The position numbers were made by a program, and so were the translations under genes. DNA of 64,000 nucleotides, from assembly GCA_016213135.1 (NCBI GenBank), contig JACRBQ010000117.1, positions 1-64,000 on the forward strand. The letters run 5' to 3'. Source of the stretch: Chloroflexota bacterium (lineage in GTDB: Bacteria > Chloroflexota > Anaerolineae > Anaerolineales > VGOW01). Below are positions 1-64,000 of the stretch, one piece after another (position 1 is the first letter of the stretch; each line of letters starts with the position of its first letter). Below the pieces are notes generated by a model, which was not told where the DNA came from, made no database searches, and worked only from the letters and a program-made list of their open reading frames with translations.

Positions 1-266
1 AGGAGAAAGTTGCACAAAAATTCCGAATGAGTGACAATCCAAGTCGGCATGGGTCGCCTCCGTGAGTTTTAGTTTTCGGCAACCAAAACTTTACGCGAAG
101 ACCCATGCTTTTTCAAGTCATCTCATTGCCAATGTCCAGTATATTGAGTTTGTTCCAGATTGCTGAGAATAGGGAGGGTTGTTCATTGCCGATTCCTTTC
201 TATGGGGCATTACCTTGATTTCACTCCCAGCCATCAAGCAGAATAATGATGCATCTAAGGAAGCGC
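1..266. other. Non-coding AT-rich segment with branched hairpin
   Basis: I see no convincing gene here, and the base composition is clearly richer in A+T than the rest of the window. The arms GCATGGGTC (47-55) and GACCCATGC (100-108) pair perfectly and enclose a second small stem, AGTTTT (71-76) with AAAACT (85-90). Five T residues (109-113) follow at once. On the plus strand this looks like the 3' end of a structured transcript, or an intrinsic terminator of something that begins outside the window. I do not recognise an RNA family. Confidence 0.4.
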
Positions 267-2756
267 CTAACTCGGCTTCTGCCCCTCCTCATACCTCTTC
301 GCCAACTCGCGCCGCAACACTTTGCCGATGAACGAGCGCGGAAAATCGTCCACGAAAATAATCAGCCGGGGTACCAGCTCCGGCGGCAGCCTGCGTTTGC
401 AGTAGGCGATGAGCGACTCGGGGCTGGGCCGGTCGGCCTGGGCGATGATAAAAGCGATGGGCTGGTTGGCGATGGCTACCACCGCCGCCTCTTTCACCTG
501 CGGCACTTCAAACAGCACTTCCTCCACGTCCCGAGGAAAGGCCGGCACCCCCGGTTTTTCGGGATACCACATATCCGCCTTGCGGGCCACAATCTGAAAA
601 TACCCCTCCTCGTCCATGCGGGCCACGTCGCCCGTCAGCAGCCAGCCATCGGGCATGAGCGTGCGGGCAGTCTCTTCCGGATTCTCCCAGTAGCCCTGCA
701 TCACTTGCGGGCCGCGCACGGCCAGCTCGCCGATCTGCCCGGCGGGCACGGGTTCGCGATGGTTGCCCAGCCCCACCACCCGGGCCTCGGTGGACGGCAG
801 CGGGATGCCGATGCTGCCCACTTTGCGCAGGCCGGCAAGCGGGTTGGAATGGGTGATGGGCGAGGCCTCGGTGAGGCCGTAGCCTTCCACCAGCCGCCCG
901 CGCGTGAGCTTTTCAAACGCCTCTTGCACCTCCACCGGCAGCGGCGCCGATCCGCTGATGCAGGCTTTGATCGAGTCGATGCCATATTTGCGCGCGCCGG
1001 GGAAATTGTTGATGGCGACGTACATGGACGGGACGCCGGGAAACAGGGTGGGGCGGTGGCGCTGGATGGTGCGCAAAATGTCGGCGGTGTCGAAGCCGGG
1101 TTTCAGAATCATCGTGGCCCCCAGCGAGACGGGCACGTTGAGGGCTACGGTAAGGCCGTACGAATGGGAAAACGGCAGGGCGCACAAAAAGCGTTCGCGG
1201 CCCTCCTGCGCCGTAGGCAGCCAGTGGCGGGTTTGCAGGGCATTGGCCACCAGGTTGCGGTGAGTGAGCGTCACTCCCTTGGGCGCGCCGGTGGTGCCCG
1301 TGGTGTATTGGATCACCGCCACGTCGTCGGGCGCAATGGGCACGTGCGGCGAATGGCCGCTGTGGGTGTAATGGATGCGCGAAAGCAAATGCATCCCCTC
1401 GTCCAATTCAAAACCGAGCCGGTGCCCATCCTGTTTTTCGCGCGTCAGCAAAAACGCCAGATGTTTCAGCGGCGGCAAATAGTCGCCCACGCCGGTGAAA
1501 ATGATGTGCTGGATCGACGTTTGCGCCCGCACCTGCCGGGCCACCTCGCCCAGCTTCGTCACCGTCACCAGTGCCCGTGCGCCGCAATCGCGCGCCTGCC
1601 GCGCCAGTTCGGCCGCGTCGGTCGAGGGCAGGGTAAACACGGCCACCGCCCCGGCCTTGAGTGTCCCAAAATAGCAGATAAGAAACTGCGGCAGGTTGGG
1701 CAGCAGCAACAATACCCGGTCGCCTTTGGCAATGCCCAGCGAGCGCAGCGCATTGGCGAAGCGGTTGGATTCTTGATTGAGGCGGCGATAGGTAATGAGC
1801 GCCCCCTCGAAATTGATGGCGATGTTCAACGGAAACCGCCGGGCCGCCGAGCGCAACAAATGGTGCACCGGCACACGCGGGATGCCGATGGTGTACGGGA
1901 CGCCGTTTTCGTAATGCGTCAGCCAGGGACGCTCGCGCACCAGCGCCGCCCGGGCGGGGGTGCCGGTGGCAATATCCTGATCTCGCCAGGTGCGCCTGTT
2001 TTCTTCCACAAACCGTTCGATGGCGCGGTTCACGGCCTCGCGCCGTTCCAGCATCACCATGTGGCCCGACGATCCGACGTCCACATCCTCAGACCCCACG
2101 ATGGCGCGGGAGACTTCCTCGAACTGGGTTTTCTCGAACACGTTATCGCGGTGGCCGCGAATGACCACCGTGGGCACGCTCAAACGGCGGAAGAGGTCCC
2201 AGCCATTCCACCTGGAGAGCGTGTTTTGATGCCACGGCTTGAGTGCGTGCGGCGGCGCAGCCAGCCACTGCCGCGTGAACGGCTCGATGACTTTTAGTGC
2301 TGCCAGCGGGAACCGCAGCAGAAAGCGGTAGAACGGTTGAATTTTGTACGCGCCGGAGGTGGCAATGAGCACCAGCCGGGCCACCCGTTCCGGGTGGGCG
2401 GCGGCGTACTCGGACACCAGCGCCCCGCCAAACGAGTGCCCCACCAGCACGAATTTTTCCGGCACTTCCAGCACCTCCAGCGCCTTTTCCACATCCGACT
2501 GAATCTCGGTCATGGTGTACTGGCCGGCGGGCTTGTCCGATTGGCCGTGGCCGCGCAGGTCGAGGGCGATCACCCGGTTGGCGTTGCCGAACTTGCGGAG
2601 TTGGTGCCGCCATTGGCCGGCCTGCCCGCCGAAGCCGTGAACGAACACGATGGTCCATTGCGGCAGATCGGGCGAGATGTCGATGGCCGACAGGCGCACC
2701 AGCGGCTGGTCGGAGACGCGCACTTCGCGGCGATAAAGCTCAAGGTCAATGTCCAT
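267..2756 (-). CDS. Fused alpha/beta hydrolase and AMP-dependent acyl-CoA synthetase
   Basis: This 829-residue protein carries two enzymes. Residues 1-250 are an alpha/beta hydrolase with the oxyanion HGFGG near 40, the nucleophile elbow GHSFGG (Ser108) and a C-terminal GSSGH (His232). Residues 285-825 are an adenylate-forming ligase with the P-loop TTGTTGAPKG (485-494), GYGLTEASP and the terminal RSFIGKVLRREL bearing the catalytic lysine. The hinge motif reads ARKADMWYPEKPG rather than the usual short form, so there is a small insertion there. The ligase would activate a fatty or carboxylic acid with ATP, and the hydrolase could release or further process the acyl group. OleBC fusions in long-chain olefin synthesis have the same domain order and are an alternative reading, but no oleA or oleD is near. 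It is last in a minus-strand run after dgkA. Confidence 0.88.
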   Translation of the reverse strand: MDIDLELYRREVRVSDQPLVRLSAIDISPDLPQWTIVFVHGFGGQAGQWRHQLRKFGNANRVIALDLRGHGQSDKPAGQYTMTEIQSDVEKALEVLEVPEKFVLVGHSFGGALVSEYAAAHPERVARLVLIATSGAYKIQPFYRFLLRFPLAALKVIEPFTRQWLAAPPHALKPWHQNTLSRWNGWDLFRRLSVPTVVIRGHRDNVFEKTQFEEVSRAIVGSEDVDVGSSGHMVMLERREAVNRAIERFVEENRRTWRDQDIATGTPARAALVRERPWLTHYENGVPYTIGIPRVPVHHLLRSAARRFPLNIAINFEGALITYRRLNQESNRFANALRSLGIAKGDRVLLLLPNLPQFLICYFGTLKAGAVAVFTLPSTDAAELARQARDCGARALVTVTKLGEVARQVRAQTSIQHIIFTGVGDYLPPLKHLAFLLTREKQDGHRLGFELDEGMHLLSRIHYTHSGHSPHVPIAPDDVAVIQYTTGTTGAPKGVTLTHRNLVANALQTRHWLPTAQEGRERFLCALPFSHSYGLTVALNVPVSLGATMILKPGFDTADILRTIQRHRPTLFPGVPSMYVAINNFPGARKYGIDSIKACISGSAPLPVEVQEAFEKLTRGRLVEGYGLTEASPITHSNPLAGLRKVGSIGIPLPSTEARVVGLGNHREPVPAGQIGELAVRGPQVMQGYWENPEETARTLMPDGWLLTGDVARMDEEGYFQIVARKADMWYPEKPGVPAFPRDVEEVLFEVPQVKEAAVVAIANQPIAFIIAQADRPSPESLIAYCKRRLPPELVPRLIIFVDDFPRSFIGKVLRRELAKRYEEGQKPS

Positions 2757-2799
2757 GGCGGCTCCGGTGGGTAAGGGACAGAAGGGCGGCGAGTGGAGG

Positions 2800-3186
2800 T
2801 CAGTATCCGATGGCGAGCAGGGCCAGCAGTTTTAGCCACAGCGGCGGCCCCAGCACCAACAAACCAACGAGCACGGCGGTGATGGCCGCAATGAGCACCG
2901 CTGCCGCGCCGACATCCTTGCCCACTTTGGCCAACGGATGGATGCCGGGGCTTGCCAGGTCTACCACTGCCTCCAGCGCCGTGTTGACGAATTCGCTAAT
3001 CCACACGACGGCGATGGTCAGCAAAATCAAGGCCCAGTCGCGGCGCTCCAGCCGCAGCCACAAGCCCAGCAGCACGACCACGGTCGAAAGCACGGTGTGA
3101 ATCCAGGCGTTGCGCTGGGTGCGTATGACGTACCACCAGCCGGAGAAGGCGTGTTGGAACGAGGCGAGACGGGAGGAGGCGCGCAT
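2800..3186 (-). CDS. dgkA: Diacylglycerol kinase/undecaprenol kinase family membrane protein
   Basis: A 128-residue integral membrane protein of the prokaryotic DagK family, which phosphorylates diacylglycerol or, in Gram-positive-type members, undecaprenol. It shows the family core: an N-terminal amphipathic AFSGWWYVIRTQRNAW segment, three hydrophobic helices, and the active-site region EFVNTALEAVVDL followed by HPLAKVGKDVGAAAVL with the conserved Glu, Asn, Lys and Asp. Length is normal. It follows ybeY in the order pgpH-ybeY-dgkA known from Firmicutes, which supports the assignment and points to undecaprenol recycling. A heptamer repeat array separates it from ybeY. Confidence 0.93.
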   Translation of the reverse strand: MRASSRLASFQHAFSGWWYVIRTQRNAWIHTVLSTVVVLLGLWLRLERRDWALILLTIAVVWISEFVNTALEAVVDLASPGIHPLAKVGKDVGAAAVLIAAITAVLVGLLVLGPPLWLKLLALLAIGY

Positions 3187-3190
3187 GAGG

Positions 3191-3246
3191 AAACTTCAAA
3201 CTCCAAAACTCAAAACTCAAAACTCAAAACTCAAAACTCAATATTC
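3191..3246. repeat. Heptamer tandem array (AAAACTC type), 8 units
   Basis: Eight consecutive 7-bp units read AAACTTC, AAACTCC, five AAAACTC and AATATTC, with no break in phase. The array lies between dgkA and ybeY and runs into the 3' end of ybeY, where its reverse complement encodes the last residues (SFEF) and the TGA stop. The same unit appears at 37410-37472. Confidence 0.9.
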
Positions 3247-3691
3247 CAGCTTTCAACTCCGTCAATATCTCGGCTTGCGCCTGCCACATGCGCTTCTTTT
3301 CGGCGGCGCGGGCGTGATCGTGGCCCAGCAAATGCAGCACGCCATGCACGGCCAGTAGTTGTAACTCGGCCTCCGGCGAATGGCCTCCGGCCTGCGCCTG
3401 GGCGCAGGCGCGCGGATACGAGATCGCCAGATCGCCAAAGTACGTGCCGCCGGCATCGGGGTCGTCGGAGTCGGATGGGAACGACAGCACATCGGTGGGG
3501 GTGTCGTGGCCGAGAAACCGGCGATTGAGCGCGCGCAGTGTCTGGTCGGTGCTCAGGGCAATGCTCAACGAACCGGCCCCGGCCTGCTGGTGCGCCAGCG
3601 CAGCGCGGGCCGCCTGGCGCAGCAAGCCGGGCCGAACGTCGCCTGCGAACTCCTCGTCTATCTGCACGTGGACCGTGTGTTTACTCGGCAC
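3224..3691 (-). CDS. ybeY: Endoribonuclease YbeY (rRNA maturation)
   Basis: This 155-residue protein is the zinc-dependent YbeY endoribonuclease used in 16S rRNA 3'-end processing and ribosome quality control. The metal-binding signature HGVLHLLGHDH is intact near residue 117, and the upstream TDVLSFPSD strand motif is present. Its start (ATG at 3691) overlaps the end of the 7TM-HD gene by 11 bases, so the two are probably translationally coupled. The C-terminal SFEF and stop codon come from the heptamer repeat, which suggests the 3' end of the gene was remodelled by the array. Confidence 0.95.
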   Translation of the reverse strand: MPSKHTVHVQIDEEFAGDVRPGLLRQAARAALAHQQAGAGSLSIALSTDQTLRALNRRFLGHDTPTDVLSFPSDSDDPDAGGTYFGDLAISYPRACAQAQAGGHSPEAELQLLAVHGVLHLLGHDHARAAEKKRMWQAQAEILTELKAGILSFEF

Positions 3692-5804
3692 TGTGAGTCT
3701 CCACCGTTTCTTCCGGATACTTGAGCCGGGAGTGAAAAAAACCCTTGAGCGTTTCGGTGAACGACTCGCGCACCATTTGCAGGTCGAGCATGGTCAGTTC
3801 GCATTCGTCGAACTGGCCCCCGGCCATGCGGCTGTCGAAAATGGATTTGACGATCTTCTCGATCTCCTGCGCATTGCGCGGCTGGTCGGAGCGCGATTTG
3901 GCTTCGCAACCGTCGGCCAGCATGAGCAGCGCGGTTTCTCTCGATTGCGGTTTGGGGCCGGGATAGCGGAACTTTGCCGGGTCCACTTTGCTCTCGTCGC
4001 CGCCGGCCTCTTTGATGGCCCGTTGATACTGGAACCACGTCATGTTGGTGCCATGGTGCTCGGCGATGGCTGCGCGGACGACAGCCGGCAGGCGGTGCTG
4101 GGCGGCCATCTTCAGGCCGTCGGGCACGTGCTGGATGATGTAGCGCGCGCTCGTTTCGGCGGGGATGTGGTCGTGCGGGTTTGCGCCTCCTATCTGGTTT
4201 TCGACAAAGTATTCCGGGTGCAGGGCTTTGCCCACGTCGTGGAACAACGCGCCCACGCGGATGAGCATGGTGTTAGCCCCGATGCGCTCGGCGGCTTGCT
4301 CGGCGAGATTGGCTATCTGCAAGCTGTGCTGATAAGTGCCGGGCGCTTGTCGCAGCATGAATTGCAGCAGGGGGTGGTTGGGGCGGGCGAGGTCCACCAG
4401 TTGCAGCGTGGTGGTGATGTCGAACACGCTGCCCAGCACGAAAAAACCGCCCAGCGTGATGGCTGCCGACATGATTCCGTTGATGAGGCTGGCGGCCAGC
4501 AGCGTGGCAGTGCCCAACGTGTCGCCGGTCGGATCGGCCAGGCGAAAGACCAGCACCACCCCGGCGTTGGCCAGCGCCGCCGCCAGCCCGGCCCAGAAGA
4601 AAGTGTACACGCGGTCGGCCTTGTTGAGGCTGAGGGCGGCGACGATGCCGCCAACGGCGACATAGGTGGTCACGTCCAAACGGCCGTCGGCCAGCACTCC
4701 GGCCAGCGCGGCAAAGGTCACAATGGTGGTGATGGCGACGTTGGGGCCGAGCGACACGGTGATCAACATGGCTAACGCGGCAGATGGAAAGAGAAACGGC
4801 AGCACCGTGTGTCCGGGCACCATCAATCGCGCGACTAACAAAAACCCGGCGAACAGGGTGCCCAAGTAAGCCACGAGGCGTGGCGAGATGAAAAATCGCG
4901 GATGGAAGCGACGCATGTAGAGTCCGAGCACCGCCGTGGACATGATGACCGAAAGCGCGATACTGACCACGCCTTGCCAACGGCTCTTGGGTTGCAACAA
5001 CCCCAGCGCCGCCAGGGCTTCGAGGTCGGCGACGGTGATGACCTTGCCGCGACTGACGACCGTCTGCCCTTGCACGAAGGATTGCGATATGGGCGCGACC
5101 GCCTCGCCTGCGGCAGCACGCGCGGCGGTGGTGGCCGCCTCGTTGTAAAACGAGTTGGGCCCAATGTACGGCGTGGCGAGCATGGTCACCAGCCCGGCCT
5201 GCGCTTCGGGCAGGCTCACGCTGACGAGCGCCGGCAGGCGGTTCACGGCGTCGTCCACGCGGTCGGAGCGCACTTGCCCGCTGAGCACGCGTTCGATGAC
5301 GGCAATGGTCTCGGTGCGCACCGCGCTCCATTCGTTATCGGTCAGGGTCAACAGTGTGGCCGCCGCCGTGTCGCTGATGGTCAGGTCGGTGATGCCGGCG
5401 AGGTCGGCGGTTTTTTGTTGGGGTGTGGCAAAGGAGTCCGCGCGCACTGTGCCGATGTAGTCGAGCAGTGTCCCGGCGCGGGCGATCTGCTGCCGGGCCA
5501 CGCGGCTGTCGGGCGGGGCGTAGACATCGGACACCGCATCGGCGGCGGCGGCGCGCGCTACAGACGTTTGCACTTGTGAAACATAAGTGACGGAGCGCGG
5601 GGCAGTAATATCCACTGTCGCCACGTCGCCTTCCCCGAGCGAAAGAGCGTCGGGCGCAGAGCCAAGGGGCACGGCCAGTATGAGGGTGGCCGACACGGCG
5701 ATGATAGTGACAAATATCAACGACCAGGCTGCCTGCCAGGCCGATCCGGCCGAGGTGCGCACAGTGGGTCGCGATCCGTAATGTAGCATGGGGGCAAACG
5801 GCAA
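3681..5804 (-). CDS. pgpH: 7TM-HD cyclic dinucleotide phosphodiesterase (PgpH family)
   Basis: A 707-residue membrane protein with the classic 7TM-HD architecture: a signal anchor near 25-46, a large extracytoplasmic 7TMR-HDED region (about 55-275), seven transmembrane helices (about 277-465) and a cytosolic HD domain with H493 and FHDVGK at 521-526. In Firmicutes this family hydrolyses cyclic di-AMP. No diadenylate cyclase lies in this window, so the substrate here is inferred from the family. It overlaps ybeY downstream and follows yqeY by 28 bases. The phoH gene that often precedes it in other genomes is missing from this cluster. Confidence 0.93.
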   Translation of the reverse strand: MPFAPMLHYGSRPTVRTSAGSAWQAAWSLIFVTIIAVSATLILAVPLGSAPDALSLGEGDVATVDITAPRSVTYVSQVQTSVARAAAADAVSDVYAPPDSRVARQQIARAGTLLDYIGTVRADSFATPQQKTADLAGITDLTISDTAAATLLTLTDNEWSAVRTETIAVIERVLSGQVRSDRVDDAVNRLPALVSVSLPEAQAGLVTMLATPYIGPNSFYNEAATTAARAAAGEAVAPISQSFVQGQTVVSRGKVITVADLEALAALGLLQPKSRWQGVVSIALSVIMSTAVLGLYMRRFHPRFFISPRLVAYLGTLFAGFLLVARLMVPGHTVLPFLFPSAALAMLITVSLGPNVAITTIVTFAALAGVLADGRLDVTTYVAVGGIVAALSLNKADRVYTFFWAGLAAALANAGVVLVFRLADPTGDTLGTATLLAASLINGIMSAAITLGGFFVLGSVFDITTTLQLVDLARPNHPLLQFMLRQAPGTYQHSLQIANLAEQAAERIGANTMLIRVGALFHDVGKALHPEYFVENQIGGANPHDHIPAETSARYIIQHVPDGLKMAAQHRLPAVVRAAIAEHHGTNMTWFQYQRAIKEAGGDESKVDPAKFRYPGPKPQSRETALLMLADGCEAKSRSDQPRNAQEIEKIVKSIFDSRMAGGQFDECELTMLDLQMVRESFTETLKGFFHSRLKYPEETVETHSAE

Positions 5805-5832
5805 TCCGGCCTGCCGCTGTGGGGTGGCCGCC

Positions 5833-6285
5833 CTAGGCCTTGCCGGCCAGCAGTTCGCGGACGAGGTCGCTCACGGTCTTGCTGTCGGCCAGCCCTTTGA
5901 GCCGGGGCTGTAGGACTTTCATGACCTTGCCCATATCGCCGGGGCCGGCGGCGCCCACTTCAGCGATGGCCGCCGAAACCTGCGCGGCCACTTCGTCGCG
6001 GCTGAGTTGCCGGGGCAGAAATGATTCGAGGATGGCCGAGGTGGCCTGGGCTTTGGCAGTCAGGTCGGGGCGGTTGGCCTTTTCCGCGTCGGCCAGGGCC
6101 TCCCGCTGCGACTTGATTTCTTTGTTGATCACGGCCAGCACGTCGGCATCGTCCAGGCCCTGGCGTTTGTCCACGGCGGCCAGCTTGATGCCGGCAATGA
6201 TGCTGCGCAAGGCGGTTTTGCGCGTTTCATCGCCGGAGCGCAAGGCGTTCTTCAGTTCGGTTTCGATGGTTTCTTTGAGTGACAT
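5833..6285 (-). CDS. yqeY: GatB/YqeY domain protein
   Basis: About 150 residues and entirely helical, matching YqeY proteins, which resemble the tRNA-binding tail domain of the amidotransferase subunit GatB. The signature regions LKNALRSGDETRKTALR, GPGDMGKVMKVLQPRLKG and the final DLVRELL are present. I place the start at the ATG at 6285 (MSLKETIETELK). The longer upstream reading lacks family similarity, and a -10 box (6293-6298 on the minus strand) lies 7 bases before this ATG, which predicts a leaderless mRNA. The cellular role of YqeY is still vague; an effect on tRNA amidation or handling is inferred from the GatB likeness. Confidence 0.92.
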   Translation of the reverse strand: MSLKETIETELKNALRSGDETRKTALRSIIAGIKLAAVDKRQGLDDADVLAVINKEIKSQREALADAEKANRPDLTAKAQATSAILESFLPRQLSRDEVAAQVSAAIAEVGAAGPGDMGKVMKVLQPRLKGLADSKTVSDLVRELLAGKA

Positions 6286-6292
6286 GTCGAGG

Positions 6293-6298
6293 ATTATA
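6293..6298 (-). promoter_or_regulatory. -10 box of yqeY, leaderless
   Basis: TATAAT on the minus strand, with 7 bases between it and the yqeY ATG. Transcription would begin at or beside the start codon. No good -35 is visible. Confidence 0.6.
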
Positions 6299-6326
6299 CA
6301 ACATGTGACGGAGCGGATATGTCGCG

Positions 6327-6403
6327 GGTGCAACCCGCTCCCACGTGCAACCCGCTCTCACGGGGTCAGGTAGAGACGTTGCACGCTTTGCGAACGTCTC
6401 TAC
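6327..6403. repeat. Dispersed palindrome GTAGAGACGTT with short direct repeat
   Basis: A direct repeat (GTGCAACCCGCTC twice, 6327-6358) is followed by the inverted repeat GTAGAGACGTT (6370-6380) / AACGTCTCTAC (6393-6403). The palindrome ends one base before the stop codon of the HIT gene. A second copy of the palindrome is at 56115-56148, also one base from a stop codon. Confidence 0.75.
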
Positions 6404-6404
6404 G

Positions 6405-6740
6405 CTAGCCCGGCGGCCAGGCAAACCGGCGCCCGCCCAGCAAATGCAGGTGCAAGTGAAACACCGATTGCCCGGCTTCCGCGCCCTGGTTGATTACCAG
6501 CCGGTAGCCGGTGAGGCCCTCGGCGGCGGCGAGTTGGCTGGCGGCGGCAAACAGGGCGGCCAGGGCCGGAGTGTGGGCCGGGGTGAGGTCCGCCGCGCCG
6601 CCGAGGTGTTCGTTGGGCACAATGAGGATGTGGGTGGGCGCTTGCGGGTTGATGTCGCGAAAGGCCGTGACCAACTCGTCTTTGTGAATCACGTTCGCAG
6701 GGATTTGGCCGGAAACGATTTTGCAGAAGAGACAATCCAT
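6405..6740 (-). CDS. HIT family nucleotide hydrolase (HinT-like)
   Basis: A 111-residue histidine-triad protein. The N-terminal zinc-type motif DCLFCKIVSGQIP, the strand APTHILIVPNEH and the triad HLHLHLLGG near the C-terminus are intact. These enzymes hydrolyse AMP-lysine, AMP-NH2 and related phosphoramidates. Length and motif positions match bacterial HinT. A clear AGGAG Shine-Dalgarno precedes the ATG at 6740. It heads the minus-strand run leading to yqeY and follows the lipoprotein genes by 21 bases. Confidence 0.94.
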   Translation of the reverse strand: MDCLFCKIVSGQIPANVIHKDELVTAFRDINPQAPTHILIVPNEHLGGAADLTPAHTPALAALFAAASQLAAAEGLTGYRLVINQGAEAGQSVFHLHLHLLGGRRFAWPPG

Positions 6741-6761
6741 GGCAACTCCTTTTGGAAATGG

Positions 6762-7427
6762 TCAGGGGAGGCTGACGGTGATGTCGTCGAAGGCGGCCTG
6801 TATGTTGGGGTCGTCGAACGAGGCGGCAAACAGACCGACGCGACCCACGGTTTCATTGGTGTCGGTGGCGCGGCCCAGCAGGGCGCCGTTGGCATAGAAT
6901 TCAAACCGGCTGCCATGCGCCGTGACGCGCAGCAGGTTGGCTCCGCCCCCGGTGTTGATGGCGCTCGACTGGGTCAGACCGACGATGCGCACCCAGTCGT
7001 TGTTTTGGCGGCGGCTGAAGCCCCACAATCCGTCTCCGGTGACATCGAAGCGATAGAAGTTGCCAGGGGTGGTGTAGCGCAAGATGGCCCCCAGGCTGTT
7101 GCCGGCCCCGCCGCTTGCCTGGCTGGCGGTGACCGTGAGATCAAAGTCGCTAACGTTGAGGGCGCACAGCGACAGCCCGACCGATGAGGGGGCGGCCACG
7201 GTGATAACCAGTTGTCCCCCGGTGATGGCCGCCGAGGCGTTGCCTTCGGTGAAGGTTTCCCACAGACCCAGGTCTTGCGCAAAGGTGTCGTGAAAATCTT
7301 TCGCCGGGGCGGGAGCGGTCGGCGAGGGCGAATTGCAGGCGGCGAGCGCCGTTACGGCCATTGCCGCGCACAACAGCAAACGAACCGGGTTACGGTTGAA
7401 CGATGTCGAGGTTATCAAAGCGCACAT
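6762..7427 (-). CDS. Lipoprotein with LamG/DUF1080-like beta-sandwich
   Basis: A secreted lipoprotein of about 220 residues. A hydrophobic leader ends in the lipobox LAAC, and the rest looks like a single concanavalin-like beta-sandwich (FHDTFAQDLGLWETF ... NFYRFDVTGDG ... LLRVTAHGSRFEFYANG ... RVGLFAASFDDP), the pattern of DUF1080/LamG-type domains that often bind or act on glycans. Its function is unknown. It is a paralogue of the next gene upstream. The start is uncertain: the ATG at 7427 overlaps the upstream gene by 38 bases, and a TTG closer to the signal sequence is also possible. Confidence 0.75.
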   Translation of the reverse strand: MCALITSTSFNRNPVRLLLCAAMAVTALAACNSPSPTAPAPAKDFHDTFAQDLGLWETFTEGNASAAITGGQLVITVAAPSSVGLSLCALNVSDFDLTVTASQASGGAGNSLGAILRYTTPGNFYRFDVTGDGLWGFSRRQNNDWVRIVGLTQSSAINTGGGANLLRVTAHGSRFEFYANGALLGRATDTNETVGRVGLFAASFDDPNIQAAFDDITVSLP

Positions 7428-8013
7428 CCACGGGTGTATCGCTGAAACTGCCGGCGATGAGGCCTGCCGGGCCGTCACGAAAGTCGCCATCGGTGGCAGT
7501 TGCAAGCTGCGTGCCGTTGTCCGAAAGGGTGAGCGTGTTTCCGACGCAGGCGGCGCTCAACCGGTGCGTAGCGTGGCCGGGCTGGATGGAATCGGAATGC
7601 TGGAAGTCGGGGCCGCTCAGGTGGGCGATCGTGCCTTCTTTGAGTTTGGCAATAGTGTAGTAGCCGTCGGCGCTGATGGCGAGGAAGTAGAAGTTGGAAT
7701 CGTTTTGATAACGACAGATGAGGCCAAAGAGATTGTTGTCGGTTCCGCCCTCGGTGTGCGCTTCCACGGCGAGGGCGGCGTCGGTTAGCCTGGGGCCGGC
7801 CACGGCCCACACGTTGAGGCTGGGGCTGTCGATTTTGATCTGATATTCGCCGTCGAGGTAGTCGGTGATGGCGTCGGCGTCGGCGTGGCGGTTCCAACCG
7901 CCGGCAGCGCTGGAGAAGTCGTCGTGGAATAGGGTCTGCCCGCGCTGCGGCGCGGCAGGCGCGCACGCGGCGAGTACGATGCACACGGCCAACAGAGCGA
8001 GGGATTGTTTCAT
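7390..8013 (-). CDS. Lipoprotein with LamG/DUF1080-like beta-sandwich
   Basis: 207 residues. A signal peptide (MKQSLALLAVCIVLAAC) carries the lipobox LAAC, and a beta-sandwich domain has the recurring elements FHDDFSSAAGGW, NNLFGLICRYQNDSNFYFLAISADGYY in spaced strands, and a final VDVRFDNLDIV. It shares its whole layout with the downstream lipoprotein and overlaps it, so the pair is a tandem duplication. Function is unknown; extracellular glycan or polymer binding is a guess from the fold. It follows the TPR gene by 15 bases and is probably co-transcribed with it. Confidence 0.85.
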   Translation of the reverse strand: MKQSLALLAVCIVLAACAPAAPQRGQTLFHDDFSSAAGGWNRHADADAITDYLDGEYQIKIDSPSLNVWAVAGPRLTDAALAVEAHTEGGTDNNLFGLICRYQNDSNFYFLAISADGYYTIAKLKEGTIAHLSGPDFQHSDSIQPGHATHRLSAACVGNTLTLSDNGTQLATATDGDFRDGPAGLIAGSFSDTPVDVRFDNLDIVQP

Positions 8014-8028
8014 GGACGGGGCCGGGTT

Positions 8029-9471
8029 TCAGGGCAGCGTGCCAAGGCGGGCCATCGCCTGCAAGGCCGCAGTGGCGATCGGCGTCCCCGCGCCAAGGGC
8101 CACGGCGGCGTCCAGCGCAGTTTTGGCCTGGGTAGGGCGGTTGGTATCCAGGTAGAGCAATCCCAAATGAAACTGAATGCGGGCCGAACGCGGGTCGAGG
8201 GATTGGGCTTTGAGTAATGCCGGCTCGGCCAGGTCAACGTGTCCGTTGAGGTATTCGGCGAAGCCGAGGACATCCTGCGCGGCGGCGGAGTCGGGCGCGA
8301 GGGTGGCGGCTTGTTCGGCGGCGCGGATGCCATCCTGATCCACTTTGAGATCGTGATCCAAATAGAATTGCGCCAGCAGCGTCCAGAATGAGGCGTCGGT
8401 GGGCGCGGCGAGCACGGCTTGCGAATACCAATTCTCGGCGTTGGCGAGATCGGCTGTTTCGGTGTACGCGCTGCCCAACTCGGCGGCGGCGGCGGCGTTG
8501 GTCTTGTCCAGTTTGAACGCCAACTCAAGCTCGGCAATGGCCTGCTGGTTTTGTTGAAGGCGGCGATAGTGCAGGCCGAGCAGGTAATGGATGAGCGAGC
8601 GCGAAGGGGTGTTCAACTGAACGCCCGTACCCTCGAGGTCGATGGCGCGTTGATAGGCGTACAGGCCGTCGTTGCCGAGCCGGTCTTCGGCCAGACCCAG
8701 GTAGGCGTAGGCCTCGGCAAACGAGGGCCGCTGCTGCACGGCGTTGAGCAACACCGCTTTGGCGAGTTTGTATTCCTGCAGGCTGATGAGAGTGTAACCC
8801 ACGACGCCGGAAAGATCGGCAGGGTCTTTGGCGTCAAGCCCGGCGCTGATGGTCTGATTGAGGCTTTCGGCGAACGGTTTGACGCTGGCATCCAGGGCCG
8901 CGGCCAGCATGAGGTGGGCAGGCGCGGCGGCGGGGTTAGTTACCGACAGCAGCACCCCCAGCCGGTATTGGGCGACGGCGTTGTCCGGGTTCACGGCGAC
9001 GAGTGCTTGCAGAGCGGTTTGAGCCTGGGAATACTGCTCCTGCGTTTCGTAGGCTATGGCCAGTTTGGTGAGCAGGGCCGCGTTGGCGGGGTCGGCGGCG
9101 AGGGCTTGTTGCCAGTGGTCTATGGCCGAGGGTATGTCACCCAGACCCTGATAGCTATCGCCCATGGCCGAGTGGAGGCGTGCGCTCCAGCCTTTGAGGG
9201 CCGCGGCCCGTTGCAGGGTCACTTGCGCGGCGGCATATTGGCCGGTAGCCAGGGCGGCTAACCCCGCCGACTCAGCCCGATCTGGTTGCCACGGTTGGCG
9301 GTTGTAGGCATCCACAATGGCGGTGAGCGACTGCGGCGTGAGGCTGGACGACTGGCGGGCAATGCGCAGATCGTTGAGCAGCGGCAGCCAGTTGGGTTGG
9401 ATGCCGAGGAGCAAGACGACGAGGGCAGCGAGCGCGAGGCGGGCGGAGGGGTGGCGAAAAGCTTGAGGCAC
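8029..9471 (-). CDS. Membrane-anchored TPR repeat protein
   Basis: A 480-residue protein with one N-terminal transmembrane or signal segment (about 10-28) and a series of tetratricopeptide repeats from about 70 to the end (for example AIDHWQQALAADPANAALLTKLA and AIAELELAFKLDKTNAAAAAELG, read as spaced helices). TPR arrays act as protein-binding scaffolds. The partner here is unknown, but the two lipoproteins just downstream suggest an envelope role. The start is the GTG at 9471. A TATAAT box lies 7 bases before it, so the mRNA is predicted to be leaderless. Confidence 0.85.
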   Translation of the reverse strand: MPQAFRHPSARLALAALVVLLLGIQPNWLPLLNDLRIARQSSSLTPQSLTAIVDAYNRQPWQPDRAESAGLAALATGQYAAAQVTLQRAAALKGWSARLHSAMGDSYQGLGDIPSAIDHWQQALAADPANAALLTKLAIAYETQEQYSQAQTALQALVAVNPDNAVAQYRLGVLLSVTNPAAAPAHLMLAAALDASVKPFAESLNQTISAGLDAKDPADLSGVVGYTLISLQEYKLAKAVLLNAVQQRPSFAEAYAYLGLAEDRLGNDGLYAYQRAIDLEGTGVQLNTPSRSLIHYLLGLHYRRLQQNQQAIAELELAFKLDKTNAAAAAELGSAYTETADLANAENWYSQAVLAAPTDASFWTLLAQFYLDHDLKVDQDGIRAAEQAATLAPDSAAAQDVLGFAEYLNGHVDLAEPALLKAQSLDPRSARIQFHLGLLYLDTNRPTQAKTALDAAVALGAGTPIATAALQAMARLGTLP

Positions 9472-9478
9472 GACACGT

Positions 9479-9484
9479 ATTATA
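9479..9484 (-). promoter_or_regulatory. -10 box of TPR gene (leaderless)
   Basis: TATAAT on the minus strand with an extended TGG before it. Seven bases separate it from the GTG start at 9471. Confidence 0.6.
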
Positions 9485-9493
9485 CCAATGGGC

Positions 9494-9499
9494 TATAAT
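9494..9499 (+). promoter_or_regulatory. -10 box of acyl-CoA dehydrogenase gene
   Basis: TATAAT about 37 bases before the ATG at 9537. It leaves room for a short leader holding the ribosome site GGAGAGG (9528-9534). It sits back to back with the divergent -10 of the TPR gene, 10 bases away. Confidence 0.6.
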
Positions 9500-9536
9500 T
9501 CGCCGCACCCAACAACCATTTCAATTGGAGAGGCAC

Positions 9537-10745
9537 ATGGATTTCACACTCAGCGAAGAACACATGCAAGTGCAAAAGATGGTCCGCGATTTTACCCGCA
9601 AGGAAATTGCGCCCGTCATCAAAGAGGCCGATCGGGTGCAGTCGATGCCGGCCGGCGTGCTGGAACGCATGGGGGAACTGGGCATTTTGGGCATTTGCCT
9701 GCCGGTGAAATACGGCGGCCAGGGGTACGACTACATTACCCTGGGGCTGGTGTGCGAGGAGTTGGAGGCGATGGACACCAGTCTGCGGGTGGCGATGTCG
9801 GTGCACGTGGGGCTGAACAGTATGGCGCTGCTGCAGTGGGGCACGGAGGAGCAGAAGCAGAAGTTCCTCAAGCCGCAAGCGCAGGGCAAGAAGTTCGGCA
9901 TGTTCGGCCTGACCGAGCCGGGCGTGGGCAGCGACGTGGCGAACATGGCCTCGACGGCGCGGCGCGACGGCGACGATTACGTGATCAACGGAGAGAAGAT
10001 GTGGATTAGCCTCGCCAGCAAAGCGCACCACATTTTGTGGGTGGCGCGCACCAACCCGGAGCGGCCCGACCCGCATGACCAGCTTTCGGCATTCGTCGTG
10101 GAAACCGATCGGCCCGGGGTGACGCGGGGCGACATTCACGGCAAGCTGGGGGTGCGGGCCGGCTCCACCGGCTGGGTGAATTGCAGCGATGTGCGGGTGC
10201 CGGCGAGCCACAGGCTGGGCGAGGAGGGCGAGGGTTTCAAGATTGCCATGAGCGGCCTGGACAACGGGCGGTATACGGTGGGGTCGGGCGCGGTGGGACT
10301 GATCCGCGCGTCGCTGGAGGCGAGCGTGAAGTACGCCGGAGAGCGGAAGGCTTTCGGCCGGGAGATTGGCAAGCACCAATTAGTGCAGCAGAAGATCTCG
10401 CGCATGGTGCGCGATTATGAGTACGGGCGGCTGATGATGCTCAAGGTGGGCTGGATGAAAAACCAGGGCCTCCGCAATACGCGGGAAACGTCGCTGCTCA
10501 AATGGTTTGCGACCGACGCGTCATTCGATGCGGCCAACGAGGCGATTCAGATTCACGGAGCCTATGGCTACAGCGACGAATACGACGTGGAGCGTTATTT
10601 GCGGAACGCGCGCGGGGCGATTATTTACGAGGGCACAAGCGAGATTCATCAGTTGATGCAGGCCGGGTATGCGTTGGGTTACCGGCAGGATGGGGAACTG
10701 CGGTGCGAGCTGCCGAAGTACGATCCGGTGGCATGGCAGGGATAG
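9537..10745 (+). CDS. Acyl-CoA dehydrogenase
   Basis: A 402-residue FAD enzyme of the short/medium-chain acyl-CoA dehydrogenase family, which oxidises an acyl-CoA to the trans-2-enoyl form and passes electrons to ETF. Family landmarks are in order: helical N-domain (DFTLSEEHMQVQKMVRDF), FGLTEPGVGSDVA at the flavin site, the beta-domain WISLASKAHHILWVAR, and the C-terminal IHGAYGYSDEYDVERYLR plus IYEGTSEIHQLM, which carries the expected catalytic Glu. I start at the ATG at 9537 because GGAGAGG is well placed before it and the family begins MDFxLSEE. The electron acceptor genes etfBA lie 5.5 kb downstream. Chain-length specificity cannot be read from the sequence. Confidence 0.93.
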   Translation: MDFTLSEEHMQVQKMVRDFTRKEIAPVIKEADRVQSMPAGVLERMGELGILGICLPVKYGGQGYDYITLGLVCEELEAMDTSLRVAMSVHVGLNSMALLQWGTEEQKQKFLKPQAQGKKFGMFGLTEPGVGSDVANMASTARRDGDDYVINGEKMWISLASKAHHILWVARTNPERPDPHDQLSAFVVETDRPGVTRGDIHGKLGVRAGSTGWVNCSDVRVPASHRLGEEGEGFKIAMSGLDNGRYTVGSGAVGLIRASLEASVKYAGERKAFGREIGKHQLVQQKISRMVRDYEYGRLMMLKVGWMKNQGLRNTRETSLLKWFATDASFDAANEAIQIHGAYGYSDEYDVERYLRNARGAIIYEGTSEIHQLMQAGYALGYRQDGELRCELPKYDPVAWQG

Positions 10746-10782
10746 GTTGACCTGAGCCACTGGAAGACGGCGGATCGCCCAG

Positions 10783-10824
10783 GCCGTCGGAGGAGAGGGT
10801 TCACTCTCCTCCGACGGCTTTTTT
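10783..10824 (+). terminator. Intrinsic terminator
   Basis: A perfect 15-bp stem, GCCGTCGGAGGAGAG (10783-10797) with its complement at 10804-10818, has a 6-base loop and six T residues straight after. It lies 37 bases past the acyl-CoA dehydrogenase stop and abuts the convergent glycoside hydrolase gene. Confidence 0.93.
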
Positions 10825-13049
10825 CATTTTAATGCCGTGGCGGTGGGCTGTGGTGTGCGCGTGGGCGTGGGGGTGCGAGTTGGGCGTGGGGTGCGAGTCG
10901 GGCGCGGCGTGGGCGTCGGAGTGCGTGTTCTCGTGGCGAAGCGCGCAGTGCGGGTGGGCGTGAGCGATGCCGTTGCCGTGGCGGTGGCAGTGAGCGTGTG
11001 GGTATGGGTGGGCGTGTGTGTGGCCACGGAACTCTGAAGGGTGATGGAGTCCGCTGCGATGTGGGAGTGGTTGCCTGCGCTGTCAATGATTCTGACGAAG
11101 ATGGTGTGCAAGCCGTCGCTGTTGGCGAGGGTGTAGGGCAGGCTGGTAACCACCGGCTCGGGCGGGGAATAAGTAGCGCCGTTTTTCGAGAGCTGCATCT
11201 TCAACGGGGCGCCGGAACTGTCGGCGGCGGCGATGTCCAACATCACGTCGGGGGAGGTGGTCATCTCGGAATCGCCATTGACCAATACGGCGCCCGTTGG
11301 GCGCACAGTGTCCAAAGTAATCGTGCTTGAGTATACGGGGGTCTCGCCGGCAGAGTCGGTGAACTGTGCAAACACCGTGCGAACACCGTCGCCGCCGGAG
11401 GCAAGGATTATCCCGCCGCTGACGTTTTGCGAGTCCGTTTGCCCGGTGAAGTCGGTGAAGGTGGCCGCCGAGGCCCCGGTGGGGGCGGGGAAGCCGGCAG
11501 GCGCGCCGGTGTCGGTGGCGCTCCAAACTACTTCAAGGTCGAGCGCGTCGTCGCTCAGCCTTTGGAACAGAAAACGGAATACGTTCGGCCCGTTGCTCAG
11601 CGTTTGGGCGAAGCGGTATTTGTCGAGCAGAGTGACGGCAACTTCCTTGAAGGCGTCGGCAGCCGGGCGGCGCGAGCCGTCGGGGTTGAAGAGGTTGAGT
11701 TTGTCGGGCGAGGGGGTTGGCGTGCCCACGGTGTCGGCGGCGAACCAGATGGCGCCATGGAGTCCGAGGCTGTTGGCGGTGACGAGTTTGCGGTATACGT
11801 CGCGGGCGTGCTGCTCGGTAGAGGCGTACTCCAGCGTGCCACGGTGTCCCATTTCGTTGGAGAATACCGGCACTGAGTACCCGGCGAGTTCCATGCGGCG
11901 CGCGAGCCACTGCGGCACGAGATAAAGCACATCCGCGCCCTCGTAAAAATGGAAGTTGAGCAAGTCTACAATGCCGCCGAGGTTGTCAATGATACCCATG
12001 GTGCGAGCGCAGTCGTCCTGGGTGGAGGGCAGGCTCAACACGTTGGCTACCAACTGCGACGTAGCCAGGTTGCTGGTGCCGGTGGAAACGGCGTCGCGGG
12101 AGTAACTGACGACCGTGGCGTAGGCTTCGTCGGCGGTGGTCAGGCCGCTGGCGATCCAGTCGTTGGCGATGCACAGGCCGAACGAGTCGCTCACCATGCC
12201 GCCATTCATCACCTTCACGTTGGGGTCGGCGTCTTTGATGGCTTTGTAGGCCGTGGCGACCACGCGCACGTATTCGTCGGCCGTGCCGCCCCAGTAGAGG
12301 CCGGAGTTCTCCTCGTTTTCGATGGCAATGTAGTCGAGGTGGCCGTAGTAGTGTGAGACGAACTGATAGACAAAATTGTAGTAGCTGGCGCTGTACGCTG
12401 TGGCCGGGTCGGGCGCGAGAAGCAAGTCGGAGGGTGGATACGATTTGGAGGGCGCGGAGCCATCGTGTCCATTCATCCATCCCTGGCTGATGTAGAGAGA
12501 AAGGAAGGGCCGCAAGCCGGCGTTTTCCGTGTCGGTAATGGCGATGTCGTTTTCGCTGGTGAAGATAATGTTACCCGGCGTAGGCTCGCTTTTGGGCCAC
12601 TCCACTGAAATGCGAGAATAGGGCAGATGCAAGCTGGCAATGAGCGCCGCCCGCTCAACGTACGGCTTACCGGGAATATCGAGTAGTAGACCGTACGTCA
12701 TCGAAGGGGCGGTTGAGACGGGAGGAGGGTCGTATGTCGGCTGGGGCGAATAGCGCGCAAAGGCTCCCGACGCGGCGTCGGGCATCACCCATTTGACGGC
12801 GTTGGCAAACGGCCTGTACTTGGTGAAGTTCACGCCGTCGTTGGATAACCGCATCTTCACCGGCAATGCCGTGCCGGCCACGTTGAGGTTGAGCGTAACC
12901 TGCGAGTCGCCGGTATACGTTGCTCCGCCGTTGATGGCGATGGCGCCGGTGAGCGTTTGCTGCACGGGCACATCGGCCGCGGCCGCGAGCAGGGCAACGG
13001 CAATCAATAAGCGCGCAAGGGGCGTGAGGAAACGATTTATGAAGGGCAT
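10824..13049 (-). CDS. Secreted clan-A glycoside hydrolase-like protein
   Basis: A 741-residue exported protein. After a signal peptide (cleavage near AAAADVP) come a small beta domain, a TIM-barrel (about 115-460), further beta-sandwich segments and a Thr/Pro/Arg-rich C-terminal tail of about 70 residues. The barrel carries AIENEEN (acid/base Glu246) and PVFSNEMG (nucleophile Glu399), the paired carboxylates of clan GH-A enzymes. The family number and substrate cannot be settled by eye; GH39-like or an uncharacterised clan-A family is plausible. Its ATG directly follows the stop of the upstream paralogue with no spacing, and the GGAGGG site lies inside that gene, so translation is coupled. 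It is clearly a duplicate of that gene. Confidence 0.8.
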   Translation of the reverse strand: MPFINRFLTPLARLLIAVALLAAAADVPVQQTLTGAIAINGGATYTGDSQVTLNLNVAGTALPVKMRLSNDGVNFTKYRPFANAVKWVMPDAASGAFARYSPQPTYDPPPVSTAPSMTYGLLLDIPGKPYVERAALIASLHLPYSRISVEWPKSEPTPGNIIFTSENDIAITDTENAGLRPFLSLYISQGWMNGHDGSAPSKSYPPSDLLLAPDPATAYSASYYNFVYQFVSHYYGHLDYIAIENEENSGLYWGGTADEYVRVVATAYKAIKDADPNVKVMNGGMVSDSFGLCIANDWIASGLTTADEAYATVVSYSRDAVSTGTSNLATSQLVANVLSLPSTQDDCARTMGIIDNLGGIVDLLNFHFYEGADVLYLVPQWLARRMELAGYSVPVFSNEMGHRGTLEYASTEQHARDVYRKLVTANSLGLHGAIWFAADTVGTPTPSPDKLNLFNPDGSRRPAADAFKEVAVTLLDKYRFAQTLSNGPNVFRFLFQRLSDDALDLEVVWSATDTGAPAGFPAPTGASAATFTDFTGQTDSQNVSGGIILASGGDGVRTVFAQFTDSAGETPVYSSTITLDTVRPTGAVLVNGDSEMTTSPDVMLDIAAADSSGAPLKMQLSKNGATYSPPEPVVTSLPYTLANSDGLHTIFVRIIDSAGNHSHIAADSITLQSSVATHTPTHTHTLTATATATASLTPTRTARFATRTRTPTPTPRPTRTPRPTRTPTPTRTPQPTATALK

Positions 13050-15965
13050 CTACGGACCGCCCTCCCTGAGCGACGCGCTGACTAACCCCGTTCCGCTGAC
13101 GATGATGGCGTCGATGTTGGTGTACAGGCCGTAGGCGTGCCGGAAGGTGACAGTGTGTGTGCCGGGGCTAAGCACGGCGCTGGCCCACTGGCGCTGAGGC
13201 GAGGCGACTGCCGAGTACTGGTTGAGGTTGGCCGCCCGCGCGCCATCAATGGTGATAATGAGAATGCCCTCGTCGGAATACCCGTAATAAAGCAATTTGA
13301 GTGACACGCCGGTAAAGGTAAAAGTGGCCGTGTTGCCCACCGCCGGGGAATAGACGTACCCGCCGTTGTACGAACCGACATCGAGCCAGGGGAGCCAGCC
13401 GGCTGAATAGGTGATCGCCGAGCTCGTGTTGTCGTAGGTGCCTGGGCCATAAGCCTGTGCAGTGGCACTGGGCGTGGCGGTGCGAGTAGGCGTGCGCGTG
13501 GGCTTGCGTGTTCTGGTTGGCGTGGGCGTGCGGGTGGGCCTGCGAGTGGATGTGGGTGTCCTGGTTCTCGTGGGCGTCCTGGTAATTGTTGGCGTCCGGG
13601 TAATTGTGGGCGTAGCCGTGGCCGTGGGCGTGGAGGTGGGCGTTGCCGTTTCGGTGGGCGTGTTGCTGGACGTGGGGGTGTTGCTGGGCGTGGCCGTGAC
13701 GGTCGAAGTGGCGGTGTCAGTGCTCGTAGGCGTGGCGGTTGCGGTGTCGGTGTTCGTAGGGGTGGCCGTAGCGGTTGCGGTGGCGGTGTCAGTGGCCGTG
13801 GCGGTTGCGGTGTCAGTGCTCGTAGGAGTGGCCGTAGCAGTGTCGGTGTTCGTAGGGGTGGCGGTTGCGGTGTCAGTGCTCGTAGGGGTGGCCGTAGCGG
13901 TCGGCGTTAGCGTGGCTGCCCCGGTTGGGGTGGCGGTTGGCGTATTCGTGTAAGGCACTTGCAGTGAAATTAAGTCGTCGGTGACGTAGGAACTGTTGCC
14001 TGCGCTGTCAATCACCTTGATGAAAACAGTCTGCGGGCCGTTGCTCCCGGTGAGGGTGAAGTTGCGGCTGGCGGCTACTGCTTCTGGCGCGGTATAGGTG
14101 ATGTTGTCTTGTGAAAACTGCATCGTGAGCGGAGCGCCGCTGCTGTCGCCGGCAGTTATGCTCAATACTACATTGGGCGACGTGGTCACATTCGCGCCGC
14201 TGTTGATGAGAATTGTGGCGGTGGGCCGGGTGGTGTCGAGATAGATCGTATCGGAGTAGACGGAAGTTTCGGTGACCCCGTCGTAGAACTGCGCATACAC
14301 GGTGCGAGTGCCATCGCCGCCGGTGGCCAATACCGTGCCGCCGGACACGTCTTGCGAGTGTGCCTGCCCGGTGAAGTCGGTGAAGTTGGCGGTGGTCGCG
14401 CCGGTGGGGGTGGTAAAGCCGACTGGCGCGCCGGTGTCGGTAATACTCCAGGCGGCTTCGAGCGAGAAGGTGCTGTCGCTCAATCGCTGGAAAAGATAGC
14501 GATAAAGGTCGGGGCCGCTGCTCAACGATTGCGCGATGCGATATTGGCCGAGCAAGGTATCCACCACCAGTTGGAAGGTATCGGCGGCGGGGCGACGGGA
14601 GCGATCGGGGTTGAACGGGCTGATTTTGTCGGGAGCGGGAGTGGAAGTGCCCACGGTGTCAGTGGCGAACCACACAACGCCCTGTAAACCAAGGCTGTTG
14701 GCGGTGACGAGTTTGCGGAACACGTTGCGGGCGTACTGCTCGGTGGAGGCATAGGCGAGCGTGCCGCGCTGGCCCATTTCGTTGGAGAAAATCGGCACGG
14801 AGTATCCGGCCAGAGACATGCGGCGCTGAAGCCACTCCGGAACGAGGTGGAGTACGTCTGCAGATTCATAGAAGTGGAAGTTGAGTAGGTCCACTGCGCC
14901 GCCGAGATTGGCGAGGACGGAGGTGGTGAAAGCACAACTGGCCTGGGTGGAGGACTGGCTCAGGGCGCTGGCTACCAGGTCTGGCGTCGCCAAAACGCTG
15001 GATCCGGTGGACACGGCGTCGCGGGAGTAGTCGACGACGGCAGCGTATGCGGCATCAGGGGCCGTCAGGCCGCCTGTAATCCAATCGTTGGCGATGCACA
15101 GGCCGAACGAACTGCTCACCATGCCGCCGTCCATCACCTTCACGTTGGGGTCGGCGTCTTTGATGGCTTTGTAGGCGGTCTTCACCACGCGCACGTACTC
15201 GTCGGCGGTGCCGCCCCAGTAGGTGCTGGAGTTCTCTTCGTTTTCAATGGCGATGTAATCGAAGCGCCCGGAGTAGTGCAAGACGAACTGGTAGACAAAA
15301 TTGTAGTAGCTGGGGCTGTAGGCCGTGGTCGGGTCCGGCGTTTGGGTCAGGTCGGAGGGCGGATAGGATTGGGAGGGGGCCTCCCCGGTCTGCCCGTTCA
15401 TCCACCCCTGATCGATGAAAAGCGACAGAATGGGACGGAGGCCGGCGGCTTCAGTGACCGCGATGGCGATGTCGTTGGCGCTGTTGAAAGTGATGTTGCC
15501 CTGCGTTGGCTCGCTGGTCGGCCAGTCGATTGAGATGCGCGAATACGGCACGTGCAGGCCCGCGATGAGGGCGGCGCGATCGCTGTACGCTGAATCGGGG
15601 ATGCTCAGCAGCATGCCGTAAGTCATTGAAGACCCGGTCGGACTGGGCGGCGGGTCATAGGTCGGCTGCGGCGAGTATTGAATGAATGCCCCTGACGTGG
15701 CGTCTGGCAACGTCCAGCTTGCCGTATCGGTAATCGGCTCGTAACTTGTGAAACTCGCCCCGTCGTTGGAAAACCGCATTTGGACGGAGCCGTCATTGCC
15801 TGCAGTCGAGAGGTTGAGGGCGACGCGCGAGTTGTTTGTGTAGGCTGCGCCCCCGTTGATGGCAATGGCGCCGGTGAGAGTCTGCTGCACGGGCACATCG
15901 GCGGCGGCCGCGAGCAGGGTGGCGGCGAACAATAAGCGGAAAAACGATAAAACGGAACTGTGCAT
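13050..15965 (-). CDS. Secreted clan-A glycoside hydrolase-like protein with C-terminal binding domain
   Basis: A 971-residue paralogue of the next gene: signal peptide, N-terminal beta domain, TIM-barrel with AIENEENS and PIFSNEMG, beta-sandwich segments, a long Thr-rich linker built from TATPTSTD-like repeats (encoded at about 13460-13950), then an extra C-terminal domain of about 130 residues ([16 protein letters not shown] ... NIDAIIVSG). That domain resembles galactose-binding or carbohydrate-binding beta-sandwiches. The enzyme would cut an extracellular polysaccharide, with the linker holding the binding module away from the barrel. I use the ATG at 15965, preceded by AGGAAGG; the 32 extra upstream residues look non-coding. 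The shorter paralogue lacks the binding domain. Confidence 0.82.
13460..13950. repeat. Coding repeat: Thr/Pro-rich linker
   Basis: A low-complexity stretch inside the upstream glycoside hydrolase gene, made of imperfect repeats that encode TxTxTP and [10 protein letters not shown] units and then an Arg-rich TRTPT run. The equivalent tail of the downstream paralogue (about 10830-11030) is shorter. Copy-number change here would alter linker length. Confidence 0.8.
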
Positions 15966-16251
15966 GACGGCCTTCCTGATTACAATGGCTATTGGTACTG
16001 CCCACGGTCGTTTCGCGTAAGTGCGAGGAGTTTGTTCGGAATCCCCTGTGGCATTCCCCAACTTGCGCGGGAAAGGGCAACTTTAGGCCTTGAAATCAGG
16101 GCCGACGCAAGCCTCCATGAGAAGAGGCGGAAATAGCCGATTTCGTACATTGGAACTGTCGTTTCGCGTGGATTTTGACGGTGATATAATGCTCGCGAAG
16201 TTCACCGCAAAACGAATGCACAACCAATTATATCAAAGGAGACGGTTGCTT
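15966..16251. promoter_or_regulatory. Divergent promoter region between glycoside hydrolase and etfB
   Basis: A 286-base non-coding stretch. TATAAT with an extended TGA (16183-16190) faces etfB and leaves a leader of about 55 bases ending in the ribosome site AAAGGAGAC (16235-16243). The 12-mer GTCGTTTCGCGT occurs twice in the same direction, near 16008 and 16158, and could be a regulator site. No open frame here looks coding. Confidence 0.5.
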
Positions 16252-17043
16252 ATGCATGTCATTGTCTGCATCAAACAAACGCCCGATACCGCGGCCAGGG
16301 TCGACGTGAAAGACGGGCACGTCACGTGGGGCGACGCGGCCCTCGTTGTCAATCCGTGGGACGAGTACGCTATCGAAGAGGCCATCCGTTTGAAAGAGAA
16401 ACACGGCGGCAAGGTCACGGCTATCAGCATGGGCCCGGAGAGCGCCAAAGAGGCCCTTAAGACCTGCCTGGCGATGGGATGCGACGAAGCCATCCTGCTT
16501 TCCGATCCGGCGTTCAAGGGATCGGACGCGACGGCCACAGCCTCGGTGCTGGCGGCGGCCATTGGCAAACTGGGCACGGCGGATATGGCCATCGTCGGCA
16601 AGCAAGCCATAGACGGCGACACCGGCCTGACTGCGATTGCCGTGGCGGCTTTGCTCGGTTGGAGTCCGCTGACCTTCGTAAGCAAAATTGCCGAACTGGA
16701 CCCGGCGGCCAGGTCGCTGCAAGTGGAGCGTTTGCAGGAAGAGGGCAAACAGGTTTGCGCCGCCAGGCTGCCCGCCGTGCTGAGCGTGGTCAAGGACATC
16801 AACGAGCCGCGCTACCCGTCGTTCATGGGCATTCGCAAGGCGGCGAAGGCCGTCATTCCGCAATGGGCGGCTGCCGACTTGGGAATGGACCCGGCCACCG
16901 TGGGCGCGGCGGGATCCACCGTGAAGTGGCCCGCGATCTATCCGCCGCCGGCGCTGGAAGCGAACGTGGAGATGCTGGACGGCACGCCGGAAGAGATCGC
17001 CTCCAAGCTGGCGGATCGGCTCATGGCGAATAAAGTGATCTGA
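16252..17043 (+). CDS. etfB: Electron transfer flavoprotein beta subunit
   Basis: 263 residues of the ETF beta family. It begins MHVIVCIKQTPDTAARVDV and contains NPWDEYAIEEAIRLKEKHGG, ISMGPESAKEALKTCLAMGCDEAILL and the AMP-site segment GKQAIDGDTG. Together with EtfA it accepts electrons from acyl-CoA dehydrogenases such as the one at 9537. I choose the ATG at 16252 because AAAGGAGAC precedes it and all family similarity starts there. etfA follows after 9 bases. Confidence 0.96.
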   Translation: MHVIVCIKQTPDTAARVDVKDGHVTWGDAALVVNPWDEYAIEEAIRLKEKHGGKVTAISMGPESAKEALKTCLAMGCDEAILLSDPAFKGSDATATASVLAAAIGKLGTADMAIVGKQAIDGDTGLTAIAVAALLGWSPLTFVSKIAELDPAARSLQVERLQEEGKQVCAARLPAVLSVVKDINEPRYPSFMGIRKAAKAVIPQWAAADLGMDPATVGAAGSTVKWPAIYPPPALEANVEMLDGTPEEIASKLADRLMANKVI

Positions 17044-17052
17044 GTCAAGACT

Positions 17053-18042
17053 ATGGCTAACATTTGGGTTTATATCGATCAATTCAAAGGTGCTGCGTTG
17101 GCGGCGTCGTGGGAAGCGCTGGGCGCGGCGAAGAAACTGGCCGGGGAGTTGGGCGGCGGCACGGTGACGGCGCTGGTGTTCGGCCAGTCGGTGGCGGGCG
17201 CGGCTGCCGAGGCGTTTACCTATGGCGCTGACGCGGCCACCGTGTGCGATGATGCGACGCTGGCCGACTTTCGTGTGCGGCCGTATGCGGCGCTAGTGGT
17301 GAAGCTTTACCGTGAAGCGGCGGTCAAACCGGATGTGATACTAGGCCCGGCCACCGCCCGTGGCCGCGACGCGTTGGGCATGGCGGCCGTGTTGCTCAAA
17401 ACTTCGGCCATGGCCGACGGCACGGCGGTGGCGGTAAAAGATGGTGCGGTGCAGGTGACTCACCCGGCATACGCGGGCAGATTGCTCAGCACGCTCGAGT
17501 CCAAAGCCAAGCCGCAAGTCATCACCCTGCGCCCGCGCGCCTTTGCCAGGCCGGAACCGGTGGCCGGTGCGAGCGGCCCGGCAGCGAACGCGACCCCTGC
17601 GCTGACGGAAGACGAGATTCACACCAAGGTGATTGGTTACGCCATTGACGAGGGCAAGGTGAGCCTGGCCGACGCGAAGATTATCGTGTCCGGCGGGCGC
17701 GGCGTGGGCGGGCCGGACGGTTTTGCCCCGGTGCGCGAGTTGGCTCAGACGCTCGGGGCGGCAGTAGGCGCCAGCCGTGCGGCGGTGGACGCGGGCTGGA
17801 TTCCGTACGCGTTTCAGGTGGGGCAAACCGGCCGCACCGTCAGCCCCGATCTTTATGTGGCCGCGGGTATCTCTGGAGCCATTCAGCATCAGGCCGGGAT
17901 GCGCACGGCGAAGACCATCGTCGCCATTAACAAAGACGCCGAAGCGCCCATTTTCAAACTGGCGCGCTACGGCATTGTAGGCGACTTATTCAAAATTCTG
18001 CCGGCGTTGAACGCCGAGTTCAAGAAGAGATTGGGGAAGTGA
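17053..18042 (+). CDS. etfA: Electron transfer flavoprotein alpha subunit
   Basis: A 329-residue ETF alpha subunit. The N-terminal domain (MANIWVYIDQFKG) matches the fold of EtfB. The C-terminal FAD domain has IIVSGGRGVGGPDGF, GASRAAVDAGWIPYAFQVGQTG and the hallmark LYVAAGISGAIQHQAGM. The protein binds FAD and shuttles electrons from dehydrogenases toward ETF:quinone oxidoreductase, which is not in this window. It is cotranscribed with etfB. Its TGA stop lies inside the first unit of a heptamer array. Confidence 0.96.
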   Translation: MANIWVYIDQFKGAALAASWEALGAAKKLAGELGGGTVTALVFGQSVAGAAAEAFTYGADAATVCDDATLADFRVRPYAALVVKLYREAAVKPDVILGPATARGRDALGMAAVLLKTSAMADGTAVAVKDGAVQVTHPAYAGRLLSTLESKAKPQVITLRPRAFARPEPVAGASGPAANATPALTEDEIHTKVIGYAIDEGKVSLADAKIIVSGGRGVGGPDGFAPVRELAQTLGAAVGASRAAVDAGWIPYAFQVGQTGRTVSPDLYVAAGISGAIQHQAGMRTAKTIVAINKDAEAPIFKLARYGIVGDLFKILPALNAEFKKRLGK

Positions 18043-18150
18043 GAGGTGGGAGGTTAGAGGTGGGAGGTGGGAGGTGGGAGGTCGGACGATGCTATCCCAC
18101 CTCCCACCTCCCATCTCCCATCTCCCATCTCCCATCTCCCATCTCCATCA
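18039..18150. repeat. Heptamer tandem arrays (GTGGGAG and TCCCATC types) forming a hairpin
   Basis: Sixteen 7-bp units in one unbroken phase. The first block is GTGAGAG, GTGGGAG, GTTAGAG, three GTGGGAG and GTCGGAC; after one spacer unit the second block is two TCCCACC, five TCCCATC and TCCATCA. The blocks are nearly complementary, so the RNA folds into a long stem between two convergent genes and may end transcription both ways. The first unit supplies the etfA stop, and the array ends against the stop of the small downstream gene. Confidence 0.88.
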
Positions 18151-18360
18151 CTACCCTGCCTCGCGGATTGCCTCCAACGCAATCCCCGCCGCCCGCCGCA
18201 CTTCGGCGGCATACTCCTCGTCGTCGGCCATCTTTTTCAATTGCGCCGCCACTGCGCGCGCTTCGTCGTCGGTCAGGTCGCCCCACGCGCGGCGAATCTG
18301 CCCCGGGTTTTCGGAGAGCAGCGCAGCCCACAGAGCTTCGACATCGTTGGAAGATTCCAT
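18151..18360 (-). CDS. Small helical hypothetical protein
   Basis: I do not recognise this family. The 69-residue product (from MESSNDVEALWAALL) is acidic, Ala-rich and fully helical, with regular spacing of hydrophobic residues, no signal peptide and no cysteine. It has coding-like composition and fills the gap between the heptamer array and the cytochrome gene. It could be the last gene of the minus-strand redox operon, since only 34 bases separate it from the cytochrome stop. No ribosome site is obvious. Confidence 0.55.
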   Translation of the reverse strand: MESSNDVEALWAALLSENPGQIRRAWGDLTDDEARAVAAQLKKMADDEEYAAEVRRAAGIALEAIREAG

Positions 18361-18394
18361 TCCGGGAAGTATACCCGCACGCACCGGGCGGCGC

Positions 18395-19117
18395 TCAGGG
18401 TGCGGTCAACTCCAGCGGCCCGTGGTCCGCTTCACGGTGGCAGGTCACGCACGCCGGATACACCGTCGCCCGAATGTCGAGATACTGCTGCAGCTCCGCC
18501 CCATCCACATGAACGTGCGCCCGGTGGCAATCGGTGCAGACCACTGAAGTGCTGTACAGCGTGAGTGTGCCAGAGTTGGCCGGCGAGGTGCTCGCTGAGG
18601 AGTCGCTCGCTGGAAGGGTCAACTCGCCGCCGGCCTTCCATAGCGCATAGGCTGCGGGCAGTTTGTTGTGAAAGTGATCCTCGAACCCGGCCACCAGCAG
18701 CGCGCGGGCGTGGCACTGCACGCACGCCGCATTGAGCAGTTCGGGCGCGTTCGCGCGGGCCTTTTCGATGGCCGGATCGGCGCGGCCGGTGACGAAAATA
18801 AACGCGTCGCGCGCGCCGAGGGTTAACGTGGCGAGGCGGTTGGGCGTGGTCGAGTCACCGCGGTGGCAGGCAATGCACCGGAAGCCGCCGCCGACCGCCG
18901 ACAAACCATAGTGCGCACTGGCGAGATCGGGATAGGGTTGCGAGCCGCCGGTTGCCTGCCGCGCGCGGTCGACATACGTTTGCTCGGGCGCGGTGTGGCA
19001 CGAGGCGCAAAACGCATCATGCTCCTCGGCGGCCGAGGCGCTCACGAGGAAAGCTGCGCCGAACCCGACCGCGAGCAGCGCGGCAGCGCCGAACGCTGCC
19101 AGCCGCCGTTTAGCCAT
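18395..19117 (-). CDS. Pentaheme c-type cytochrome
   Basis: About 240 residues, with an N-terminal membrane or signal segment and five CxxCH haem sites: FCASCH, RCIACH, ACVQCH, VCTDCH and ACVTCH. Extra histidines (for example HYGL, HFHN and HVHV) could be distal ligands. The protein is extracytoplasmic and should move electrons between the membrane quinone pool and a periplasmic enzyme. Its start overlaps the stop of the sulfite-oxidase-family gene by 8 bases, so they are coupled and probably act together. NapC/NirT and cytochrome c554-like families are possible relatives, but haem number and spacing do not fit tetraheme NapC exactly. Confidence 0.9.
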   Translation of the reverse strand: MAKRRLAAFGAAALLAVGFGAAFLVSASAAEEHDAFCASCHTAPEQTYVDRARQATGGSQPYPDLASAHYGLSAVGGGFRCIACHRGDSTTPNRLATLTLGARDAFIFVTGRADPAIEKARANAPELLNAACVQCHARALLVAGFEDHFHNKLPAAYALWKAGGELTLPASDSSASTSPANSGTLTLYSTSVVCTDCHRAHVHVDGAELQQYLDIRATVYPACVTCHREADHGPLELTAP

Positions 19118-20195
19118 CTGCAATTTTCATAACCACGCGATGAATGACGCTGGTGCCGTTGGGGAACGCGCCTCTCAGCACGCCCTCATCGGCTCTGGTT
19201 TGTGTGCGGCCATTGGCGTCCGTGGCGCGGGCCAGCACGGTATATCGCCCCGGCGCGGGCGGCGTCCAGTCGAGCGACCACTGCGTCCACACCTCGGCGG
19301 TGGGGCCGTGCAATAATGCGGCCTCACGCCAGTCGTCGCCGATCTTCACTTCCACTTTCACAATTTCCACATCCGCCGCATTGGCAATGCCCCAAACGGG
19401 GATGCGCTGCAATGCAAACGTCGACAGCCCCGCCGGTTGCTTGATGATGGCGTGCGTCTGCACCTGCGCCACGTCCGACCAGCCGCGCGCTTCCCAGTAG
19501 CCCTCCACGTCGCGATCCACCAACTCGATGCGAGTGATCCACTTGGGCATCTTCTGCCCGTAGCTGCCGGAAAAAAACACGCGCAGCGGAAAGCCATGCT
19601 CCGGCGTCAGCGGCTGGCCGTTCATTTCGTAAGCCACAAATGCGCCGGGATGGTTGATGTATTTGAGATCGATGCTGGTGCGGTATTCGTCGGCGGCCTC
19701 GAAGGCGGCGCGCACTGCCGAGGGCGCAAGGCCCGCCTCGTCGAACAACGGCTTGAGCGCCGCGCCTTTCCACACCGCGTTGCCGACGAGCGGCCCGCCC
19801 ACGGGGTTGCCAATGCACTCCAGCGTGCGCATTACTTCGATGGCGGGCAGCGCCTTAATGTCGCTCAGGTTGAGGGCCAGCGGCCTCTTCACCAGCCCGT
19901 CAATCGTCAGCGTCCAATCGGCGGTGGTGTGCGGGATGGTGGCGAAAAATTGCTTATACAGGCCTTTGGTTTCGGTGATGATGATTTCCGTTGGGGCGGT
20001 ACGGGGGGAGGGGGACGGGGTGCGCGTCCCCAAAGGGGATGATACGGGCGACTCGGTTGACTGTGCGGGGCGGGACACAGTGCCCGCAGGTGTGGCCGTT
20101 GCCCCGGGGGCACCCTGCGTCACGGGGGCGCAGGCAGCAGCCACCACGGCGGTAGCCGCCAACTTGAGGAATTGTCGACGCGGGTGACGAGTCAT
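19110..20195 (-). CDS. Molybdopterin-dependent oxidoreductase, sulfite oxidase family
   Basis: A 361-residue exported molybdenum enzyme. The N-terminus has a twin-arginine motif (RRQFLKLA) and a lipobox-like AAC at 20-22, then a Pro/Ser/Thr linker to about residue 68. The catalytic domain carries RTLECIGNP with the molybdenum-ligating Cys127, and the C-terminus has the immunoglobulin-like dimerisation fold (EVWTQWSLDWTPPAPGRY). Family members oxidise sulfite or reduce sulfoxides in proteins (MsrP type). Which reaction happens here is unknown, but the coupled pentaheme cytochrome is the natural redox partner. The gene starts 10 bases after the selenoprotein gene. Confidence 0.9.
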   Translation of the reverse strand: MTRHPRRQFLKLAATAVVAAACAPVTQGAPGATATPAGTVSRPAQSTESPVSSPLGTRTPSPSPRTAPTEIIITETKGLYKQFFATIPHTTADWTLTIDGLVKRPLALNLSDIKALPAIEVMRTLECIGNPVGGPLVGNAVWKGAALKPLFDEAGLAPSAVRAAFEAADEYRTSIDLKYINHPGAFVAYEMNGQPLTPEHGFPLRVFFSGSYGQKMPKWITRIELVDRDVEGYWEARGWSDVAQVQTHAIIKQPAGLSTFALQRIPVWGIANAADVEIVKVEVKIGDDWREAALLHGPTAEVWTQWSLDWTPPAPGRYTVLARATDANGRTQTRADEGVLRGAFPNGTSVIHRVVMKIADG

Positions 20196-20205
20196 CCCTT
20201 TGCCA

Positions 20206-20748
20206 TTATGGGCCAGGCTCGGTCAGCAGGGCTTTGATGGCGGCCTCGGTTTCATCATAACGGCCTTCGCCGATGTGTTGCAGGCGGATGTTGCCCTGCT
20301 TATCAATGAGCATCAAAGTGGGCCAGTAGCGCACGCCATAAGCCGACCAGTTGATTCCCCGGTTGTCTTGCACCACCGCATAGGGCACGTCCAGCCGGGC
20401 CACGGCGTCCTTGAGGTTGTTCAGGTCGGCTTCGTAATCGAATTCGGGATAGTGATTGCCGATGACGACCAGCCCTTGCGGGTCGTAGGTCTGGTTCCAT
20501 CCCCTCACCGAGGGGATCACGTGTTGGCAATTAATTCAGCCGAAGGTCCAAAAGTCGATGAGCACCACTTTGCCGCGCAGGTCTTTGAGCCGCAAGGGCG
20601 CGGAGGTGTTGAGCCACACGTCGCCCGCCAGCTCGGGGGCGGGGCCAAGGTTGGCAAGGCGCGCAGCGCCGGGCGCGCCCGTGGTTGGCGCGGCGGCGCA
20701 CGCGGCCAGGGTGAGGGCAAACAACGATAGAGGGTAGAGGATTTTCAT
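20206..20748 (-). CDS. Thioredoxin-like lipoprotein with selenocysteine (U-I-N-C)
   Basis: Read through the in-frame TGA at 20536-20538, this is a single 180-residue protein. It has a signal peptide with lipobox LAAC (Cys17), then a TlpA/DipZ-type thioredoxin fold: [16 protein letters not shown], the redox motif at 71-74, [10 protein letters not shown], and the cis-Pro region [16 protein letters not shown] followed by GEGRYDETE. Relatives have C-I-N-C at the active site; here position 71 is the TGA and Cys74 remains, so I read selenocysteine. Both halves are in the same frame, similarity continues on both sides, and a SECIS hairpin follows. A good AAAGGA site precedes the ATG. It lies 10 bases after the sensor kinase and 10 bases before the molybdenum enzyme. 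A role in haem-cysteine reduction or in keeping periplasmic thiols reduced is inferred. A nonsense mutation is the alternative. Confidence 0.88.
20499..20517 (-). promoter_or_regulatory. SECIS element (bacterial type)
   Basis: In the mRNA, AUCCCCUC and GAGGGGAU form a perfect 8-bp stem capped by the 3-base loop GGU. The stem starts 18 bases after the UGA, and the loop begins at base 27. Known bacterial SECIS elements place the apical loop about 16-37 bases after UGA and need a G at the start of the loop, so this hairpin fits. It lies inside the coding sequence, which reads VIPSVRG through it. Confidence 0.85.
20536..20538 (-). other. In-frame UGA read as selenocysteine
   Basis: Codon 71 of the thioredoxin-like gene. 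The local reading is FWTFG-U-INCQH. It replaces the first cysteine of the CxxC motif. Confidence 0.85.
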
Positions 20749-20758
20749 TCACGTCCTT

Positions 20759-22021
20759 TCAAACGGGCGCTTCTGCACTGCCGCCGGTTTTGGGCAGTGA
20801 CACATGGAACTTCGCGCCGCCGCCGGGCTTGCTCTCGGCCCAAATGCGCCCGCCGTGGGCTTCCACAATGCCTTTGGCAATCGTCAAGCCCAGCCCCGCG
20901 CCGCTGAAGCCATCGCGCTGGCGGCTCTTTTCGCCGCGATAGAAGCGGTCGAAGATGTGCGGCAAGTCGTCGGGATCGATGCCCGGGCCGCTGTCGGCGA
21001 TGACGATGTGCACCGAACCGTTTTGGGTAGCGGCGCTTAACCGGATTTGGCCGCCCGGCGGGGTGTGGCGCACGGCGTTTTCGAGCATGTTCGCCAGCAC
21101 GCGGCTGATCTTGTCGGGGGCCATCCACACCGGGTCAACGTCGGCGGCCACCGCGCCGTTCAGCAGCACGCCGCGCTCGCGGGCGCGCGCCGTGAAGGTT
21201 TCCAGCGTGTCAGAGACGAGGTCGGACAGGGAGGAGGCTCCGCATTGCAGCACCAAATGTCCGGTATCGATCTGCGCCAACTCGAAAAGGTTGTCGATGA
21301 GGGCGCTCATGCGCGCGATTTCGTTTTGGCTCTGGCGCAAATAGCGGCCCACGGTTTCCGGGTCGGCTACCACGCCGTCGGCCAGCGCGTCGAGCATGGC
21401 GCGGAGCGAGGCCAGGGGTGTGCGCAGGTCGTGCGAGGCCCACGCCACGAGGTCGCGCCGGGCGGCGTCGAGGGCGCGGGTTTCCGCGTCCACACGCGCC
21501 AGCCGCGCGGTCATGACGTTGAAGCCCCGCGCCAGTTGGGCCACCTCATCCTGCCCCGGGGCGGCCACTTGCACCGAGAAGTTCCCCTGCGCCACTTGCT
21601 CGGCGCCGCGCACGAGGTCGCGCAGGGTTTGGGTGATGGAGCCGGAGAGGAAGTAGCCGAACGAAATAGAGATGCCCCCGGCAAACAGCAGCAACAGGCT
21701 GGCCAGCGCCAGGTCGTGAGCGTTGATGAACATGAGCCGCGCGGTGATCCACACATTGAGCAGGGTGAGCGCGGCAGCAAGGGCATAGCCCAGCGTGAGT
21801 GTGTGGCTGAGCCGGGGCAGCTTGCGCCACCAGCCGAGCCGGTGCGAGAAGAAGCCGAGCAGGGCCGATGCGCCGCCCGTGATGCCGAACAACAGCGCCA
21901 GCTGCAGCAGGTCGTCCAGCGGCGGGCGCATCATGGCAATGGCCAGCGCCAACGCCAGTGATACGGCGGCTACGATTCCGAGGAGAAACTTGCCGAGACG
22001 GGAGCGCAGATGAATGCTCAA
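20759..22021 (-). CDS. Sensor histidine kinase (HAMP-HisKA-HATPase)
   Basis: A 420-residue membrane kinase with about four transmembrane helices (12-130), a HAMP segment (130-185), the phospho-acceptor box WASHDLRTPL (His197), and an ATPase domain with NMLENAVRHTPPGG, IADSGPGID, FDRFYRGEKS and GAGLGLTIAKGIVEAHGG. No large periplasmic sensor domain exists, so the membrane region itself probably senses. The predicted start is a TTG at 22021 inside a heptamer array, which is odd; the true start may lie slightly downstream. It follows its response regulator with a MITE between them, and precedes the selenoprotein by 10 bases, so the two-component pair probably controls the redox operon. Confidence 0.9.
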   Translation of the reverse strand: MSIHLRSRLGKFLLGIVAAVSLALALAIAMMRPPLDDLLQLALLFGITGGASALLGFFSHRLGWWRKLPRLSHTLTLGYALAAALTLLNVWITARLMFINAHDLALASLLLLFAGGISISFGYFLSGSITQTLRDLVRGAEQVAQGNFSVQVAAPGQDEVAQLARGFNVMTARLARVDAETRALDAARRDLVAWASHDLRTPLASLRAMLDALADGVVADPETVGRYLRQSQNEIARMSALIDNLFELAQIDTGHLVLQCGASSLSDLVSDTLETFTARARERGVLLNGAVAADVDPVWMAPDKISRVLANMLENAVRHTPPGGQIRLSAATQNGSVHIVIADSGPGIDPDDLPHIFDRFYRGEKSRQRDGFSGAGLGLTIAKGIVEAHGGRIWAESKPGGGAKFHVSLPKTGGSAEAPV

Positions 22022-22214
22022 TGCTCAATGCTCAATTCACAAGGCACAAGGCACAACTAACCACCGACCACTAGTAGTCCGCCAATGTTAGAACGCTATG
22101 TAGCTTAGCCCCTTGTGCGCGTGCGCCGCCCACAAGGGGCTAGGCTACGACTATGCGATCCAAATTTGGTGAACTACTAGCCACTATCCACTGCCCACTA
22201 ACCACCGCCCACTG
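22012..22214. repeat. Heptamer array split by a MITE
   Basis: The left part (22012-22073) reads GAATGCT, CAATGCT twice, CAATTCA, CAAGGCA twice, CAACTAA, CCACCGA and CCACTA. The right part (22178-22214) reads TAG, CCACTAT, CCACTGC, CCACTAA, CCACCGC and CCACTGC. Joining them after removing the 108-bp element with one TA gives a continuous 7-bp phase of 14 units. The array lies between the response regulator and kinase genes and covers the kinase start. Confidence 0.9.
22072..22179 (+). mobile_element. MITE-like element, copy A (108 bp)
   Basis: Bounded by TAGTAGTCCGCCAA and the complement of TAGTAGTTCACCAA, an imperfect terminal inverted repeat. Inside, GTAGCTTAGCCCCTTGTG (22100-22117) pairs with 22131-22148 with one wobble. 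No coding capacity. Copy B at 45994-46101 is the same length, in reverse orientation, with 3 differences. The outermost TA is the target duplication, the pattern of IS630/Tc1-mariner-type elements, so it would need a transposase supplied from elsewhere. Confidence 0.88.
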
Positions 22215-22899
22215 CAAACTTGTAGCCCACGCCCCACACGGTGAGGAGGTGCAGCGGTTGCGAGGGGTCGCGCTCGATTTTCTCACGCAGGCGGCGGATG
22301 GTGACTGTGACGGTGGACGGGTCGCCGTAGTATCCGTAGCCCCAAACCTGATCCAGCAATTGGGCGCGGGTGAAAACCTGGTTGGGGTGGCGGGCAAACA
22401 GCCACAACAGGTCAAACTCTTTGGCCGTGAGAGCCACCTCCTTGCCGTGGACCATGACCACCCGCGAGCCTGGGTCGAGTTGCAGATCATCGAGGACCAG
22501 CGTTTGCCGGGGCAGGGCGCTCGGCGGCGGGGCGCGGCGCAGAACGGCGCGGATGCGCGACATCAGTTCCTGCGGGCTGAACGGCTTGGCGAGGTAGTCG
22601 TCCGCGCCGGTGTCGAGGCCGTGAATGCGGTCGGCGGTGCTGCCTTTGGCGGTGAGCATGACGATGGGGACCTGGCTGCCGCGCTCGCGCAGTTGGCGCG
22701 TGAGGGCCAGGCCGTCCACGCCGGGCAACATCAAATCCAGCACAATGAGATCGGGCTTCTCACGGGAAGCGATCTCCAATGCCGTGCGGCCGGTGGCGGC
22801 CTCCACCACCGTGTACCCGTCGCGTTCGAGATAGCGGCGGATGACTTCGCGGATAGTGGATTCGTCGTCCACGACCAATATGGTTTGGGAGGTGTCCAT
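22198..22899 (-). CDS. OmpR-family response regulator
   Basis: A 233-residue regulator. The receiver domain (1-120) has DDE at 11-13, phospho-acceptor Asp55 in LIVLDLMLPG, the switch Thr in VMLTAKG and Lys in DDYLAKPF. The C-terminal winged helix has LTAKEFDLLWLFARHPNQVF and the recognition region VTVTIRRLREKIE. It should bind DNA after phosphorylation by the kinase encoded just downstream. The pair heads the minus-strand run that continues into the selenoprotein, molybdenum enzyme and cytochrome genes, so those are likely targets. The MITE between regulator and kinase may reduce read-through. Confidence 0.95.
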   Translation of the reverse strand: MDTSQTILVVDDESTIREVIRRYLERDGYTVVEAATGRTALEIASREKPDLIVLDLMLPGVDGLALTRQLRERGSQVPIVMLTAKGSTADRIHGLDTGADDYLAKPFSPQELMSRIRAVLRRAPPPSALPRQTLVLDDLQLDPGSRVVMVHGKEVALTAKEFDLLWLFARHPNQVFTRAQLLDQVWGYGYYGDPSTVTVTIRRLREKIERDPSQPLHLLTVWGVGYKFAVGGG

Positions 22900-22955
22900 C
22901 GCTGGAGAGAATAGACGAAATTTATTACGCCCGGCTTACAGGGCGGGGGGAGGTG

Positions 22956-23537
22956 TCAGCGCGCGGTTGTGGTCAGCCGCTCAAGGTCGGCGACGACGCG
23001 CTCCAATTCGTCCACCAGCCGCGCCGGGCCGGCCCCGGCTTCGCGGAAGGCGGTTACGATGGCGCGGTAATACCAAAGCGTCCCCTCTCTGCCGCCGTGG
23101 AAGCGTTCCCAAAGCGAGTCGCCCATCTGCCGGTAGTCGAGCAAAATGGCGCGGGCGTTGTGCAGCTTGTCTGCCGCCGAAACGAGTTGCACGGAGGGGG
23201 AGGCAGTGCGGATGTGGGCAATGTAGGCTTCCTTGCGCGCGCGCCACGGCGGCTTGGGGGTGGCGTCGGTGTCGGTGCAGCCGTCTACAATGGCGGCCAC
23301 ATTGTCGCCAAAGCGCCGGCGGATTTCGTCGCGCACTACCGGTCCACCCTGATCCTCCACCGCATCGTGCAACAGCGCGGCAATGGCCTCATCTTCCTCG
23401 GCGGCGTGTTCCAGCACCAGGCTCGTCACTCCCAACAAGTGCGAGATGTAGGGCACCGACGTTTCTTTGCGCAACTGGCTGGAGTGCAGTTGGGTGGCAA
23501 AGCTCAGCGCGTCTTCGAAGCGGCGCGTCAGCGACAT
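22956..23537 (-). CDS. HD-domain hydrolase, SpoT/Mesh1-like
   Basis: 193 residues, almost entirely one HD domain of the RelA/SpoT hydrolase type. Conserved elements include YISHLLGV, AIAALLHDAVED (the HD pair) and SAADKLHNARAIL, with the KLHNxR motif expected in ppGpp hydrolases and Mesh1-like enzymes. There is no synthetase domain, so it would be a stand-alone small alarmone hydrolase, or act on another nucleotide. It sits 12 bases after the CpXC protein gene on the same strand. The assignment to (p)ppGpp is from motif likeness only. Confidence 0.82.
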   Translation of the reverse strand: MSLTRRFEDALSFATQLHSSQLRKETSVPYISHLLGVTSLVLEHAAEEDEAIAALLHDAVEDQGGPVVRDEIRRRFGDNVAAIVDGCTDTDATPKPPWRARKEAYIAHIRTASPSVQLVSAADKLHNARAILLDYRQMGDSLWERFHGGREGTLWYYRAIVTAFREAGAGPARLVDELERVVADLERLTTTAR

Positions 23538-23549
23538 CGCGCTACCCCC

Positions 23550-24899
23550 TCACCGCCATTTGGCCATCATGGCCTCGCGTTCGGCCACGACGCGGATTTT
23601 TCCTAACCGGTCGGCCACTTCTTTGCGGTCGGAAGCCTGCAATTCGGCCTCGACCTCCTTCATGGCAGCGACGACTTGCGGCGTGATCTCGGCGGCGCGG
23701 TTCTTGGCCGCAGCGAGGGAGTCTTCCTCCGTGTCGAACGATAGCAGCTCGTTGATGAGCTTGATCTCCGGCGGGGCCGCCTCGCGGATGACGGCCAGAA
23801 TGGCGTCGCCGATTTCCTGCAGGCGCTCGGCCACGTCTTTGCGCCCGGCCTTCAGCGCGGCGTCGTAGTTCTGGCTCAGGATGGCCATGAAGGCGTTGTC
23901 GATGGCCTGTATGTTTTCGGTAATGGCCTGCCTGAGGTCGGGCGCTTCCAGCAAACGGCGCAGCACCGAGGTCGCCTGTTGCCCCTGCGCCTGGGCCACT
24001 TGATCCACCTGGCCCACCGTGCCCAGAATCTCCTCGCGCAGTTTTTGCAGCCGCGCGCGCTCGGCATCGGGGGCCTGGTTAATCAACCCGGTCAGCTTCA
24101 TGAAAAAGTTGTAATCCACGAGCGGGCGCGCCAGGGTCACCAGCGCCACGGCCCGGTCGGTCGTGTCGGCTTTGATCACCATATCGAAAAACAGTTCAGG
24201 TGTGAGCTTGTCGCCCAGCGCGCTCAGTTCGTTGGCCACGGTTTCAAAGAGCGCGGCTTGCTGCCCGGATTGCTCTCCCAGCGAGGAGTTTTCGACGACC
24301 TTGTTGCGAATGGCCAGCATCTTCTCCGCCCCGGCGCGGTCGCCCGCCTCGGCGGCGGCCTGAATGGCGGCGGTGAACAGATCGAAAAACGTGTAATCGA
24401 GTTCGGCGTCGTGCTGCTTCACCAGCGCCAAAAGGGCCTCTTCACCGGGGGCGCTGAGGAATTGTTCGATGAGTCCGACCTTGGCCCGTTGGGCTTCCAG
24501 CATTTCTTTTGTGATGCCGTCGGCTTCCAGCACGCGGTCGATCATGCCCTGCAAAGTGAGAGCGGCGGCGGGGCGGAGCAGGTAGCCCTTCATCTGCTCC
24601 GGTGGCATGCCCTTCACCAGGGCTTTGGTCAGCGCGCCCAACATGCGCTCCTGCTCGGGCAAGGGCAGGCCCAATTCCATGGGAACAAAGGTCATCAGCA
24701 ATTCCTTCGCCGGGTCGTGGTACACGACGGGCGTGGCTACGGCGAATTGAAAGTGGCAGCGCGGGCAGGTGAGCACGTTAGACCGCCCGCGCAGAAACCG
24801 GCCCTTGGCGGCGGGGTCGCGCCCCACGTCGAAGATTTGCTCAATCTGCGCGGGAAACGTCGTATTGCATTGCGGACAATTGACCGGGGTATTGAACAT
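23550..24899 (-). CDS. CpXC zinc-binding domain protein with long helical region
   Basis: A 449-residue cytosolic protein. The N-terminus holds a CpXC-type zinc domain with CPQCNTTFP (Cys8, Cys11) and TCPRCHFQF about 35 residues later. From about residue 80 to the end it is helical and rich in Ala, Glu and Leu, with coiled-coil-like stretches near 290-449. No catalytic motif is visible and the function is not known. It starts at an ATG preceded by GGAG and lies between an HD hydrolase and a sensor kinase, with which it is likely co-transcribed. Confidence 0.8.
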   Translation of the reverse strand: MFNTPVNCPQCNTTFPAQIEQIFDVGRDPAAKGRFLRGRSNVLTCPRCHFQFAVATPVVYHDPAKELLMTFVPMELGLPLPEQERMLGALTKALVKGMPPEQMKGYLLRPAAALTLQGMIDRVLEADGITKEMLEAQRAKVGLIEQFLSAPGEEALLALVKQHDAELDYTFFDLFTAAIQAAAEAGDRAGAEKMLAIRNKVVENSSLGEQSGQQAALFETVANELSALGDKLTPELFFDMVIKADTTDRAVALVTLARPLVDYNFFMKLTGLINQAPDAERARLQKLREEILGTVGQVDQVAQAQGQQATSVLRRLLEAPDLRQAITENIQAIDNAFMAILSQNYDAALKAGRKDVAERLQEIGDAILAVIREAAPPEIKLINELLSFDTEEDSLAAAKNRAAEITPQVVAAMKEVEAELQASDRKEVADRLGKIRVVAEREAMMAKWR

Positions 24900-24910
24900 G
24901 AGACTCCTGA

Positions 24911-26467
24911 TTATTCCCTTGGCAAGCCAAAACTAAACGCAGCGCCGCGCCCGGATTCCGAGTCGGCCCAAATGCGCCCGCCGTGGGCTTCGATGACTGA
25001 TTTGGCGAGATACAAACCCAGGCCTGCGCCCTGCGCCCGGCGCGTGGCGGGGGTGTCGGCCCGGTAAAAGCGGTCGAACACGCGGGTGAGTTCCTCCGCC
25101 GGCAACCCGGAGCCTTCGTCGCTCACCGTCACCACCACGCGCTCCGGCTCGGCCCGTCCAGATAGGCGAATGGCGCCGCCGTTGGGCGAGTATTTGATGG
25201 CGTTGGAAAGCAAATTGGTCAGCACCTGCCGCAGGCGTTCTTCATCGCCGCGCACGAGCGGAAACGCAGGCGGGAATTCTACCACGAAGGTATGCTTGTC
25301 CGTCTGCGTGCGGAACTTCTCGGCCAACTGAGCGGCCAGCCCGTCGAGGGCCACGTCGGTTTTGGCGAGCGTCAACGCGCCCGCTTGCAGCCGCGAAGCG
25401 TCCAACAGGTTTTCAATCAGCGCCGCCAGCCGGTCGGCTTCTTCCTCGATGACCTTCAGGCTTTCCTGCACGGTGGGCGCATCCCAGCGCGCGTCCTCGC
25501 GCAACAGCGTGCCGGCGTAGCCTTTGATGAGCGACACGGGCGTTTTCAGTTCGTGGCTGATGACGGAGATGAACGTGCTTTTGAGTTGCTCGGCCTCGCG
25601 GAAACGGGTGATGTCGCGCACGTTGGCCACGATGTTCACCAGCCGGTTCTCGCGGTCGAAGATGGGGGCATAGGTGATGCCCACGGCCACCGGGCCGCCG
25701 GCGTCGGTCGCCCGTTCGAGGTCGCCCTCCACGTATAGTGAGGCCACGGATGAAAACGGCCACCCCCCGGCTTCGGCTTCCGCGAGATCGAGGCCCGGCT
25801 CGCGCTTGGCCCAGTGGATCAGATCGTCGTAGCGGCTGCCCACCGCGATGGCCGCCCCCACACCCGTGAGGCGCGCCAGCGCCCGGTTCCAGCGTTGCAC
25901 CCGGTGGCCGGGATCCATAATGGCAATCCCGTCCGCCGAGCCTTCCAGCACCGCATCCAACCGACGGCGCTCTTGCGCCGTTTGCTGAAACAGCCGAGCA
26001 TTGTTAACGGCTATGGCGGCCTGATCGGTGAAGGCTTGCAGCAACTGCCGCTCGTTGGCGCCGAAGGGCTGGGCAAAAGTGCGGAACACCAGCAACAGCC
26101 CCACCAGATCGTCGCCCGATTGCAGAGGCAACCCCACCGTGCCCGAGAGATCGAACTGCCGCCGCACTGCCGACAGGCGACGCTCGATTTCGTCTATGAC
26201 GAATCGTGCCGGGTCGCCGCGGCCGGGCACGTCGCGCAGCACGGCGTCGAATTGGCGGATGAATTCGTTGGTGACGTGGTAGTGGGTGCGAACGCTGAAT
26301 ACGCCGGCGTCGTCGCGCAGGGCGATGAGCGCCGCCTGCCCGCCCAGCAGATCGGTGGCGGCCTCGAGGATGCGGGCCAGCACCGTTTCGACATCGAGCG
26401 GCTGGTTGAGCGCGCGAATGATCTCTAGCAGATAATCGCGCTGGCGGACTTGAAAGTCGGGAAGCAT
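24911..26467 (-). CDS. Sensor histidine kinase with GAF and PAS domains
   Basis: 518 residues, apparently soluble. A GAF domain (about 20-165, LDVETVLARILEAATDLLGG ... FTDQAAIAVNNARLF), a PAS domain (about 175-290, AVLEGSADGIAIMDPGHRVQ), HisKA with SVISHELKTPVSLIKG, and an ATPase domain with LLSNAIKYSPNGG, SDEGSGLP and GAGLGLYLAKSVIEAHGG. I use the ATG at 26467. The longer reading upstream only translates the heptamer array (SSLFPLLSSLF) and is not credible. No response regulator is adjacent, so its partner is elsewhere. GAF domains often bind small molecules or haem, but the ligand cannot be told. Confidence 0.92.
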   Translation of the reverse strand: MLPDFQVRQRDYLLEIIRALNQPLDVETVLARILEAATDLLGGQAALIALRDDAGVFSVRTHYHVTNEFIRQFDAVLRDVPGRGDPARFVIDEIERRLSAVRRQFDLSGTVGLPLQSGDDLVGLLLVFRTFAQPFGANERQLLQAFTDQAAIAVNNARLFQQTAQERRRLDAVLEGSADGIAIMDPGHRVQRWNRALARLTGVGAAIAVGSRYDDLIHWAKREPGLDLAEAEAGGWPFSSVASLYVEGDLERATDAGGPVAVGITYAPIFDRENRLVNIVANVRDITRFREAEQLKSTFISVISHELKTPVSLIKGYAGTLLREDARWDAPTVQESLKVIEEEADRLAALIENLLDASRLQAGALTLAKTDVALDGLAAQLAEKFRTQTDKHTFVVEFPPAFPLVRGDEERLRQVLTNLLSNAIKYSPNGGAIRLSGRAEPERVVVTVSDEGSGLPAEELTRVFDRFYRADTPATRRAQGAGLGLYLAKSVIEAHGGRIWADSESGRGAAFSFGLPRE

Positions 26468-26478
26468 GGCGAGGGAAA

Positions 26479-26527
26479 AGGGAAGAGAGAAGAGAGAAGA
26501 GAGAAGAGGGAAGAGGGAAGAGAGACG
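26479..26527. repeat. Heptamer tandem array (AGAGAAG type), 7 units
   Basis: Units in phase: AGGGAAG, three AGAGAAG, two AGGGAAG and AGAGACG. It lies 12 bases upstream of the GAF/PAS kinase start, between it and the aminotransferase gene. Confidence 0.88.
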
Positions 26528-26590
26528 GCTTCGCCTGATGCGTGCGGGCTGACCAGCGACGAACGGTCGGCCACCGACCACCAGCGCCGG

Positions 26591-27922
26591 TTACAGTAGT
26601 TTCTTCTCCGCCTCGGTCAGCGCGGACTCGAAAATCTCCAGGCCCTCGTCGATTTCGGCTTTGGCGACGTTCAACGGCGGGGTAATGCGCACGGTGTTGC
26701 GCCCGCATCCCAGCAGCAGCAACCCGTGCTCGAAGGCCGAATGGACCATGGCGTTTCGAATGTCCGGGGCGCGCTCTTTGGTGGCTTTGTCTTTCACGAA
26801 CTCCACGCCGATCATCAGCCCAATGCCCCGCACCTGGCCGATGGACGGGTGGCGAGCGGCAATTTCCTCCAGCGCCTCCAGCGTATAGGTTCCCATTTCC
26901 GTGGCGTTAGCCATGTAGCCGTTCTCCAGCAGGCGCATGGTTTCCAGCGCGGCGACGCACGAGAGCGGGTTGCCGCCGTAGGTGTTGCCGTGCGCGCCGG
27001 GCGGCCAATCCATGATGCTCTTGCGCGCAATCATCGCCCCTAGCGGCATGCCCGAAGCAATTCCCTTGGCCGAACAGACCATGTCCGGCTCCATGCCCCA
27101 GTGCTGGATGGCCCACCATTTGCCGGTGCGGCCCATACCGCTTTGCACCTCGTCCACAATTAACAGAATGCCGTACTTGTCAGCCAATTTCCGCAAGCGC
27201 GAGAAGAACGATTGCGGCGGAATGACGTAGCCGCCCTCGCCCTGAATAGGCTCCACCAAAAATGCGGCCACGTCGCCGGGCGGGCACTCGTAGGTGAAAA
27301 TGACCTTTTCGATGTAGTCAATCACGGCGTCGCCGTAATCGCTCTTGGCCGGGTCGAAGGCCAACCGTGGGCGATAGGTGTTGGGGAAGGGTACATGGGT
27401 GACGCCGGCCATGGCCGGGAAGAAGCCCTGGCGCTGAACGGCCTTGGAGGCCGTGAACGCCAGCGCGCCCATGGTGCGCCCGTGAAACCCGCCGTGGAAG
27501 CCGATGAAACGGGGGCGGCCCGTGTGATACCGGGCCAGCTTGATCGCCGCCTCCACCGCCTCCGCCCCGGAGTTGGTCATAAAGCACAGCGCGTCTTCTT
27601 TGAATGGCGCGATCTCATCCAGCTTTTCGCCCAACTTGATCCACGATTCGTGGTAGAAGTCCGACGAAATATGGATGAACCGCTCGGCCTGCTGTTGAAT
27701 GGCCCGCACCACATCGGGGTGGCTGTGGCCGGTGGCGCACACGGCAATGCCTGCCGCAAAATCCAAATAGCGATTGTCGTCCACATCCCACACTTCCGTG
27801 CCTTTGCCGCGAGCCATCACAAACGGGTAATCGCGCGGGTACGAAGGGGAAATTGTGGCCGCATCGCGCTGCAAGAGCGCTTGAGCCTTGGGGCCGGGGA
27901 CGTTCAGTTTGCGAAGGGTCAT
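26591..27922 (-). CDS. Class III PLP-dependent aminotransferase (GabT/ArgD type)
   Basis: A 443-residue enzyme of the class III aminotransferases, which move an amino group from an omega- or alpha-amino acid to an oxo acid. Seen motifs: FAAGIAVCATGHSHPDVV, TNSGAEAVEAAIKLAR, FHGGFHGRT, EPIQGEGG, LLIVDEVQSGMGRTG and the PLP lysine in CSAKGIASGMP. 4-Aminobutyrate aminotransferase is the closest guess from motifs; acetylornithine or another omega-amino acid remains possible. Length is typical. No GABA or arginine genes lie nearby to settle the substrate. The ATG at 27922 begins MTLRKLNVPGPKA. Confidence 0.9.
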   Translation of the reverse strand: MTLRKLNVPGPKAQALLQRDAATISPSYPRDYPFVMARGKGTEVWDVDDNRYLDFAAGIAVCATGHSHPDVVRAIQQQAERFIHISSDFYHESWIKLGEKLDEIAPFKEDALCFMTNSGAEAVEAAIKLARYHTGRPRFIGFHGGFHGRTMGALAFTASKAVQRQGFFPAMAGVTHVPFPNTYRPRLAFDPAKSDYGDAVIDYIEKVIFTYECPPGDVAAFLVEPIQGEGGYVIPPQSFFSRLRKLADKYGILLIVDEVQSGMGRTGKWWAIQHWGMEPDMVCSAKGIASGMPLGAMIARKSIMDWPPGAHGNTYGGNPLSCVAALETMRLLENGYMANATEMGTYTLEALEEIAARHPSIGQVRGIGLMIGVEFVKDKATKERAPDIRNAMVHSAFEHGLLLLGCGRNTVRITPPLNVAKAEIDEGLEIFESALTEAEKKLL

Positions 27923-27929
27923 GGTTTTT

Positions 27930-27995
27930 TGTGGACAAGGAGAAGGGGAGAAAGGGAGACTCGGAGTCTTGTCTCCCCTTCTGCTTGTCTCCTTG
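27930..27995. repeat. Purine/pyrimidine inverted repeat with partial 7-bp period
   Basis: CAAGGAGA plus AGGGGAGA on the left are mirrored by TCTCCCCT and TCTCCTTG on the right, giving a hairpin between the ROK kinase and aminotransferase genes. The 7-bp phase is looser than at the other arrays. Confidence 0.55.
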
Positions 27996-28007
27996 CCTTA
28001 TCGTCTT

Positions 28008-28979
28008 TCACACCGGGTGCGTTTCCAGCGCCAGGGCCAGCGCGCCGAGCAAGCCCACGTCGTCGCCGAGCTGCACCGTGGTCACCGGACAGTTGATGTA
28101 ATAAATATCGCTCATGGCCCGGTCGCGGATGGCCGCCCGCACCGGCTGGAGCAGTAGCTCGCCCACGTTGATGGCGACGCCGCCGCCCAAAATCACAATG
28201 GACGGATTGAAGATGTGCATGAAGTCGGCAACGGCCCGGCCAATGAACGTGCCTGCCTCGTTGAGCAGTTCGAGGGCAAAGGGGTCGCCGTCTTTGGCCG
28301 CCTGGCCCACGTGCTGCGCCGTCACGGCTTTGATGTGCCCGTCCACCAATTCCAAAATGCTGGAGGCTGCGCCGCCGCGCAACCGGGCGCGGGCTGTGCG
28401 GCCAATGGCCGGCCCGGAGGCCATCGCCTCGAGGTGCCCCCGCTGGCCGCAGCCGCACACGGGGCCGTCCGGGGCCACCACCACGTGGCCCATTTCCGCG
28501 GCCAGTCCGTTCGCGCCCACCACCAGCCGCCCGCTGGAGATCACGCCGCCGCCAATTCCCGTGCTGATGGTGAGGTACACTAGATCGTTGTGGCCCCGGC
28601 CCGCGCCGAACTTCCATTCGGCCAGGGCCGCCAGGTTGGCGTCGTTGCCCAGTTCCACGGGGAGGTTGAAGCGCGATTGCATGATCTCGCGCAGCGGCAG
28701 ATTCACCCAGCCGGGCAAATTGGGCGCGTTGTACACCACGCCGGTAAACGGATTGGACGGCCCAGGCGCGCCGATGGCTATGGCTTCCACCTCGTCCTGC
28801 GCGCCGTCGTTAGCGGGAAGCACTTCCTGCACCAGATGCACCACGCGATCCAACACGGACTCGTTACTGTCTTTAGCCAGGGTGGGGTGCTTAATATGGG
28901 TCAGCAGCTCGCCGTCCGGCGTGTACCGCGCCGCCCGCAAGTTAGTCCCGCCCAAATCAACCGCGACATAGCTCTTCAT
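28008..28979 (-). CDS. ROK family sugar kinase/glucokinase-like protein
   Basis: A 323-residue ROK protein. The ATP site DLGGTNLRAARY is at the N-terminus, ELGNDANLAALAEWKFGAG carries the catalytic Asp, STGIGGGVISSG follows, and the ROK zinc motif C-G-C-G-Q-R-G-H with the upstream GHVVV is intact. There is no N-terminal DNA-binding domain, so it is a kinase rather than a NagC-like repressor. Glucose is the usual substrate, though N-acetylmannosamine and others occur in the family. It precedes the aminotransferase on the same strand. Confidence 0.92.
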   Translation of the reverse strand: MKSYVAVDLGGTNLRAARYTPDGELLTHIKHPTLAKDSNESVLDRVVHLVQEVLPANDGAQDEVEAIAIGAPGPSNPFTGVVYNAPNLPGWVNLPLREIMQSRFNLPVELGNDANLAALAEWKFGAGRGHNDLVYLTISTGIGGGVISSGRLVVGANGLAAEMGHVVVAPDGPVCGCGQRGHLEAMASGPAIGRTARARLRGGAASSILELVDGHIKAVTAQHVGQAAKDGDPFALELLNEAGTFIGRAVADFMHIFNPSIVILGGGVAINVGELLLQPVRAAIRDRAMSDIYYINCPVTTVQLGDDVGLLGALALALETHPV

Positions 28980-29048
28980 AACCGTAAGGTGCGCCCTGAT
29001 AAAAAAGGATACTGCATGTTGTCTGATATAATCCGCTGGCCGGCAACG

Positions 29049-29615
29049 CTAAGGCGCAATGTTCGCGGTCATCGTCAGCGCCCCGTCGCCCACGGTAAGT
29101 GCCGTCACCGTCACGCCGCCCGGAGCATCATTCACCAGCGAGAGCAACTTGTCGTTAAGCGTGGAGGTGAGTGTTTTGAGCATGCCACCGGGCACAGGCA
29201 CCGGCCCAAAGTCGGCAGTCACCAGGCTCACGTCGATCTGGCCGTTGACCACTGCCGCTTTCATGACCACCAGCGCATTGGCCGTAAAGTTGCTCGTGAC
29301 CACCGTGCTGTAAAACTTGATCTGCCCGTCGCGCAAGTAAACCTGGGGATGCGTAAACGTTGCCGTGGCGTCCGAAGCCAACTGCCCGGCGAGCCACGAG
29401 GTCAACTCGCTTTCGGTAATCGAAACGGTCACCTCGCCGGTGGCCGAACTGAGTGATTTGAACTTGTCCAGCAACGACCCGACGGCCTCGGTGGACACCG
29501 CAATGGGGGCATATTCGGGCGTGGGGCCGCCGACGGTGACCGAACTGCATGCCAGCGCAGCAAACATGACCAGCGCCGCAGGCGCCAGCAAATTCGTAAA
29601 ACCATACTTTTTCAT
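29049..29615 (-). CDS. Lipoprotein of unknown function
   Basis: 188 residues with a signal peptide ending in the lipobox LAC (AALACSS, Cys23). The mature part is rich in beta-strand and Ser/Thr/Val with no cysteine and no recognisable motif. I do not know the family. A TATAAT on the minus strand (29638-29643) lies 22 bases before the ATG, giving a short leader with AAGG. It is divergent from scpB, the starts being only about 12 bases apart. Confidence 0.8.
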   Translation of the reverse strand: MKKYGFTNLLAPAALVMFAALACSSVTVGGPTPEYAPIAVSTEAVGSLLDKFKSLSSATGEVTVSITESELTSWLAGQLASDATATFTHPQVYLRDGQIKFYSTVVTSNFTANALVVMKAAVVNGQIDVSLVTADFGPVPVPGGMLKTLTSTLNDKLLSLVNDAPGGVTVTALTVGDGALTMTANIAP

Positions 29616-29627
29616 TGAGATCGAGCC

Positions 29628-30284
29628 TTGTCTGACGATTATAACACGCCCCCTTTAACCCTCGCGGCGCTCGTAGAGAGCCTGCTGTTCGTGGCTGACG
29701 AACCCGTGCCCGTGGCTCAGCTTGCCACGGCCCTTAACGTCACACCGCGCGAAGTTGAGAGCGCGCTGGTCGAATTGGCCCAGGCCGGCAACGCCCCCGG
29801 GCGCGGCCTGCGTTTGCAGCGCGCCAAAGACCGCGTGCAACTGACCACCGCGCCCGCCGCGGCCGATCACGTCGAGCGTTTTCTCGGCCTCGAGTCGATC
29901 CAACGCCTCAGCCACCCGGCGCTGGAGACGCTGGCTATTGTGGCCTACCAGCAGCCCGTCACCCGGCCGCACATCGAAGCCGTGCGCGGCGTGAACTGCG
30001 ATGGCGTCATCAAATCGCTGCTCTCCAAAGGCCTCATCGAGGAATCCGGCCGCACCGAGGGGCCGGGCCGCCCCATCCTTTACTGCACCACCCCCGCTTT
30101 CTTGCAGCACTTCGGACTCTCGTCGCTCGCCGATCTGCCCCAATTGAATCTGGATGCGAAAGGGGAATCGGCCCCGCCTCTCGGCGGTGACACCGAGGAC
30201 TCCGCCCCGGCCGAGTCGCCAATTGACGCGTCCGAGCCAGAGCCGCCCGCCGCACCCACCCTCGAGGAATCCCATGCCCCCTGA
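29628..30284 (+). CDS. scpB: Segregation and condensation protein B
   Basis: ScpB, a winged-helix partner of the SMC-ScpA chromosome condensation complex. The core reads LAALVESLLFVADEPVPVAQLA and LSHPALETLAIVAYQQPVTRPHIEAVRG, with GRPILYCTTPAFLQHFGL near the end. A Pro/Glu-rich tail of about 50 residues is extra. No ATG exists upstream of the domain; the TTG at 29628 is the best in-frame start but has no good ribosome site, so the true start is uncertain. scpA is not in the window. The 3' end overlaps the pseudouridine synthase start by 11 bases. Confidence 0.92.
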   Translation: MSDDYNTPPLTLAALVESLLFVADEPVPVAQLATALNVTPREVESALVELAQAGNAPGRGLRLQRAKDRVQLTTAPAAADHVERFLGLESIQRLSHPALETLAIVAYQQPVTRPHIEAVRGVNCDGVIKSLLSKGLIEESGRTEGPGRPILYCTTPAFLQHFGLSSLADLPQLNLDAKGESAPPLGGDTEDSAPAESPIDASEPEPPAAPTLEESHAP

Positions 30285-31035
30285 ACGATTGCAAAAGCTT
30301 TTGGCCGCCGCCGGCTTCGGCTCGCGCCGTGCCTGCGAAGACCTCATCGGCGCGGGCCGCGTGCGGGTGAACGGCGCGGTGGCTCATATTGGCGATAAAG
30401 CCGACCCCGTGAGCGACCGCGTCACCCTCGACGGGGTGGCGGTGGAACCGGAAGCGCCCGTCTATATCATGCTCAACAAGCCGAGGGGGGTGGTCTCGTC
30501 GCTGCGCGCTCAGGGCGACCGCCCAACCGTGCGCGACCTCGTTTCGGCGCGGGGCCGCCTATACCCCGTGGGCCGGCTGGACACCATGAGCGAAGGCCTC
30601 ATCCTCCTCACCAACGACGGCGAACTGACCAACCGCATTACGCACCCGCGCTACGGGCACGAGAAGGAATACCGCGTGCTGGTGCTCAGTCCGGTGCGCC
30701 CCGAGGCTCTGCAAACCTGGCGGCGCGGGCTGGTCATCAAAGATGAGGACGGCAAATCCGAACGCACCGGCCCGGCGCAAGTGGAAATCGGTACCAGCGA
30801 GCGCACCGGCGACGGCGCCTGGCTGCGGGTGGTGATGCGCGAAGGCAAGAAGCATCAAATCCGCCGCATCGGTGAAGCGCTGGGCATGTACGTGGCCCGC
30901 ATCGTGCGGGTGCGCATAGGCACTTTGCTGATGGGCACACTCAAAACGGGCGAGTGGCGACATCTCACCCCCGCCGAGTTGCGTGGTTTGCTGGCAGCCA
31001 CCGGGTCGCCGGTGGCGCGCGCGCCCCGGAAATAG
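30274..31035 (+). CDS. rRNA pseudouridine synthase (RsuA/RluB/E/F family)
   Basis: About 253 residues: an S4 RNA-binding domain (RLQKLLAAAGFGSRRACEDLIGAGRVRVNG) followed by the synthase domain with MLNKPRGVVSS, GRLDTMSEGLILLTNDGEL (catalytic Asp) and EGKKHQIRRIGEALG. The scpB-rluB order is very common in bacteria, so RluB acting on 23S rRNA is the likeliest identity. The ATG at 30274 starts exactly where family similarity begins; the upstream frame only reads the scpB tail. A short cmk gap follows. Confidence 0.94.
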   Translation: MPPERLQKLLAAAGFGSRRACEDLIGAGRVRVNGAVAHIGDKADPVSDRVTLDGVAVEPEAPVYIMLNKPRGVVSSLRAQGDRPTVRDLVSARGRLYPVGRLDTMSEGLILLTNDGELTNRITHPRYGHEKEYRVLVLSPVRPEALQTWRRGLVIKDEDGKSERTGPAQVEIGTSERTGDGAWLRVVMREGKKHQIRRIGEALGMYVARIVRVRIGTLLMGTLKTGEWRHLTPAELRGLLAATGSPVARAPRK

Positions 31036-31049
31036 TGGCTGGCTCTTTG

Positions 31050-31736
31050 ATGATTCCTTCCGTCATTGCGCTCGATGGCCCGGCCTCCTCCGGGAAATCC
31101 ACTGTGGGGGCGTTGGTGGCGGGCCGCCTCAATTATTTATTTTTCGACTCTGGCGTGATGTACCGCGCGGTCACACTGGCGGCGCTACTGCGCCGCATCC
31201 CCATTGCGGACGAAGCGGCGGTGAGCGCGCTGGCCGAGTCGGTGCAAATTGATGTGCTGCCGCCGCTGTTTAACGATGGCCGCCAATGCACCGTGCTGCT
31301 GGACAAAGAAGACGTGACGTGGGCTATTCGCGCCCCCGAAGTGGATGCGGCGGTGTCGCAAGTGTCAGCGTATGCGCGGGTGCGGCAGGTGCTCACCGGG
31401 CAAATGCGCGCCATTGCCCGGCGCGGGCGCATTCTCATGGCCGGGCGCGACATCGGCACGGTGGTGTTGCCGGATGCCGAACTCAAAATCTACCTCGACG
31501 CCTCCGCCGAGGAGCGCGCCCAGCGCCGCTATGCCGAGCAAGCCGGCCGTGGCGGCAAGGAAAGTTACGACGACATTTTGGCCGCCATCCGCAAGCGCGA
31601 CGCCTTCGACTCCGGTCGCGAGCACGCGCCGCTGGTCGTGGCCGCCGACGCGGCCACGGTGGACACCACGGGCTTGAGCGTGTCGCAGGTGGTGTCGCGG
31701 TTACTGGCGTTGATAAAAGATAGAGAAACGGCGTAG
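31050..31736 (+). CDS. cmk: Cytidylate kinase
   Basis: 228 residues. The P-loop GPASSGKST is followed by LFFDSGVMYRAVT, the CMP-binding core and AGRDIGTVVLPDAELKIYLDAS, then RAQRRYAEQ. This phosphorylates CMP and dCMP for nucleotide and CDP-lipid synthesis. The start ATG at 31050 lies 14 bases after the pseudouridine synthase stop. The stop codon TAG is the first part of a palindrome (31736-31758). The plsC-like genes follow. Confidence 0.96.
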   Translation: MIPSVIALDGPASSGKSTVGALVAGRLNYLFFDSGVMYRAVTLAALLRRIPIADEAAVSALAESVQIDVLPPLFNDGRQCTVLLDKEDVTWAIRAPEVDAAVSQVSAYARVRQVLTGQMRAIARRGRILMAGRDIGTVVLPDAELKIYLDASAEERAQRRYAEQAGRGGKESYDDILAAIRKRDAFDSGREHAPLVVAADAATVDTTGLSVSQVVSRLLALIKDRETA

Positions 31737-31758
31737 GGGCGACCCTTGTGGTCGCCCC
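31736..31758. repeat. Dispersed palindrome GGGGCGACC
   Basis: GGGGCGACC (31736-31744) and GGTCGCCCC (31750-31758) with a 5-base loop. The final G of the cmk TAG stop is its first base. Similar palindromes are frequent between genes in this type of genome. Confidence 0.75.
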
Positions 31759-31771
31759 CACCGCGCCCGAT

Positions 31772-32431
31772 ATGACCTTCTCGCAGCCTCTTCCCGTTCG
31801 ATTATTCCGCGCCGTGGGCCGCCCGTTGTTTCGCGGTATCTTCCGGGCGGGGTGCCGCATCACGATGCACGGACTGAATAACGTGCCCCCACCGGGTGGA
31901 TACATCATCGCCATGAATCATTTGGCGACCTACGATCCGCCGCTGCTGGTGGCCTTCTGGCCTTATCCGCCCGAAACGCTCGGCGCTGCCGACATGATGG
32001 AGAAGCCGTTCACCGGCCACATCATGCGCTGGTACGGCACGGTGCCGGTGCATCGCGGCGAGTTCGACAAGGCTGTGGTCGAAAAGGCGCTCGCTATTCT
32101 CAAGGCCAACCGGCCATTTGTGATTGCCCCGGAGGGCGGGCGCACGCACAAGCCCGGCATGCGCGAGGCCAAGCCCGGCATTGCTTATCTGGCGCTCAAA
32201 GCAAACGTGCCCATTGTGCCGGTGGGCATCACCGGCACCGAAACTATGATGTCCGACTGGAAGGCGCTGCGGCGCGCGACGCTCAGTCTTACCGTAGGCG
32301 AGCCGTTTCGCCTGCCCGAAAACTCGGTGCCACGCGAGGCCCGCCACGAAAAGCTGGCCGAATACACCACGCTCATCATGCGCCGCATCGCCGCGATTCT
32401 GCCGCCGGAATATCGGGGCGTGTACGGGTGA
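31772..32431 (+). CDS. 1-acylglycerol-3-phosphate acyltransferase-like protein (PlsC family), copy 1
   Basis: About 219 residues. The acyltransferase box NHLATYD (HX4D), the second motif VPVHRGEFD, and APEGGRTHKPGMREAKPGIAYLA match PlsC-type acyltransferases that make phosphatidic acid. It is first of three such genes in a row and directly follows cmk, an order also seen in other bacteria. A GTG at 31748 lies inside the palindrome and the ATG at 31772 fits the family start better. Which of the three is the main lysophosphatidate acyltransferase is not clear. Confidence 0.9.
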   Translation: MTFSQPLPVRLFRAVGRPLFRGIFRAGCRITMHGLNNVPPPGGYIIAMNHLATYDPPLLVAFWPYPPETLGAADMMEKPFTGHIMRWYGTVPVHRGEFDKAVVEKALAILKANRPFVIAPEGGRTHKPGMREAKPGIAYLALKANVPIVPVGITGTETMMSDWKALRRATLSLTVGEPFRLPENSVPREARHEKLAEYTTLIMRRIAAILPPEYRGVYG

Positions 32432-33057
32432 AGGTAGCGCGTTCTCCCCATCCCCTCCGCCCGCTGTTTCGCTCACTGGCCCGATGGGCCTGCCGGGTTT
32501 TGCTCCGGCTCACGGTGAGCGGCGTGGGAAACGTGCCGCCGACGGGCGGGGCGCTGTTGACGATGAACCACCTCGGCGACGCCGACCCGATCATGTTGGT
32601 GGGCTGCACCCCGCGCGATGTGGAAGTAATCGGCAAGGCGGAAATTCTGAGCTGGCCGTTGCTGGGCGCGTTAGCCGCCGCGTATGGCATGATGGCCGTG
32701 CGGCGCGGGCAACCGGATCGCGAGACGCTGACGATGGCGCTGGAAGCGTTGGGCCGTGGTGAGGCGCTGATGCTGGCCCCGGAGGGGCGCGAGAGCAAGA
32801 CTCACGCGCTGGAGCAAGCCAAAGGCGGGGCGGCGTTTCTGGCGTTGTACAGCGGCGCGCCCATTGTGCCGGTGGCCATCACCGGGACGGAAAAAGTGTA
32901 CTCGCAATGGCTGCGCCTGCGGCGGCCCCGTGTTACACTCACCTTCGGGGCGACTTACCGGTTGCCCCCCGGAGCCGACCGCCGCGCCGCCGCCGATTTG
33001 ATGATGCGCCGTATTGCCGAAATGTTGCCGACGGAGTATCGAGGGTTTTACCAGTGA
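32428..33057 (+). CDS. PlsC-family acyltransferase, copy 2
   Basis: 209 residues, starting at a GTG that overlaps the previous TGA (GTGA). The box NHLGDAD is present, with AVRRGQPDRE, APEGRESKTHALEQAKGG and VPVAITGTE. It shares its length and layout with copies 1 and 3 but differs widely in sequence, so the duplication is old. Overlap suggests coupled translation with copy 1. Confidence 0.9.
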   Translation: MKVARSPHPLRPLFRSLARWACRVLLRLTVSGVGNVPPTGGALLTMNHLGDADPIMLVGCTPRDVEVIGKAEILSWPLLGALAAAYGMMAVRRGQPDRETLTMALEALGRGEALMLAPEGRESKTHALEQAKGGAAFLALYSGAPIVPVAITGTEKVYSQWLRLRRPRVTLTFGATYRLPPGADRRAAADLMMRRIAEMLPTEYRGFYQ

Positions 33058-33140
33058 TTTGAACCGCGAAGGCGCGAAGAGCGCGAAGTCCTTCTTCGCT
33101 ATCTTTGCGTCCTTCGCGGCTTCGCGGTTATATCTCTCCG
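33058..33140. repeat. Dispersed inverted repeat (AACCGCGAAG type)
   Basis: AACCGCGAAG (33062-33071) and CTTCGCGGTT (33120-33129) close a hairpin of short GCGAAG-like repeats between two plsC genes. A related design (CACCGCAGAG) lies at 51935-52025. Confidence 0.7.
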
Positions 33141-33875
33141 ATGGATCACGAACTCGCCGTTTCTAACTCCCGCCCCGCCGCTCGCAAGCGCCAGTACGAT
33201 CACGCCAGTCACGAGCCAATGCGCCGCCTGTTGCGCAGGATTATGGGCTACATCGCCTGGCATTGGCTGGCGCGCATAGAACGCGTGGAGGGCGTGGAAA
33301 ACCTGCCGCTCACCGGCCCGGCTATCATCATGATCAATCACATCGCGTTCATCGATCCGATTGTAGTAATGGGCCATGTGCCACGCAACATTGTGCCCAT
33401 GGCGAAAGTGGAAGCCTATCGGGTTCCGGTATGGGGCCTCTTCCCGCACCTGTGGGGCGTGATTCCGGTTCGTCGGGGCGAGGCCGACCGCGAAGCGCTG
33501 ATGCACGCCCTGGCCGTGCTGGAGGCGGGCGAGGTGGTACTGGTGGCCCCGCAGGGCACGCGCCGGCCGGCGCTGATCCAGGCCAGGGATGGCATTGCTT
33601 ATATGGCCTACAAATCAGGCGCGCCCATTGTTCCGGTTGCGCTGGAGGGCACTGAGGGTTTTCCGTCCATCAGCAAAAAGCGCTGGTCACAGCCCGGCGT
33701 CACGATGAAGATGGGCAAGCCTTTCCGCTTCAAGCCCATCACCGGGCGGCTGCCCCGCGAGGCGCTGCGGCAAATGACCGACGAGGCCATGTATCGCCTG
33801 GCGGCCATGCTGCCCGAGCACCGGCGCGGGGTGTATGGGGATTTGTCGAAGGCCACGCAGGATTACATCGAGTGA
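33141..33875 (+). CDS. PlsC-family acyltransferase, copy 3
   Basis: 244 residues from the ATG at 33141. The HX4D box reads NHIAFID, then IPVRRGEADREAL and APQGTRRPALIQARDGIAYMA, where the usual EGT reads QGT. A basic N-terminal extension (RPAARKRQYDH) of about 30 residues is unlike the other two copies. A palindromic repeat separates it from copy 2, so its transcription may be partly independent. Confidence 0.88.
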   Translation: MDHELAVSNSRPAARKRQYDHASHEPMRRLLRRIMGYIAWHWLARIERVEGVENLPLTGPAIIMINHIAFIDPIVVMGHVPRNIVPMAKVEAYRVPVWGLFPHLWGVIPVRRGEADREALMHALAVLEAGEVVLVAPQGTRRPALIQARDGIAYMAYKSGAPIVPVALEGTEGFPSISKKRWSQPGVTMKMGKPFRFKPITGRLPREALRQMTDEAMYRLAAMLPEHRRGVYGDLSKATQDYIE

Positions 33876-33908
33876 CCCTTGGATAACAGCCTAGGCGGCG
33901 CATTACCG

Positions 33909-35348
33909 ATGGTGAACACGCCGCCGCCCGGCCGCGATACCCACCGGCCCCGCCATCCCGGCGGCGTGGTGGAGGGCGTGGACGCCGGGTCGCTGGCCGC
34001 CGCCCTTGATCTGCGCCCCGGCGATGAAGTACTGGGCGTGAACGGCCACCCGGTGCAGGACGTGATCGACGTGCAGTTTTACGCCGCCGACGACTTCGTG
34101 AGCATGGCCTTCCGCCGCGATGGGCGTGACCATGTCGCCGCCGCGCCTCGCGCCGAAGGCCAGCCGCTGGGCATCGAGTTCACCCACCCCACCTTCGATA
34201 TCGACATCCGCCGTTGCAACAACCTGTGCCCGTTTTGCTTTGTGCTGCAAACTGCGCCGCGCATGCGCCGCACGTTGTACATCAAAGACGACGACTACCG
34301 CTACTCGTTCCTCTACGGCCACTTTGTCACCCTCACCAACCTGAGCGAGCGCGACTGGCAGCGCCTCGAGGAGCAGCGGCTCTCGCCCCTGTACGTGTCG
34401 GTGCACGCCACCGATTTGGCCGCCCGCCGCGCCTGCCTGGCCAACCCCGCCGCGCCCGATGTGCTGGAGCAGTTGCGCTGGCTGAAGTCGCGAGGCATTC
34501 AGTGCCACACGCAATTGGTGATCACCCCCGGCCTCAACGACGGCCCCATTCTCGAGCAATCCATTCGTGATCTGGCAAAGCTCTATCCCGCCGTGCAATC
34601 GGTGAGCGTGGTCCCAGTCGGCCTCACCAAACACCACAAATACGGCCACCGGGCCAACACGGTGGATGAAGCCTGCGTGGTGCTGGATACGGTGGAGAAG
34701 TGGCAAGCCCGGTGCGCCAAAAAGCTGGGCGTGCAATTCGCCCACGCCACCGACGAGTGGTATTTGGTCACTGGCCGCTCGCTGCCGCCCATCAAGGATT
34801 TGCACGGGCTGGCGCTGGAAGAAAACGGGCTGGGGCAGGTGCGCGCGTTTTTGAACGAGTGGCGGCGCGTGCAGCGCGAACTGAAAACGATGAAGGGCCT
34901 CCGCAAACTAGCGGGGCGCAGGGCCACGCTGGCAACCGGGACCCTGTTCGGGCCGGTGCTGGCGCGGACGGCGGCATCCTTTAATCGCTTCGCCGCCACG
35001 GCGGTGAATGTGGCCCCCGTTGTCAACGAACGGTTGGGCGAGGGCATCACGGTGGCCGGCCTGATCATGGGCCGCGACGTGATCCGTCAACTATCCGGGC
35101 GCGACCTGGGCGAGTTTGTGGCGCTGCCGCGCGTGATGTTCGATCACCCGCAAGGCATCAGCCTCGACGACGTGTCGCCGTTGGAAATTGCCCGCGCGCT
35201 CGACCGCCCTGTGTTTCTGGCTGACCGCATGGGCGACGTGCTCGACGCATTTGTAGGCCGCAACCCGCTGGTGTTTCATCCCGGCGACGATTCGATTCCG
35301 CTGGAAGTGATGCGCGCCGGGGGCTGGGCGGTGGAGAAATATCTATAG
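33909..35348 (+). CDS. DUF512 radical SAM protein with PDZ-like domain
   Basis: 479 residues. A PDZ-like start (GVVEGVDAGSLAAALDLRPGDEVLGVNG) is followed by a radical SAM-like cluster RCNNLCPFCF (three cysteines in CX3CX2C spacing), a TIM-barrel-like middle, and the DUF512 C-terminal region with LGEGITVAGLIMGRDV. The family is widespread and often sits beside the GTPase Der, but its reaction is not known. The TTG at 33879 is a possible earlier start; the ATG at 33909 fits better. Confidence 0.9.
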   Translation: MVNTPPPGRDTHRPRHPGGVVEGVDAGSLAAALDLRPGDEVLGVNGHPVQDVIDVQFYAADDFVSMAFRRDGRDHVAAAPRAEGQPLGIEFTHPTFDIDIRRCNNLCPFCFVLQTAPRMRRTLYIKDDDYRYSFLYGHFVTLTNLSERDWQRLEEQRLSPLYVSVHATDLAARRACLANPAAPDVLEQLRWLKSRGIQCHTQLVITPGLNDGPILEQSIRDLAKLYPAVQSVSVVPVGLTKHHKYGHRANTVDEACVVLDTVEKWQARCAKKLGVQFAHATDEWYLVTGRSLPPIKDLHGLALEENGLGQVRAFLNEWRRVQRELKTMKGLRKLAGRRATLATGTLFGPVLARTAASFNRFAATAVNVAPVVNERLGEGITVAGLIMGRDVIRQLSGRDLGEFVALPRVMFDHPQGISLDDVSPLEIARALDRPVFLADRMGDVLDAFVGRNPLVFHPGDDSIPLEVMRAGGWAVEKYL

Positions 35349-35374
35349 CGCGCGGCGCGCTTGTCCCCGTGTGA

Positions 35375-35380
35375 TAGAAT
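35375..35380 (+). promoter_or_regulatory. -10 box of LCP gene, leaderless
   Basis: TAGAAT with an extended TGA, 8 bases before the ATG at 35389. No -35 is visible. Confidence 0.6.
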
Positions 35381-35388
35381 CCCGCGAT

Positions 35389-36597
35389 ATGCGTTTCTCC
35401 AAACAGATCAAGCCGCCGGCTAGGAATCCACTGGGGATACTGGCAGTCGTTTTCGTCGCGTTCGGTGGCGTCATGGTGGCGCTCACTGCCTTTGCACTCC
35501 TCACCAGGCAAACTCGCGCCGACCAATACCCGGCCACAATGGTGATCAGCCTGCCGGCTGCGGCAGAGACCGTTGAGCCGTTGAGGCCCACGCCCGCCAC
35601 GCTGGCGGCGTTGATCAGTGCCCCGTCGCAGTCGGTCACGCCTACCAGTAGCGACCCGCGACCGCCTACTTCCACGCCCACGCCGGCGCTGCGGCCCACC
35701 GGCTACTATGTGGCCCCGCTGAATCCAACGCCCATCCCCACTCCGGAACTGCCGCCTGCCGCGCCGTTCCCCGCTTCGTGCGACGGGCCGGGCCGCATGA
35801 ACATCCTCGTCATCGGCATGGACGGGCGCTCCGCCAATTACGACCGCGCCGCCCGCGCCGATGCCCTGGCGGTGATCGGCGTGAACTTCGGCGACCGCTC
35901 GGCGCAAATCCTGTCCATTCCGCGCGACCTGTGGGTGCAGATTCCGGCCTACGGCACGCAGCCCACGCAAGAGAATCGAATCAACACCGGCTACGCGCTG
36001 GCGGGAAGCTATGGCTACCCCGGCGGCGGCGCGGCGTTTCAGGCCTATGTGATTTCGCAGACGTTCGGCTTGCGGATCGACCGCGCCATGGTGCTAAACT
36101 TCACGGCGTTCGAGAGCGCCATTGACACCATTGGCGGCGTGGATATTAACGTGACAACGGCGGTGCACGATCCCAGGTATCCCGACGATCAGGGCGGCAC
36201 GCTCGTGCTCGAAATCCCCGCCGGGCTGGTGCACATGGATGGGCGCACCGCGCTCATGTATGCGCGCACGCGGCACGCCGACAGCGACTTTGGCCGCATG
36301 CGCCGCCAGCAAAAAGTGCTTATGGCCGTGCGCGACAAGTTGCTCACGCCGGAATCACTACTCGTGCTGCCCTCACTGGTTCAGCTTATCTATCAGTCAG
36401 TCAGCACCGATCTCAGCCTGGACGATGTGGGCCTGCTGGGGTGCGTCGGCCCGCAAATCCCGCGCGAGTCCATTACCCAGATTGTCATCGACTCCACGAT
36501 GACCACGTCGTTTGTGGCGACGAGCGGCGCGCAAGTGCTGCTGCCAAAAATGGACCTCATCACGCCGCTGTTGGCCGCGTTCAATACCGGGCAATAG
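35389..36597 (+). CDS. LytR-CpsA-Psr family protein
   Basis: 402 residues: one transmembrane anchor (about 17-38), a Pro/Thr linker to about 130, and an LCP domain with NILVIGMDGRS, ADALAVIGVNF, LSIPRDLWV (Arg-Asp pair), INTGYALAG and YARTRHADSDFGRMRRQQKVL. LCP enzymes attach polyprenyl-linked glycans to the cell envelope. It is divergent neither from nor clearly coupled to DUF512, and a -10 box sits 8 bases before its ATG, so it has its own leaderless transcript. It converges on IPK with 2 bases between stops. Confidence 0.93.
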   Translation: MRFSKQIKPPARNPLGILAVVFVAFGGVMVALTAFALLTRQTRADQYPATMVISLPAAAETVEPLRPTPATLAALISAPSQSVTPTSSDPRPPTSTPTPALRPTGYYVAPLNPTPIPTPELPPAAPFPASCDGPGRMNILVIGMDGRSANYDRAARADALAVIGVNFGDRSAQILSIPRDLWVQIPAYGTQPTQENRINTGYALAGSYGYPGGGAAFQAYVISQTFGLRIDRAMVLNFTAFESAIDTIGGVDINVTTAVHDPRYPDDQGGTLVLEIPAGLVHMDGRTALMYARTRHADSDFGRMRRQQKVLMAVRDKLLTPESLLVLPSLVQLIYQSVSTDLSLDDVGLLGCVGPQIPRESITQIVIDSTMTTSFVATSGAQVLLPKMDLITPLLAAFNTGQ

Positions 36598-36599
36598 CC

Positions 36600-37406
36600 T
36601 CAGCCCTCGGCGCGGATCGCCGTGCCGCCCTCGGCCTGCCCCAACAGCGCGGCCTTCACCGCCCCCGGCTCCGTGCCCGAAAAAATGCGGATGCTCAGCC
36701 CCGGCGTGGCTTGCGCCTCGGCCAGCATCTGCAGCACTTTGCTCTCCATGCCCCCCGTCACATCCGCGGCATTGGAGCCGCGCAAGGCAGGGCGCAGCGC
36801 CTCAATGTTGCCGGGAGTGATGAGCGGAATCAATTCCCCATCAGGCCAACGGGTCAGCACCCCGCGCTCGATCCCCGCCAGTAAAATCTCCGCCGGCCGA
36901 AAGCGCAGCGCCAAAAACCGGAACACTTCCTCGGTGGAAACAATCGTACCGCCGCGCGCGTCATCCAGCGCCACGTCGCCCCACACCAGCGGCACGAGGC
37001 CGTGGGCCAACCCGGCCTCCACCGGCCCCAGCGCCATCTCGGCAATGGCCCCGTCGTGGCACACTACCGATGCCGACGGCGGAACGTTGAGCGCCGGAAC
37101 GCCCGCCTCGCGCAGCGCATCGAACACCAGCCGGTTGAGCCGCGCCGCCGCCTGTGCCACCGCCGCATAACCCAGCCATTGCTCTGCCGTGCGCACCCCG
37201 TGGCGCGTGCCGTAGCGTTGGGCCTCGGCGTGCCCAAATGACCCCGATCCATGCCCCAGCACCAATCGCAACTCGGGCCGCGCGGCCAGGGCCTCGGCCA
37301 CCTCCGCCGCCAGCCGCACCAGCACGCCGGGCAAAGCCGTTTGCTCGCGGCTCTTGTCCGTAATCAGCGAACCGCCAAGCTTTAGAAAAAGGAGAGAGTT
37401 AGACAT
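36600..37406 (-). CDS. Isopentenyl phosphate kinase
   Basis: 268 residues of the amino acid kinase fold. FLKLGGSLITDKS opens the protein and GHGSGSFGH carries the His (59) that separates IPK from its relatives. Further on are VPPSASVV, VWGDVALDD and NAADVTGGMESKV. It phosphorylates isopentenyl phosphate to IPP, the last step of the alternative mevalonate pathway found in archaea and Chloroflexota. The ATG at 37406 lies at the edge of a heptamer array; the longer TTG reading is array-derived. Mevalonate kinase is directly upstream in the same operon. Confidence 0.93.
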   Translation of the reverse strand: MSNSLLFLKLGGSLITDKSREQTALPGVLVRLAAEVAEALAARPELRLVLGHGSGSFGHAEAQRYGTRHGVRTAEQWLGYAAVAQAAARLNRLVFDALREAGVPALNVPPSASVVCHDGAIAEMALGPVEAGLAHGLVPLVWGDVALDDARGGTIVSTEEVFRFLALRFRPAEILLAGIERGVLTRWPDGELIPLITPGNIEALRPALRGSNAADVTGGMESKVLQMLAEAQATPGLSIRIFSGTEPGAVKAALLGQAEGGTAIRAEG

Positions 37407-37409
37407 AGG

Positions 37410-37472
37410 AAACTTCAAACTTCAAACTTCAAAACTCAAAACTCAAAACTCAAAACTCAACACTCAAAACTG
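37410..37472. repeat. Heptamer tandem array (AAAACTC type), 9 units
   Basis: Units in phase: three AAACTTC, four AAAACTC, AACACTC and AAAACTG. It fills the gap between mevalonate kinase and IPK and encodes the last residues (SFEC) and stop of mevalonate kinase, just as the matching array at 3191-3246 does for ybeY. Confidence 0.9.
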
Positions 37473-38398
37473 CCCCCAACTTCCGTCACAATCGTCCGCT
37501 TGGCACCGGCGCGCAGCAACGCCTCGGCCATCGCCGCTTCGGTTCCCGATTTCACTAGCGCAACCATATTGCCCCCGCGTCCGCCGCCGGAGAGCTTGGC
37601 TCCCAGAGCGCCCCCGGTTATCGCCGCGCCCACCAGCGTATCCAACTCCGCGCAACTTACACCCATCTCGCGCAGCGCGGCGTGGTTTTCATTCATTAGC
37701 GGCCCCAACATTTCCGGCCGGCCGCCCTCGATCAACGCCCGCGCCCGCCGCGCCACATCGCCGCAGCGATCAAACAACGCCTCGAACCGTTCGCGCCCGG
37801 CTTCCCAACTTCGGCGCACGTCGCCCACCGCAATCTTCGTCAGGCCGGCGATGCCCGTATCGGCAACCACCAGCGTGAACGGCCTGGGCACGATCAGCAT
37901 TTCAATGGGCCGCCCGCGCATAAAATACACCGGCCGGCCAAACGCAATCACCGTGTTGTCAATGCCCGACGGCGTGCCGTGATGAATCTTCTCCACCTCA
38001 TACACTAACGCCGATACCGTTGCCGCGTCCAGCGTGCGGCCCAGGTGCAACGCCATCGCCCGCGCCACCGCCGTCGAAACCGCCGCGCCGCTGCCCAGCC
38101 CGCCCGCCACCGGAATGGTCGAGTCGATGGTGATTGTTATATTGGGGAAACCCGGGTATTGAATGGCGGATAGCGTGTGTCGGAGAATGGCGGCAATCGG
38201 GTCGTCGCCGTTCAAATCGCCGGGAAGCAGGGTGCGCGATCCCCGGCTGGATACGACGTGGACGCCTGACTCGGCCTCTTCCACCGTGACGCGGCTCGCC
38301 ACTTGCAGCACCGGCACGGCAATGGCCGGGCGGCCATACACCACTGCATGCTCGCCGAACAAAATTATTTTGCCGGGGGCGGAGGCCGTGGCGCTCAT
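37457..38398 (-). CDS. Mevalonate kinase
   Basis: A 313-residue GHMP kinase. APGKIILFGEHAVVYGRPAIA, the ATP loop IPVAGGLGSGAAVSTAVAR, EKIHHGTPSGIDN (catalytic Asp) and KLSGGGRGG are all intact, the last being the GHMP motif 3. It phosphorylates mevalonate in isoprenoid synthesis. Its ATG overlaps the UbiA TGA (ATGA). Together with IPK downstream it marks the alternative mevalonate route. The C-terminus is heptamer-encoded. Confidence 0.94.
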   Translation of the reverse strand: MSATASAPGKIILFGEHAVVYGRPAIAVPVLQVASRVTVEEAESGVHVVSSRGSRTLLPGDLNGDDPIAAILRHTLSAIQYPGFPNITITIDSTIPVAGGLGSGAAVSTAVARAMALHLGRTLDAATVSALVYEVEKIHHGTPSGIDNTVIAFGRPVYFMRGRPIEMLIVPRPFTLVVADTGIAGLTKIAVGDVRRSWEAGRERFEALFDRCGDVARRARALIEGGRPEMLGPLMNENHAALREMGVSCAELDTLVGAAITGGALGAKLSGGGRGGNMVALVKSGTEAAMAEALLRAGAKRTIVTEVGGSFEC

Positions 38399-39267
38399 CG
38401 GCTAAAGTACAGCACCCCCACCGCCGCCAGCCCCCACAGCAAAAAGGTCGCCAGCAGCGGCTTGTCCTTCAGCACCAACTCATCGGGCGCGCCGCCCTCG
38501 TGCCGCACGTGAATGAGAAACAGATAGCGGAAGACGCCGTACAGCACGAACGGCGTCGTGAGCATCATCGCGTGATTCTTCGGCAGGTTCTCCGCCGAGA
38601 AAGTGTAGAACGTATACGCCACCACGGTGGCGGTCGACACAATGCTGATGAGTTGGTCGATGAGCTGCAAATTGTAGTTCGCCAGCACCGAGCGATGGTT
38701 GTTGGCGTTATCGGTCAGCAGCGTAATCTCGCGGCGGCGCTTGCCCAGCACCATGAACAGCGCCAGCAGAGTCATGCACACGTACAGCCACGGCGAAAAC
38801 CGTACCACGTCCACCAGCGCCACCCCGGCGCTCACCCGCAGCACGAACCCGGCGGCCACCACCAGCACATCGACAATCACCACGTTTTTCAGCCAGAAGC
38901 TGTAAAGCACGTTGAAAGCAAAATACAGCAGCACCAGCGCCGCGAACTGCTTGTCTAGTATGAACGCGCCGCCCAGCGCCGCGGCCACCAGCGCAATGGC
39001 GGCCGCAATCGCCGCCCCTTTGGACAACGTGCCCGCCGCCAGCGGCCGCGACCGTTTGGTTGGGTGTTGCCGATCCTTCTCGATATCCACCAGATCGTTG
39101 ATGATATACACTGCGCTGCTCAGCAGGCACAGCAGCACAAACGCCGTCATCGTCCGGCCCAGGTAGTAGGGCTGAGTCAGCTTCACGTCGAACACCAGCG
39201 CGGCGAACACCACGGCGTTCTTCGTCCACTGTTGGGGTCGCATGGTTTTGAGGAGAGGGAGAATCAT
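38395..39267 (-). CDS. UbiA-family prenyltransferase (decaprenyl-phosphate phosphoribosyltransferase type)
   Basis: 290 residues and about eight transmembrane helices. The first Asp-rich motif NDLVDIEKDRQHPTKRSRPLA is intact and the second helix loop ALFMVLGKRRRE fits the Rv3806c-like branch, which moves phosphoribose to decaprenyl phosphate. A general prenyltransferase is the fallback. Promoter: TATAAT 7 bases before the ATG, shared back to back with tlyA. It heads the operon UbiA-mevalonate kinase-IPK. Confidence 0.9.
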   Translation of the reverse strand: MILPLLKTMRPQQWTKNAVVFAALVFDVKLTQPYYLGRTMTAFVLLCLLSSAVYIINDLVDIEKDRQHPTKRSRPLAAGTLSKGAAIAAAIALVAAALGGAFILDKQFAALVLLYFAFNVLYSFWLKNVVIVDVLVVAAGFVLRVSAGVALVDVVRFSPWLYVCMTLLALFMVLGKRRREITLLTDNANNHRSVLANYNLQLIDQLISIVSTATVVAYTFYTFSAENLPKNHAMMLTTPFVLYGVFRYLFLIHVRHEGGAPDELVLKDKPLLATFLLWGLAAVGVLYFSR

Positions 39268-39274
39268 GCCCGGT

Positions 39275-39282
39275 ATTATAAT
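39275..39282. promoter_or_regulatory. Bidirectional -10 element (ATTATAAT) for UbiA and tlyA
   Basis: A palindromic ATTATAAT gives TATAAT on both strands. The plus-strand box (39277-39282) lies 8 bases before the tlyA GTG, and the minus-strand box (39275-39280) lies 7 bases before the UbiA ATG. Both mRNAs would be leaderless, and RNA polymerase could not occupy both at once. Confidence 0.68.
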
Positions 39283-39290
39283 CGTCTCTT

Positions 39291-40079
39291 GTGACCAGGC
39301 CGCATAAACCCCCCGCGCGTCTCCGGCTCGACGCCGCCCTCCTCGAGCGCGGACTCGTCGAGTCTCGCGAAAAAGGCCGCCGCCTGATCATGGCCGGCGA
39401 GGTGCGGGTGAACGGCCAACTGGTGGATAAGCCCGGCGCGCCCGTGCCCGCCGACGCGGCCATTGAATTGAAGGCCGCGCCGCCGTTCGTCAGCCGCGGC
39501 GGCCAAAAACTCGCCGCCGCACTGGATGGTTTCCATCTCGACGTGGGCGGCTTTGTTTGCGCCGACGTGGGCGCGTCCACCGGCGGCTTCACCGATTGCC
39601 TGCTGCAGCGCGGCGCGGCAAAAGTGTACGCCCTCGACGTGGGTAAGGGCATCCTCGATTGGCGGCTGCGCAACGACCCCCGAGTCATTCTCATGGAGGA
39701 GACCAACGCCCGCTACGTGGCCTCGTTGCCCGAACCTCTGCACCTGGTCACCGTTGACGCTTCCTTCATTTCCCTGCGGTTGCTGTTGCCGGTGGCCCGG
39801 CGGTGGCTCGCCCCCGGCGGCACAATTGTTGCCCTCATCAAACCGCAGTTCGAGGCCGGGCGCGACCGCCTCGGCAAAGGCGGCGTGGTGCGCGACCCCG
39901 CCGTTCACCGCGCCGTGTTGACTGAAGTGCTGTCGTTTGCCGAAACATTGAAGTTGCACACCCACGGCCTCATCCGCTCGCCCCAGCTCGGCCCGGCCGG
40001 CAACGTGGAATTTCTGGCGTGGCTGGCCGAGGGGCAGAGGGCGCAGAGCGTCGAGGCCTGGGTGGCCGGAATTGGCTAA
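39291..40079 (+). CDS. tlyA: TlyA family rRNA (cytidine-2'-O)-methyltransferase
   Basis: 262 residues: an N-terminal S4 domain (RLDAALLERGLVESREKGRRLIMAGEVRVNG) and an FtsJ-like methyltransferase domain with VSRGGQKLAAALDGF, CADVGASTGGFTDCLLQRGA (SAM site), TVDASFISL and LIKPQFEAGRDRLGKGG. TlyA methylates 16S and 23S rRNA. The start is a GTG at 39291 with a -10 box just before it. It leads the plus-strand run with the DUF2207 cluster downstream. Confidence 0.93.
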   Translation: MTRPHKPPARLRLDAALLERGLVESREKGRRLIMAGEVRVNGQLVDKPGAPVPADAAIELKAAPPFVSRGGQKLAAALDGFHLDVGGFVCADVGASTGGFTDCLLQRGAAKVYALDVGKGILDWRLRNDPRVILMEETNARYVASLPEPLHLVTVDASFISLRLLLPVARRWLAPGGTIVALIKPQFEAGRDRLGKGGVVRDPAVHRAVLTEVLSFAETLKLHTHGLIRSPQLGPAGNVEFLAWLAEGQRAQSVEAWVAGIG

Positions 40080-40084
40080 TCGCT

Positions 40085-40090
40085 TATAAT
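40085..40090 (+). promoter_or_regulatory. -10 box upstream of DUF2207 gene
   Basis: TATAAT about 50 bases before the ATG at 40142, with GGAGAG at 40132. It gives the DUF2207 cluster its own promoter after tlyA. Confidence 0.55.
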
Positions 40091-40141
40091 TCGTGCTGGC
40101 GCGGCATGTGGGCGCGCGCCATCTGGCATTGCGGAGAGATC

Positions 40142-42055
40142 ATGCGACGACTCACCCTCAAGATCAGTTCGGCGGCTATATTGTTGGCGCTGGTGCTTGC
40201 CATTGTCGGCGGCGTGTTGGCCCAAACCAAAACCGTCAACTGGCAGCGCTACGACGTGGACATCACCGTGCAGACCAACGGCGACCTGCGCGTAGTGGAA
40301 ACGCAGGAAATCCAATTCGTCGGCGGCACGTTCACCAGCGGCTTTGCCACCCTTCCGCTCAATCACACCGACGGCATCACCGACGTGAAGTTGTCGGAGT
40401 CGAACCGGCGCATCTACTTGCAAGACAACGGCGGCCCTTATTCGTATACCGTGTCCACCGACTCGACCAATGTCGCCATCGACTGGACGTTCCCGCCGCT
40501 GGCCGACGAAACCCGCACCTTCGTGCTGGAATACACCGTGCACGGCGCAGTGCGGCAATACGACTCGGGCGATAAACTGCAATACCTCGCCATCACCCGT
40601 GAACTGGAATTTCCCGTTTTCAAATCGATCATCACCGTTCACCTCCCGCTGGGCGGCCCCCTCATTGCCGACCCGGACTCGGCCGGGGCGCGTGTGGGCT
40701 ACAACACCGCCGCCGATAGCCTGGGGGTGACCTACTACAACACCGGGGTCATTCAACCGTACGAAGGCGTGGAACTCGGCCTCGTGTTCCAGCATGGCGC
40801 AGTCACCGGCCCCAGGCCCTCGTGGCAAGCCGATTACGACCGCCAGGCCACTTACGAAGACAAGGTCAAGCCCATGATTGACCTCGGGCTGGGGGCGCTG
40901 GCGCTGGGGTTGCTGGTGGCCGTGCCGGGCGCGCTCTACTTCATGTGGTATCTGTTCGGGCGCGACCCCGTTGCCGGGCTGGTTCCACAATACATCACCG
41001 ACCCGCCTTCGAATCTCCCGCCCGGATTGGCCGGGACGCTCATCGACGAGCGCGCCGATCTGCGGGATATTACGGCCACGCTGATCGACCTGGCGCGGCG
41101 CGGGTACGCCACGCTGGAGGCGCGCGAGTCGACCACCGTATTCGGCACGGCCTCGCGGTCGTACGTGCTCAAAAAGGCCGATGCTTCGGCCAAGCTGCGC
41201 GGCTACGAGCAAATGATTTACGACGCCGTGTTCGGCGGATTGAACGAGCGCACGCTCAACAAAATGCCCGACACGTTCTTCGACAAACTGGGCAGTATCG
41301 AGTCGGCCATGTATGCCGAAGGCGTGAAGGAAGGCATGTTCAAAGCCAATCCGGCCGCGGTGCGAACGCGCTATCAGGCCTCCGGCGGCTTCATCATGTT
41401 CTTCAGCGTCGTCGTCGGCTTCATTGCGGCGGTGGCCGCCAGCGGCCTTTCCGGATTCGTTGCCTGCCTGTTTGTGCCTTTCTTCCTGTTCGGCCTGGGG
41501 TTGATGGCGATGAGCGGGTCCATGCCGGTGAAGAGTCGCAAGGGCGCGACGGAGGCGGCCAAATGGCGAGCGTTCCAAAAGTATCTCGGCAACATCCAGC
41601 AGTACCGCGACGTGGCCGGGGCCACCGATCAGTTTGAGAAGTTCCTGCCCTATGCCATTGCGTTCGGGTTGGAGCAGCGCTGGGTGAATGCCTTTGCCAA
41701 AGCCCCCAACGTGGTGGTGCCTGCGCCCATTTGGTATCGGCCCATCTACATGGGCAACGTTCCCGGCGGAATGTCCGGGGGGCGGGCCGCAGTTCCCGGC
41801 GCACCCGGCGCGCCCATGCCCAACCTGAATGATATGGGCAGTGGGATGGTCGGCGGTCTCAATCAAATCGGCGAGGGCCTCATCGGCGCGCTCAACACGG
41901 CCGGGCGGTCGTTTGCTTCGCCGCCCACGCCCAAGTACACTTATAGCGGCGGGGGCAGCCGGGGCTTCAGCGGGGGCGGCGGGTTCCGCAGCAGCGGCGG
42001 CGGCAGTTTTCGGAGCGGCGGTTTCAGCGGCGGCGGTTCGCGCGGGTTCAGATAA
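40142..42055 (+). CDS. DUF2207 membrane protein
   Basis: 637 residues: signal peptide (VLAIVGGVLAQTKTVNW), an extracytoplasmic beta domain with the DUF2207 pattern (NWQRYDVDITVQTNGDLRVVETQEIQFVGGTFTSG in spaced strands), a membrane helix about 250-275, a cytoplasmic winged-helix-like part (LIDLARRGYATLEARE), two more helices near 420-460, and a Gly/Ser/Phe-rich tail (SGGGGFRSSGGGSF). The function of DUF2207 is unknown. It leads a four- to five-gene run with zinc-ribbon, helical and SPFH proteins. Confidence 0.88.
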   Translation: MRRLTLKISSAAILLALVLAIVGGVLAQTKTVNWQRYDVDITVQTNGDLRVVETQEIQFVGGTFTSGFATLPLNHTDGITDVKLSESNRRIYLQDNGGPYSYTVSTDSTNVAIDWTFPPLADETRTFVLEYTVHGAVRQYDSGDKLQYLAITRELEFPVFKSIITVHLPLGGPLIADPDSAGARVGYNTAADSLGVTYYNTGVIQPYEGVELGLVFQHGAVTGPRPSWQADYDRQATYEDKVKPMIDLGLGALALGLLVAVPGALYFMWYLFGRDPVAGLVPQYITDPPSNLPPGLAGTLIDERADLRDITATLIDLARRGYATLEARESTTVFGTASRSYVLKKADASAKLRGYEQMIYDAVFGGLNERTLNKMPDTFFDKLGSIESAMYAEGVKEGMFKANPAAVRTRYQASGGFIMFFSVVVGFIAAVAASGLSGFVACLFVPFFLFGLGLMAMSGSMPVKSRKGATEAAKWRAFQKYLGNIQQYRDVAGATDQFEKFLPYAIAFGLEQRWVNAFAKAPNVVVPAPIWYRPIYMGNVPGGMSGGRAAVPGAPGAPMPNLNDMGSGMVGGLNQIGEGLIGALNTAGRSFASPPTPKYTYSGGGSRGFSGGGGFRSSGGGSFRSGGFSGGGSRGFR

Positions 42056-42070
42056 GGATTGCAGGCGGCT

Positions 42071-42586
42071 ATGAAATCAGGTCAAGTTGCGGGCGTGTTG
42101 TTGGTGATCGGTGCGGGGGCGGTGGTGGTGATTGGGCTGGCCGTGCTGGGCGTGTTCTCGGCGGCGGGAGGGCTTACGGCGGCGGGCTTCGGCGTCGGCG
42201 TCATTCTGTTGGCAATCATTAGCCTGCCCTTGATCGGGGCGGGCGCATTCCTGCTTGCCAAGTCGCGGCAGGAGGGGCAGGATGAGGCCGTGGTGGCCAA
42301 GCAGCGCAAGATTTTGGATATGGTGTCGGCGCGCGGGCAGGTGAGCATTGCCGACGTGGCGCTGGAGTTGAAGGCCGGCCGCGACCAAGTGCAAAGTTGG
42401 GTGTACAATTTGGTGGGCTTGGGGCTGTTCAGCGGGTACATCAATTGGAATGATGGCACGCTTTACAGCGCGCAAGCCGCCCAGTTGCGCGACCTGACCA
42501 CCTGCAAGAAGTGCGGCGGGCAGGTGTCGCTGGCGGGCAAAGGGGTCATCAAGTGCCAGTATTGCGGCACCGAATACTTTTTATAG
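42071..42586 (+). CDS. Membrane protein with winged-helix and zinc ribbon
   Basis: 171 residues. Two N-terminal transmembrane helices (about 7-60), a cytoplasmic winged-helix-like stretch (KILDMVSARGQVSIADVALELKAG as spaced helices) and a C-terminal zinc ribbon with CKKCGG and CQYCGTEYF. No enzyme motif. I start at the ATG at 42071, 15 bases after DUF2207. Its layout recalls small accessory proteins of SPFH membrane-stress modules, but this is by analogy. Confidence 0.8.
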   Translation: MKSGQVAGVLLVIGAGAVVVIGLAVLGVFSAAGGLTAAGFGVGVILLAIISLPLIGAGAFLLAKSRQEGQDEAVVAKQRKILDMVSARGQVSIADVALELKAGRDQVQSWVYNLVGLGLFSGYINWNDGTLYSAQAAQLRDLTTCKKCGGQVSLAGKGVIKCQYCGTEYFL

Positions 42587-42595
42587 GAGCGAACA

Positions 42596-43108
42596 ATGAC
42601 CGATCTTTTTTCGAAAATCACCGGCTCGCAGAACTTGCTGGAGAAAATCGGCAGCAAGATACCGGGGTTTGGCGGGTATTTGCAGCGCGAGCAGCGGCGC
42701 ACCGCCGACAAAATGCTGCGGGACACGTGCGCGGCGCGGTATACGGAGCAGTGGGATCGCATCTCCGAAATTCAGCGGCGCATGATCAACGACGGCATGA
42801 TCGACCACGTAGACAACCTTGAGTCTGCCGCCATCAAACTGCGCACCTTCATCGACTCCATGAAGACTGCCTCCTACGGCTATTCGTCGTTCTTCGACGC
42901 GGTGAAGATCAACGAGGCGGAACTGGAGAAGCTTTATTCTTACGACAACGCTTTGCTGGAAGGCGTGAGCAAGGTGGCTGCGGCTATTGACAATGTGGAG
43001 GCCTCGCTCGGCAGCGACGGGCTGCCCGCCGCCATGCGCAACCTCACCAGCACCTGCGCCGACTGTGTGACCGCTTTTGATCGGCGCAAGGACGTGTTGA
43101 CGGCATAA
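42596..43108 (+). CDS. Helical hypothetical protein in SPFH cluster
   Basis: 170 residues, fully helical, no membrane segment, a preceding AGGAGCGA site, starting MTDLFSKITG. Heptad-like hydrophobic spacing is visible in the middle (ESAAIKLRTFIDSMKTA) and a single CADC lies near the end. I do not recognise it. It occupies the position of PspA-like coiled-coil proteins in other SPFH operons, but length and sequence do not match PspA. Confidence 0.75.
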   Translation: MTDLFSKITGSQNLLEKIGSKIPGFGGYLQREQRRTADKMLRDTCAARYTEQWDRISEIQRRMINDGMIDHVDNLESAAIKLRTFIDSMKTASYGYSSFFDAVKINEAELEKLYSYDNALLEGVSKVAAAIDNVEASLGSDGLPAAMRNLTSTCADCVTAFDRRKDVLTA

Positions 43109-43119
43109 CTTCGTTGTTC

Positions 43120-43165
43120 CCTGTGGTTCCGGCGCCCCGGGCGCCTGGAAAACCCAGGCATACTA
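43120..43165. repeat. Small hairpins before SPFH gene
   Basis: GGCGCC ... GGCGCC followed by GCCTGG-AAAAC-CCAGGC makes two adjacent stems in the 77-base gap before the SPFH gene. There is no T-tract, so it is not a simple terminator. Confidence 0.45.
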
Positions 43166-43185
43166 GAAAACTCTGGAGGACACCC

Positions 43186-44250
43186 ATGGCTCGCATTTTT
43201 GATGTGATCGAATATCCCGATGAAATGCGGAATGAGATCGTGCACCGCTTTCCCGAGAGCGGGGCGGGCGATTTTCAAATCGGCTCGCAGGTGATCGTTC
43301 GCGAAAGCCAGAACGCGGTTTTCTTCCGCGATGGCCGCGCCCTCGACACCTTCACACCGGGGCGGCATACCATCACCACGGCCAACATCCCGTACGTTCG
43401 CGATTTTATTGGCCGCGCCTTCAACGAGCGCTCGCCCTTCACGGCGGAAGTGTATTTCGTGGCCGTCCGCGAGTTCGCCGACCAGAAATGGGGCACGCCG
43501 CAGCCCATCATCGTCAAGAACGCCGGCGTGGGTCTGGGCGTGGCGCTGTTGCAGGCCTTCGGCTCCTATTCGTTTCAGGTCAGCAACCCGCAGCAGTTCG
43601 TGGCCCAGATTGTGGGCGCGCAGGGCGCGTACACCACTTCGGACATTCAGGGGCGGTTCCGCTCCATGATTTTGTCCAAGGTGCAGGATTTGCTAGGCGA
43701 ACTCGGCACCAAACAGGGCAAGTCGGTGCTGGATTTGATTGGCCTGACCGAGGAAATCGGGGCCGGGGTGCGGGCTAAAGCGCAGGATGACTTCCGGGCC
43801 ATCGGCATCACGCTGAAGTCGTTCTACATCGAGAGCATCAAGCCCTCGTCCAAATCCGCCGAGGAGTTGCGGGCCATGGGCATGCTGGACATGCAGACCT
43901 ACATGCAGCTGCAGGCCGCCGACGCCATGCGCGATGCGGCGCAGAACCCCGGGGGCGGCGCAGGCCTCACCGCGGGCATTGGCGCCGGGTTGGGCATCGG
44001 CAACATTATGGGCCAGGCCTTCCAGGGCGGTATGCAACCGCCGCAACCGGCCGGAGGGCCACAAGCGCCCACGCCGCCGGCTGCCGGCCCCACGCCCGAA
44101 GTGATGAGCCCGGCGCAGGCCGCTACCTACCTTGGGGTTGCCGAGGCCGATGTAGTGAAGATGATCGCCGACGGCCAAATCAAAGCCAAGCAGATCGGCA
44201 GCCAATATAAGATTGCCAAGAAAGTGCTCGACGACTTCCTGGCTTCGTAA
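43186..44250 (+). CDS. SPFH domain protein with C-terminal helix-turn-helix
   Basis: 354 residues. The first 220 form an SPFH/band-7 domain of the YdjI-like type (IGSQVIVRESQNAVFFRDGRALDTFTPGRHTI as separate strands; SMILSKVQDLLGEL; IGITLKSFYIESIKPS). A Gly/Pro-rich linker (about 245-305) leads to an excisionase-type helix-turn-helix (VMSPAQAATYLGVAEADVVKMIADGQIKAKQIG in two helices). The SPFH part should oligomerise at the membrane; the small domain could bind DNA or a protein. The ATG at 43186 follows GGAGGA. This combination is worth a note. Confidence 0.88.
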   Translation: MARIFDVIEYPDEMRNEIVHRFPESGAGDFQIGSQVIVRESQNAVFFRDGRALDTFTPGRHTITTANIPYVRDFIGRAFNERSPFTAEVYFVAVREFADQKWGTPQPIIVKNAGVGLGVALLQAFGSYSFQVSNPQQFVAQIVGAQGAYTTSDIQGRFRSMILSKVQDLLGELGTKQGKSVLDLIGLTEEIGAGVRAKAQDDFRAIGITLKSFYIESIKPSSKSAEELRAMGMLDMQTYMQLQAADAMRDAAQNPGGGAGLTAGIGAGLGIGNIMGQAFQGGMQPPQPAGGPQAPTPPAAGPTPEVMSPAQAATYLGVAEADVVKMIADGQIKAKQIGSQYKIAKKVLDDFLAS

Positions 44251-44280
44251 CCGTGTCCCTTCGGACCTTCATCAATGCGC

Positions 44281-44309
44281 GCGCTCCGGGCTAATGTTGC
44301 CCGGGGCGC
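44281..44309 (+). other. Hairpin between SPFH and NYN genes
   Basis: GCGCTCCGGGC (44281-44291) pairs with GCCCGGGGCGC (44299-44309), 11 bp with one wobble. A weak T-rich stretch follows after about 5 bases. It may attenuate read-through into the NYN gene. Confidence 0.5.
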
Positions 44310-44334
44310 GGCGTTGTTTCAGGAGACGCCGCGT

Positions 44335-45996
44335 ATGCCGACCACTGCCGCCACGCCCATTCGCTCCGCGCTGTTTGTCGATTTCGACAATATCTACATC
44401 AACCTGCTGAACCTTGAAAACAATGTCGCCATGCAATTCGCCTCCAACCCGGACCGGTGGCTGGACTGGCTCATTGCGCAGATGCCCGTGGACCACATGG
44501 GCGCCGAAGGCTCCACCCGCCGCGTGCTGATCCGCAAGTGCTACCTCAACCCCGAGTCCTTCCGCACCTACCGGCCGTTTTTCATCCGCGCCGCATTTGA
44601 AGTGGTGGATTGCCCGCCGCTCACCGCTCGCGGCAAAACCAGCACCGACATCCACATGGTGATGGACATTCTCGACGCTTTGAACCACCCGACGGATTTC
44701 AACGAGTTTATCATTTTGTCGGGCGACGCTGATTTTACGCCGGTGCTTTTGCGCTTGCGCAAGCATGACCGCCGCAGTGTGGTGGTGTCCACCGGCTACA
44801 TCTCCCCGGCCTATAAAGCGGCCTGCGACTTTCTGGTGACGCAGGATACGTTTGTCAACGAGGCCCTGGGTGTGGTGTTGGCCGAAGAGGAGGCCAACGG
44901 CTACCACGACGAGGGCGAGGCCCCCCTGGCCCCGACGGCGCTGCTGGGCAGGATGGCCGCGCGGTTGCACGACGTGGCCCAGGCCCCCGAGGGTATATTG
45001 GCGAACGAGCTGCCCGGGGCATACAAAGAGTTCCCGGAATTCAGGCAAAGCAATCATTGGCTGGGCTACTACTCGCTGCGGAGGCTTACGGAAGCCGTGG
45101 TGGCGCAGCGCAGTGATCTGGCGATTGTGGAGGAAGATCCGTGGCGGGTGGCTGCCGTCGACAATAGCCGGGCAATGCCGGTGGAATTGAGCGCCGCCCA
45201 AAGCGCGCCAACCGATGAAGAACCAACCGCCGAGGGCGAGCCGCCCGCGCCGGCTGAGTTCGGCTCCGACGACGATGATAAGGTGAAGCTGGCCATTGCC
45301 GCCGCTGTGCAAGCGATCGTGACCGAGTCGAGCGGGGCCGTTCCCATGGCTACTCTGGCGCAGGCTGTGAACAGGCGCTTTGCCGATAGGCTCTCGCACA
45401 CAGACTGGCTTGGGACGGGGTCATTCAAGGGTTTGCTGGAATCGCTGGATTTGGGCGAGATTGAAATATCCACGGCCATGTCGGGGTCGGTGTATGACCC
45501 GCGGATTCACAGCCGGCCCAGCGGCGCGCCCGGGCGCGACCCGGCCCAATCGCGCGCGGCAGACGACGCGCCGCTGAGCGCGTTCGCGGCCCGGTATGCC
45601 GACCTGGCGCCGCTGGCGCGAAAGATTCACCAACTCACCGACACGCCGTATCTCATGCCGGAACACTATGCCCTGCTGCTGCGCGAGCTGGCGCGGGAGA
45701 TTAGCGAGCGCGGCTACCAAATGACCCGCACGTCGCGCACGGTTCGCGATCGCTGCGTGGAAAAAGGAGCGCCGATCGCGCGCGCTCACGTGAATTTTGT
45801 GCTGACGGGAATTTATTACGCCGGATACCGGTTTGGGGTGAACCTGCCTGAAACCCCGGAGCGGCTAGGCGACGTGCTGGTGAACAACACGATCAACCTG
45901 TGCCGCACCGCGCAAATGCCGGTGGGCGAAACCGAGGCGGCTCAAATCCGGAATTGGATTGTGGGCGCGCTAAGCAACGGTAACGGAGGCGGTTAG
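44335..45996 (+). CDS. NYN-domain nuclease with LOTUS/OST-HTH domains
   Basis: 553 residues. The N-terminal NYN (PIN-like) domain has ALFVDFDNIYINLL, TDIHMVMDILDAL, FIILSGDADFTPVLLRLRKHD and VVVSTGY, with the acidic residues that hold the metal. Two regions then look like OST-HTH/LOTUS RNA-binding domains, at about 205-285 and about 320-385 (LAQAVNRRFADRLSHTDW ... FKGLLESLDLG), and a third helical domain ends the protein. It would cut or bind RNA. The start follows AGGAGAC. The TAG stop lies at the edge of MITE copy B. Confidence 0.9.
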   Translation: MPTTAATPIRSALFVDFDNIYINLLNLENNVAMQFASNPDRWLDWLIAQMPVDHMGAEGSTRRVLIRKCYLNPESFRTYRPFFIRAAFEVVDCPPLTARGKTSTDIHMVMDILDALNHPTDFNEFIILSGDADFTPVLLRLRKHDRRSVVVSTGYISPAYKAACDFLVTQDTFVNEALGVVLAEEEANGYHDEGEAPLAPTALLGRMAARLHDVAQAPEGILANELPGAYKEFPEFRQSNHWLGYYSLRRLTEAVVAQRSDLAIVEEDPWRVAAVDNSRAMPVELSAAQSAPTDEEPTAEGEPPAPAEFGSDDDDKVKLAIAAAVQAIVTESSGAVPMATLAQAVNRRFADRLSHTDWLGTGSFKGLLESLDLGEIEISTAMSGSVYDPRIHSRPSGAPGRDPAQSRAADDAPLSAFAARYADLAPLARKIHQLTDTPYLMPEHYALLLRELAREISERGYQMTRTSRTVRDRCVEKGAPIARAHVNFVLTGIYYAGYRFGVNLPETPERLGDVLVNNTINLCRTAQMPVGETEAAQIRNWIVGALSNGNGGG

Positions 45997-46101
45997 TAGT
46001 TCACCAAGTTTGGATCGCATAGTCGTAGCCTAGCCCCTTGTGGGCGGCGCACGCGCACAAGGCGCTAAGCTACACAGCGTTCTAACATTGGCGGACTACT
46101 A
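45994..46101 (-). mobile_element. MITE-like element, copy B (108 bp)
   Basis: Reverse-orientation copy of 22072-22179 with 3 differences. It fills almost all of the gap between two convergent genes. Its outer TA belongs to the NYN stop codon TAG. Removing the element with one TA leaves GGT-TAG-C-CTA, so the two convergent stop codons were only one base apart before insertion and neither protein was changed. Confidence 0.88.
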
Positions 46102-46103
46102 GC

Positions 46104-47195
46104 CTATTCCAGCGCCGTCGCGGCCTGCCTCACGGCGGTGCATACGGCATCCACTTCGGCAGCAGTCAACTCCGGGTACATGGGCAGGCACAGCAGGTCT
46201 TTGGCAAACTGCTCGGTTACCGGCAGGCTGAGGGGCGGCGAGTCGGCGTAGGCGGGTTGCAGGTGAATAGGCACGGGGTACAGCACCGATGCGCCCACCC
46301 CGAGCGCCGCGAGCGCGTCACGGAGCGCATCGCGTTTGGGATGGCGAATGGTGTACTGGTGATATACGCCGCCCGTCGGCGGCAGCCGCACGCCCGGCAA
46401 GTCCGCAAAAGCCGCGTTGTATGTATCGGCGATGTACATGCGGCGGGCGTTGTCGGCGTCGAGGTGGCGCAGCTTGACCCGCAAAATGGCCGCCTGCAAT
46501 TCGTCGAGGCGGCTGTTGCTGCCGTGAATCTCGGACACGTATCGCGTGCGCCAGCCGTACATCCTCAATAGCCGGACGCGCGCGGCGATGTCGTCTGAAT
46601 CGGTGACGACCGCGCCGCCGTCGCCCAATGCCCCCAGATTCTTCGTCGGATAAAAACTGAAGGCCGCGGCTGCGCCCAACGACCCCACGCGCCGCCCCAG
46701 CGCCATCGCGCCGTGGGCCTGAGCGCAATCCTCGATCACGGTGGCTTGCCGCTCGGCAGCCAACCGCAAAATAGCTTCCATGCGCGCCGGGTGGCCGTAA
46801 AGATGAACCGGCACAACGAACATGCCGGGAGCAGTGAGCGCGGCTTCGAGGGCGGCGGGGTCGAGCGTGTATTCGTCCGGCAGGATGTCGAGCAGGAGCG
46901 GCTGCCAGCCCGCTTCGGTGATGGCCGCCACCGTGGCCGTGGCCGACATGGACACGGTGACGCCTTCCGCGCCGCGAAAGGGCACGGCGGCTTGCACGGC
47001 CAGCCGCACGGCGTCGGTGCCGTTGGCAACGCCCACGCAATGCTTCACCCCGATGTAGGCGGCGAACTCGGCCTCGAACGCTTCCACCTCCGGGCCGAGT
47101 ATGTACCAGCCCGAGGCCGTGGCTCGGCGGATGGCGTCGTCGATCTCGGTTTGATGTGCGCGGTACGAGGCGAGGGGATTGGCAGTGGCTATCAT
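46104..47195 (-). CDS. DegT/DnrJ/EryC1/StrS sugar aminotransferase
   Basis: 363 residues of a PLP sugar aminotransferase: AEFAAYIGVKHCVGVANGTDAVRLAV, EDCAQAHGA, the PLP lysine in SFYPTKNLGALGDGGAVVT and LDELQAAILRVKL. It would aminate a nucleotide-linked keto sugar for surface glycans. A glycosyltransferase lies 9 bases upstream, supporting a glycan role. It converges on the NYN gene with a MITE between. Confidence 0.92.
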   Translation of the reverse strand: MIATANPLASYRAHQTEIDDAIRRATASGWYILGPEVEAFEAEFAAYIGVKHCVGVANGTDAVRLAVQAAVPFRGAEGVTVSMSATATVAAITEAGWQPLLLDILPDEYTLDPAALEAALTAPGMFVVPVHLYGHPARMEAILRLAAERQATVIEDCAQAHGAMALGRRVGSLGAAAAFSFYPTKNLGALGDGGAVVTDSDDIAARVRLLRMYGWRTRYVSEIHGSNSRLDELQAAILRVKLRHLDADNARRMYIADTYNAAFADLPGVRLPPTGGVYHQYTIRHPKRDALRDALAALGVGASVLYPVPIHLQPAYADSPPLSLPVTEQFAKDLLCLPMYPELTAAEVDAVCTAVRQAATALE

Positions 47196-47204
47196 GGGAT
47201 TAGG

Positions 47205-47936
47205 TTACGAAGTCGATCGGGCGCGCATATGTTCCCGCCGCACCACCAGCTTCCACCACAGGTGCCAGAGTTGAATGGCGGTGCGAAAGAGGCGCGGGAA
47301 GTTGAAAAACTGGCTTTTGCCATAGGCGCGGTGGTAGTGATGCACGGGCACTTCGGCGAACGTGTAGCCGTTGTCCTGAAATTTCTTGATCATCTCCAGG
47401 CAGATAGCGCCCGTATCCGACTCCAACGGCACGCGGTCGAATATCTCGCGCCGGATCAGCCGGAAGTCGCAATCCACATCGCGCAGCTTGAAGCCAAAGG
47501 CAAACTTGACGAAGTAATGATAGATGCGCCCGATGATGATGCGGTGCAGCGGATCGTGGCGTTCGATTTTGAAGCCGTTCACGATGTCCACGCCCGGCGC
47601 GAGCGCCTCCACCAGCGCCTTGATTTCGTGCGGGTCGTACTGGGCGTCGCCGTCGGTGTAAAACAGCCACTCCTTGGTGGCGCTGGCGAACCCGGTGCGC
47701 AGCGCCGCGCCGTAGCCCCGGTTGCGCGGATGGTGGACGAGGCGCACTTTGGGGTACACCCGCGCCAGCTCCTCCAGCACTTCGGCGGTGTAATCGCTGC
47801 TGCCGTCGTTGACCACAATCACTTCGTAATCGTCGGTGATGGCGGCCAGCGTGCGTAGCGCGGTGATGACCATGCTCGGAATCGTGCCGCCATCATTGTA
47901 GGCCGGGAAGAATGCGGAGATGCCGGAGGGGCGCAT
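47205..47936 (-). CDS. Glycosyltransferase family 2
   Basis: 243 residues of a GT-A fold enzyme: ISAFFPAYNDGGTIPSMV, VIVVNDGSSDYT, RGYGAALRTGF, and DGDAQYDPHE (the DXD region). Near the end come DCDFRLIRREIF and a hydrophobic WHLWWKLVV. Dolichol-phosphate-mannose-synthase-like members have this form. The ATG at 47936 is preferred; the longer reading covers heptamers. Together with the aminotransferase it suits glycan synthesis. Confidence 0.92.
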   Translation of the reverse strand: MRPSGISAFFPAYNDGGTIPSMVITALRTLAAITDDYEVIVVNDGSSDYTAEVLEELARVYPKVRLVHHPRNRGYGAALRTGFASATKEWLFYTDGDAQYDPHEIKALVEALAPGVDIVNGFKIERHDPLHRIIIGRIYHYFVKFAFGFKLRDVDCDFRLIRREIFDRVPLESDTGAICLEMIKKFQDNGYTFAEVPVHHYHRAYGKSQFFNFPRLFRTAIQLWHLWWKLVVRREHMRARSTS

Positions 47937-47940
47937 GGGG

Positions 47941-48136
47941 GAAGGATGAATGCGGAATGCGGAATGATGAATGGCCGCTTTGCGTGGCAAATGACAGTTG
48001 CGGATGACTAATTGCCAACGACCAACGACCAGCTACCAGCCACCAGCCACCAGCCACCAGCCACCAGCCACCAGCCACCAGCCACCAGCCACCAGCCACC
48101 AGCTACCAGCTACCAGCTACTAACGACCAGCAACCA
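47941..48136. repeat. Heptamer arrays (GAATGCG and GCCACCA types)
   Basis: A 196-base spacer. GAAGGAT, GAATGCG twice, GAATGAT and GAATGGC open it, then six diverged units, then a long block: ATTGCCA, ACGACCA twice, GCTACCA, nine GCCACCA, GCTACCA twice, GCTACTA, ACGACCA and GCAACCA. All are in one 7-bp phase. It ends one base before the methyltransferase stop. Confidence 0.92.
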
Positions 48137-48137
48137 A

Positions 48138-48875
48138 TCAAGGCCGACGGGCGAGGGCGAAGAGGCTCACGCCCACGGGCAGGTCGAAGCGGGCCAGCCA
48201 CTGCGCTTCCAGCGTCAGCACAAATTCCAGCAGCCGGTTAAGGGCAGGGGGCGGCAGTTCGACATCGGTGGTCTCGTGCGCGCCGGTGATGGTTTGCAGG
48301 GTGCGCCGTAGCAGCACCGGCAACGCCAGCAGCGTGTTGGCGTAGGTCACCCGGCGGGGCAGGAACCCCGCGGCCTGCAATTTGCTCCGCAGCTCGCGGG
48401 CCGAATAGCGGTGGCGCGTGTGCACTACGGTATCGTGCGCGCCGCGCAATGGTTCCAGCGCGGGCACGCGCACCAGCAGCCAGCCGCCGGGGCGCAGCAC
48501 CCGGACGAACTCGCGCAGGGCCGCATCGTCGTCGGGCACGGCCCGGTGGTATAACACATCGAACGAGGTCACCACGTCAAAGCTGCGCGGCGCAAAAGGC
48601 AGCCCTTGCACCGAGGCCCGGGCCAGGGGCGAATTCGTCGCCCGCGCGGCATGGGCCAGCGCCAACGGATGAAAGTCAATTCCCACGGGTTTGCCAAAAC
48701 TCGCCAGCCGCGTCAACATCCCCCCCGCGCCGCACCCGGCATCCAACAATTGCAGTCCGGGGGCAGTGCGGCTCACGCCTTCCGCAAGTAAGATCAGACT
48801 GATGGTCGCCATGCCCCTGTACCACCAGTGCCGCGCTTCGAGCCGCGCAATGTTGTCGTATTCCGAAGCGTCCAT
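48138..48875 (-). CDS. Class I SAM-dependent methyltransferase
   Basis: 245 residues. LQLLDAGCGAGGMLTRLASFG is the SAM site, FDVVTSFDVLYHR the second and LRPGGWLLVRVPAL the third strand. C-terminal hydrophobic stretches may bind a lipid or membrane. Substrate unknown; a location next to glycan genes suggests envelope lipids, glycans or polyprenyl intermediates. Confidence 0.88.
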   Translation of the reverse strand: MDASEYDNIARLEARHWWYRGMATISLILLAEGVSRTAPGLQLLDAGCGAGGMLTRLASFGKPVGIDFHPLALAHAARATNSPLARASVQGLPFAPRSFDVVTSFDVLYHRAVPDDDAALREFVRVLRPGGWLLVRVPALEPLRGAHDTVVHTRHRYSARELRSKLQAAGFLPRRVTYANTLLALPVLLRRTLQTITGAHETTDVELPPPALNRLLEFVLTLEAQWLARFDLPVGVSLFALARRP

Positions 48876-48896
48876 GCTCGCGCGGGGTGGACCGGC

Positions 48897-49583
48897 TTAA
48901 ACCCCCAAGGCGGCGTTGAGCACGGAGATTTGCTCGGGCGAGAGTGTGGGGCCTTTGGGCAGCTTACGCAGGTATTCTTTGAACTGCTTCACGTGCACGG
49001 CCGGGATGGGCGCATCCTTCGCGTCGATGACCGCCTTGGGGTTGTAGAACACGATGATGGCCTGCGTGGGGGGGATGTCGCCGCCCACCTTCTTGGCTAG
49101 AAACTTCGCCAGCGTGTCCACCTCGGAGGCCGCCTCGGCGTTGGGGTTGCCCAGCCCCTCCTGCCCGAACAGGCTCAGGAAAATGTTTGCGCCCTTGTGC
49201 TTCCACCGCTTGCCGTCCCACAACAATTCGCCCGACTGAAACTTGGGCACCAGCGCGTACACGCCGGAAGGGCACACCAGCACGTGCGGCGCGGGCAGGC
49301 GATAGTGGTACAGGATGTATTTGTCGTCCATCCCTTTGAGCGCGCCTTCCAGCGATTGATCCGGGCGCGGCGCGCGCACAAAACGGTTGGAGTAGTAAAT
49401 GCCGACGTTGGAAAGGATGAACCCGATGATCAGCGTGTAGAACGGAATGAGCTGGTATTCCGGTTCCTGCTTGAAAAGCGAAACCAGCAGCCCGCCGATG
49501 AGGATGACCAGACCGGCAGTGGCGGAGTATTTGCCGATGGCGGCGTTGCGAGCGATGAGTTTTTCGTTCGTGATGAGGCGCAT
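48897..49583 (-). CDS. Membrane protein with NERD-like domain
   Basis: 228 residues. Two transmembrane helices (about 20-65) are followed by a cytosolic part with YRLPAPHVLVCPSGVYALVPKF, which resembles nuclease-related NERD domains (HVLVxPxGVYxI), and QAIIVFYNPKA. Catalytic residues are not clearly recognisable, so I give no enzymatic function. It follows fabF by 2 bases. Confidence 0.72.
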   Translation of the reverse strand: MRLITNEKLIARNAAIGKYSATAGLVILIGGLLVSLFKQEPEYQLIPFYTLIIGFILSNVGIYYSNRFVRAPRPDQSLEGALKGMDDKYILYHYRLPAPHVLVCPSGVYALVPKFQSGELLWDGKRWKHKGANIFLSLFGQEGLGNPNAEAASEVDTLAKFLAKKVGGDIPPTQAIIVFYNPKAVIDAKDAPIPAVHVKQFKEYLRKLPKGPTLSPEQISVLNAALGV

Positions 49584-49585
49584 TC

Positions 49586-50842
49586 TTATCCTTCAAACTT
49601 GCTTAATACCAGGCACGCGTTCTGGCCGCCGAGGCCAAACGAGTTGGACATGGCAATGCGGATGTCCGCCTCGCGGGCGGTATGGGGAACGTAGTCGAGG
49701 TCGCACTCCGGGTCGGCATTGTCCAGATTGCGCGTGGGATGCACGATGCCTGTGGTGAGCGTTTTCATACAGGCAATGGCTTCCAGCGTGCCGGAGGCCC
49801 CCATGGGGTGGCCGATCATGGATTTGGTGGACGAGATGAGCAATTCCCCGGCGTGCGCCCCGAACACCTTTTTGATGGCCATCGTTTCCAGCGGATCGTT
49901 GATGGGCGTGCTGCTGCCGTGAGCGTTGATGTAGCCCACCTCGGAGGGGTCGATGCGGGCGTTCTGCAGCGCCCATTTCATGGCGCGGATGGCGCCCTCG
50001 CCCGACGGATCGGGCTGGGCCACGTGGAAGGCATCGGATGACGCGCCCTGTCCGAGCACTTCGGCGTAAATGCGCGCGCCGCGCGCCTGTGCGTGCTCCA
50101 GCTTTTCCACCACCACCACGCCGCAGCCTTCGGAGAACACAAAGCCTTCGCGGTCCCTATCGAAAGGCCGCGAGGCCCGTTCGGGGGTGTCGTTGAAGTG
50201 GATGGGAAGCGCGCGCATGCCGGAGAACCCGGCGATGGCGAAATCGCCGATGAGGGCCTCGGTGCCCCCGGCCAGCATCACGTCCGCCGAGCCGCGCCGG
50301 ATGACTTCGGTGGCTTCGCCGATGACCTGCGTGCCGGTGGCGCAGGCGACCACGAGGCACATGAGCGGGCCGCGCGCCAAAAACGTGCGCGAGACGTGAT
50401 GGGCGGGCATGTTGGGGATGCAGGCGGTGACCGCAAACGGGTTGGCGCGCACCGACCCTTTGCGCCGGAAATCGTTCACCGCTTTGTCGGCCTCGTCGAA
50501 CCCGCCGATGGCCGTGCCGATGAGCACACCCACGCGCTCTTCGTCGACGAGCGGCAGAACCAGGCCCGCGTCCGTCACGGCCTGCTGTGCGGCAGCGATG
50601 GCAAACTGCGAACAACGCGCCATCCGCCGGGCCTCTTTGGGATCGATGTATTGGGCCGGGTCAAACCCGTCCACCTCGCCCGCCACCTGGCAATCGAATC
50701 CGGTGGGGTCGAATTGCGTGATGCGTTTGATACCGTTGCGGCCGTTCGACAACCCGTCCCAAAACGCATCCACGCTCAGGCCCAGCGGCGTGATCGCGCC
50801 GAGGCCGGTGATGACGACTCGCGTGCGTCCGTCGTTACTCAT
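49586..50842 (-). CDS. fabF: Beta-ketoacyl-ACP synthase II
   Basis: 418 residues of a KAS II condensing enzyme, which extends acyl-ACP with malonyl-ACP. VVITGLGAITPLG opens the protein. The Cys-His-His triad is in VVACATGTQ, NAHGSSTPINDPLET and SMIGHPMGASG, and NSFGLGGQNACLV closes it. The ATG at 50842 overlaps plsX by 8 bases with GGAG before it; the longer reading is a plsX shadow. plsX-fabF order links fatty-acid and phospholipid synthesis. Confidence 0.96.
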   Translation of the reverse strand: MSNDGRTRVVITGLGAITPLGLSVDAFWDGLSNGRNGIKRITQFDPTGFDCQVAGEVDGFDPAQYIDPKEARRMARCSQFAIAAAQQAVTDAGLVLPLVDEERVGVLIGTAIGGFDEADKAVNDFRRKGSVRANPFAVTACIPNMPAHHVSRTFLARGPLMCLVVACATGTQVIGEATEVIRRGSADVMLAGGTEALIGDFAIAGFSGMRALPIHFNDTPERASRPFDRDREGFVFSEGCGVVVVEKLEHAQARGARIYAEVLGQGASSDAFHVAQPDPSGEGAIRAMKWALQNARIDPSEVGYINAHGSSTPINDPLETMAIKKVFGAHAGELLISSTKSMIGHPMGASGTLEAIACMKTLTTGIVHPTRNLDNADPECDLDYVPHTAREADIRIAMSNSFGLGGQNACLVLSKFEG

Positions 50843-51866
50843 CGATGGCTCCCGCCGGTCCGGCTTCAGAAATCTGATCGGCCAGTTCGGCGCGGATGGC
50901 CTCCACCATTTTCTCTTGCACGGCCACGCGGGCCACGTTGATGGCGCTGCGCACGGCGTAAGCATTGGAGCGCCCGTGCCCCACGATGACAATGCCATCC
51001 ACGCCCAGCAGCGGCGCGCCGCCGACTTCGGTGGGGTCCATCTTTTTGCGAATGGCGCCGAAGGCCGGGCGCACCAGCAGCCCGCCCAGTGTGGTGAGCG
51101 GGCTTTTGACGATGTTCTCGCGAATCATGTCGCTCATGAACGAGGCCACGCTCTCGCTGGTCTTGATGAAGATGTTGCCGGTGAAGCCGTCGGTGACCAC
51201 CACATCGGCTTCGCCCGCGTAAAACTCCTTGCTCTCCACGTTGCCGATGTAATTGAGTTTGCTCTTTCGCAGCAACGCCACCGACTCCTTGACCAGCGCA
51301 TTGCCTTTGGAATCTTCCTCGCCATTGGACAACGTGGCTACTTTGGGATTGCTCACCCCGAGCACTTTGTTGGCGTACACGCTGCCCATGATGGCAAACT
51401 GAAACAGATACTCGGGCTTGCAGTCGGCGTTGGCCCCGATGTCAAGCATCAACGCCCGCCCCTTGCGCGTAGGCAATGAAACAGTCAGCGCAGGACGCTT
51501 GACACCACGAATACGTTTGAAGATAAGCAGACCATTAGTCAGCGCGGCGCCAGTGTTACCCATAGTCACAAAGGCGTCGCCTTGGCCTTCTTTGACCCAA
51601 TGCATCCCCACAGCCATCGAGTTTTCCGCTTTTTGGCGCGAGGCAAACGCGGGCTTGTCGCCCATGGCGACGACGTCTTTGGCGTGCACGATGGTCACTT
51701 TGGCGTCGGGCGCGTCTTTCAGCTTCGCGTCGAGCAGAGGGCGCAAGCGCGCCTCGTCGCCGGTCATGATGATTTCGTCGCCGAATTCGCGCGCGGCCAT
51801 CACCGCGCCTTCAATTTCGGGGTCGGGGAATTTATCGCTTCCCATCGCGTCGAGAACAATTCGCAT
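50835..51866 (-). CDS. plsX: Phosphate acyltransferase PlsX
   Basis: 343 residues: MRIVLDAMGSDKFP, EIEGAVMAAREF, GDAFVTMGNTGA, ALMLDIGANADCKPEYL and VVTDGFTGNIFIKTSE. PlsX turns acyl-ACP to acyl phosphate for the first step of phospholipid synthesis. plsY is not seen; three plsC-like genes lie at 31772-33875. It is the first gene of a run with fabF and the NERD-like gene. Confidence 0.96.
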   Translation of the reverse strand: MRIVLDAMGSDKFPDPEIEGAVMAAREFGDEIIMTGDEARLRPLLDAKLKDAPDAKVTIVHAKDVVAMGDKPAFASRQKAENSMAVGMHWVKEGQGDAFVTMGNTGAALTNGLLIFKRIRGVKRPALTVSLPTRKGRALMLDIGANADCKPEYLFQFAIMGSVYANKVLGVSNPKVATLSNGEEDSKGNALVKESVALLRKSKLNYIGNVESKEFYAGEADVVVTDGFTGNIFIKTSESVASFMSDMIRENIVKSPLTTLGGLLVRPAFGAIRKKMDPTEVGGAPLLGVDGIVIVGHGRSNAYAVRSAINVARVAVQEKMVEAIRAELADQISEAGPAGAIDE

Positions 51867-51934
51867 TAAGTAACTCCTGAGAGTGAGTTCGGCAGGATTC
51901 TACAGGATAGGGAGTTTTCTGTCTATCAACATTT

Positions 51935-52025
51935 CACCGCAGAGGCGCAGAGTTCACGTAGAATTCGCTGAGATTCAAGGACAAATTCTCTGCGATCTCT
52001 GCGCCTTCTCCGCGTCTCTGCGGTG
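51935..52025. repeat. Dispersed inverted repeat (CACCGCAGAG type)
   Basis: CACCGCAGAG (51935-51944) and CTCTGCGGTG (52016-52025) close a hairpin with inner GCGCAGAG/CTCTGCG arms. It ends 2 bases before the stop of the subtilase gene. Confidence 0.75.
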
Positions 52026-52027
52026 GC

Positions 52028-54373
52028 TCACTTCCCCAATGCCATCTTCACCGCCGCGTAAGCATCCACGATGCCGTTTCCGATTGCATCGCGGCCGTTG
52101 TCGCCGAAGCAGCCGCCTGCCGTGCTGCCCGTGTACGGTGTGGCCGTGTCGCGCAGGATTTGTTCCGTGCGATCGATGTCGCCAATGAGCGCCGGGTTGG
52201 CCGACCACATGAGGGCCACCACGCCCACCACGTGCGGCCCGGCCATGGACGTGCCGCTCAACCGACCGTACGTGTTATTCGGCAGCGACGAAAACACGCC
52301 CACGCCGGGGGCGGCAATATCGGGTTTGTTGCGCCCGGAGCCGTCAACGGTCACCGGGCCGCGACTGCTGAAGCCGGCGATGTTGCCCGTGCTATCGATA
52401 GCGCCCACCGAGAAGGCGGAGTCGTACAGCGAGATGGGGTCGGCAATGGTGCTGCAGTTGGGGCCGTCGTTGCCTGCCGAGGCCACCACAAAAATTCCGG
52501 CGGCGCGCAGGGCGTCCACGGCGGGGCGCAGGGCGTCGGGGTCGCAGCCCTCGATGGGCGGGCAGCCCCACGAATCGTTGAGCACGTGCGCAGCGAGCGA
52601 GGGCTGGCCATCTTTGAACGGGTCGCCGCGTTGCGGAAAGGGCGCAAGCATGAATTGCATGCAATCCAAATACAGGGCCGGGTTGCCGAGGTTGCGGTTA
52701 AGGTTCACGCACGCCATCCACTGCGCGCCGGGAGCCACGCCGATGCCGCGCCCGCCGAGAATGGTTCCCAGCGTGTGCGTGCCGTGGCCGCCTTCGTCAT
52801 TGGGCGAGCGGGTGCCGTCCCACGGGTCGTACCAGTTGTAGTCGTCGCCGCCGGTGCGGCCTCGGTAGCCGTCGCTCAGGGCGGGGTGGCTGCCGTCCAC
52901 GCCGGAGTCGGACTGGCCGACGACGAAGCCCTGACCGGTGACTCCGAATTCGGTCCACACTCGGTCTGCGCCGATCATTTTGATGTTCCAGCCGGGGTTC
53001 TCCGGTGGGGCCGAGTCCGGGCCGGGGCTGACGGGAATGGGTTGGGGCAGGGGCCGCAGGTGCGGACTGTCGAGCACGCGGTCAACGTCGGGGTGTGCCG
53101 CAAGGTAGAGGCGCAGCAACGGGCCGCCATCCACTTCGATGGCGTTGACGAGGTAATAAGGCGTGTAACCTATTCGCAGCGTGTCGAGCGTGTGGCGCAG
53201 GTCGGCCTGTGTGGTGTTGGCGTGAGCGGTGAGGGTGGTGTAAACGGCCGTGAGCCGTTCGGTGCGGTCGGCGACTCTCGCGGCGGCGGAAACGTCGGCC
53301 TGATTTTTGAGGATGACAAACAGTTTTTCGCCGTAGAAGCCGGGACGGCCCAAAGTGAAGAAGAGGGCCACGGCCCCGATCCACGCCGCCACGGCGGCAC
53401 CCAGCAGCAGAGCGCGGGGCAGGGCAACGCGGCCCTGCACACGTCGGGCGACCCAGAGGCCGGCCCCGACCACGAATCCAATTGCGGCGACGATCAGCCC
53501 GGCTCGCGCGGCCCATGACATGATCTCATCCCCGCCGAGCAGGATGGTCAGTTCGGAGGGGTCGAAGAAGAGGAGCGGGCCGGCGGCGGCGAGTCCGATG
53601 AGCAACCCGGCGGCGAGCGGGGTTTGGGCTAGTGCCATGGCAGCGAAGGCAAACGGCGGGAGGATGGCGAGGAGGAACAGCTGGTTACCACCGAAGCCGA
53701 GTGTTGATCCTAGGAGGGCCAGTGTGACGCCGAAGCCGAGGCCGTTGAGGAGGAAGTTACCGGCGGTGGGCGACAGTAGCAGCGCGGCCAGCAGGCCGAG
53801 GGCCAGCGCGACGGCGAGGTTGAGCACGGTGTCGCCCGGCGAGCCGAGCGCGCCCAGCGCGATGAACGGGTAGAGAGCGATTGCACCGGCGACGAGGGCG
53901 GCGGCGATGGGCGCGGCGCGCACCGGGCGCGTAGCGGCGTTCAACTGAGCGCCCCCGCGGCTGAGTGTGAGCCGGGCGATGATGGCCAGCGTTGCGGCGA
54001 ATACGATTTGGAGGATCGCGCCGAGTTGGTTTTGATGCCACGAGAGGAAGTGAAGGAGGACGGCGGGGAAGGCCAACAGGGAGGCGATGAGCCACGTGCG
54101 GTAGATGGGGCGGAAGCGCGGGTCGCGCGAGGCAAAGGCCGGCAGGCCGAAGAGGGCTAGCGAGACGAAGCCCTGCACGACCGGGCTGAGTTTATCGACC
54201 CAGGCGAGGAAGTCGAGGCTGATTGAGGCTTGGGCGATTTGCCCGGCGTACCACGCGACCAAGTGGTAGCCGAGGAGGCCGCAGGGCAGGGTGAGACCGG
54301 CGGCCACAAAAACGAGCACGGCGGCGGCGGATCCTTTGCGGGATACCGGGGGCACGACGGGATCGATGGTCAT
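52028..54373 (-). CDS. Multi-pass membrane subtilisin-like protease
   Basis: 781 residues. The first 342 are membrane-spanning, with about nine or ten helices, followed by an I9-like propeptide segment (345-440) and a subtilase domain from about 465. The catalytic Asp489 (GQSDSGVDGSHP), His530 (GGHGTHTLGT), oxyanion Asn635 (SAGNDGPN) and Ser in GTSMAGPHVVG are all present. Such a long membrane part before a subtilase is unusual. The protease should lie outside the membrane. It sits 2 bases after a LON-domain protein gene. Confidence 0.9.
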   Translation of the reverse strand: MTIDPVVPPVSRKGSAAAVLVFVAAGLTLPCGLLGYHLVAWYAGQIAQASISLDFLAWVDKLSPVVQGFVSLALFGLPAFASRDPRFRPIYRTWLIASLLAFPAVLLHFLSWHQNQLGAILQIVFAATLAIIARLTLSRGGAQLNAATRPVRAAPIAAALVAGAIALYPFIALGALGSPGDTVLNLAVALALGLLAALLLSPTAGNFLLNGLGFGVTLALLGSTLGFGGNQLFLLAILPPFAFAAMALAQTPLAAGLLIGLAAAGPLLFFDPSELTILLGGDEIMSWAARAGLIVAAIGFVVGAGLWVARRVQGRVALPRALLLGAAVAAWIGAVALFFTLGRPGFYGEKLFVILKNQADVSAAARVADRTERLTAVYTTLTAHANTTQADLRHTLDTLRIGYTPYYLVNAIEVDGGPLLRLYLAAHPDVDRVLDSPHLRPLPQPIPVSPGPDSAPPENPGWNIKMIGADRVWTEFGVTGQGFVVGQSDSGVDGSHPALSDGYRGRTGGDDYNWYDPWDGTRSPNDEGGHGTHTLGTILGGRGIGVAPGAQWMACVNLNRNLGNPALYLDCMQFMLAPFPQRGDPFKDGQPSLAAHVLNDSWGCPPIEGCDPDALRPAVDALRAAGIFVVASAGNDGPNCSTIADPISLYDSAFSVGAIDSTGNIAGFSSRGPVTVDGSGRNKPDIAAPGVGVFSSLPNNTYGRLSGTSMAGPHVVGVVALMWSANPALIGDIDRTEQILRDTATPYTGSTAGGCFGDNGRDAIGNGIVDAYAAVKMALGK

Positions 54374-54375
54374 GC

Positions 54376-55050
54376 TCAGTTGTCGGAGAAAGGTTTGTTA
54401 TCGGATGGGACGCGGGCGATGATGGCGTTGAGCAGCGGGATTTCGCTGCGATAAATGGCGCGCTCCTCTTCGAGCAGTTCGATGGTGTCGGGCAGGGTGA
54501 GCAGTGTTTGCTTGGTGCGCGGGGGCGCTTGCAGCACAATGGCGGCGAGGTAGGCCAGGGCGAGCGGCTCTTCAGGCAGGCGCTGCACGTCGAACGGCGT
54601 CTCGGTGACTTTGGCCAGCATGGTCATATACCTCGACAGCCACGGGCGCAACCGGCGGGCGAGGTCGGCGCTGGCCACCGGGTTGGGGTCGGTAAAGGGA
54701 TAGTTTTCAACGATGGCTGAGAGGTACGGGCGGCGGTGATGGCGTAGTTCCAAAATGCGGAAGCGGTCTTGCCCGGCGGTCTCGATGTTGAAGCGCCCGG
54801 CAGACAGCCGTTCGACGCCGGTGATGCGGGCGCTGGTGCCCACGGTGTGGGGGGTGGCTTCGCCGCCGACCTCCGAGCCGGAGCTGATGAGCACCACGCC
54901 GAACGGGCGGTGGCCGCGCAGGCATTCGGTGATGAGACGTTTGTAGCGCTCCTCGAAGATGTGCAGCGGCAGCGGCATGCCGGGAAACAGCACGGTCTGC
55001 AACGGGAAGAGCGGCAGCTCATAGGGGGCTGATGATGCGGCAGGATTCAT
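54376..55050 (-). CDS. LON substrate-binding domain protein
   Basis: About 224 residues. The domain begins ELPLFPLQTVLFPGMPLPLHIFEERYKRL in spaced strands and continues with FGVVLISSGSEVGG and VGTSARI. This is the N-terminal domain of Lon without ATPase or protease parts; stand-alone forms are common and of unknown role. The ATG at 55050 or TTG at 55056 may be used. The start codon overlaps the -35 box of the divergent tRNA promoter. Confidence 0.9.
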   Translation of the reverse strand: MNPAASSAPYELPLFPLQTVLFPGMPLPLHIFEERYKRLITECLRGHRPFGVVLISSGSEVGGEATPHTVGTSARITGVERLSAGRFNIETAGQDRFRILELRHHRRPYLSAIVENYPFTDPNPVASADLARRLRPWLSRYMTMLAKVTETPFDVQRLPEEPLALAYLAAIVLQAPPRTKQTLLTLPDTIELLEEERAIYRSEIPLLNAIIARVPSDNKPFSDN

Positions 55051-55077
55051 TGACAAAGGAAATTGGTTGGGTATAAT
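55050..55077 (+). promoter_or_regulatory. Consensus promoter of tRNA-Leu
   Basis: TTGACA (55050-55055), 16-base spacer, TATAAT (55072-55077). This is the only full consensus sigma-70 promoter I found. Transcription should begin near 55084, 26 bases before the tRNA. Confidence 0.85.
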
Positions 55078-55109
55078 GACGCGCGATGCCCTGAAAATGC
55101 GGGATTAAC

Positions 55110-55191
55110 GCGGTCGTGCTGGAATTGGCAGACAGGCATGGTTGAGGGCCATGTGTCGCAAGACGTGAGGGTTCAAGTCCCTCCGACCGCA
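55110..55191 (+). tRNA. tRNA-Leu (anticodon GAG)
   Basis: An 82-base class II tRNA. The acceptor stem GCGGTCG (55110-55116) pairs with CGACCGC (55184-55190), A is the discriminator, and the anticodon arm CATGG-TTGAGGG-CCATG shows GAG. The variable arm TGTCGCAAGACG is long, and the T arm reads GAGGG-TTCAAGT-CCCTC. CCA is not encoded. Confidence 0.96.
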
Positions 55192-55202
55192 CTTGTAACG
55201 TC

Positions 55203-55237
55203 AAACTCCAAACTCCAAACTCCAAACCTTCAACTTC
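55203..55237. repeat. Heptamer array (AAACTCC type), 5 units
   Basis: Three AAACTCC, AAACCTT and CAACTTC begin 12 bases after the tRNA 3' end. The remaining stretch to 55317 shows no gene and no clear structure. Confidence 0.75.
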
Positions 55238-55317
55238 AAAGCCAAGTCTGCTGATTTCGCTGAAACGCCCTCAGCCGCTTCGCGTCAACCTACGTCAGCG
55301 CCTCGGCGCTTCTCTAC

Positions 55318-56100
55318 TCAGTGCAGGATTTGGCTGAGGAATTGACGCGTGCGTTCTTCGTGCGGATTCTGGAAGAAGTTGGCGGGCGACTCGCGCTCTA
55401 CGATCGCGCCGCGATCCATGAAAATTATTTCGTCGGCGGCGTTGCGGGCGAACCCCATTTCGTGACTCACGACCGCCATGGTCATCCCCTCTTTTGCCAG
55501 CTTCAACATCACGTCCAGCACTTCTTTGATCATCTCCGGGTCCAGCGCCGACGTCGGTTCGTCGAACAGCATGATTTTGGGATTCATTGCCAGCGCCCGG
55601 GCAATGGCCACGCGCTGCTGCTGGCCGCCGGAGAGCTGGCCGGGGTAGGCGTCGGCTTTTTCGGGGATGCCCACTCGTTCCAGTTGTTCGTGGGCGACCC
55701 GCCTGGCCTCCTGCTCGCCGCGTTTCCGGACAATTTTTTGAGCGAGGGTGATGTTGCCGATCGCGGTCAGGTGCGGGAAGAGGTTGAACTGCTGAAATAC
55801 CATGCCCACTTCGGCGCGGACGGCGTTGATGTCTTTGTTGTTGTGCGTCAGCTTGATGCCGTCCACCCAGATTTCGCCGCTGGTGGGAGTCTCGAGATGA
55901 TTGATGCAGCGCAGGACGGTGGATTTGCCCGATCCGCTGGGGCCGATGATCACCACGACTTTGCCCGCGCCGACCGTGAAGCTCACGCCGGCCACGGCCG
56001 GGATGCCGTGAAACTTTTTGACGAGGTCGCGAATGACGATCATCCCGACGGGCGGGGCCGCTTCGGGGGAGGGCGAGGAACTGTCGGGTTGCATAGTCAT
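55318..56100 (-). CDS. Polar amino acid ABC transporter ATP-binding protein
   Basis: 260 residues: Walker [15 protein letters not shown]-loop [12 protein letters not shown], signature LSGGQQQR, Walker [15 protein letters not shown] and switch His in VVSHEMGFA. The FQQFNLFPH and ALDPE patterns are typical of the GlnQ/HisP group. A short Pro/Ser-rich leader of about 20 residues precedes it. It powers the transporter made by the next two genes upstream. Confidence 0.94.
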
Positions 56101-56114
56101 AGGTCAAGGCCTTT

Positions 56115-56148
56115 GTAGAGACGTTGCGCGCTTCGCGAACGTCTCTAC
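56115..56148. repeat. Dispersed palindrome GTAGAGACGTT, second copy
   Basis: The arms match the copy at 6370-6403, with GCGCGCTTCGCG in place of the other loop. It ends one base before the permease stop and lies in the gap between permease and ATPase genes. Confidence 0.8.
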
Positions 56149-56149
56149 T

Positions 56150-57016
56150 CTAGCGGCGGTGCGCCGATAGTCTTGTTTCGAGCGTCCGCACGCCCCGCGA
56201 AAGCAGGACGGTCATGGTGAGGTAGATAAAGGCCAGGATGCTGTATGACTGGAAGAACAGGAAAGTGCTGGCCGCGTACAGTTTGGTTAACTGGGTGATG
56301 TCCTCGACGCCGAGGACGGACACCAGCGAAGAATCCTTGAGCATGGCGACGAAATCGTTTCCGAGCGCGGGCAGGACGCGGCGAACCGCCTGTGGCAGGA
56401 TGACGTAACGCATAGCCTGCACATAGCTCATGCCCAGGGCCCGGGCGGCTTCCATCTGGCCTCTCTCGATGGACTGGATTCCGGCGCGGAAGATTTCGGA
56501 CTCGAAGGCGCCATACGCGACGGCCAGACCGATGATCACCCGCAGTTCGTTGGAGATGTTGCGGGTAGAGACTTTCGCCAGCGCGGCGCCAAGAGCGGTC
56601 TCAATACCCAACCGGCCACCCAAACCGTTGATGCCCGTCACGAGGAGCGGGACGGCCACGAAGGCAATGTACATCAACAGCACCAGGATTGGGACGCCGC
56701 GCACCACCTCCACGTAAAATGAGGCGATGTTCAGAATGACTCTGTTGCTGGAAACCCGCGCCAGGCCGACAAACAGGCCGATGATAACGGCCAGGAAGTA
56801 GGCCGACAACGTGACCCGGATGGTGACGCCGATCCCGGCGGCAATCGCGCCGAAGATAACCGACATCCGCTGGTTGGTGACGACCTGGAAGACGACCACC
56901 AGCCCGATCAGGATGGCGACGATTAACCACCAGGGCCAGTCGGCCATGCGTTCCAGCCCCGGCGCGATGCGCGACTGGCGTGATGGGTCGAGTGAGAGGC
57001 GTCGCTCTTCGGCCAT
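56150..57016 (-). CDS. Polar amino acid ABC transporter permease
   Basis: 288 residues with about six transmembrane helices. Family signs are GIGVTIRVTLSAYFLAVIIGL, YVEVVRGVPILVLLMYI and the ATPase-contacting EAA loop QMEAARALGMSYVQAMRYVILPQA. An N-terminal hydrophilic tail is present. It forms the channel with the ATPase downstream and lipoprotein upstream. Confidence 0.94.
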   Translation of the reverse strand: MAEERRLSLDPSRQSRIAPGLERMADWPWWLIVAILIGLVVVFQVVTNQRMSVIFGAIAAGIGVTIRVTLSAYFLAVIIGLFVGLARVSSNRVILNIASFYVEVVRGVPILVLLMYIAFVAVPLLVTGINGLGGRLGIETALGAALAKVSTRNISNELRVIIGLAVAYGAFESEIFRAGIQSIERGQMEAARALGMSYVQAMRYVILPQAVRRVLPALGNDFVAMLKDSSLVSVLGVEDITQLTKLYAASTFLFFQSYSILAFIYLTMTVLLSRGVRTLETRLSAHRR

Positions 57017-57060
57017 GGAGTGTCCTTGAGAGGGGCGGGCTAACGCGGCGGCCAGAACGA

Positions 57061-57090
57061 AGCCTGCCGAGGTATTTCTCTCGGCAGGCT
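57061..57090 (-). other. Intercistronic hairpin
   Basis: AGCCTGCCGAG and CTCGGCAGGCT form a perfect 11-bp stem with an 8-base loop between the binding protein and permease genes. No T-tract follows on the minus strand, so it likely stabilises the upstream mRNA and gives the binding protein in excess. Confidence 0.7.
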
Positions 57091-57107
57091 CTTGGGTGAC
57101 ATTCGAT

Positions 57108-57932
57108 CTATTTGTCGGTCAGGAACCACTTGGCGTAGATCGCGTCGAGGGTGCCGTCGGCCTTCATGGCGGCCAGGGCCTGATTGACTGGATCGAGCAG
57201 GTTGCTGCCCTTGGGGAAGACGAAGCCCAGTTCTTCGCTGGTCAGCGGTTCACCCACCAGTTTGAGCTTGTTGGGGTTGGCGCCGATGTAGCCTTCCCCG
57301 GCGACGTTGTCCATGACGGTGGTGTCAATATCGCCGTTGAGCAGGGCCTGCACGATCAGGCCGTATTGGTCAAAGGCCACCACGTTGTCTTCGCCAAACA
57401 ACTCGACCGCCAGATCGTAGTTGGTGGTGCCGGGCTGAGCGCCCGCCTTAAAGCCGGCAATGGCTTTCAACTCTTCGGCGTTCGCGAACCGGCTCTCGTC
57501 GGCGCGCACGAGCAACTGTTGCGACAGTTGGATGTACGGCGTGGAGAAGTCCACGTGCTGGGCGCGCTCGGCGGTGATGGTGATGCCGTCGGCGGCGATG
57601 TCAAACTCGGCCTGCCCGGTTCCGCCCATCACGGCCACAATCGAGTCCCAACTGGTTTGCTCAAAGGTGGGCTTGCAGTTCAGCCGCTTGCAAGCGTCCG
57701 CGAACAGGTCGTAATCGTAGCCCACGGCCTTGCCGGTCGCCTCGTCGATGAAGTTGAACGGGTTGTACGCGTTTTCCACCGCGATGCGGATTTCGCGGCC
57801 CCCCAGATCGGGCAGGCCGCCGGCCGGCGCCGCCGTTGCGGCCGGGGCAGCCGTGGTGGCGGCCCCGCCACAGGCCGCCAACAACAACGCGGCGGCAACG
57901 AACACTGTGATCATCCAATACGATTTTTTCAT
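57108..57932 (-). CDS. Polar amino acid ABC transporter substrate-binding lipoprotein
   Basis: 274 residues. The signal peptide ends LLAAC (lipobox), then a short Ala/Thr linker and a PBP2 fold: [56 protein letters not shown] and [12 protein letters not shown]. It binds a polar amino acid outside the membrane. An extended -10 TGCTATAAT (minus strand, 57959-57967) and an AAGGAGG site precede it. Confidence 0.94.
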
Positions 57933-57958
57933 TTTTCTCCTCCTTGAGATTTACGGCG

Positions 57959-57967
57959 ATTATAGCA
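57959..57967 (-). promoter_or_regulatory. Extended -10 promoter of ABC transporter operon
   Basis: TGCTATAAT on the minus strand, about 27 bases before the binding-protein ATG, leaving a leader with AAGGAGGAG. Confidence 0.65.
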
Positions 57968-57990
57968 CCATGAGCAAAACGCGCCTGGTG

Positions 57991-59487
57991 TTATCCAACC
58001 CAGTCAAACGTGCGCGTGACCGCTTTGAGCCAGCCCCGGTGCAACTGCTCGCGGCGGCGAGCGGGCATGGCCGGCCTCCACATTTTGTCCTTGCTCCAGT
58101 TGGCGCGTAGGTCGTCCAATTTGCTCCAGAAACCCACCGCCAGTCCGGCGGCATAGGCCGCGCCCAGCGAAGTAGTCTCGGCCACCGTGGGGCGGATGAC
58201 CGGCACGCCGAGAATGTCGGCCTGGAACTGCATCAGCGTATCGTTGTGCACCATGCCGCCGTCCACCTTCAGCGCCTTCAGTTTCACTCCGGAATCTTTA
58301 TTCATCGCGTCCAGCACCTCGCGGGTTTGGTAGGCCGTGGCCTCCAGCGCTGCGCGGGCAAGGTGGCCTTTGTTGATGTAGCGCGTGAGGCCGACGATGG
58401 CGCCCCGGGCATTGTTCTTCCAATAGGGCGCATACAATCCTGAAAACGCCGGGACGAAGTAGATGCCGCCGTTGTCGTCCACCGTTTTCGCCAGTGCCTC
58501 CACCTCCGCCGAACTCGCAATCAGCCCCAGGTTGTCGCGCAACCATTGCACCAGCGCCCCGGTGACGGCAATGGAGCCTTCGAGCGCGTACACGGCCTTG
58601 CCGTTGCCGATCTTGTACGCCAGCGTGGTGAGCAGCCCGTTCTTGCTTTGCACCGGCGCCGCGCCCGTGTTGAGCAGCATAAAGCAGCCCGTGCCGTAAG
58701 TGTTCTTCGCCTCGCCCGGCGCGAAGCACGTCTGCCCGAACAGCGCGGCCTGCTGGTCGCCGAGGTCGCCCGCCACCGGCACTCCGGCCAGCGCGCCCGT
58801 AGCCAAAGCATACACCTCGCTGGAGGCTTTGATGGCTGGCAGCATGGCGCGCGGCACGCTCATGGCTTTGAGAATATCGTCGTCCCAATCCAGCGTTTTG
58901 AGATTCATCAGCATGGTGCGGCTGGCATTGGTCACATCGGTGACGTGTATGCCTCCGACGGGGCCGCCGGTGAGATTCCAGATCAGCCACGAGTCGACGT
59001 TGCCGAAGAGCAGTTCGCCCTTTTTTGCGCGGGCGCGCGCGCCGGGCACATTGTCCAGTATCCATCGTATTTTGGGGCCGGAGAAATACGTCGCCAGTGG
59101 CAAGCCCGTTTTGCGCCGGAAGCGGTCCTGCCCGCCCGCGCGAGCGAGCCTGTTGCAGAAGTTGGCGGTGCGCGTGTCCTGCCACACAATGGCATTGTAC
59201 ACGGGTTGGCCAGTGACCCGATCCCACACCACGATGGTTTCGCGCTGGTTGGTGATGCCCACGGCGGCAAGGTCCGGGGCGGCGAGGCCGCCCTTGCTCA
59301 GCGCCCCGGCAATCACCTCTTGCGTGCGCGCCCAAATCTCCAGCGGGTCGTGTTCCACCCAGCCGGGCCGGGGGAAAATCTGCCGGTGTTCCTTTTGATC
59401 GAAAGCGACCACTTTCCCGGCGCGGTCAAAAATCATGCAACGGGTGCTGGTGGTTCCCTGATCAATGGCAGCGACAAAATTCGGCAT
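57991..59487 (-). CDS. glpK: Glycerol kinase
   Basis: 498 residues of a FGGY kinase that makes glycerol 3-phosphate: [55 protein letters not shown] and the late [23 protein letters not shown]. Length is usual for GlpK. No glycerol facilitator or dehydrogenase lies nearby. It follows the creatininase-family gene by 15 bases. Confidence 0.96.
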
Positions 59488-59502
59488 CGGCTCTCCTGGC
59501 GA

Positions 59503-60315
59503 TCAATGGTGATCGACCCTGGGCTTGATCTCAATCGTCTGAAACTCGCGCACCAGTTCCACAAACCGTTCCACGGTCACGTCGAACATGCGCTTGCCGA
59601 ACTCGGCGGTGGCGGCCCCGGCGTCGCCGCAAATGCCCTCTTTCGAGAAGCGGCTCCACCAATCCTGCCAGGCGTAAGCGCTCGGCTCCGGGTAATCCCA
59701 GTTGAAATACTTGAGCTTGCGCTGGCCGATGTCGCGGTAGGCTTTGTCCATTTGTACCCGGTCCGGGTGCAAGTGCAGCATCATCGAGGTTTCGTATTCG
59801 CAGGCGTGGCCCACACTGCCGGGGCCGCCCTTGCGCTCGGCGTTGAGCACGTCGGCCACCAGCGAGGGGTCTACGGCGGCGTTGACGGTGGTGCTGGCGC
59901 ACACCACGCCCGTAGCCAGCACGCACTTGCGCGCCGCCAGATCGCAAATGGAATGGTTGGAGCCGTGGCCGTTGACGATGAGGATGTGGGTGAAACCGTG
60001 CCGCGCCACCGAGATGGCAACTTGCGACAGATAGGCCAGGGTGGTTTCAATGTCCACGGCAATCACGCCGGGGAAGTCCATATGATGCTCGTCCAGCCCA
60101 AAGGGGATGGTGGGCAGCACTAGCAAGTCGCCGGCGGCGCGTCCGCCGCAGGCGGCTAGCACGCCTTCCAAAATGTCATTGTCGGTGGAGAGCGGCGTGT
60201 GCGGGCCGTGGTCTTCCACCGCGCCGATGGGCACGGCCACCACCGGCTGGGGCTTGCGGGCAATAGACGCTTTCATTTCGGGCCAGGTCATGCGGTCGTA
60301 TCGCCATTGAATCAT
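59503..60315 (-). CDS. Creatininase family amidohydrolase
   Basis: 270 residues. Metal ligands are seen in VPIGAVEDHGPHTPLSTDND, the HILIVNGHGSNHS loop and HACEYETSMML. Members include creatinine amidohydrolase and mycofactocin peptidase; substrate is not evident here. I use the ATG at 60315, since the upstream reading covers a palindromic repeat. It is likely co-transcribed with glpK. Confidence 0.9.
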   Translation of the reverse strand: MIQWRYDRMTWPEMKASIARKPQPVVAVPIGAVEDHGPHTPLSTDNDILEGVLAACGGRAAGDLLVLPTIPFGLDEHHMDFPGVIAVDIETTLAYLSQVAISVARHGFTHILIVNGHGSNHSICDLAARKCVLATGVVCASTTVNAAVDPSLVADVLNAERKGGPGSVGHACEYETSMMLHLHPDRVQMDKAYRDIGQRKLKYFNWDYPEPSAYAWQDWWSRFSKEGICGDAGAATAEFGKRMFDVTVERFVELVREFQTIEIKPRVDHH

Positions 60316-60346
60316 AGGTGTCCTCGGTTCGTATCTTCTCAAAATT

Positions 60347-60399
60347 GTGGGGGCGAACCTGTGTGTTCGCCCAGGGCAGACACACAGGTCTGCCCCCAC
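60347..60399. repeat. Double palindrome (GGGCGAA and GGGCAGA types)
   Basis: Outer arms GTGGGGGC (60347-60354) and GCCCCCAC (60392-60399), plus ACCTGTGTG and CACACAGGT. The same bases can instead fold as two separate hairpins, GGGCGAA/TTCGCCC and GGGCAGA/TCTGCCC. It lies in the 149-base gap upstream of the creatininase gene. Confidence 0.8.
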
Positions 60400-60464
60400 C
60401 CCAATTTATTGAGATGATGCCTCGGTTCGGGTGAATACTTGAGGCGTGAGTCGCGATCCGTTAA

Positions 60465-61331
60465 TTACGGCAGGCGATGAGCGCCGCTCAACGGTTTGAA
60501 GCCCTCGCCCAGCGCCTCGTGCGCTACGCCGATGACCACAAACGCCTGCGGGTCGGCTTCGTGGATGATTGCCTTGAGTTGCGCCACCTCGGCGCGGCTG
60601 ACGACGCAAAATAAAACTTGTTTGTTTCGCCCGGAGTATAGCCCGGTTCCGGGCCAGGCGGTGATGCCCCGCGCCAGTTCATCCATGATGTGCCGGGCCA
60701 CGGCCTCGGGCTGCTCGGTGACGATCGTGGCGGTGCGCGCCACATCGGAGCCTTCGAGGAACAGGTCGGTGGCGACGCCCCAAACATACAGGGCAATGAT
60801 GGCGTATAGCGCCTGCTCCCAACTGAAGGCCAGCCCGGCCACCATTACCACTACCGAGTCGGTGTACAGGTAGCTTTGCGACAGCGAGATGCCGTAGCGC
60901 AGCGACAGCAGCCGCGCCAGAATCTCAGTGCCGCCGCTGGTGCCTTGCGCCCGGATGACCAGCCCGGAGCCAATGCCGCCGATGACGCCGCCGTAGAGCG
61001 CGTTGAGCAGCAGATCGTGAGTCAGTCCGGCGCGGGGCAGGAGCAGTGTCAGACTATCCAATCCGACGGAGAATACCACTGAGGCGAACACTGTGCGTAT
61101 CAAGAAACGCCGCCCGCCCAAATAGCGCCAGCCCAGCCAAAACAGGGGCAGGTTGCCTGCCAGCACCATCATGCCGATGGGCCAGCCGGTGAATTTATTG
61201 ACGATGAGCGCCGCGCCGCTCATGCCGCCGGCCGCCAATTGCGCCGGGATGAGGAACAGCACCATGCACGCGGCCTGCATCATCGCCCCCACAAAGATGA
61301 TCGCGTAGTCTCGAACCTGCGCCAGTTTCAT
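60465..61331 (-). CDS. YitT family membrane protein (DUF2179)
   Basis: 288 residues with five to six transmembrane helices (to about 200) and a cytosolic DUF2179 domain near the C-terminus (ATIVTEQPEAVARHIMDELARGI ... VLFCVVSRAEVAQLKAIIHEADPQAFVVI as separate elements). NGLxGGGSGL-like GGIGSGLVIRAQGTSGGTEILA is conserved in the family. Function unknown. Confidence 0.92.
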   Translation of the reverse strand: MKLAQVRDYAIIFVGAMMQAACMVLFLIPAQLAAGGMSGAALIVNKFTGWPIGMMVLAGNLPLFWLGWRYLGGRRFLIRTVFASVVFSVGLDSLTLLLPRAGLTHDLLLNALYGGVIGGIGSGLVIRAQGTSGGTEILARLLSLRYGISLSQSYLYTDSVVVMVAGLAFSWEQALYAIIALYVWGVATDLFLEGSDVARTATIVTEQPEAVARHIMDELARGITAWPGTGLYSGRNKQVLFCVVSRAEVAQLKAIIHEADPQAFVVIGVAHEALGEGFKPLSGAHRLP

Positions 61332-61392
61332 AGGGTGAAAAGGTATCCGCGATTCGGAAAGATGTCAAGCGCGGCCGTTCGTCGGTCTTGGC

Positions 61393-61420
61393 CTGACAAC
61401 CCACCGTTCGGTGCTACACT
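61393..61420 (+). promoter_or_regulatory. Promoter of phosphodiesterase gene, leaderless
   Basis: CTGACA (61393-61398), 16 bases, then TACACT (61415-61420) with an extended TGC. The ATG at 61427 comes 6 bases later. Confidence 0.68.
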
Positions 61421-61426
61421 CTTGGA

Positions 61427-62395
61427 ATGCGCCACTTCTTCTGCGCCTTCGCCCTGTTGCTGTGCGCCTGCGCCTCGGCCACGCCACCGGCGCCGCCACC
61501 TTTGGATACAGCGATACCCACGGCGACCCCGACGGAAACGGCGTCCCCCGCGCCGCCGCTCACGGCAACCGCGCTGCCGACTTCGACCACGCCGCCCACG
61601 GCGACGATGCGCCCCCCGCCGCCGAAGGTTCTCATCATCTCCATTGACGGCCTGCGACCCGACGCGCTGCTGAAGGCCGACGCGCCCAACATCATGGCGC
61701 TGGCGCATCGCGGCGCGTACACATGGAGCGCGCAGACGATTTATCCGGCGGTGACGCTGCCCGCGCACGCCTCGATGCTCACGGGCTACCCGCCGGAGGC
61801 GCACGGCATTTTGTGGAACGACAATGCGCCGGGGCACGCGCCCATTAAGGCGCCGACGATTTTTTCGGCGGCGCACGCGGCGGGCTTGCGCACGGTGATG
61901 GTGGTGGGCAAACAGAAGCTGGAGCAGTTGGATATTCCCGGCACGGTGGACTCGTACGTCTTTGCCAGGTTTGGCGACCCCGGTGTGGCCGACGCGGCCA
62001 TTGAGGAAATTGGCAAAGGGTTCGATTTGATGTTTGTGCATTTGCCGAACACGGATTACTTTGGGCACACCGATGGCTGGATGTCACCAGCGTACATTGC
62101 CGAGTTGACGCCCACTGATGCGGCCGTGGGGCGCATCCTCGCTGCCTTGCCGCCGGATACGATTGTGATCCTCACTGCCGATCACGGCGGCCACGACAAA
62201 GTGCACGGCGCGCGCATTGCGGTGGACATGACCATTCCGTGGATCATCGCCGGGCCGGGCGTGTCCGCCGACCACGAGATTGCCGCGCCCGTGAATACGA
62301 TGGACACGGCGGCGACTGCGGCGTACGTGCTTGGCTTAACCCTGCCGCCGGATGCGGCGGGCGCGCCGGTGCTTGAGGCGTTGGGTAGTCCGTAG
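61427..62395 (+). CDS. Lipoprotein-type alkaline phosphatase superfamily phosphodiesterase
   Basis: 322 residues. A signal peptide ends LLCAC, a Thr/Pro linker runs to about 66, and the enzyme core shows LIISIDGLRPDAL, TLPAHASMLTG (nucleophile Thr), HLPNTDYFGHTDG and ILTADHGGHDKVHG. These metal-binding motifs match type I phosphodiesterase/nucleotide pyrophosphatases, which act outside the cell. It is somewhat short for the family. The TAG stop is in a GTAGAGGCGTTGC remnant like the 6370 palindrome. Confidence 0.92.
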   Translation: MRHFFCAFALLLCACASATPPAPPPLDTAIPTATPTETASPAPPLTATALPTSTTPPTATMRPPPPKVLIISIDGLRPDALLKADAPNIMALAHRGAYTWSAQTIYPAVTLPAHASMLTGYPPEAHGILWNDNAPGHAPIKAPTIFSAAHAAGLRTVMVVGKQKLEQLDIPGTVDSYVFARFGDPGVADAAIEEIGKGFDLMFVHLPNTDYFGHTDGWMSPAYIAELTPTDAAVGRILAALPPDTIVILTADHGGHDKVHGARIAVDMTIPWIIAGPGVSADHEIAAPVNTMDTAATAAYVLGLTLPPDAAGAPVLEALGSP

Positions 62396-62434
62396 AGGCG
62401 TTGCAGCGTCCCGGCCCACTGCGCCTCGGCGTGC

Positions 62435-62440
62435 TATACT
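62435..62440 (+). promoter_or_regulatory. -10 box of SARP gene, leaderless
   Basis: TATACT with an extended TGC, 7 bases before the ATG at 62448. Confidence 0.65.
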
Positions 62441-62447
62441 TCGTTTC

Positions 62448-63971
62448 ATGCTCTCGGTGTTATTGCTTGGCGAACCGCAGTTGCTGCTCGACGGCCGGCG
62501 CCTGAACATCACGCGCCGCAAAAGCCGCGCGCTCCTCTACACTCTCGCCGCCCGCGCTCAACCGCTCAGCCGCGACACGCTGCTGGCGTTGTTTTGGCCG
62601 GACCTCGACCGCGCCTCGGCACAGCAAACCCTGCGCACCACACTGCACGGATTGCGCAAGAGTCTCGCCTCGGCAATCTCCACCGACGACAACCACATTA
62701 GGTTGGCCGCCGACACCGACGTGGACGTTCGCCGTTTTGAATCGGCCCTTGCCGCACCCTCGCCCGATATCCAGTCACTCGCCGCCACGCTGGCCCTCTA
62801 CCGTGGCGACTTTCTTTCCGGCTTCAGCCTGCCCGACGCGCCCGAGTTCGAAGATTGGCTCGGCGGCGAGCGCGAGCGCTACAGGCGGCTGGCGGTGCGC
62901 GGGCTGAGCACGTTGGCGCGGCTGAACGAGGCGCGGCGCGATTACGCCGCTGCGCTCGACGCACTGGACCGCGCGCTGGCCTTTAACGCCTTGCAGGAGG
63001 ATTTGCAGCGCGACTGCATTCGTCTGCATTATCTGGCGGGCGATAGGGCAGGGGCGATTCGTCGCTACGACACACTGCGCAAATTACTGGACGAAGAAAT
63101 GGGCGTGCCGCCCATGGCCGAAACGCGCGCCGTGTATGACGCCATCATTAGCGACCGCGCCACCGACCTAAGCGGTCCACAGGCGGGGGCCTCGCACGTT
63201 GCACAACCCTTTCCGTTCTCGCCGGAGAACCACCTGCCCGCCGCCGACCTACCGTTTACGGGCCGCGCCGGCGAACTGCGCTCGCTACGCGAGATGCTGT
63301 CGGCTCGGGGACACGTGTTGGCAATTGTCGAAGGCGAACCGGGCATCGGCAAATCGCGGCTGGTGGGCGAATTCATTCGCGCCTCCAACGCCCTTGCGCT
63401 CACGGGCGCGGCGCACGAACTGGAGCACGGCCTCCCCTATCTGCCGATCATCGAGGCTTTGCGCAGTTTGCAGTCGCGCCCCGATTGGCCTGCCCTGCGC
63501 GCCGAGGTACGCGCCCACGTGCCGCCGGTGTGGCTGGCTCAAGCCGACCGGCTGTTGCCCGAACTGGAAATTGCGGACCCGGTGATGGGGCAGGCCGCGG
63601 CCTCGCCCGATGAATCGCGGCTGTGGGAGGGCATCAGCCACTTGCTATTGGGATTGGCGAGACAACACCCTGTCGTCCTGTTTATAGATGATCTGCACTG
63701 GGCCGACTCGTCCACATTGGCTCTGCTGGGCTACCTGGTTCGTCGGGGAACCGCAGCGCCACTGCTGTGCCTGGCTGCTGTGCGGCCCGTTGCGCCCCGG
63801 TCGTCTCTGGCGGCGTTGCTGCAAACCCTCACCCGCGAAGACCGACTCTTGCGGCTGCCGCTGCCGCGCTTGACCGCAGACGACATTTCACGCATCGCCG
63901 AACGCATCAGCCCCGCCTTTGCCGTGCCGCTGGCCCTCTGGCTTGCTCCGGCTTCCGAAGGCAACCCCTAG
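62448..63971 (+). CDS. SARP/BTAD transcriptional activator with AAA ATPase, interrupted by amber codon, partial
   Basis: Residues 1-100 form a winged-helix SARP-type DNA-binding domain (ALLYTLAARAQPLSRDTLLALFWPD in spaced helices), 105-245 a BTAD helical domain, and from about 265 a STAND-type ATPase with FTGRAGELRSL, Walker A EGEPGIGKSRLVG and VVLFIDDLHWAD. At 63969-63971 an in-frame TAG cuts the conserved EGNP-x-x-x-EL motif; after it the frame reads VLAELIRHA to the window end, as expected for the intact family. The gene thus continues past the stop and past 64000. It may be a nonsense mutation, a sequence error or recoding. Confidence 0.78.
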   Translation: MLSVLLLGEPQLLLDGRRLNITRRKSRALLYTLAARAQPLSRDTLLALFWPDLDRASAQQTLRTTLHGLRKSLASAISTDDNHIRLAADTDVDVRRFESALAAPSPDIQSLAATLALYRGDFLSGFSLPDAPEFEDWLGGERERYRRLAVRGLSTLARLNEARRDYAAALDALDRALAFNALQEDLQRDCIRLHYLAGDRAGAIRRYDTLRKLLDEEMGVPPMAETRAVYDAIISDRATDLSGPQAGASHVAQPFPFSPENHLPAADLPFTGRAGELRSLREMLSARGHVLAIVEGEPGIGKSRLVGEFIRASNALALTGAAHELEHGLPYLPIIEALRSLQSRPDWPALRAEVRAHVPPVWLAQADRLLPELEIADPVMGQAAASPDESRLWEGISHLLLGLARQHPVVLFIDDLHWADSSTLALLGYLVRRGTAAPLLCLAAVRPVAPRSSLAALLQTLTREDRLLRLPLPRLTADDISRIAERISPAFAVPLALWLAPASEGNP

Positions 63972-64000
63972 GTGTTGGCCGAACTCATTCGGCATGCGCG

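Follow-up and report, generated by a model that had tools for sequence, protein, structure and literature searches.

Short tandem heptamers occur in the intergenic DNA of cyanobacteria as STRR repeats, which resemble the arrays described here in this respect, but classical STRRs comprise only a few defined units per strain. Heptamer-derived repeats are also known from the phylum studied here, in the form of the (GATAGRA)n satellites of Chloroflexus aurantiacus (PMC6749651). The GGGAATC repeats of Xanthomonas and the GGGGA(T/C)T repeats of Nostoc (PMC4692102) share with the present arrays their dispersal over many intergenic loci, the occurrence of inverted pairs, the variation of length and sequence between related species, and the fact that no function was found for them; however, each lineage has approximately one G-rich, quadruplex-prone unit, whereas 75 units were counted here, of which the majority are not rich in G. 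The TAACTGA repeats of marine Beggiatoaceae, which have also been found in unrelated phyla (PMC4679880), are likewise 7-bp direct repeats that lie near start codons and are widespread in one genome, but they consist of one unit (related heptamers are rare) and are strongly placed just upstream of start codons. On a broader scale, a repeat survey (PMC4060949, Table 2) reported an excess of 7-bp repeats in the Chloroflexi, where the median category was +1.00 at 7 bp but 0 at both 6 and 8 bp, and also an excess at 7 bp in the Planctomycetes, Deferribacteres, Bacteroidetes, and Verrucomicrobia; as in the arrays presented here, longer units are tolerated and repeats of 1–3 bp are suppressed. The survey counts any unit and, as far as the available part of it goes, describes no common vocabulary, in-phase drift, hairpin pairing, or insertion into genes. 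The present arrays belong to this known kind of heptanucleotide repeats, over-represented in some bacterial phyla, and are an unusually dense and diverse form of it, to which the unit vocabulary, the in-phase drift, the hairpin pairing of many different units, and the dating of in-gene copies are additions not found in the available parts of the literature examined.

The analysed window, a continuous stretch of 64,000 nucleotides with a G + C content of 63.7%, is part of a 147-contig draft genome of 3.84 Mb, of which 810 kb were sampled in stretches. Among the named genomes found, the PgpH-like protein of the window had its nearest counterpart in uncultured Anaerolineales (about 52% identity), and the host is thus most likely a member of the Chloroflexota allied to this order. 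Eight arrays in the window had a period of 7 (score of at least 14), while each of the periods 1–6 and 8–13 was represented by one array or none, and second-order Markov shuffles of the window were devoid of arrays throughout the periods 1–24. Runs of at least three head-to-tail 7-bp copies are thus present above chance, and the excess lies at 7 and not at 6 or 8 bp, both of which are properties of heptanucleotide simple sequence repeats. In the 810-kb sample, periods 2 to 12 were represented by 0, 7, 0, 0, 6, 113, 7, 3, 0, 0, and 2 arrays, respectively, and the 7-bp peak expected from the original prediction is therefore present (113 arrays, compared to 6 at period 6 and 7 at period 8). The density of 13.9 arrays per 100 kb is biased upward because most sampled stretches came from contigs bearing AAAACTC, but the ratio between periods should be free of this bias. 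A congener (G004) that was sampled without the AAAACTC bias had 33 arrays at period 7, 12 at period 8, and 5 at period 6 in 540 kb. In intergenic DNA, the recurrence of 5-mers was raised approximately ten-fold at lag 7, with further strong maxima at lags of 14, 21, and 28; the only lags to stand out in coding DNA were multiples of three. The possibility that intergenic DNA as a whole has a hidden phase of 7 bp was rejected, because the recurrence at lag 7 equaled that at lag 8, and nearly that at lag 9, once the arrays had been masked. Some of the longest arrays were found at contig ends (the starts of L037 [C140], L043 [C17], and L283 [C12]). Array lengths are therefore underestimated, and the assembly was probably broken by arrays.

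Both Tandem Repeats Finder and an independent scan based on lag matches recovered a 7-bp array at each of the seven sites in the window that had been listed in the original prediction. The array at 3191..3241 (plus strand) consists of AAACTTC/AAACTCC followed by five copies of AAAACTC; it starts 5 bp from the start codon of a diacylglycerol kinase gene and overlaps the last codons at the 3' end of ybeY, both genes being encoded on the minus strand. Three copies of AAACTTC followed by AAAACTC also form the array at 37410..37471, in the spacer that separates a GHMP kinase gene from an amino-acid-kinase gene. AAAACTC is thus common to these two distant loci, as had been stated, and is found at many further loci as well (13 arrays in the 810-kb sample). 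Downstream (3') of the ETF alpha gene, GTGGGAG/GTGAGAG (18039..18086) and TCCCACC/TCCCATC (18095..18146) make up the left and right arms of an inverted pair, whose stem score was 23 vs. 6 in shuffles. An array of GAGGGAA/GAGAGAA (26472..26522) is situated upstream of a GAF/PAS histidine kinase gene, and an array of CAAACTC (55202..55227) 10 bp downstream of tRNA-Leu(gag). The longest array in the window (48015..48136) is preceded by a short GAATGCG/GAATGAT array (47948..47973), lies between a glycosyltransferase and a methyltransferase gene, and is composed of CCAACGA, then copies of ACCAGCC, and then ACCAGCT. A weak array of AACCACT/CCACTAACCACCGC (22172..22213; Tandem Repeats Finder score 33–52) adjoins a dispersed element of 93–96 bp. 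This element has inverted ends (CTAGTAGTCCGCC...), is present at five places of the sample (window 22071–22164 and 46009–46102; L155 19381–19476; L150 9144–9238 and 11562–11654) with 94–98% identity, and is absent from the sampled stretches of congeners; it is a young MITE/REP-like repeat. That the arrays themselves are part of a MITE- or REP-like element was considered and rejected, as their flanks are not common to the copies: among the 40 flank matches listed of 114, only the array at 22013 abuts a clear dispersed element, and the remainder represent residual repeat or short matches due to composition. The window also contains 6/18/30-bp repeats (GTGGGC-like; 10843–10919 and 13471–13901) within two long adjacent minus-strand genes, whose products of 727 and 960 amino acids had no Pfam matches.

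The original prediction combined a fixed unit length with a free sequence, and the latter is contradicted by a shared and biased vocabulary. Among the 138 arrays, 75 canonical units were distinguished, the commonest of which were AAAACTC (13 arrays), AACAATG (11), AAGGATG (9), and AATACCC (7), so that the arrays do not constitute a single-unit family like STRR, GGGAATC, TAACTGA, or GATAGRA. TA steps are almost absent, with a rho of 0.18 inside arrays against 0.64 in intergenic DNA free of arrays; CA/TG and GA/TC steps are favoured, TAA is strongly avoided, and TGA/TCA occurs in 89 of the 138 arrays where 37 would be expected. G-quadruplexes do not characterize the arrays, as AAAACTC, AACAATG, and AAGGATG contain no G3 on either strand; G3 is present in a minority of units, such as ACCTCCC and AATACCC. 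More than half of the arrays in G004, a different species of the same genus, use units of the source genome (32 of 54; 6.0 ± 2.2 in letter shuffles). (AAGGATG)3 was detected in 23 of 251 genomes of the order, including all five of the genus and many in family f11, often at several loci, compared to three genomes for the reverse of this unit and one for AAAGGTG, an anagram that also bears TGA and lacks TA. A 14-bp composite unit (AATGGAA+AATGACG) is nearly identical at L045 11227–11269, L159 5058–5100, and the right flank of L031 2333, and its presence at three distant loci is a possible trace of inter-locus copying.

The 7-bp excess was found across the genus and patchily in the order, and in small samples from other families many genomes had no arrays and some had arrays of 7 bp. 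No arrays of 7 or 8 bp were present in 62 loci (523 kb), most of them from unrelated bacteria. The proposed kinship with cyanobacterial heptamer repeats was borne out by plasmid pA of Kovacikia minuta, which has the same multi-unit 7-bp pattern (23 arrays at period 7, 1 at period 6, and 5 at period 8 in 350 kb). The overlap in units with this plasmid was not above chance (5 of 29, with 2.6 expected), and a vocabulary common to all phyla, as similar repeat peptides in other genomes would suggest, thus finds no support in the Kovacikia sample. For the AAGGATG peptide, tblastn searches of plasmids yielded a result no different from that of a control peptide. Within the order, genome G040 of family f12 had 10 arrays at period 8 and 2 at period 7 in 99 kb. 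A copying activity dedicated to the arrays, whether templated or polymerase-based, that writes and spreads them with a fixed step of 7 nt in the genus and 8 nt in f12 would accommodate the existence of such a lineage, the sharp peak together with the diversity of units within a single genome (75 among 138 arrays), and the occurrence of one unit at many loci of one genome, while (AACAATG)3 was not detected in a draw of 300 other genomes of the phylum, which did not include the congeners. However, the 8-bp arrays are mostly of one unit, ACGACCYA, which is dominant in G040 and occurs in 3 of the 251 genomes of the order, all from f12; this single dominant unit may reflect the spread of one array instead of a different ruler, and the difference in period is therefore no more than suggestive. 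Furthermore, genome G021 holds 7-bp (ATTGGGT) and 8-bp (ATTGGGTA) arrays together, drift within arrays fits ordinary slippage, and a candidate enzyme or template was not found, though no systematic search was made. Such an activity is therefore regarded as unlikely, and it appears yet more doubtful that one with a lineage-specific step (7 in the genus, 8 in f12) writes, spreads, and folds back units of an inherited vocabulary into spacers and protein linkers. A 7-nt ruler as originally proposed is possible but unproven: one period does dominate, but its constancy needs a preference for 7 only at the birth of arrays, or their spread, and the dominant period in G040 is 8.

The arrays had been described as intergenic, which holds for most of them, but the array at 3191..3241 overlaps ybeY, and 28 of 113 arrays are inside predicted genes. 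According to the gene positions obtained with the analysis's own gene caller, the others are distributed over same-direction (n = 74), divergent (n = 3), and convergent spacers (n = 3) and stretch ends (n = 5). Although coding sequences make up 84% of the sample, the arrays are thus mainly outside them. Same-direction spacers contain 74 of the 80 spacer arrays, compared to a 77% share of spacer length, and the sense strand of the arrays shows a mild bias of T over A and C over G; both could reflect some functional constraint. The strand of an array is not strictly tied to gene direction, with 25 arrays having TGA and 35 having TCA in the sense strand. The downstream start codon is at most 10 bp away in 29 of the 74 arrays in same-direction spacers and the upstream stop codon in 24, and both strands are used, which differs from a translational element of the TAACTGA type that sits a few nucleotides upstream of the start on one strand. 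A function as stop-codon cassette or ribosome site was also rejected because no strand rule was found and TAA is strongly avoided. The genes beside arrays have mixed functions, and no sign of a regulatory role was found. Arrays within genes are translated into short linkers, for example NSKLKTQNSK in DnaG. A MoeA-like protein has two array sites with diverged units in the source genome, G002, and G003, and none in G026 and G018, which suggests that these in-gene arrays date back to the ancestor of the genus. Similarly, the array in an HdrA-like gene is found at the same in-gene site in congeners, with diverged units. Several heptamer-encoded insertions each were also observed in large predicted membrane proteins (L031 456–2327 and 2430–4364; L048; L154), two of which were tested and gave matches to PMT-type glycosyltransferases.

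Along many arrays the unit changes with the phase kept, as predicted; at 22013..22056, for example, three copies of AATGCTC are followed by AATTCAC and two copies of AAGGCAC. The phase, which had been called exact, is usually kept, but 8-bp steps exist (e.g., AACAATGAAACAATG in L031). Neighbouring units are alike in 5.98 of 7 letters, compared to 5.50 in shuffled order, transitions are enriched among their differences (363 vs. 269), and the units at the two ends of an array agree in at most four of seven letters in 21 of 65 cases. Since point mutation and whole-unit slippage suffice to produce it, a constant period with a changing unit calls for no device that measures every copy. Between species, for which one genome each was compared, both the presence and the length of arrays vary. 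Orthologous spacers with arrays in both species had related units in three of three cases (e.g., AATTCAC in the source genome and G002), but in 8 of 10 orthologous spacers compared between the source genome and G004, an array present in one was lacking in the other. Arrays co-occurred at two orthologous spacers, with approximately 0.9 expected, although these numbers are small. According to a purely vertical explanation, a few old arrays spread long ago and the period of 7 was inherited, with no preference at birth. The survival of the period despite drift and the conservation of positions with drifted units (the MoeA-like sites and the ybeY and L145 spacers) are consistent with this, but the high turnover of presence and absence between congeners is not, and the 7-bp excess in unrelated phyla, as given in the survey (PMC4060949), and in Kovacikia points to repeated births at 7. 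Pure inheritance is thus considered improbable.

Long inverted repeats formed by arrays with their own surroundings (stem of at least 12) were found in 22 of 106 array clusters and in 11 of 49 in G004, compared to about 1–2% of clusters when the flanks were replaced by foreign ones. Of the three orthologous spacers with arrays in both species, two (L147/L177 and L145/L168) show inverted arms in both, and at the third (ybeY) only G004 has the inverted arm. The G004 spacer orthologous to the 26472..26522 site has a different 7-phased hairpin, and in G003 and G004 the spacer corresponding to that of the 37410 array contains hairpins built from different units, again phased at 7 bp. A roughly 9-bp phased hairpin (CGCAAAGAA / TTCGCGCC) was observed in the same spacer of G002 (L164 18686–18763). 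Fold-back template switching would be the simplest source of inverted partners, the alternative being selection for RNA structure; since array-free spacers also hold stems, ordinary intercistronic structure may account for some of the hairpin signal. If the arrays were functional intercistronic RNA elements (for processing, stability, termination, or a repeat-binding protein) in which structure or spacing outweighs sequence, hairpins in about a fifth of the clusters, hairpins of different sequence at the same amino-acid-kinase spacer in G002, G003, and G004, and the bias to same-direction spacers would be accounted for, and a proposal of this type was made earlier for TAACTGA repeats (PMC4679880). 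Considering that 8 of the 10 orthologous spacers mentioned above have an array in only one of the two species, that the strand of TGA/TCA is inconsistent and the distance to start or stop codons not fixed, and that arrays also occur within genes, including dnaG and the moeA-like gene, and beside genes of diverse functions, this is rather unlikely.

It is moderately probable that the arrays are born by slippage, kept in tolerant DNA, drift in phase, are duplicated by fold-back, and spread between loci. Strand slippage, preferentially in steps of 7 nt, would give rise to arrays and lengthen them, a loop of this length being presumably too long for mismatch repair to undo. Point mutation and further slippage would then alter the unit while the period is kept, and fold-back template switching during replication would create the inverted partners. 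The sharing of units, rather than copying seen as an event, suggests that occasional copying between loci may keep the vocabulary common. Selection would only determine where arrays are tolerated, and no function would be required. The leading guess for the preference for 7 is the polymerase-footprint idea taken from the literature. The sharp peak at 7 over 6 and 8 is not predicted by ordinary slippage and counts against the slippage reading, which also leaves the avoidance of TA and the enrichment of TGA/TCA unaccounted for. An expansion of repeats through loss of mismatch repair would agree with the lack of a full-length mutS1 in the source assembly (92.8% complete), but is contradicted by full-length, intact mutS1 genes in the array-bearing relatives G002, G004, G117, G454, and G519 and by the fact that repeats of 1–5 bp, which should expand first, are not in excess; MutS loss as the cause of the arrays is thus scarcely conceivable.

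For the preference of bacteria for 7-bp repeats, the literature examined offers one untested guess. The genus could serve as a test bed for it, with hundreds of arrays (as extrapolated from the sample), many units, congeners that differ in their arrays at the same sites, in-gene copies by which insertions can be dated, and a sister family with 8-bp arrays. Moreover, essential proteins such as the DnaG primase and the MoeA-like enzyme carry translated repeats as linkers, which matters for annotation and for the reading of such proteins.

Follow-up and report, generated by a model that had tools for sequence, protein, structure and literature searches.

Known systems with -10 elements close to start codons

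Leaderless mRNAs are translated by a 70S/IF2-type route. The same route is stated for them in the accessible parts of PMC10783764 and PMC12340547. The latter concerns Deinococcus-Thermus, which resembles the DNA described here in having a -10 element a few bp before the open reading frame (ORF), leaderless mRNA, little need of a -35 element, and a parallel Shine-Dalgarno (SD) mode; Chloroflexi are not named in its main text, and a supplementary figure spans many phyla. The TA-led (leaderless) genes described in 2011 by Zheng et al. (PMC3160421) are similar as well, with TA-like signals ~10-12 bp upstream of starts; the Chloroflexi pattern is TAtaaT, reported in 4 of 12 genomes at a mean of 4.7% (4.0-5.7). 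Mycobacterium tuberculosis (PMC3898074) shares TANNNT -10 elements, the lack of a -35 motif, starts at both AUG and GUG, and closely juxtaposed divergent promoters; its divergent pair prpD/Rv1129c is leaderless on both sides.

A further parallel is found in bidirectional promoters with a symmetric -10 element, where a common -10 is read both ways (PMC10268837, PMC12825309). By definition their divergent starts lie 7-25 bp apart (PMC10268837), and in five tested E. coli pairs they were 10-23 bp apart (PMC10268837, PMC12825309); neither paper uses the word "leaderless" in its main text. Among open-licence PubMed Central papers, no dedicated study of leaderless genes in Anaerolineae or Chloroflexota was found.

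Boxed genes in the window

The window (the whole stretch of 64,000 nt that was analyzed) comprises positions 1-64000 of one contig of a 3.84-Mb, 147-contig genome; GC content is ~63%. Among named relatives, its yqeY comes closest to those of Chloroflexi/Anaerolineales metagenome-assembled genomes, with a best identity of 70%. An earlier note on this DNA had listed seven genes with a TATAAT-like box 6-8 nt before an ATG or GTG, and all seven boxes are found where it had put them. They are given here with an eighth candidate and a site common to two genes; gene names in the window were checked with Pfam.

6283..6298, minus strand: yqeY (Pfam YqeY); TATAAT at 6293-6298, 7-nt spacer, ATG at 6285-6283
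9469..9487, minus strand: TPR gene (sequence and Pfam); TGG TATAAT, 7-nt spacer, GTG at 9471
18358..18373, minus strand: eighth candidate, 69-codon ORF at 18151-18360 (sequence); TATACT, 7-nt spacer, ATG at 18360
35372..35391, plus strand: LCP gene (sequence and Pfam); TGA TAGAAT, 8-nt spacer, ATG at 35389
39265..39293, both strands: predicted common promoter of UbiA (minus) and TlyA (plus); palindrome ATTATAAT at 39275-39282
Half of 39265..39293, minus strand: UbiA (sequence and Pfam); TATAAT, 7-nt spacer, ATG at 39267
Other half of 39265..39293, plus strand: TlyA, FtsJ domain (sequence and Pfam); TATAAT, 8-nt spacer, GTG at 39291
61412..61429, plus strand: phosphodiesterase (sequence and Pfam); TGC TACACT, 6-nt spacer, ATG at 61427
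62432..62450, plus strand: SARP-type regulator (sequence and Pfam); TGC TATACT, 7-nt spacer, ATG at 62448

As had been claimed, none of the seven genes listed earlier has an SD core. The "several" boxes said to be extended by TGn turn out to be four (TPR, LCP, phosphodiesterase, and SARP; not yqeY, UbiA, or TlyA). The phosphodiesterase box is the weakest of the seven, with two mismatches. The minus-strand ORF starting at 18360 is absent from the earlier list; congener G321 has an ORF 58.6% identical to it, in which GTGTAAAAT precedes by 7 nt an ATG that lies 9 nt downstream from the aligned start.

Genes were called with a codon model blind to upstream signals (61 genes in the window; 792 in a sample of 55 stretches totaling 896 kb, the window counted in). 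For LCP, TlyA, and the phosphodiesterase, the boxed start lies 84-180 nt upstream of the one picked by the caller. The upstream start of TlyA is favored by the tlyA orthologs of the order, most of which are also boxed at an upstream in-frame start, and that of LCP by a congener protein that aligns from residue 1 and has a box of its own. With starts refined, 55 of the 792 sampled genes have a strong box, and in 12 of these 55 the start differs from the caller's choice.

The boxes are very probably sigma-A-type promoter -10 elements that directly adjoin the coding sequence and yield leaderless mRNAs. The hexamer and its 6-8 nt spacing (7 being the mode) fit a housekeeping-sigma -10 with its start point on the start codon, and so do the many cases of G at -14 and the lack of a strong -35. 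On this model the box would serve as a housekeeping-sigma -10 element, in many cases preceded by TGn or by a G at -14, and with only a weak -35; polymerase would start on the first base of the ATG or GTG, 6-8 bp beyond the box; the mRNA would have no leader and begin with AUG or GUG; and the ribosome would recognize this 5′-terminal start codon without an SD. At the palindromic ATTATAAT, polymerase might bind either way round and so transcribe either gene as a leaderless mRNA. We infer where the transcript begins, which sigma factor is involved, and that translation follows the 70S/IF2-type route.

Conservation in relatives

Of 80 yqeY loci, 37 were left out of the comparison (mostly Pelagibacter, together with an unlabelled bacterium and others); the masked contigs L014 and L017 were excluded. 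An exact TATAAT stands 6-7 nt before the ATG in 19 of 24 Chloroflexota relatives, over protein identities of 41-70%, and in none of the 19 rows from other phyla. The five Chloroflexota with a box-less yqeY are L077, L078, L079, L081, and L084. The genome-wide pattern was counted in four of these five genomes and is nonetheless in excess there; yqeY may be an operon-internal gene in them.

For tlyA and ubiA, several candidate starts were scored in each gene and the best was taken, with a score above 7. A box occurs at the aligned upstream start of tlyA in 18 of 29 rows (the other 11 have none at the threshold used), and in 15 of these 18 tlyA faces a divergent ubiA that is likewise boxed. Within the genus, the ubiA and tlyA boxes are each kept in both congeners, and those of yqeY and the TPR gene in G333, the sole congener in which they were found (its TPR gene starts with ATG). 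The LCP box is kept in one congener of two: G333 has TACAAT with a 7-nt spacer at the aligned start, and G321 has none. No box was seen at the G333 start of the phosphodiesterase; one was seen in G016 (L238).

At the genome level, a 301-genome survey included 25 members of the same order, each of which has at least about a twofold excess over its own reversed control. In 13 relatives' genomes, 76-201 matches compare with 26-62 at a shifted spacer, a ~2.3- to 5.5-fold difference. No excess over the shifted spacer was found in two Bacillota genomes, one of Nitrospinaceae, and one of Nitrospiraceae (927/971, 309/331, 38/37, and 118/125, respectively); one proteobacterial and one Nocardiopsis genome had too few matches for an excess to be judged. 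In a 200-kb sample of the complete genome G005, only 11 of 188 genes are boxed, and none of 105 in G189, which belongs to the same class and a different order.

Four further Chloroflexota genomes (G028, G080, G104, and G116) have the degenerate pattern TANNNTN{6,7}ATG at 2- to 4-fold over the reversed pattern, the sole control used. They may have leaderless genes with degenerate boxes, and are apparently GC-rich, judging from their low match counts. The survey with this pattern, over 121 genomes, is noisy, has the reversed control only, and supports no conclusion.

Apparently shared palindromic boxes between divergent genes

The ubiA and tlyA start codons are divergent and 23 bp apart, and ATTATAAT between them supplies TATAAT on both strands, 7 nt from the ubiA ATG and 8 nt from the tlyA GTG. 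The earlier note does not remark on this arrangement. In congener G321 the two genes are placed likewise, 21 bp apart. Other ubiA/tlyA pairs in the order have separate boxes, with gaps of 29-262 bp and, in one case, 1,023 bp.

The layout recurs at other genes. Of 151 genomes of the order, 64 contain the pattern CAYN{6,8}ATTATAATN{6,8}RTG, with 89 matches in all, against 18 for the reversed control (totals approximate). Among the 74 of these 89 that were read, ORFs of at least 100 codons lie on both sides at 29 sites, on one side at 33, and on neither at 12. The 29 two-sided sites represent 18 distinct gene pairs and have start-codon gaps of 20-24 bp. A mutL/HAD hydrolase pair occurs in five genomes from two families and a PRTase/PLD lipoprotein pair in five from a single genus; three further pairs, ubiA/tlyA included, are found in two genomes each. 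Ten sites were scanned for Pfam families, which were found on both sides in seven and on one side in three.

It is possible, though not likely, that the box at such a palindrome is used by one gene only, the start codon on the other side being there by chance or its gene driven from elsewhere. The 33 sites with a long ORF on a single side are what chance CAY triplets would give, and ORF length is weak evidence here, as 2,232 of 9,500 random ATG/GTG triplets in these loci are open for at least 100 codons. Recurrence of the two-sided pairs speaks against this explanation (four of the 18 are found in 2, 2, 5, and 5 genomes, in addition to ubiA/tlyA in two), as do the Pfam families on both sides of seven of the ten scanned pairs.

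On balance we lean toward the shared promoter: a single 8-bp ATTATAAT would be the whole promoter for both members of a divergent leaderless pair (ubiA/tlyA, mutL/HAD, PRTase/PLD lipoprotein, and others), with mutually exclusive orientations of polymerase leading to alternate expression, and an intergenic region of 20-24 bp holding neither leader nor ribosome-binding site. Gaps of this size around a symmetric -10 place the predicted transcript starts within the 7-25 bp spacing of bidirectional promoters.

Spacing, frequency, and gene placement across the genome

The earlier note had proposed as a check the genome-wide distribution of TATAAT distances to start codons. This has its peak at spacers of 6, 7, and 8 nt, where exact TATAAT precedes 6, 11, and 4 of 757 called starts, respectively, over a background of ~0.56 per position (896-kb sample). 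No peak occurs at these spacers for permuted and reversed hexamers at the same 757 starts. In the whole genome, TATAATN{6,8}ATG has 105 matches against four for the reversed pattern; at shifted spacers of 11-13 there are 14, against two in the reversed control. Strong boxes (score above 8) precede 43 of 775 called starts and 8 of 15,268 internal starts. In the window, strict boxes (TA...T with at most one mismatch to TATAAT, spacer 6-8) precede 7 of 212 candidate starts of the 61 genes, where 0.14 would be expected (Poisson P ~2e-10), a figure derived from 10 among 15,268 internal in-frame starts; with two mismatches allowed there are 10 window sites against 0.96 expected.

About 7% of sampled genes are boxed. 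An EM estimate gives 8.9% of genes at spacers 3-11 and 7.1% at spacers 6-8; EM on upstream-shifted windows also settles on unrelated weak motifs (15-21%), which makes the 8.9% an estimate rather than a test. Among 46 confidently boxed genes, TGn precedes the hexamer in 11 and G is at -14 in 25. A -35 element is weak: TTGACA with at least four matches was found in 7 of the 46, and in 2-3 of 46 at shifted positions. The spacers of these 46 are 6 nt in 13, 7 nt in 23, and 8 nt in 10.

This spread of spacers bears on the transcript start, since polymerase starting at a constant distance from the box would not hit the A of ATG exactly in every gene. The mRNAs might instead have very short leaders (1-5 nt), with start sites that shift by a few bases, and not be truly leaderless. 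Against this, 7 is the mode, and at bacterial promoters +1 sites vary across a few bases; we regard the short leaders as unlikely.

The SD findings are less simple than the earlier note had them. Box and SD are mutually exclusive: of the 46 confidently boxed genes one has an SD core, as compared with 235 among 639 others (P = 6e-8). The note's two coexisting modes of initiation are too simple a picture; they pass over a large class of leadered non-SD genes, 470 of the 757 sampled (62%) lacking both a strict box and an SD core. Miscalled starts account for some of these. The note's statement that genes inside operons have SD sites is borne out for 13 of the 33 window genes with a co-directional neighbor within 60 bp and fails for the rest; for divergent genes the figure is 3 of 10. 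The 16S rRNA 3′ end was searched for in the window's own assembly and not found. That of congener G333 terminates in GGATCACCTCCTTT, at the last position of the model, and the SD mode is therefore available in the genus. The two positions just ahead of the start codon (-1 and -2) favor C in the sampled genes (44-45%), equally in those with and without an SD.

The large class with neither signal, together with the discussion of AT-rich non-SD upstream regions in the accessible part of PMC5397173, might suggest that promoters lie further upstream and that the AT-rich boxes aid translation (through low structure and S1 binding) rather than transcription. Low structure, however, needs no strict TATAAT at a fixed 6-8 nt, and would not explain why permuted and reversed hexamers have no peak. 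The boxes also cluster at divergently placed genes: they precede 27 of 124 of these but 5 of the 213 genes whose co-directional neighbor is no more than 20 bp away, and thus lie where transcription units begin. We consider a purely translational role very improbable. Chance occurrence of TATAAT near starts in AT-rich intergenic DNA has in its favor the mild enrichment at other upstream distances (the 14 matches at spacers 11-13 against two reversed) and may be dismissed, being ruled out by the spacing peak, the 105 matches against 14 at the shifted spacer, and the window Poisson test, and at odds with retention of the box across proteins 41-70% identical.

Comparison with known systems

Leaderless genes with an adjacent -10 are known (PMC3160421, PMC12340547, PMC3898074); the seven genes are therefore additional cases of a known phenomenon, in a little-studied clade. 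Leaderless initiation has been much studied in Actinobacteria and Deinococcus-Thermus, and has been put at ~5% in a few Chloroflexi. In Deinococcus-Thermus it is described for ~30% of ORFs with a degenerate TANNNT (PMC12340547), in contrast to ~7% in the present sample with a near-consensus TATAAT. Compared with the survey of Zheng et al., 2011 (PMC3160421), as far as its accessible text goes, the signal here is order-wide and conserved gene by gene, which would make the order a third bacterial test bed. The box signal also corrects gene starts.

The shared-palindrome pairs, as predicted from sequence, are the new element. No published case of one -10 common to two leaderless genes was found in open-licence PubMed Central papers. 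The M. tuberculosis case differs in that its starts were mapped (here they are predicted from the DNA), and the accessible part of PMC3898074 describes no -10 shared by two leaderless genes. In the symmetric promoters of PMC10268837 and PMC12825309, as far as their accessible text describes them, the common -10 is the same; what differs here is that both predicted starts, 21-25 bp apart, are start codons, and the whole intergenic region would thus be promoter. If the shared -10 works both ways, it would be about the smallest possible divergent gene-control region, and a natural setting in which competition between polymerases at a symmetric promoter could be cleanly tested.

Follow-up and report, generated by a model that had tools for sequence, protein, structure and literature searches.

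Five genes lie on one strand between positions 40142 and 45996 of the window (the whole 64,000-nucleotide stretch analysed, from a Chloroflexota genome, GCA_016213135.1, of the order Anaerolineales), and the question raised by this arrangement is whether they constitute a single pathway. A preliminary description of the locus grouped all five and proposed that they could link membrane state to RNA decay, with the SPFH envelope-stress operons of Bacillus as an analogy. All five open reading frames are present, and the comparisons below support the analogy for the first four; the grouping of the fifth gene with them does not survive.

Proteins encoded by the first four genes

The first gene (40142-42055, plus strand, as for all genes of the run) encodes a membrane protein with DUF2207, a widespread domain of unknown function, and was characterized by Pfam, hydropathy and a comparison of orthologue tails. 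The N- and C-terminal DUF2207 domains match PF09972 (2.7e-20, 73.7 bits) and PF20990 (4e-39, 135.2 bits), both above the gathering score. Hydropathy predicts a signal or transmembrane segment at residues 3-32, an extracytoplasmic domain, and hydrophobic segments at approximately 242-273 and 411-461; the tail of the protein is rich in Gly, Ser and Phe, and a Gly-rich tail is retained in five orthologues. The second gene (42071-42586) was assigned from alignment, weak Pfam matches and synteny as a membrane protein with a putative winged helix and zinc ribbon. Two hydrophobic segments precede its cysteine pairs, a winged-helix-like region spans approximately residues 79-133, and a CxxC...CxxC ribbon lies at 145-165, with both CxxC pairs invariant in the orthologue alignment. 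Across the gene run, DUF2207, Band_7_1, HTH_17 and NYN are found by Pfam, whereas the second protein gives sub-threshold matches only for its winged helix (PCI, 0.004) and its zinc ribbon (RPAB4 zinc ribbon, 0.006).

The third gene (42596-43108) encodes a soluble helical-bundle protein of 170 residues, designated HEL, which was analysed by NCBIfam, AlphaFold2 and alignment. HEL has no Pfam family and no membrane segment predicted from hydropathy. Its nearly full-length match to NCBIfam NF047596 (LIMLP_15305, from Leptospira; E 1.4e-12, 47.8 bits) does not reach the cut-off of 210 bits, which is likewise reached by none of 18 related Chloroflexota matches, and HEL is best regarded as only a distant relative of the LIMLP_15305 family. 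The relatives of HEL come from Anaerolineales, Anaerolineaceae, Anaerolineae and Chloroflexi genomes, and an alignment of 32 sequences reveals a conserved PGFxGY motif. The AlphaFold2 model is a helical bundle (pLDDT 85.7, pTM 0.80) with no clear structural match by Foldseek (best E 0.065) or VIA-align (best Z 13.5, to IncA); these best matches fall in the range of unrelated helical bundles. No PspA or ESCRT-III chain is present among the structure matches listed, which excludes nothing, and a relationship between HEL and PspA was considered and rejected at an hhalign probability of 0.2%.

The fourth gene (43186-44250), characterized by Pfam and hydropathy, encodes an SPFH protein of the Band_7_1, YdjI type (PF13421, 5.8e-47) in which no hydrophobic or transmembrane segment is predicted. 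Its C-terminus carries an HTH_17 module (44104-44244; PF12728, 4.4e-9, above the cut-off), identified by Pfam and by orthologue profiles. A search of PDB sequences with HEL and the SPFH protein returned no match, no TPM domain is matched by Pfam in any of the four genes, and we found no literature on DUF2207 together with SPFH or on Band_7_1 together with HTH_17. A hairpin-forming sequence is also present between the HEL and SPFH genes (43127-43160; fold z -2.1) and could function in processing or attenuation.

Conservation and extent of the operon

Conservation was assessed in 60 related genomes together with the genome of the window (61 in total). The SPFH gene is present in 54 of the 61 genomes and the HEL gene in 52, and the two adjoin in most. 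Synteny was counted at distinct loci with enough flanking DNA, and loci outside the order were obtained through carriers of the NYN gene and by a HEL-profile search of 400 genomes (60 positive). The SPFH gene lies directly 3' of the HEL gene on the same strand at 83 of 104 loci within the order and at 28 of 32 in other Chloroflexota orders or classes. The winged-helix/zinc-ribbon gene is directly upstream of the HEL gene at 6/102 loci within the order and 21/28 outside it, and DUF2207 is found upstream at 6/92 and 16/25, respectively. These counts define HEL-SPFH as the core and the addition of DUF2207 and the winged-helix gene as a fuller form, which is kept in the genus of the window's genome (DUF2207, winged-helix/zinc-ribbon, HEL and SPFH genes in order in genus-mates G002 and G004), in one further family of the order (f9), in one further metagenome-assembled genome and in most groups outside the order. 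The four genes occur together in the same order and on the same strand across several Chloroflexota classes, and the gaps within the cassette are short, with medians of 30-41 bases. It is thus very probable, as judged from gene order, that DUF2207, the winged-helix/zinc-ribbon protein, HEL and SPFH-HTH form one functional unit. Because DUF2207 and the winged-helix gene are mostly away from the HEL-SPFH core within the order, this core pair must sometimes act alone or with distant copies.

Several variants of the arrangement were also observed. HEL and SPFH are both present in family f11 but lie 5-32 kb apart, two cassettes (L246 and L252) contain two tandem DUF2207 genes upstream of the winged-helix gene, and at three loci (L239, L240 and L250) a distant HEL homologue has no SPFH gene in its vicinity. 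At L239 and L240, the HEL homologue precedes one conserved gene pair, which by eye appears DUF1015-like and NrpR-like. A TlyA gene upstream of the operon in the window was considered as a further member and rejected, as it is not found upstream in the genus-mates.

The 3' end of the unit is marked by a stem-loop identified by folding at 44280-44310 (12 bp, 11 of them G-C pairs), in which the stem is strong and the T run is weaker. Downstream of the SPFH stop codon, the sequence folds much better than shuffled controls both in the window and in most of the 12 relatives compared, several of which have a textbook stem followed by a T run. The stem-loop is likely an operon-ending terminator, and it separates the fourth gene from the fifth, a NYN-domain gene (44335-45996, ATG at 44335) that starts 3' of it and lies outside the conserved operon.

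The proposal that all five genes form one pathway, in which the NYN nuclease would couple membrane state to RNA decay, draws on their common strand and on a gap of only 84 bases between SPFH and NYN in the window. The preliminary description had named a lack of conservation of NYN beside SPFH in relatives as what would refute it, and this neighbourhood is kept in no relative examined. Clear NYN orthologues are present in 4 of the 61 genomes, namely that of the window and G025, G026 and G033, and in the latter three the gene is on a different contig from SPFH. In the genus-mates G002 and G004, from which NYN is absent, SPFH is directly followed instead by a gene for a 196-residue zinc-ribbon membrane protein with a hydrophobic C-terminal part (L052:6298-6888 and L053:6242-6829), shortly after which lies the DegT aminotransferase gene that is also present in the window; the position of NYN is thus taken by another gene in relatives. 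Within the same class, NYN orthologues are common in family f29, where their neighbours are ileS or a DNA polymerase IV-type gene and where they coexist with the full cassette at different places; other contexts are seen elsewhere. The only case within 8 kb outside the order (at L240) was rejected, as this is a different, LabA-like NYN gene on the strand opposite HEL. Bacterial NYN/OST-HTH nucleases have been reported without conserved neighbourhoods (PMC2848206). With the intervening hairpin and the lack of adjacency, membership of NYN in the operon was rejected, the five-gene pathway is highly improbable, and the gene is best described as a separate, standalone RNase gene.

A swappable module on the SPFH protein and the proposed function of the operon

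The preliminary description considered the C-terminus of the SPFH protein to be an excisionase-type HTH. The HTH_17 assignment holds, but the module is one of several that are exchanged at this position. Profiles assign the C-termini of 115 SPFH orthologues to HTH_17 (91), double zinc ribbons (4), another type (1) and a SHOCT-like class (19), the last comprising 18 labelled by profile, for most of which the label reflects mutual similarity with tails below the Pfam cut-offs in those scanned, and L254, in which Pfam identifies SHOCT. Pfam also confirms double zinc ribbons in L236, L238 and L247 and HTH_17 in L237 and L248. In the tree of the SPFH domain, the module labels require 6 changes, an exact number that is not secure because several rows are on long branches; L247 (zinc ribbon) and L254 (SHOCT), from one family, are sisters at 99%. 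Since at least three kinds of module replace one another at this C-terminus, HTH_17 is probably an adaptor. The recognition helix of the HTH forms starts with acidic residues (E in 85/91, E in 72/91 and D in 90/91), whereas HPTTLRRW stands at this position in a canonical HTH_17 encoded elsewhere in the genome, and the wing is basic, with K26, K/R28, K29 and R35 of the module nearly invariant. On these features an adaptor is more probable than a DNA reader, although the module may bind DNA. SHOCT is most often fused to the PF13421 family, and the known Band_7_1 SPFH-SHOCT proteins resemble the present ones in joining this SPFH family to a short C-terminal helical module (PMC3581485). The present case differs in that three kinds of module are swapped among orthologues of one conserved operon and that HTH_17 dominates in the order. 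This natural exchange, in which a single protein carries an HTH, a SHOCT-like or a zinc-ribbon module, offers a handle on the function of SHOCT.

Envelope-stress repair has been studied largely through PspA. PspA (PF04012, PspA/IM30) is absent from the operon and is encoded in 5 of the 61 genomes, versus 52 for HEL; the genome of the window has a PspA gene on another contig (G000:C52:19732-20340, L224), beside genes for zinc-ribbon proteins and a SHOCT-like protein. In B. subtilis, the soluble Band_7_1 SPFH protein YdjI depends on two membrane proteins of its operon, YdjG and YdjH, for reaching the membrane, and YdjI in turn recruits PspA (PMC8581546). The pspA-ydjGHI operon and the cassette both combine a soluble Band_7_1 SPFH protein with two membrane proteins, one of which has a low-complexity tail, and a helical protein, and the SPFH-zinc-ribbon architecture of YdjI recurs in some SPFH orthologues of the cassette. 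In the cassette, however, HEL is encoded instead of PspA, DUF2207 instead of the TPM protein YdjH and the winged-helix/zinc-ribbon protein instead of the zinc-ribbon/NTF2-like YdjG, and most of the SPFH proteins carry HTH_17 or SHOCT-like modules. PSP systems with band-7, CesT/Tir, TPM and SHOCT domains similarly unite band-7 proteins, membrane sensors and helical proteins, but the cassette lacks PspA, and DUF2207 is not named in the PSP survey (PMC11237479).

By analogy with the Bacillus system, we favour, with the balance tipped slightly towards it, a reading in which the four-gene operon specifies an SPFH scaffold at the membrane surface that works like PspA-YdjGHI, with HEL as its partner. 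The DUF2207 protein would sense envelope conditions on the outer side of the membrane and, together with the winged-helix/zinc-ribbon protein, would recruit the oligomeric SPFH protein to the inner membrane face, as YdjG and YdjH recruit YdjI. HEL would be a helical partner positioned by SPFH, in the place that PspA has in Bacillus, and the short C-terminal module may be an interchangeable docking part that connects SPFH either to its membrane partners or to adjacent SPFH subunits. Under stress, the system may stabilise the membrane or assist the assembly of membrane proteins. Since HEL has neither a detectable relationship to PspA nor a clear structural match, its assignment to the place of PspA is drawn from position and distribution. 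Against this reading stand the usual separation of DUF2207 and the winged-helix gene from HEL-SPFH within the order, the distance between HEL and SPFH in family f11 and the PspA gene carried by the genome of the window. The stronger form of this reading, a PspA-independent membrane surveillance in which HEL does the job of PspA and the swapped adaptor reveals the HTH as a protein-docking part, is put forward only tentatively. If true, it would represent a second solution to envelope-stress repair, with an uncharacterised helical partner, in a branch of the phylum mostly without PspA, and DUF2207 would gain a concrete pathway.

The same four genes could alternatively encode a membrane-tethered transcription factor, held by DUF2207 and the winged-helix protein, whose HTH regulates genes under envelope stress. 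The Pfam-level HTH_17 match kept in 91 orthologues, the nearly invariant basic residues of the wing region and the possible winged helix in the second protein are consistent with such a role, but orthologues exchange the HTH for SHOCT-like or zinc-ribbon modules while the rest of the operon is kept, and the acidic start of the recognition helix departs from the canonical HTH_17 of the same genome, which makes a transcription factor unlikely. Another explanation is that SPFH and HEL form a chaperone-like cage, comparable to HflKC or prohibitin, for membrane-protein quality control or respiratory-complex assembly and are not a stress sensor. The near-universal presence of SPFH in the order (54/61) fits such a housekeeping role, and the TPM and band-7 domains linked to PSP systems have been proposed as assembly chaperones (PMC11237479); however, no gene outside the cassette was seen to recur alongside it in the gene orders read, in which the flanking genes are not all named, and in Bacillus the YdjI type of SPFH protein is linked with PspA. 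We give this explanation, too, a rather low probability. A defence role was considered and rejected, as PADLOC returned only partial matches at the locus (E 0.003-0.02) and no match to a model of an anti-phage system.

The NYN protein and its downstream palindrome

Although placed outside the operon, the NYN protein has a domain organisation of its own interest, as indicated by Pfam and a structure model. ROQ is the stem-loop RNA-binding domain of Roquin, a eukaryotic mRNA-decay factor, and it is the closest structural counterpart listed for the C-terminal part of the protein. The N-terminal NYN domain matches PF01936 (6.4e-17), and at least six Asp residues are invariant in 17 orthologues; the protein thus has the NYN-type nuclease domain with an acidic active site that is a feature of bacterial NYN/OST-HTH proteins (LK-nucleases). 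In the AlphaFold2 model (pLDDT 77), the NYN fold has its top structure matches in 2qip (Z 17.2) and MARF1 (Z 16.1 and 15.7). The NYN domain is followed by two winged-helix-like units (residues 202-275 and 313-388), a part of the model that the whole-model structure search hardly tests. OST-HTH/LOTUS has no Pfam match in any of the 17 orthologues, and LOTUS domains are plausible because the model contains these two units. For the C-terminal domain (approximately 425-542), the only matches listed are the ROQ domains of Roquin-1 and Roquin-2 (Z 10.2-11.0 over 114-119 residues, 2.4-2.9 angstrom); Foldseek gives the ROQ match a probability of 1.00 but an E of 0.13-0.16, and sequence searches, including Pfam on the orthologues, show nothing of a ROQ-like domain. 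The predicted succession of a NYN domain, two winged-helix units and a ROQ-like domain suggests a bacterial structure-guided endoribonuclease directed to stem-loops.

The NYN gene is followed by a near-perfect palindrome of 109 bp at 45994-46106, which is also found at 22071-22179 (MFE -67.8 kcal/mol, z -9.6). About 20 copies, with 90-99% identity, are present in the genome of the window, and from its sequence the element is classed as MITE- or REP-like. At 45994-46106, the convergent NYN and DegT genes take their stop codons from the two ends of the palindrome, and several of the remaining copies likewise border a gene end at TAG.
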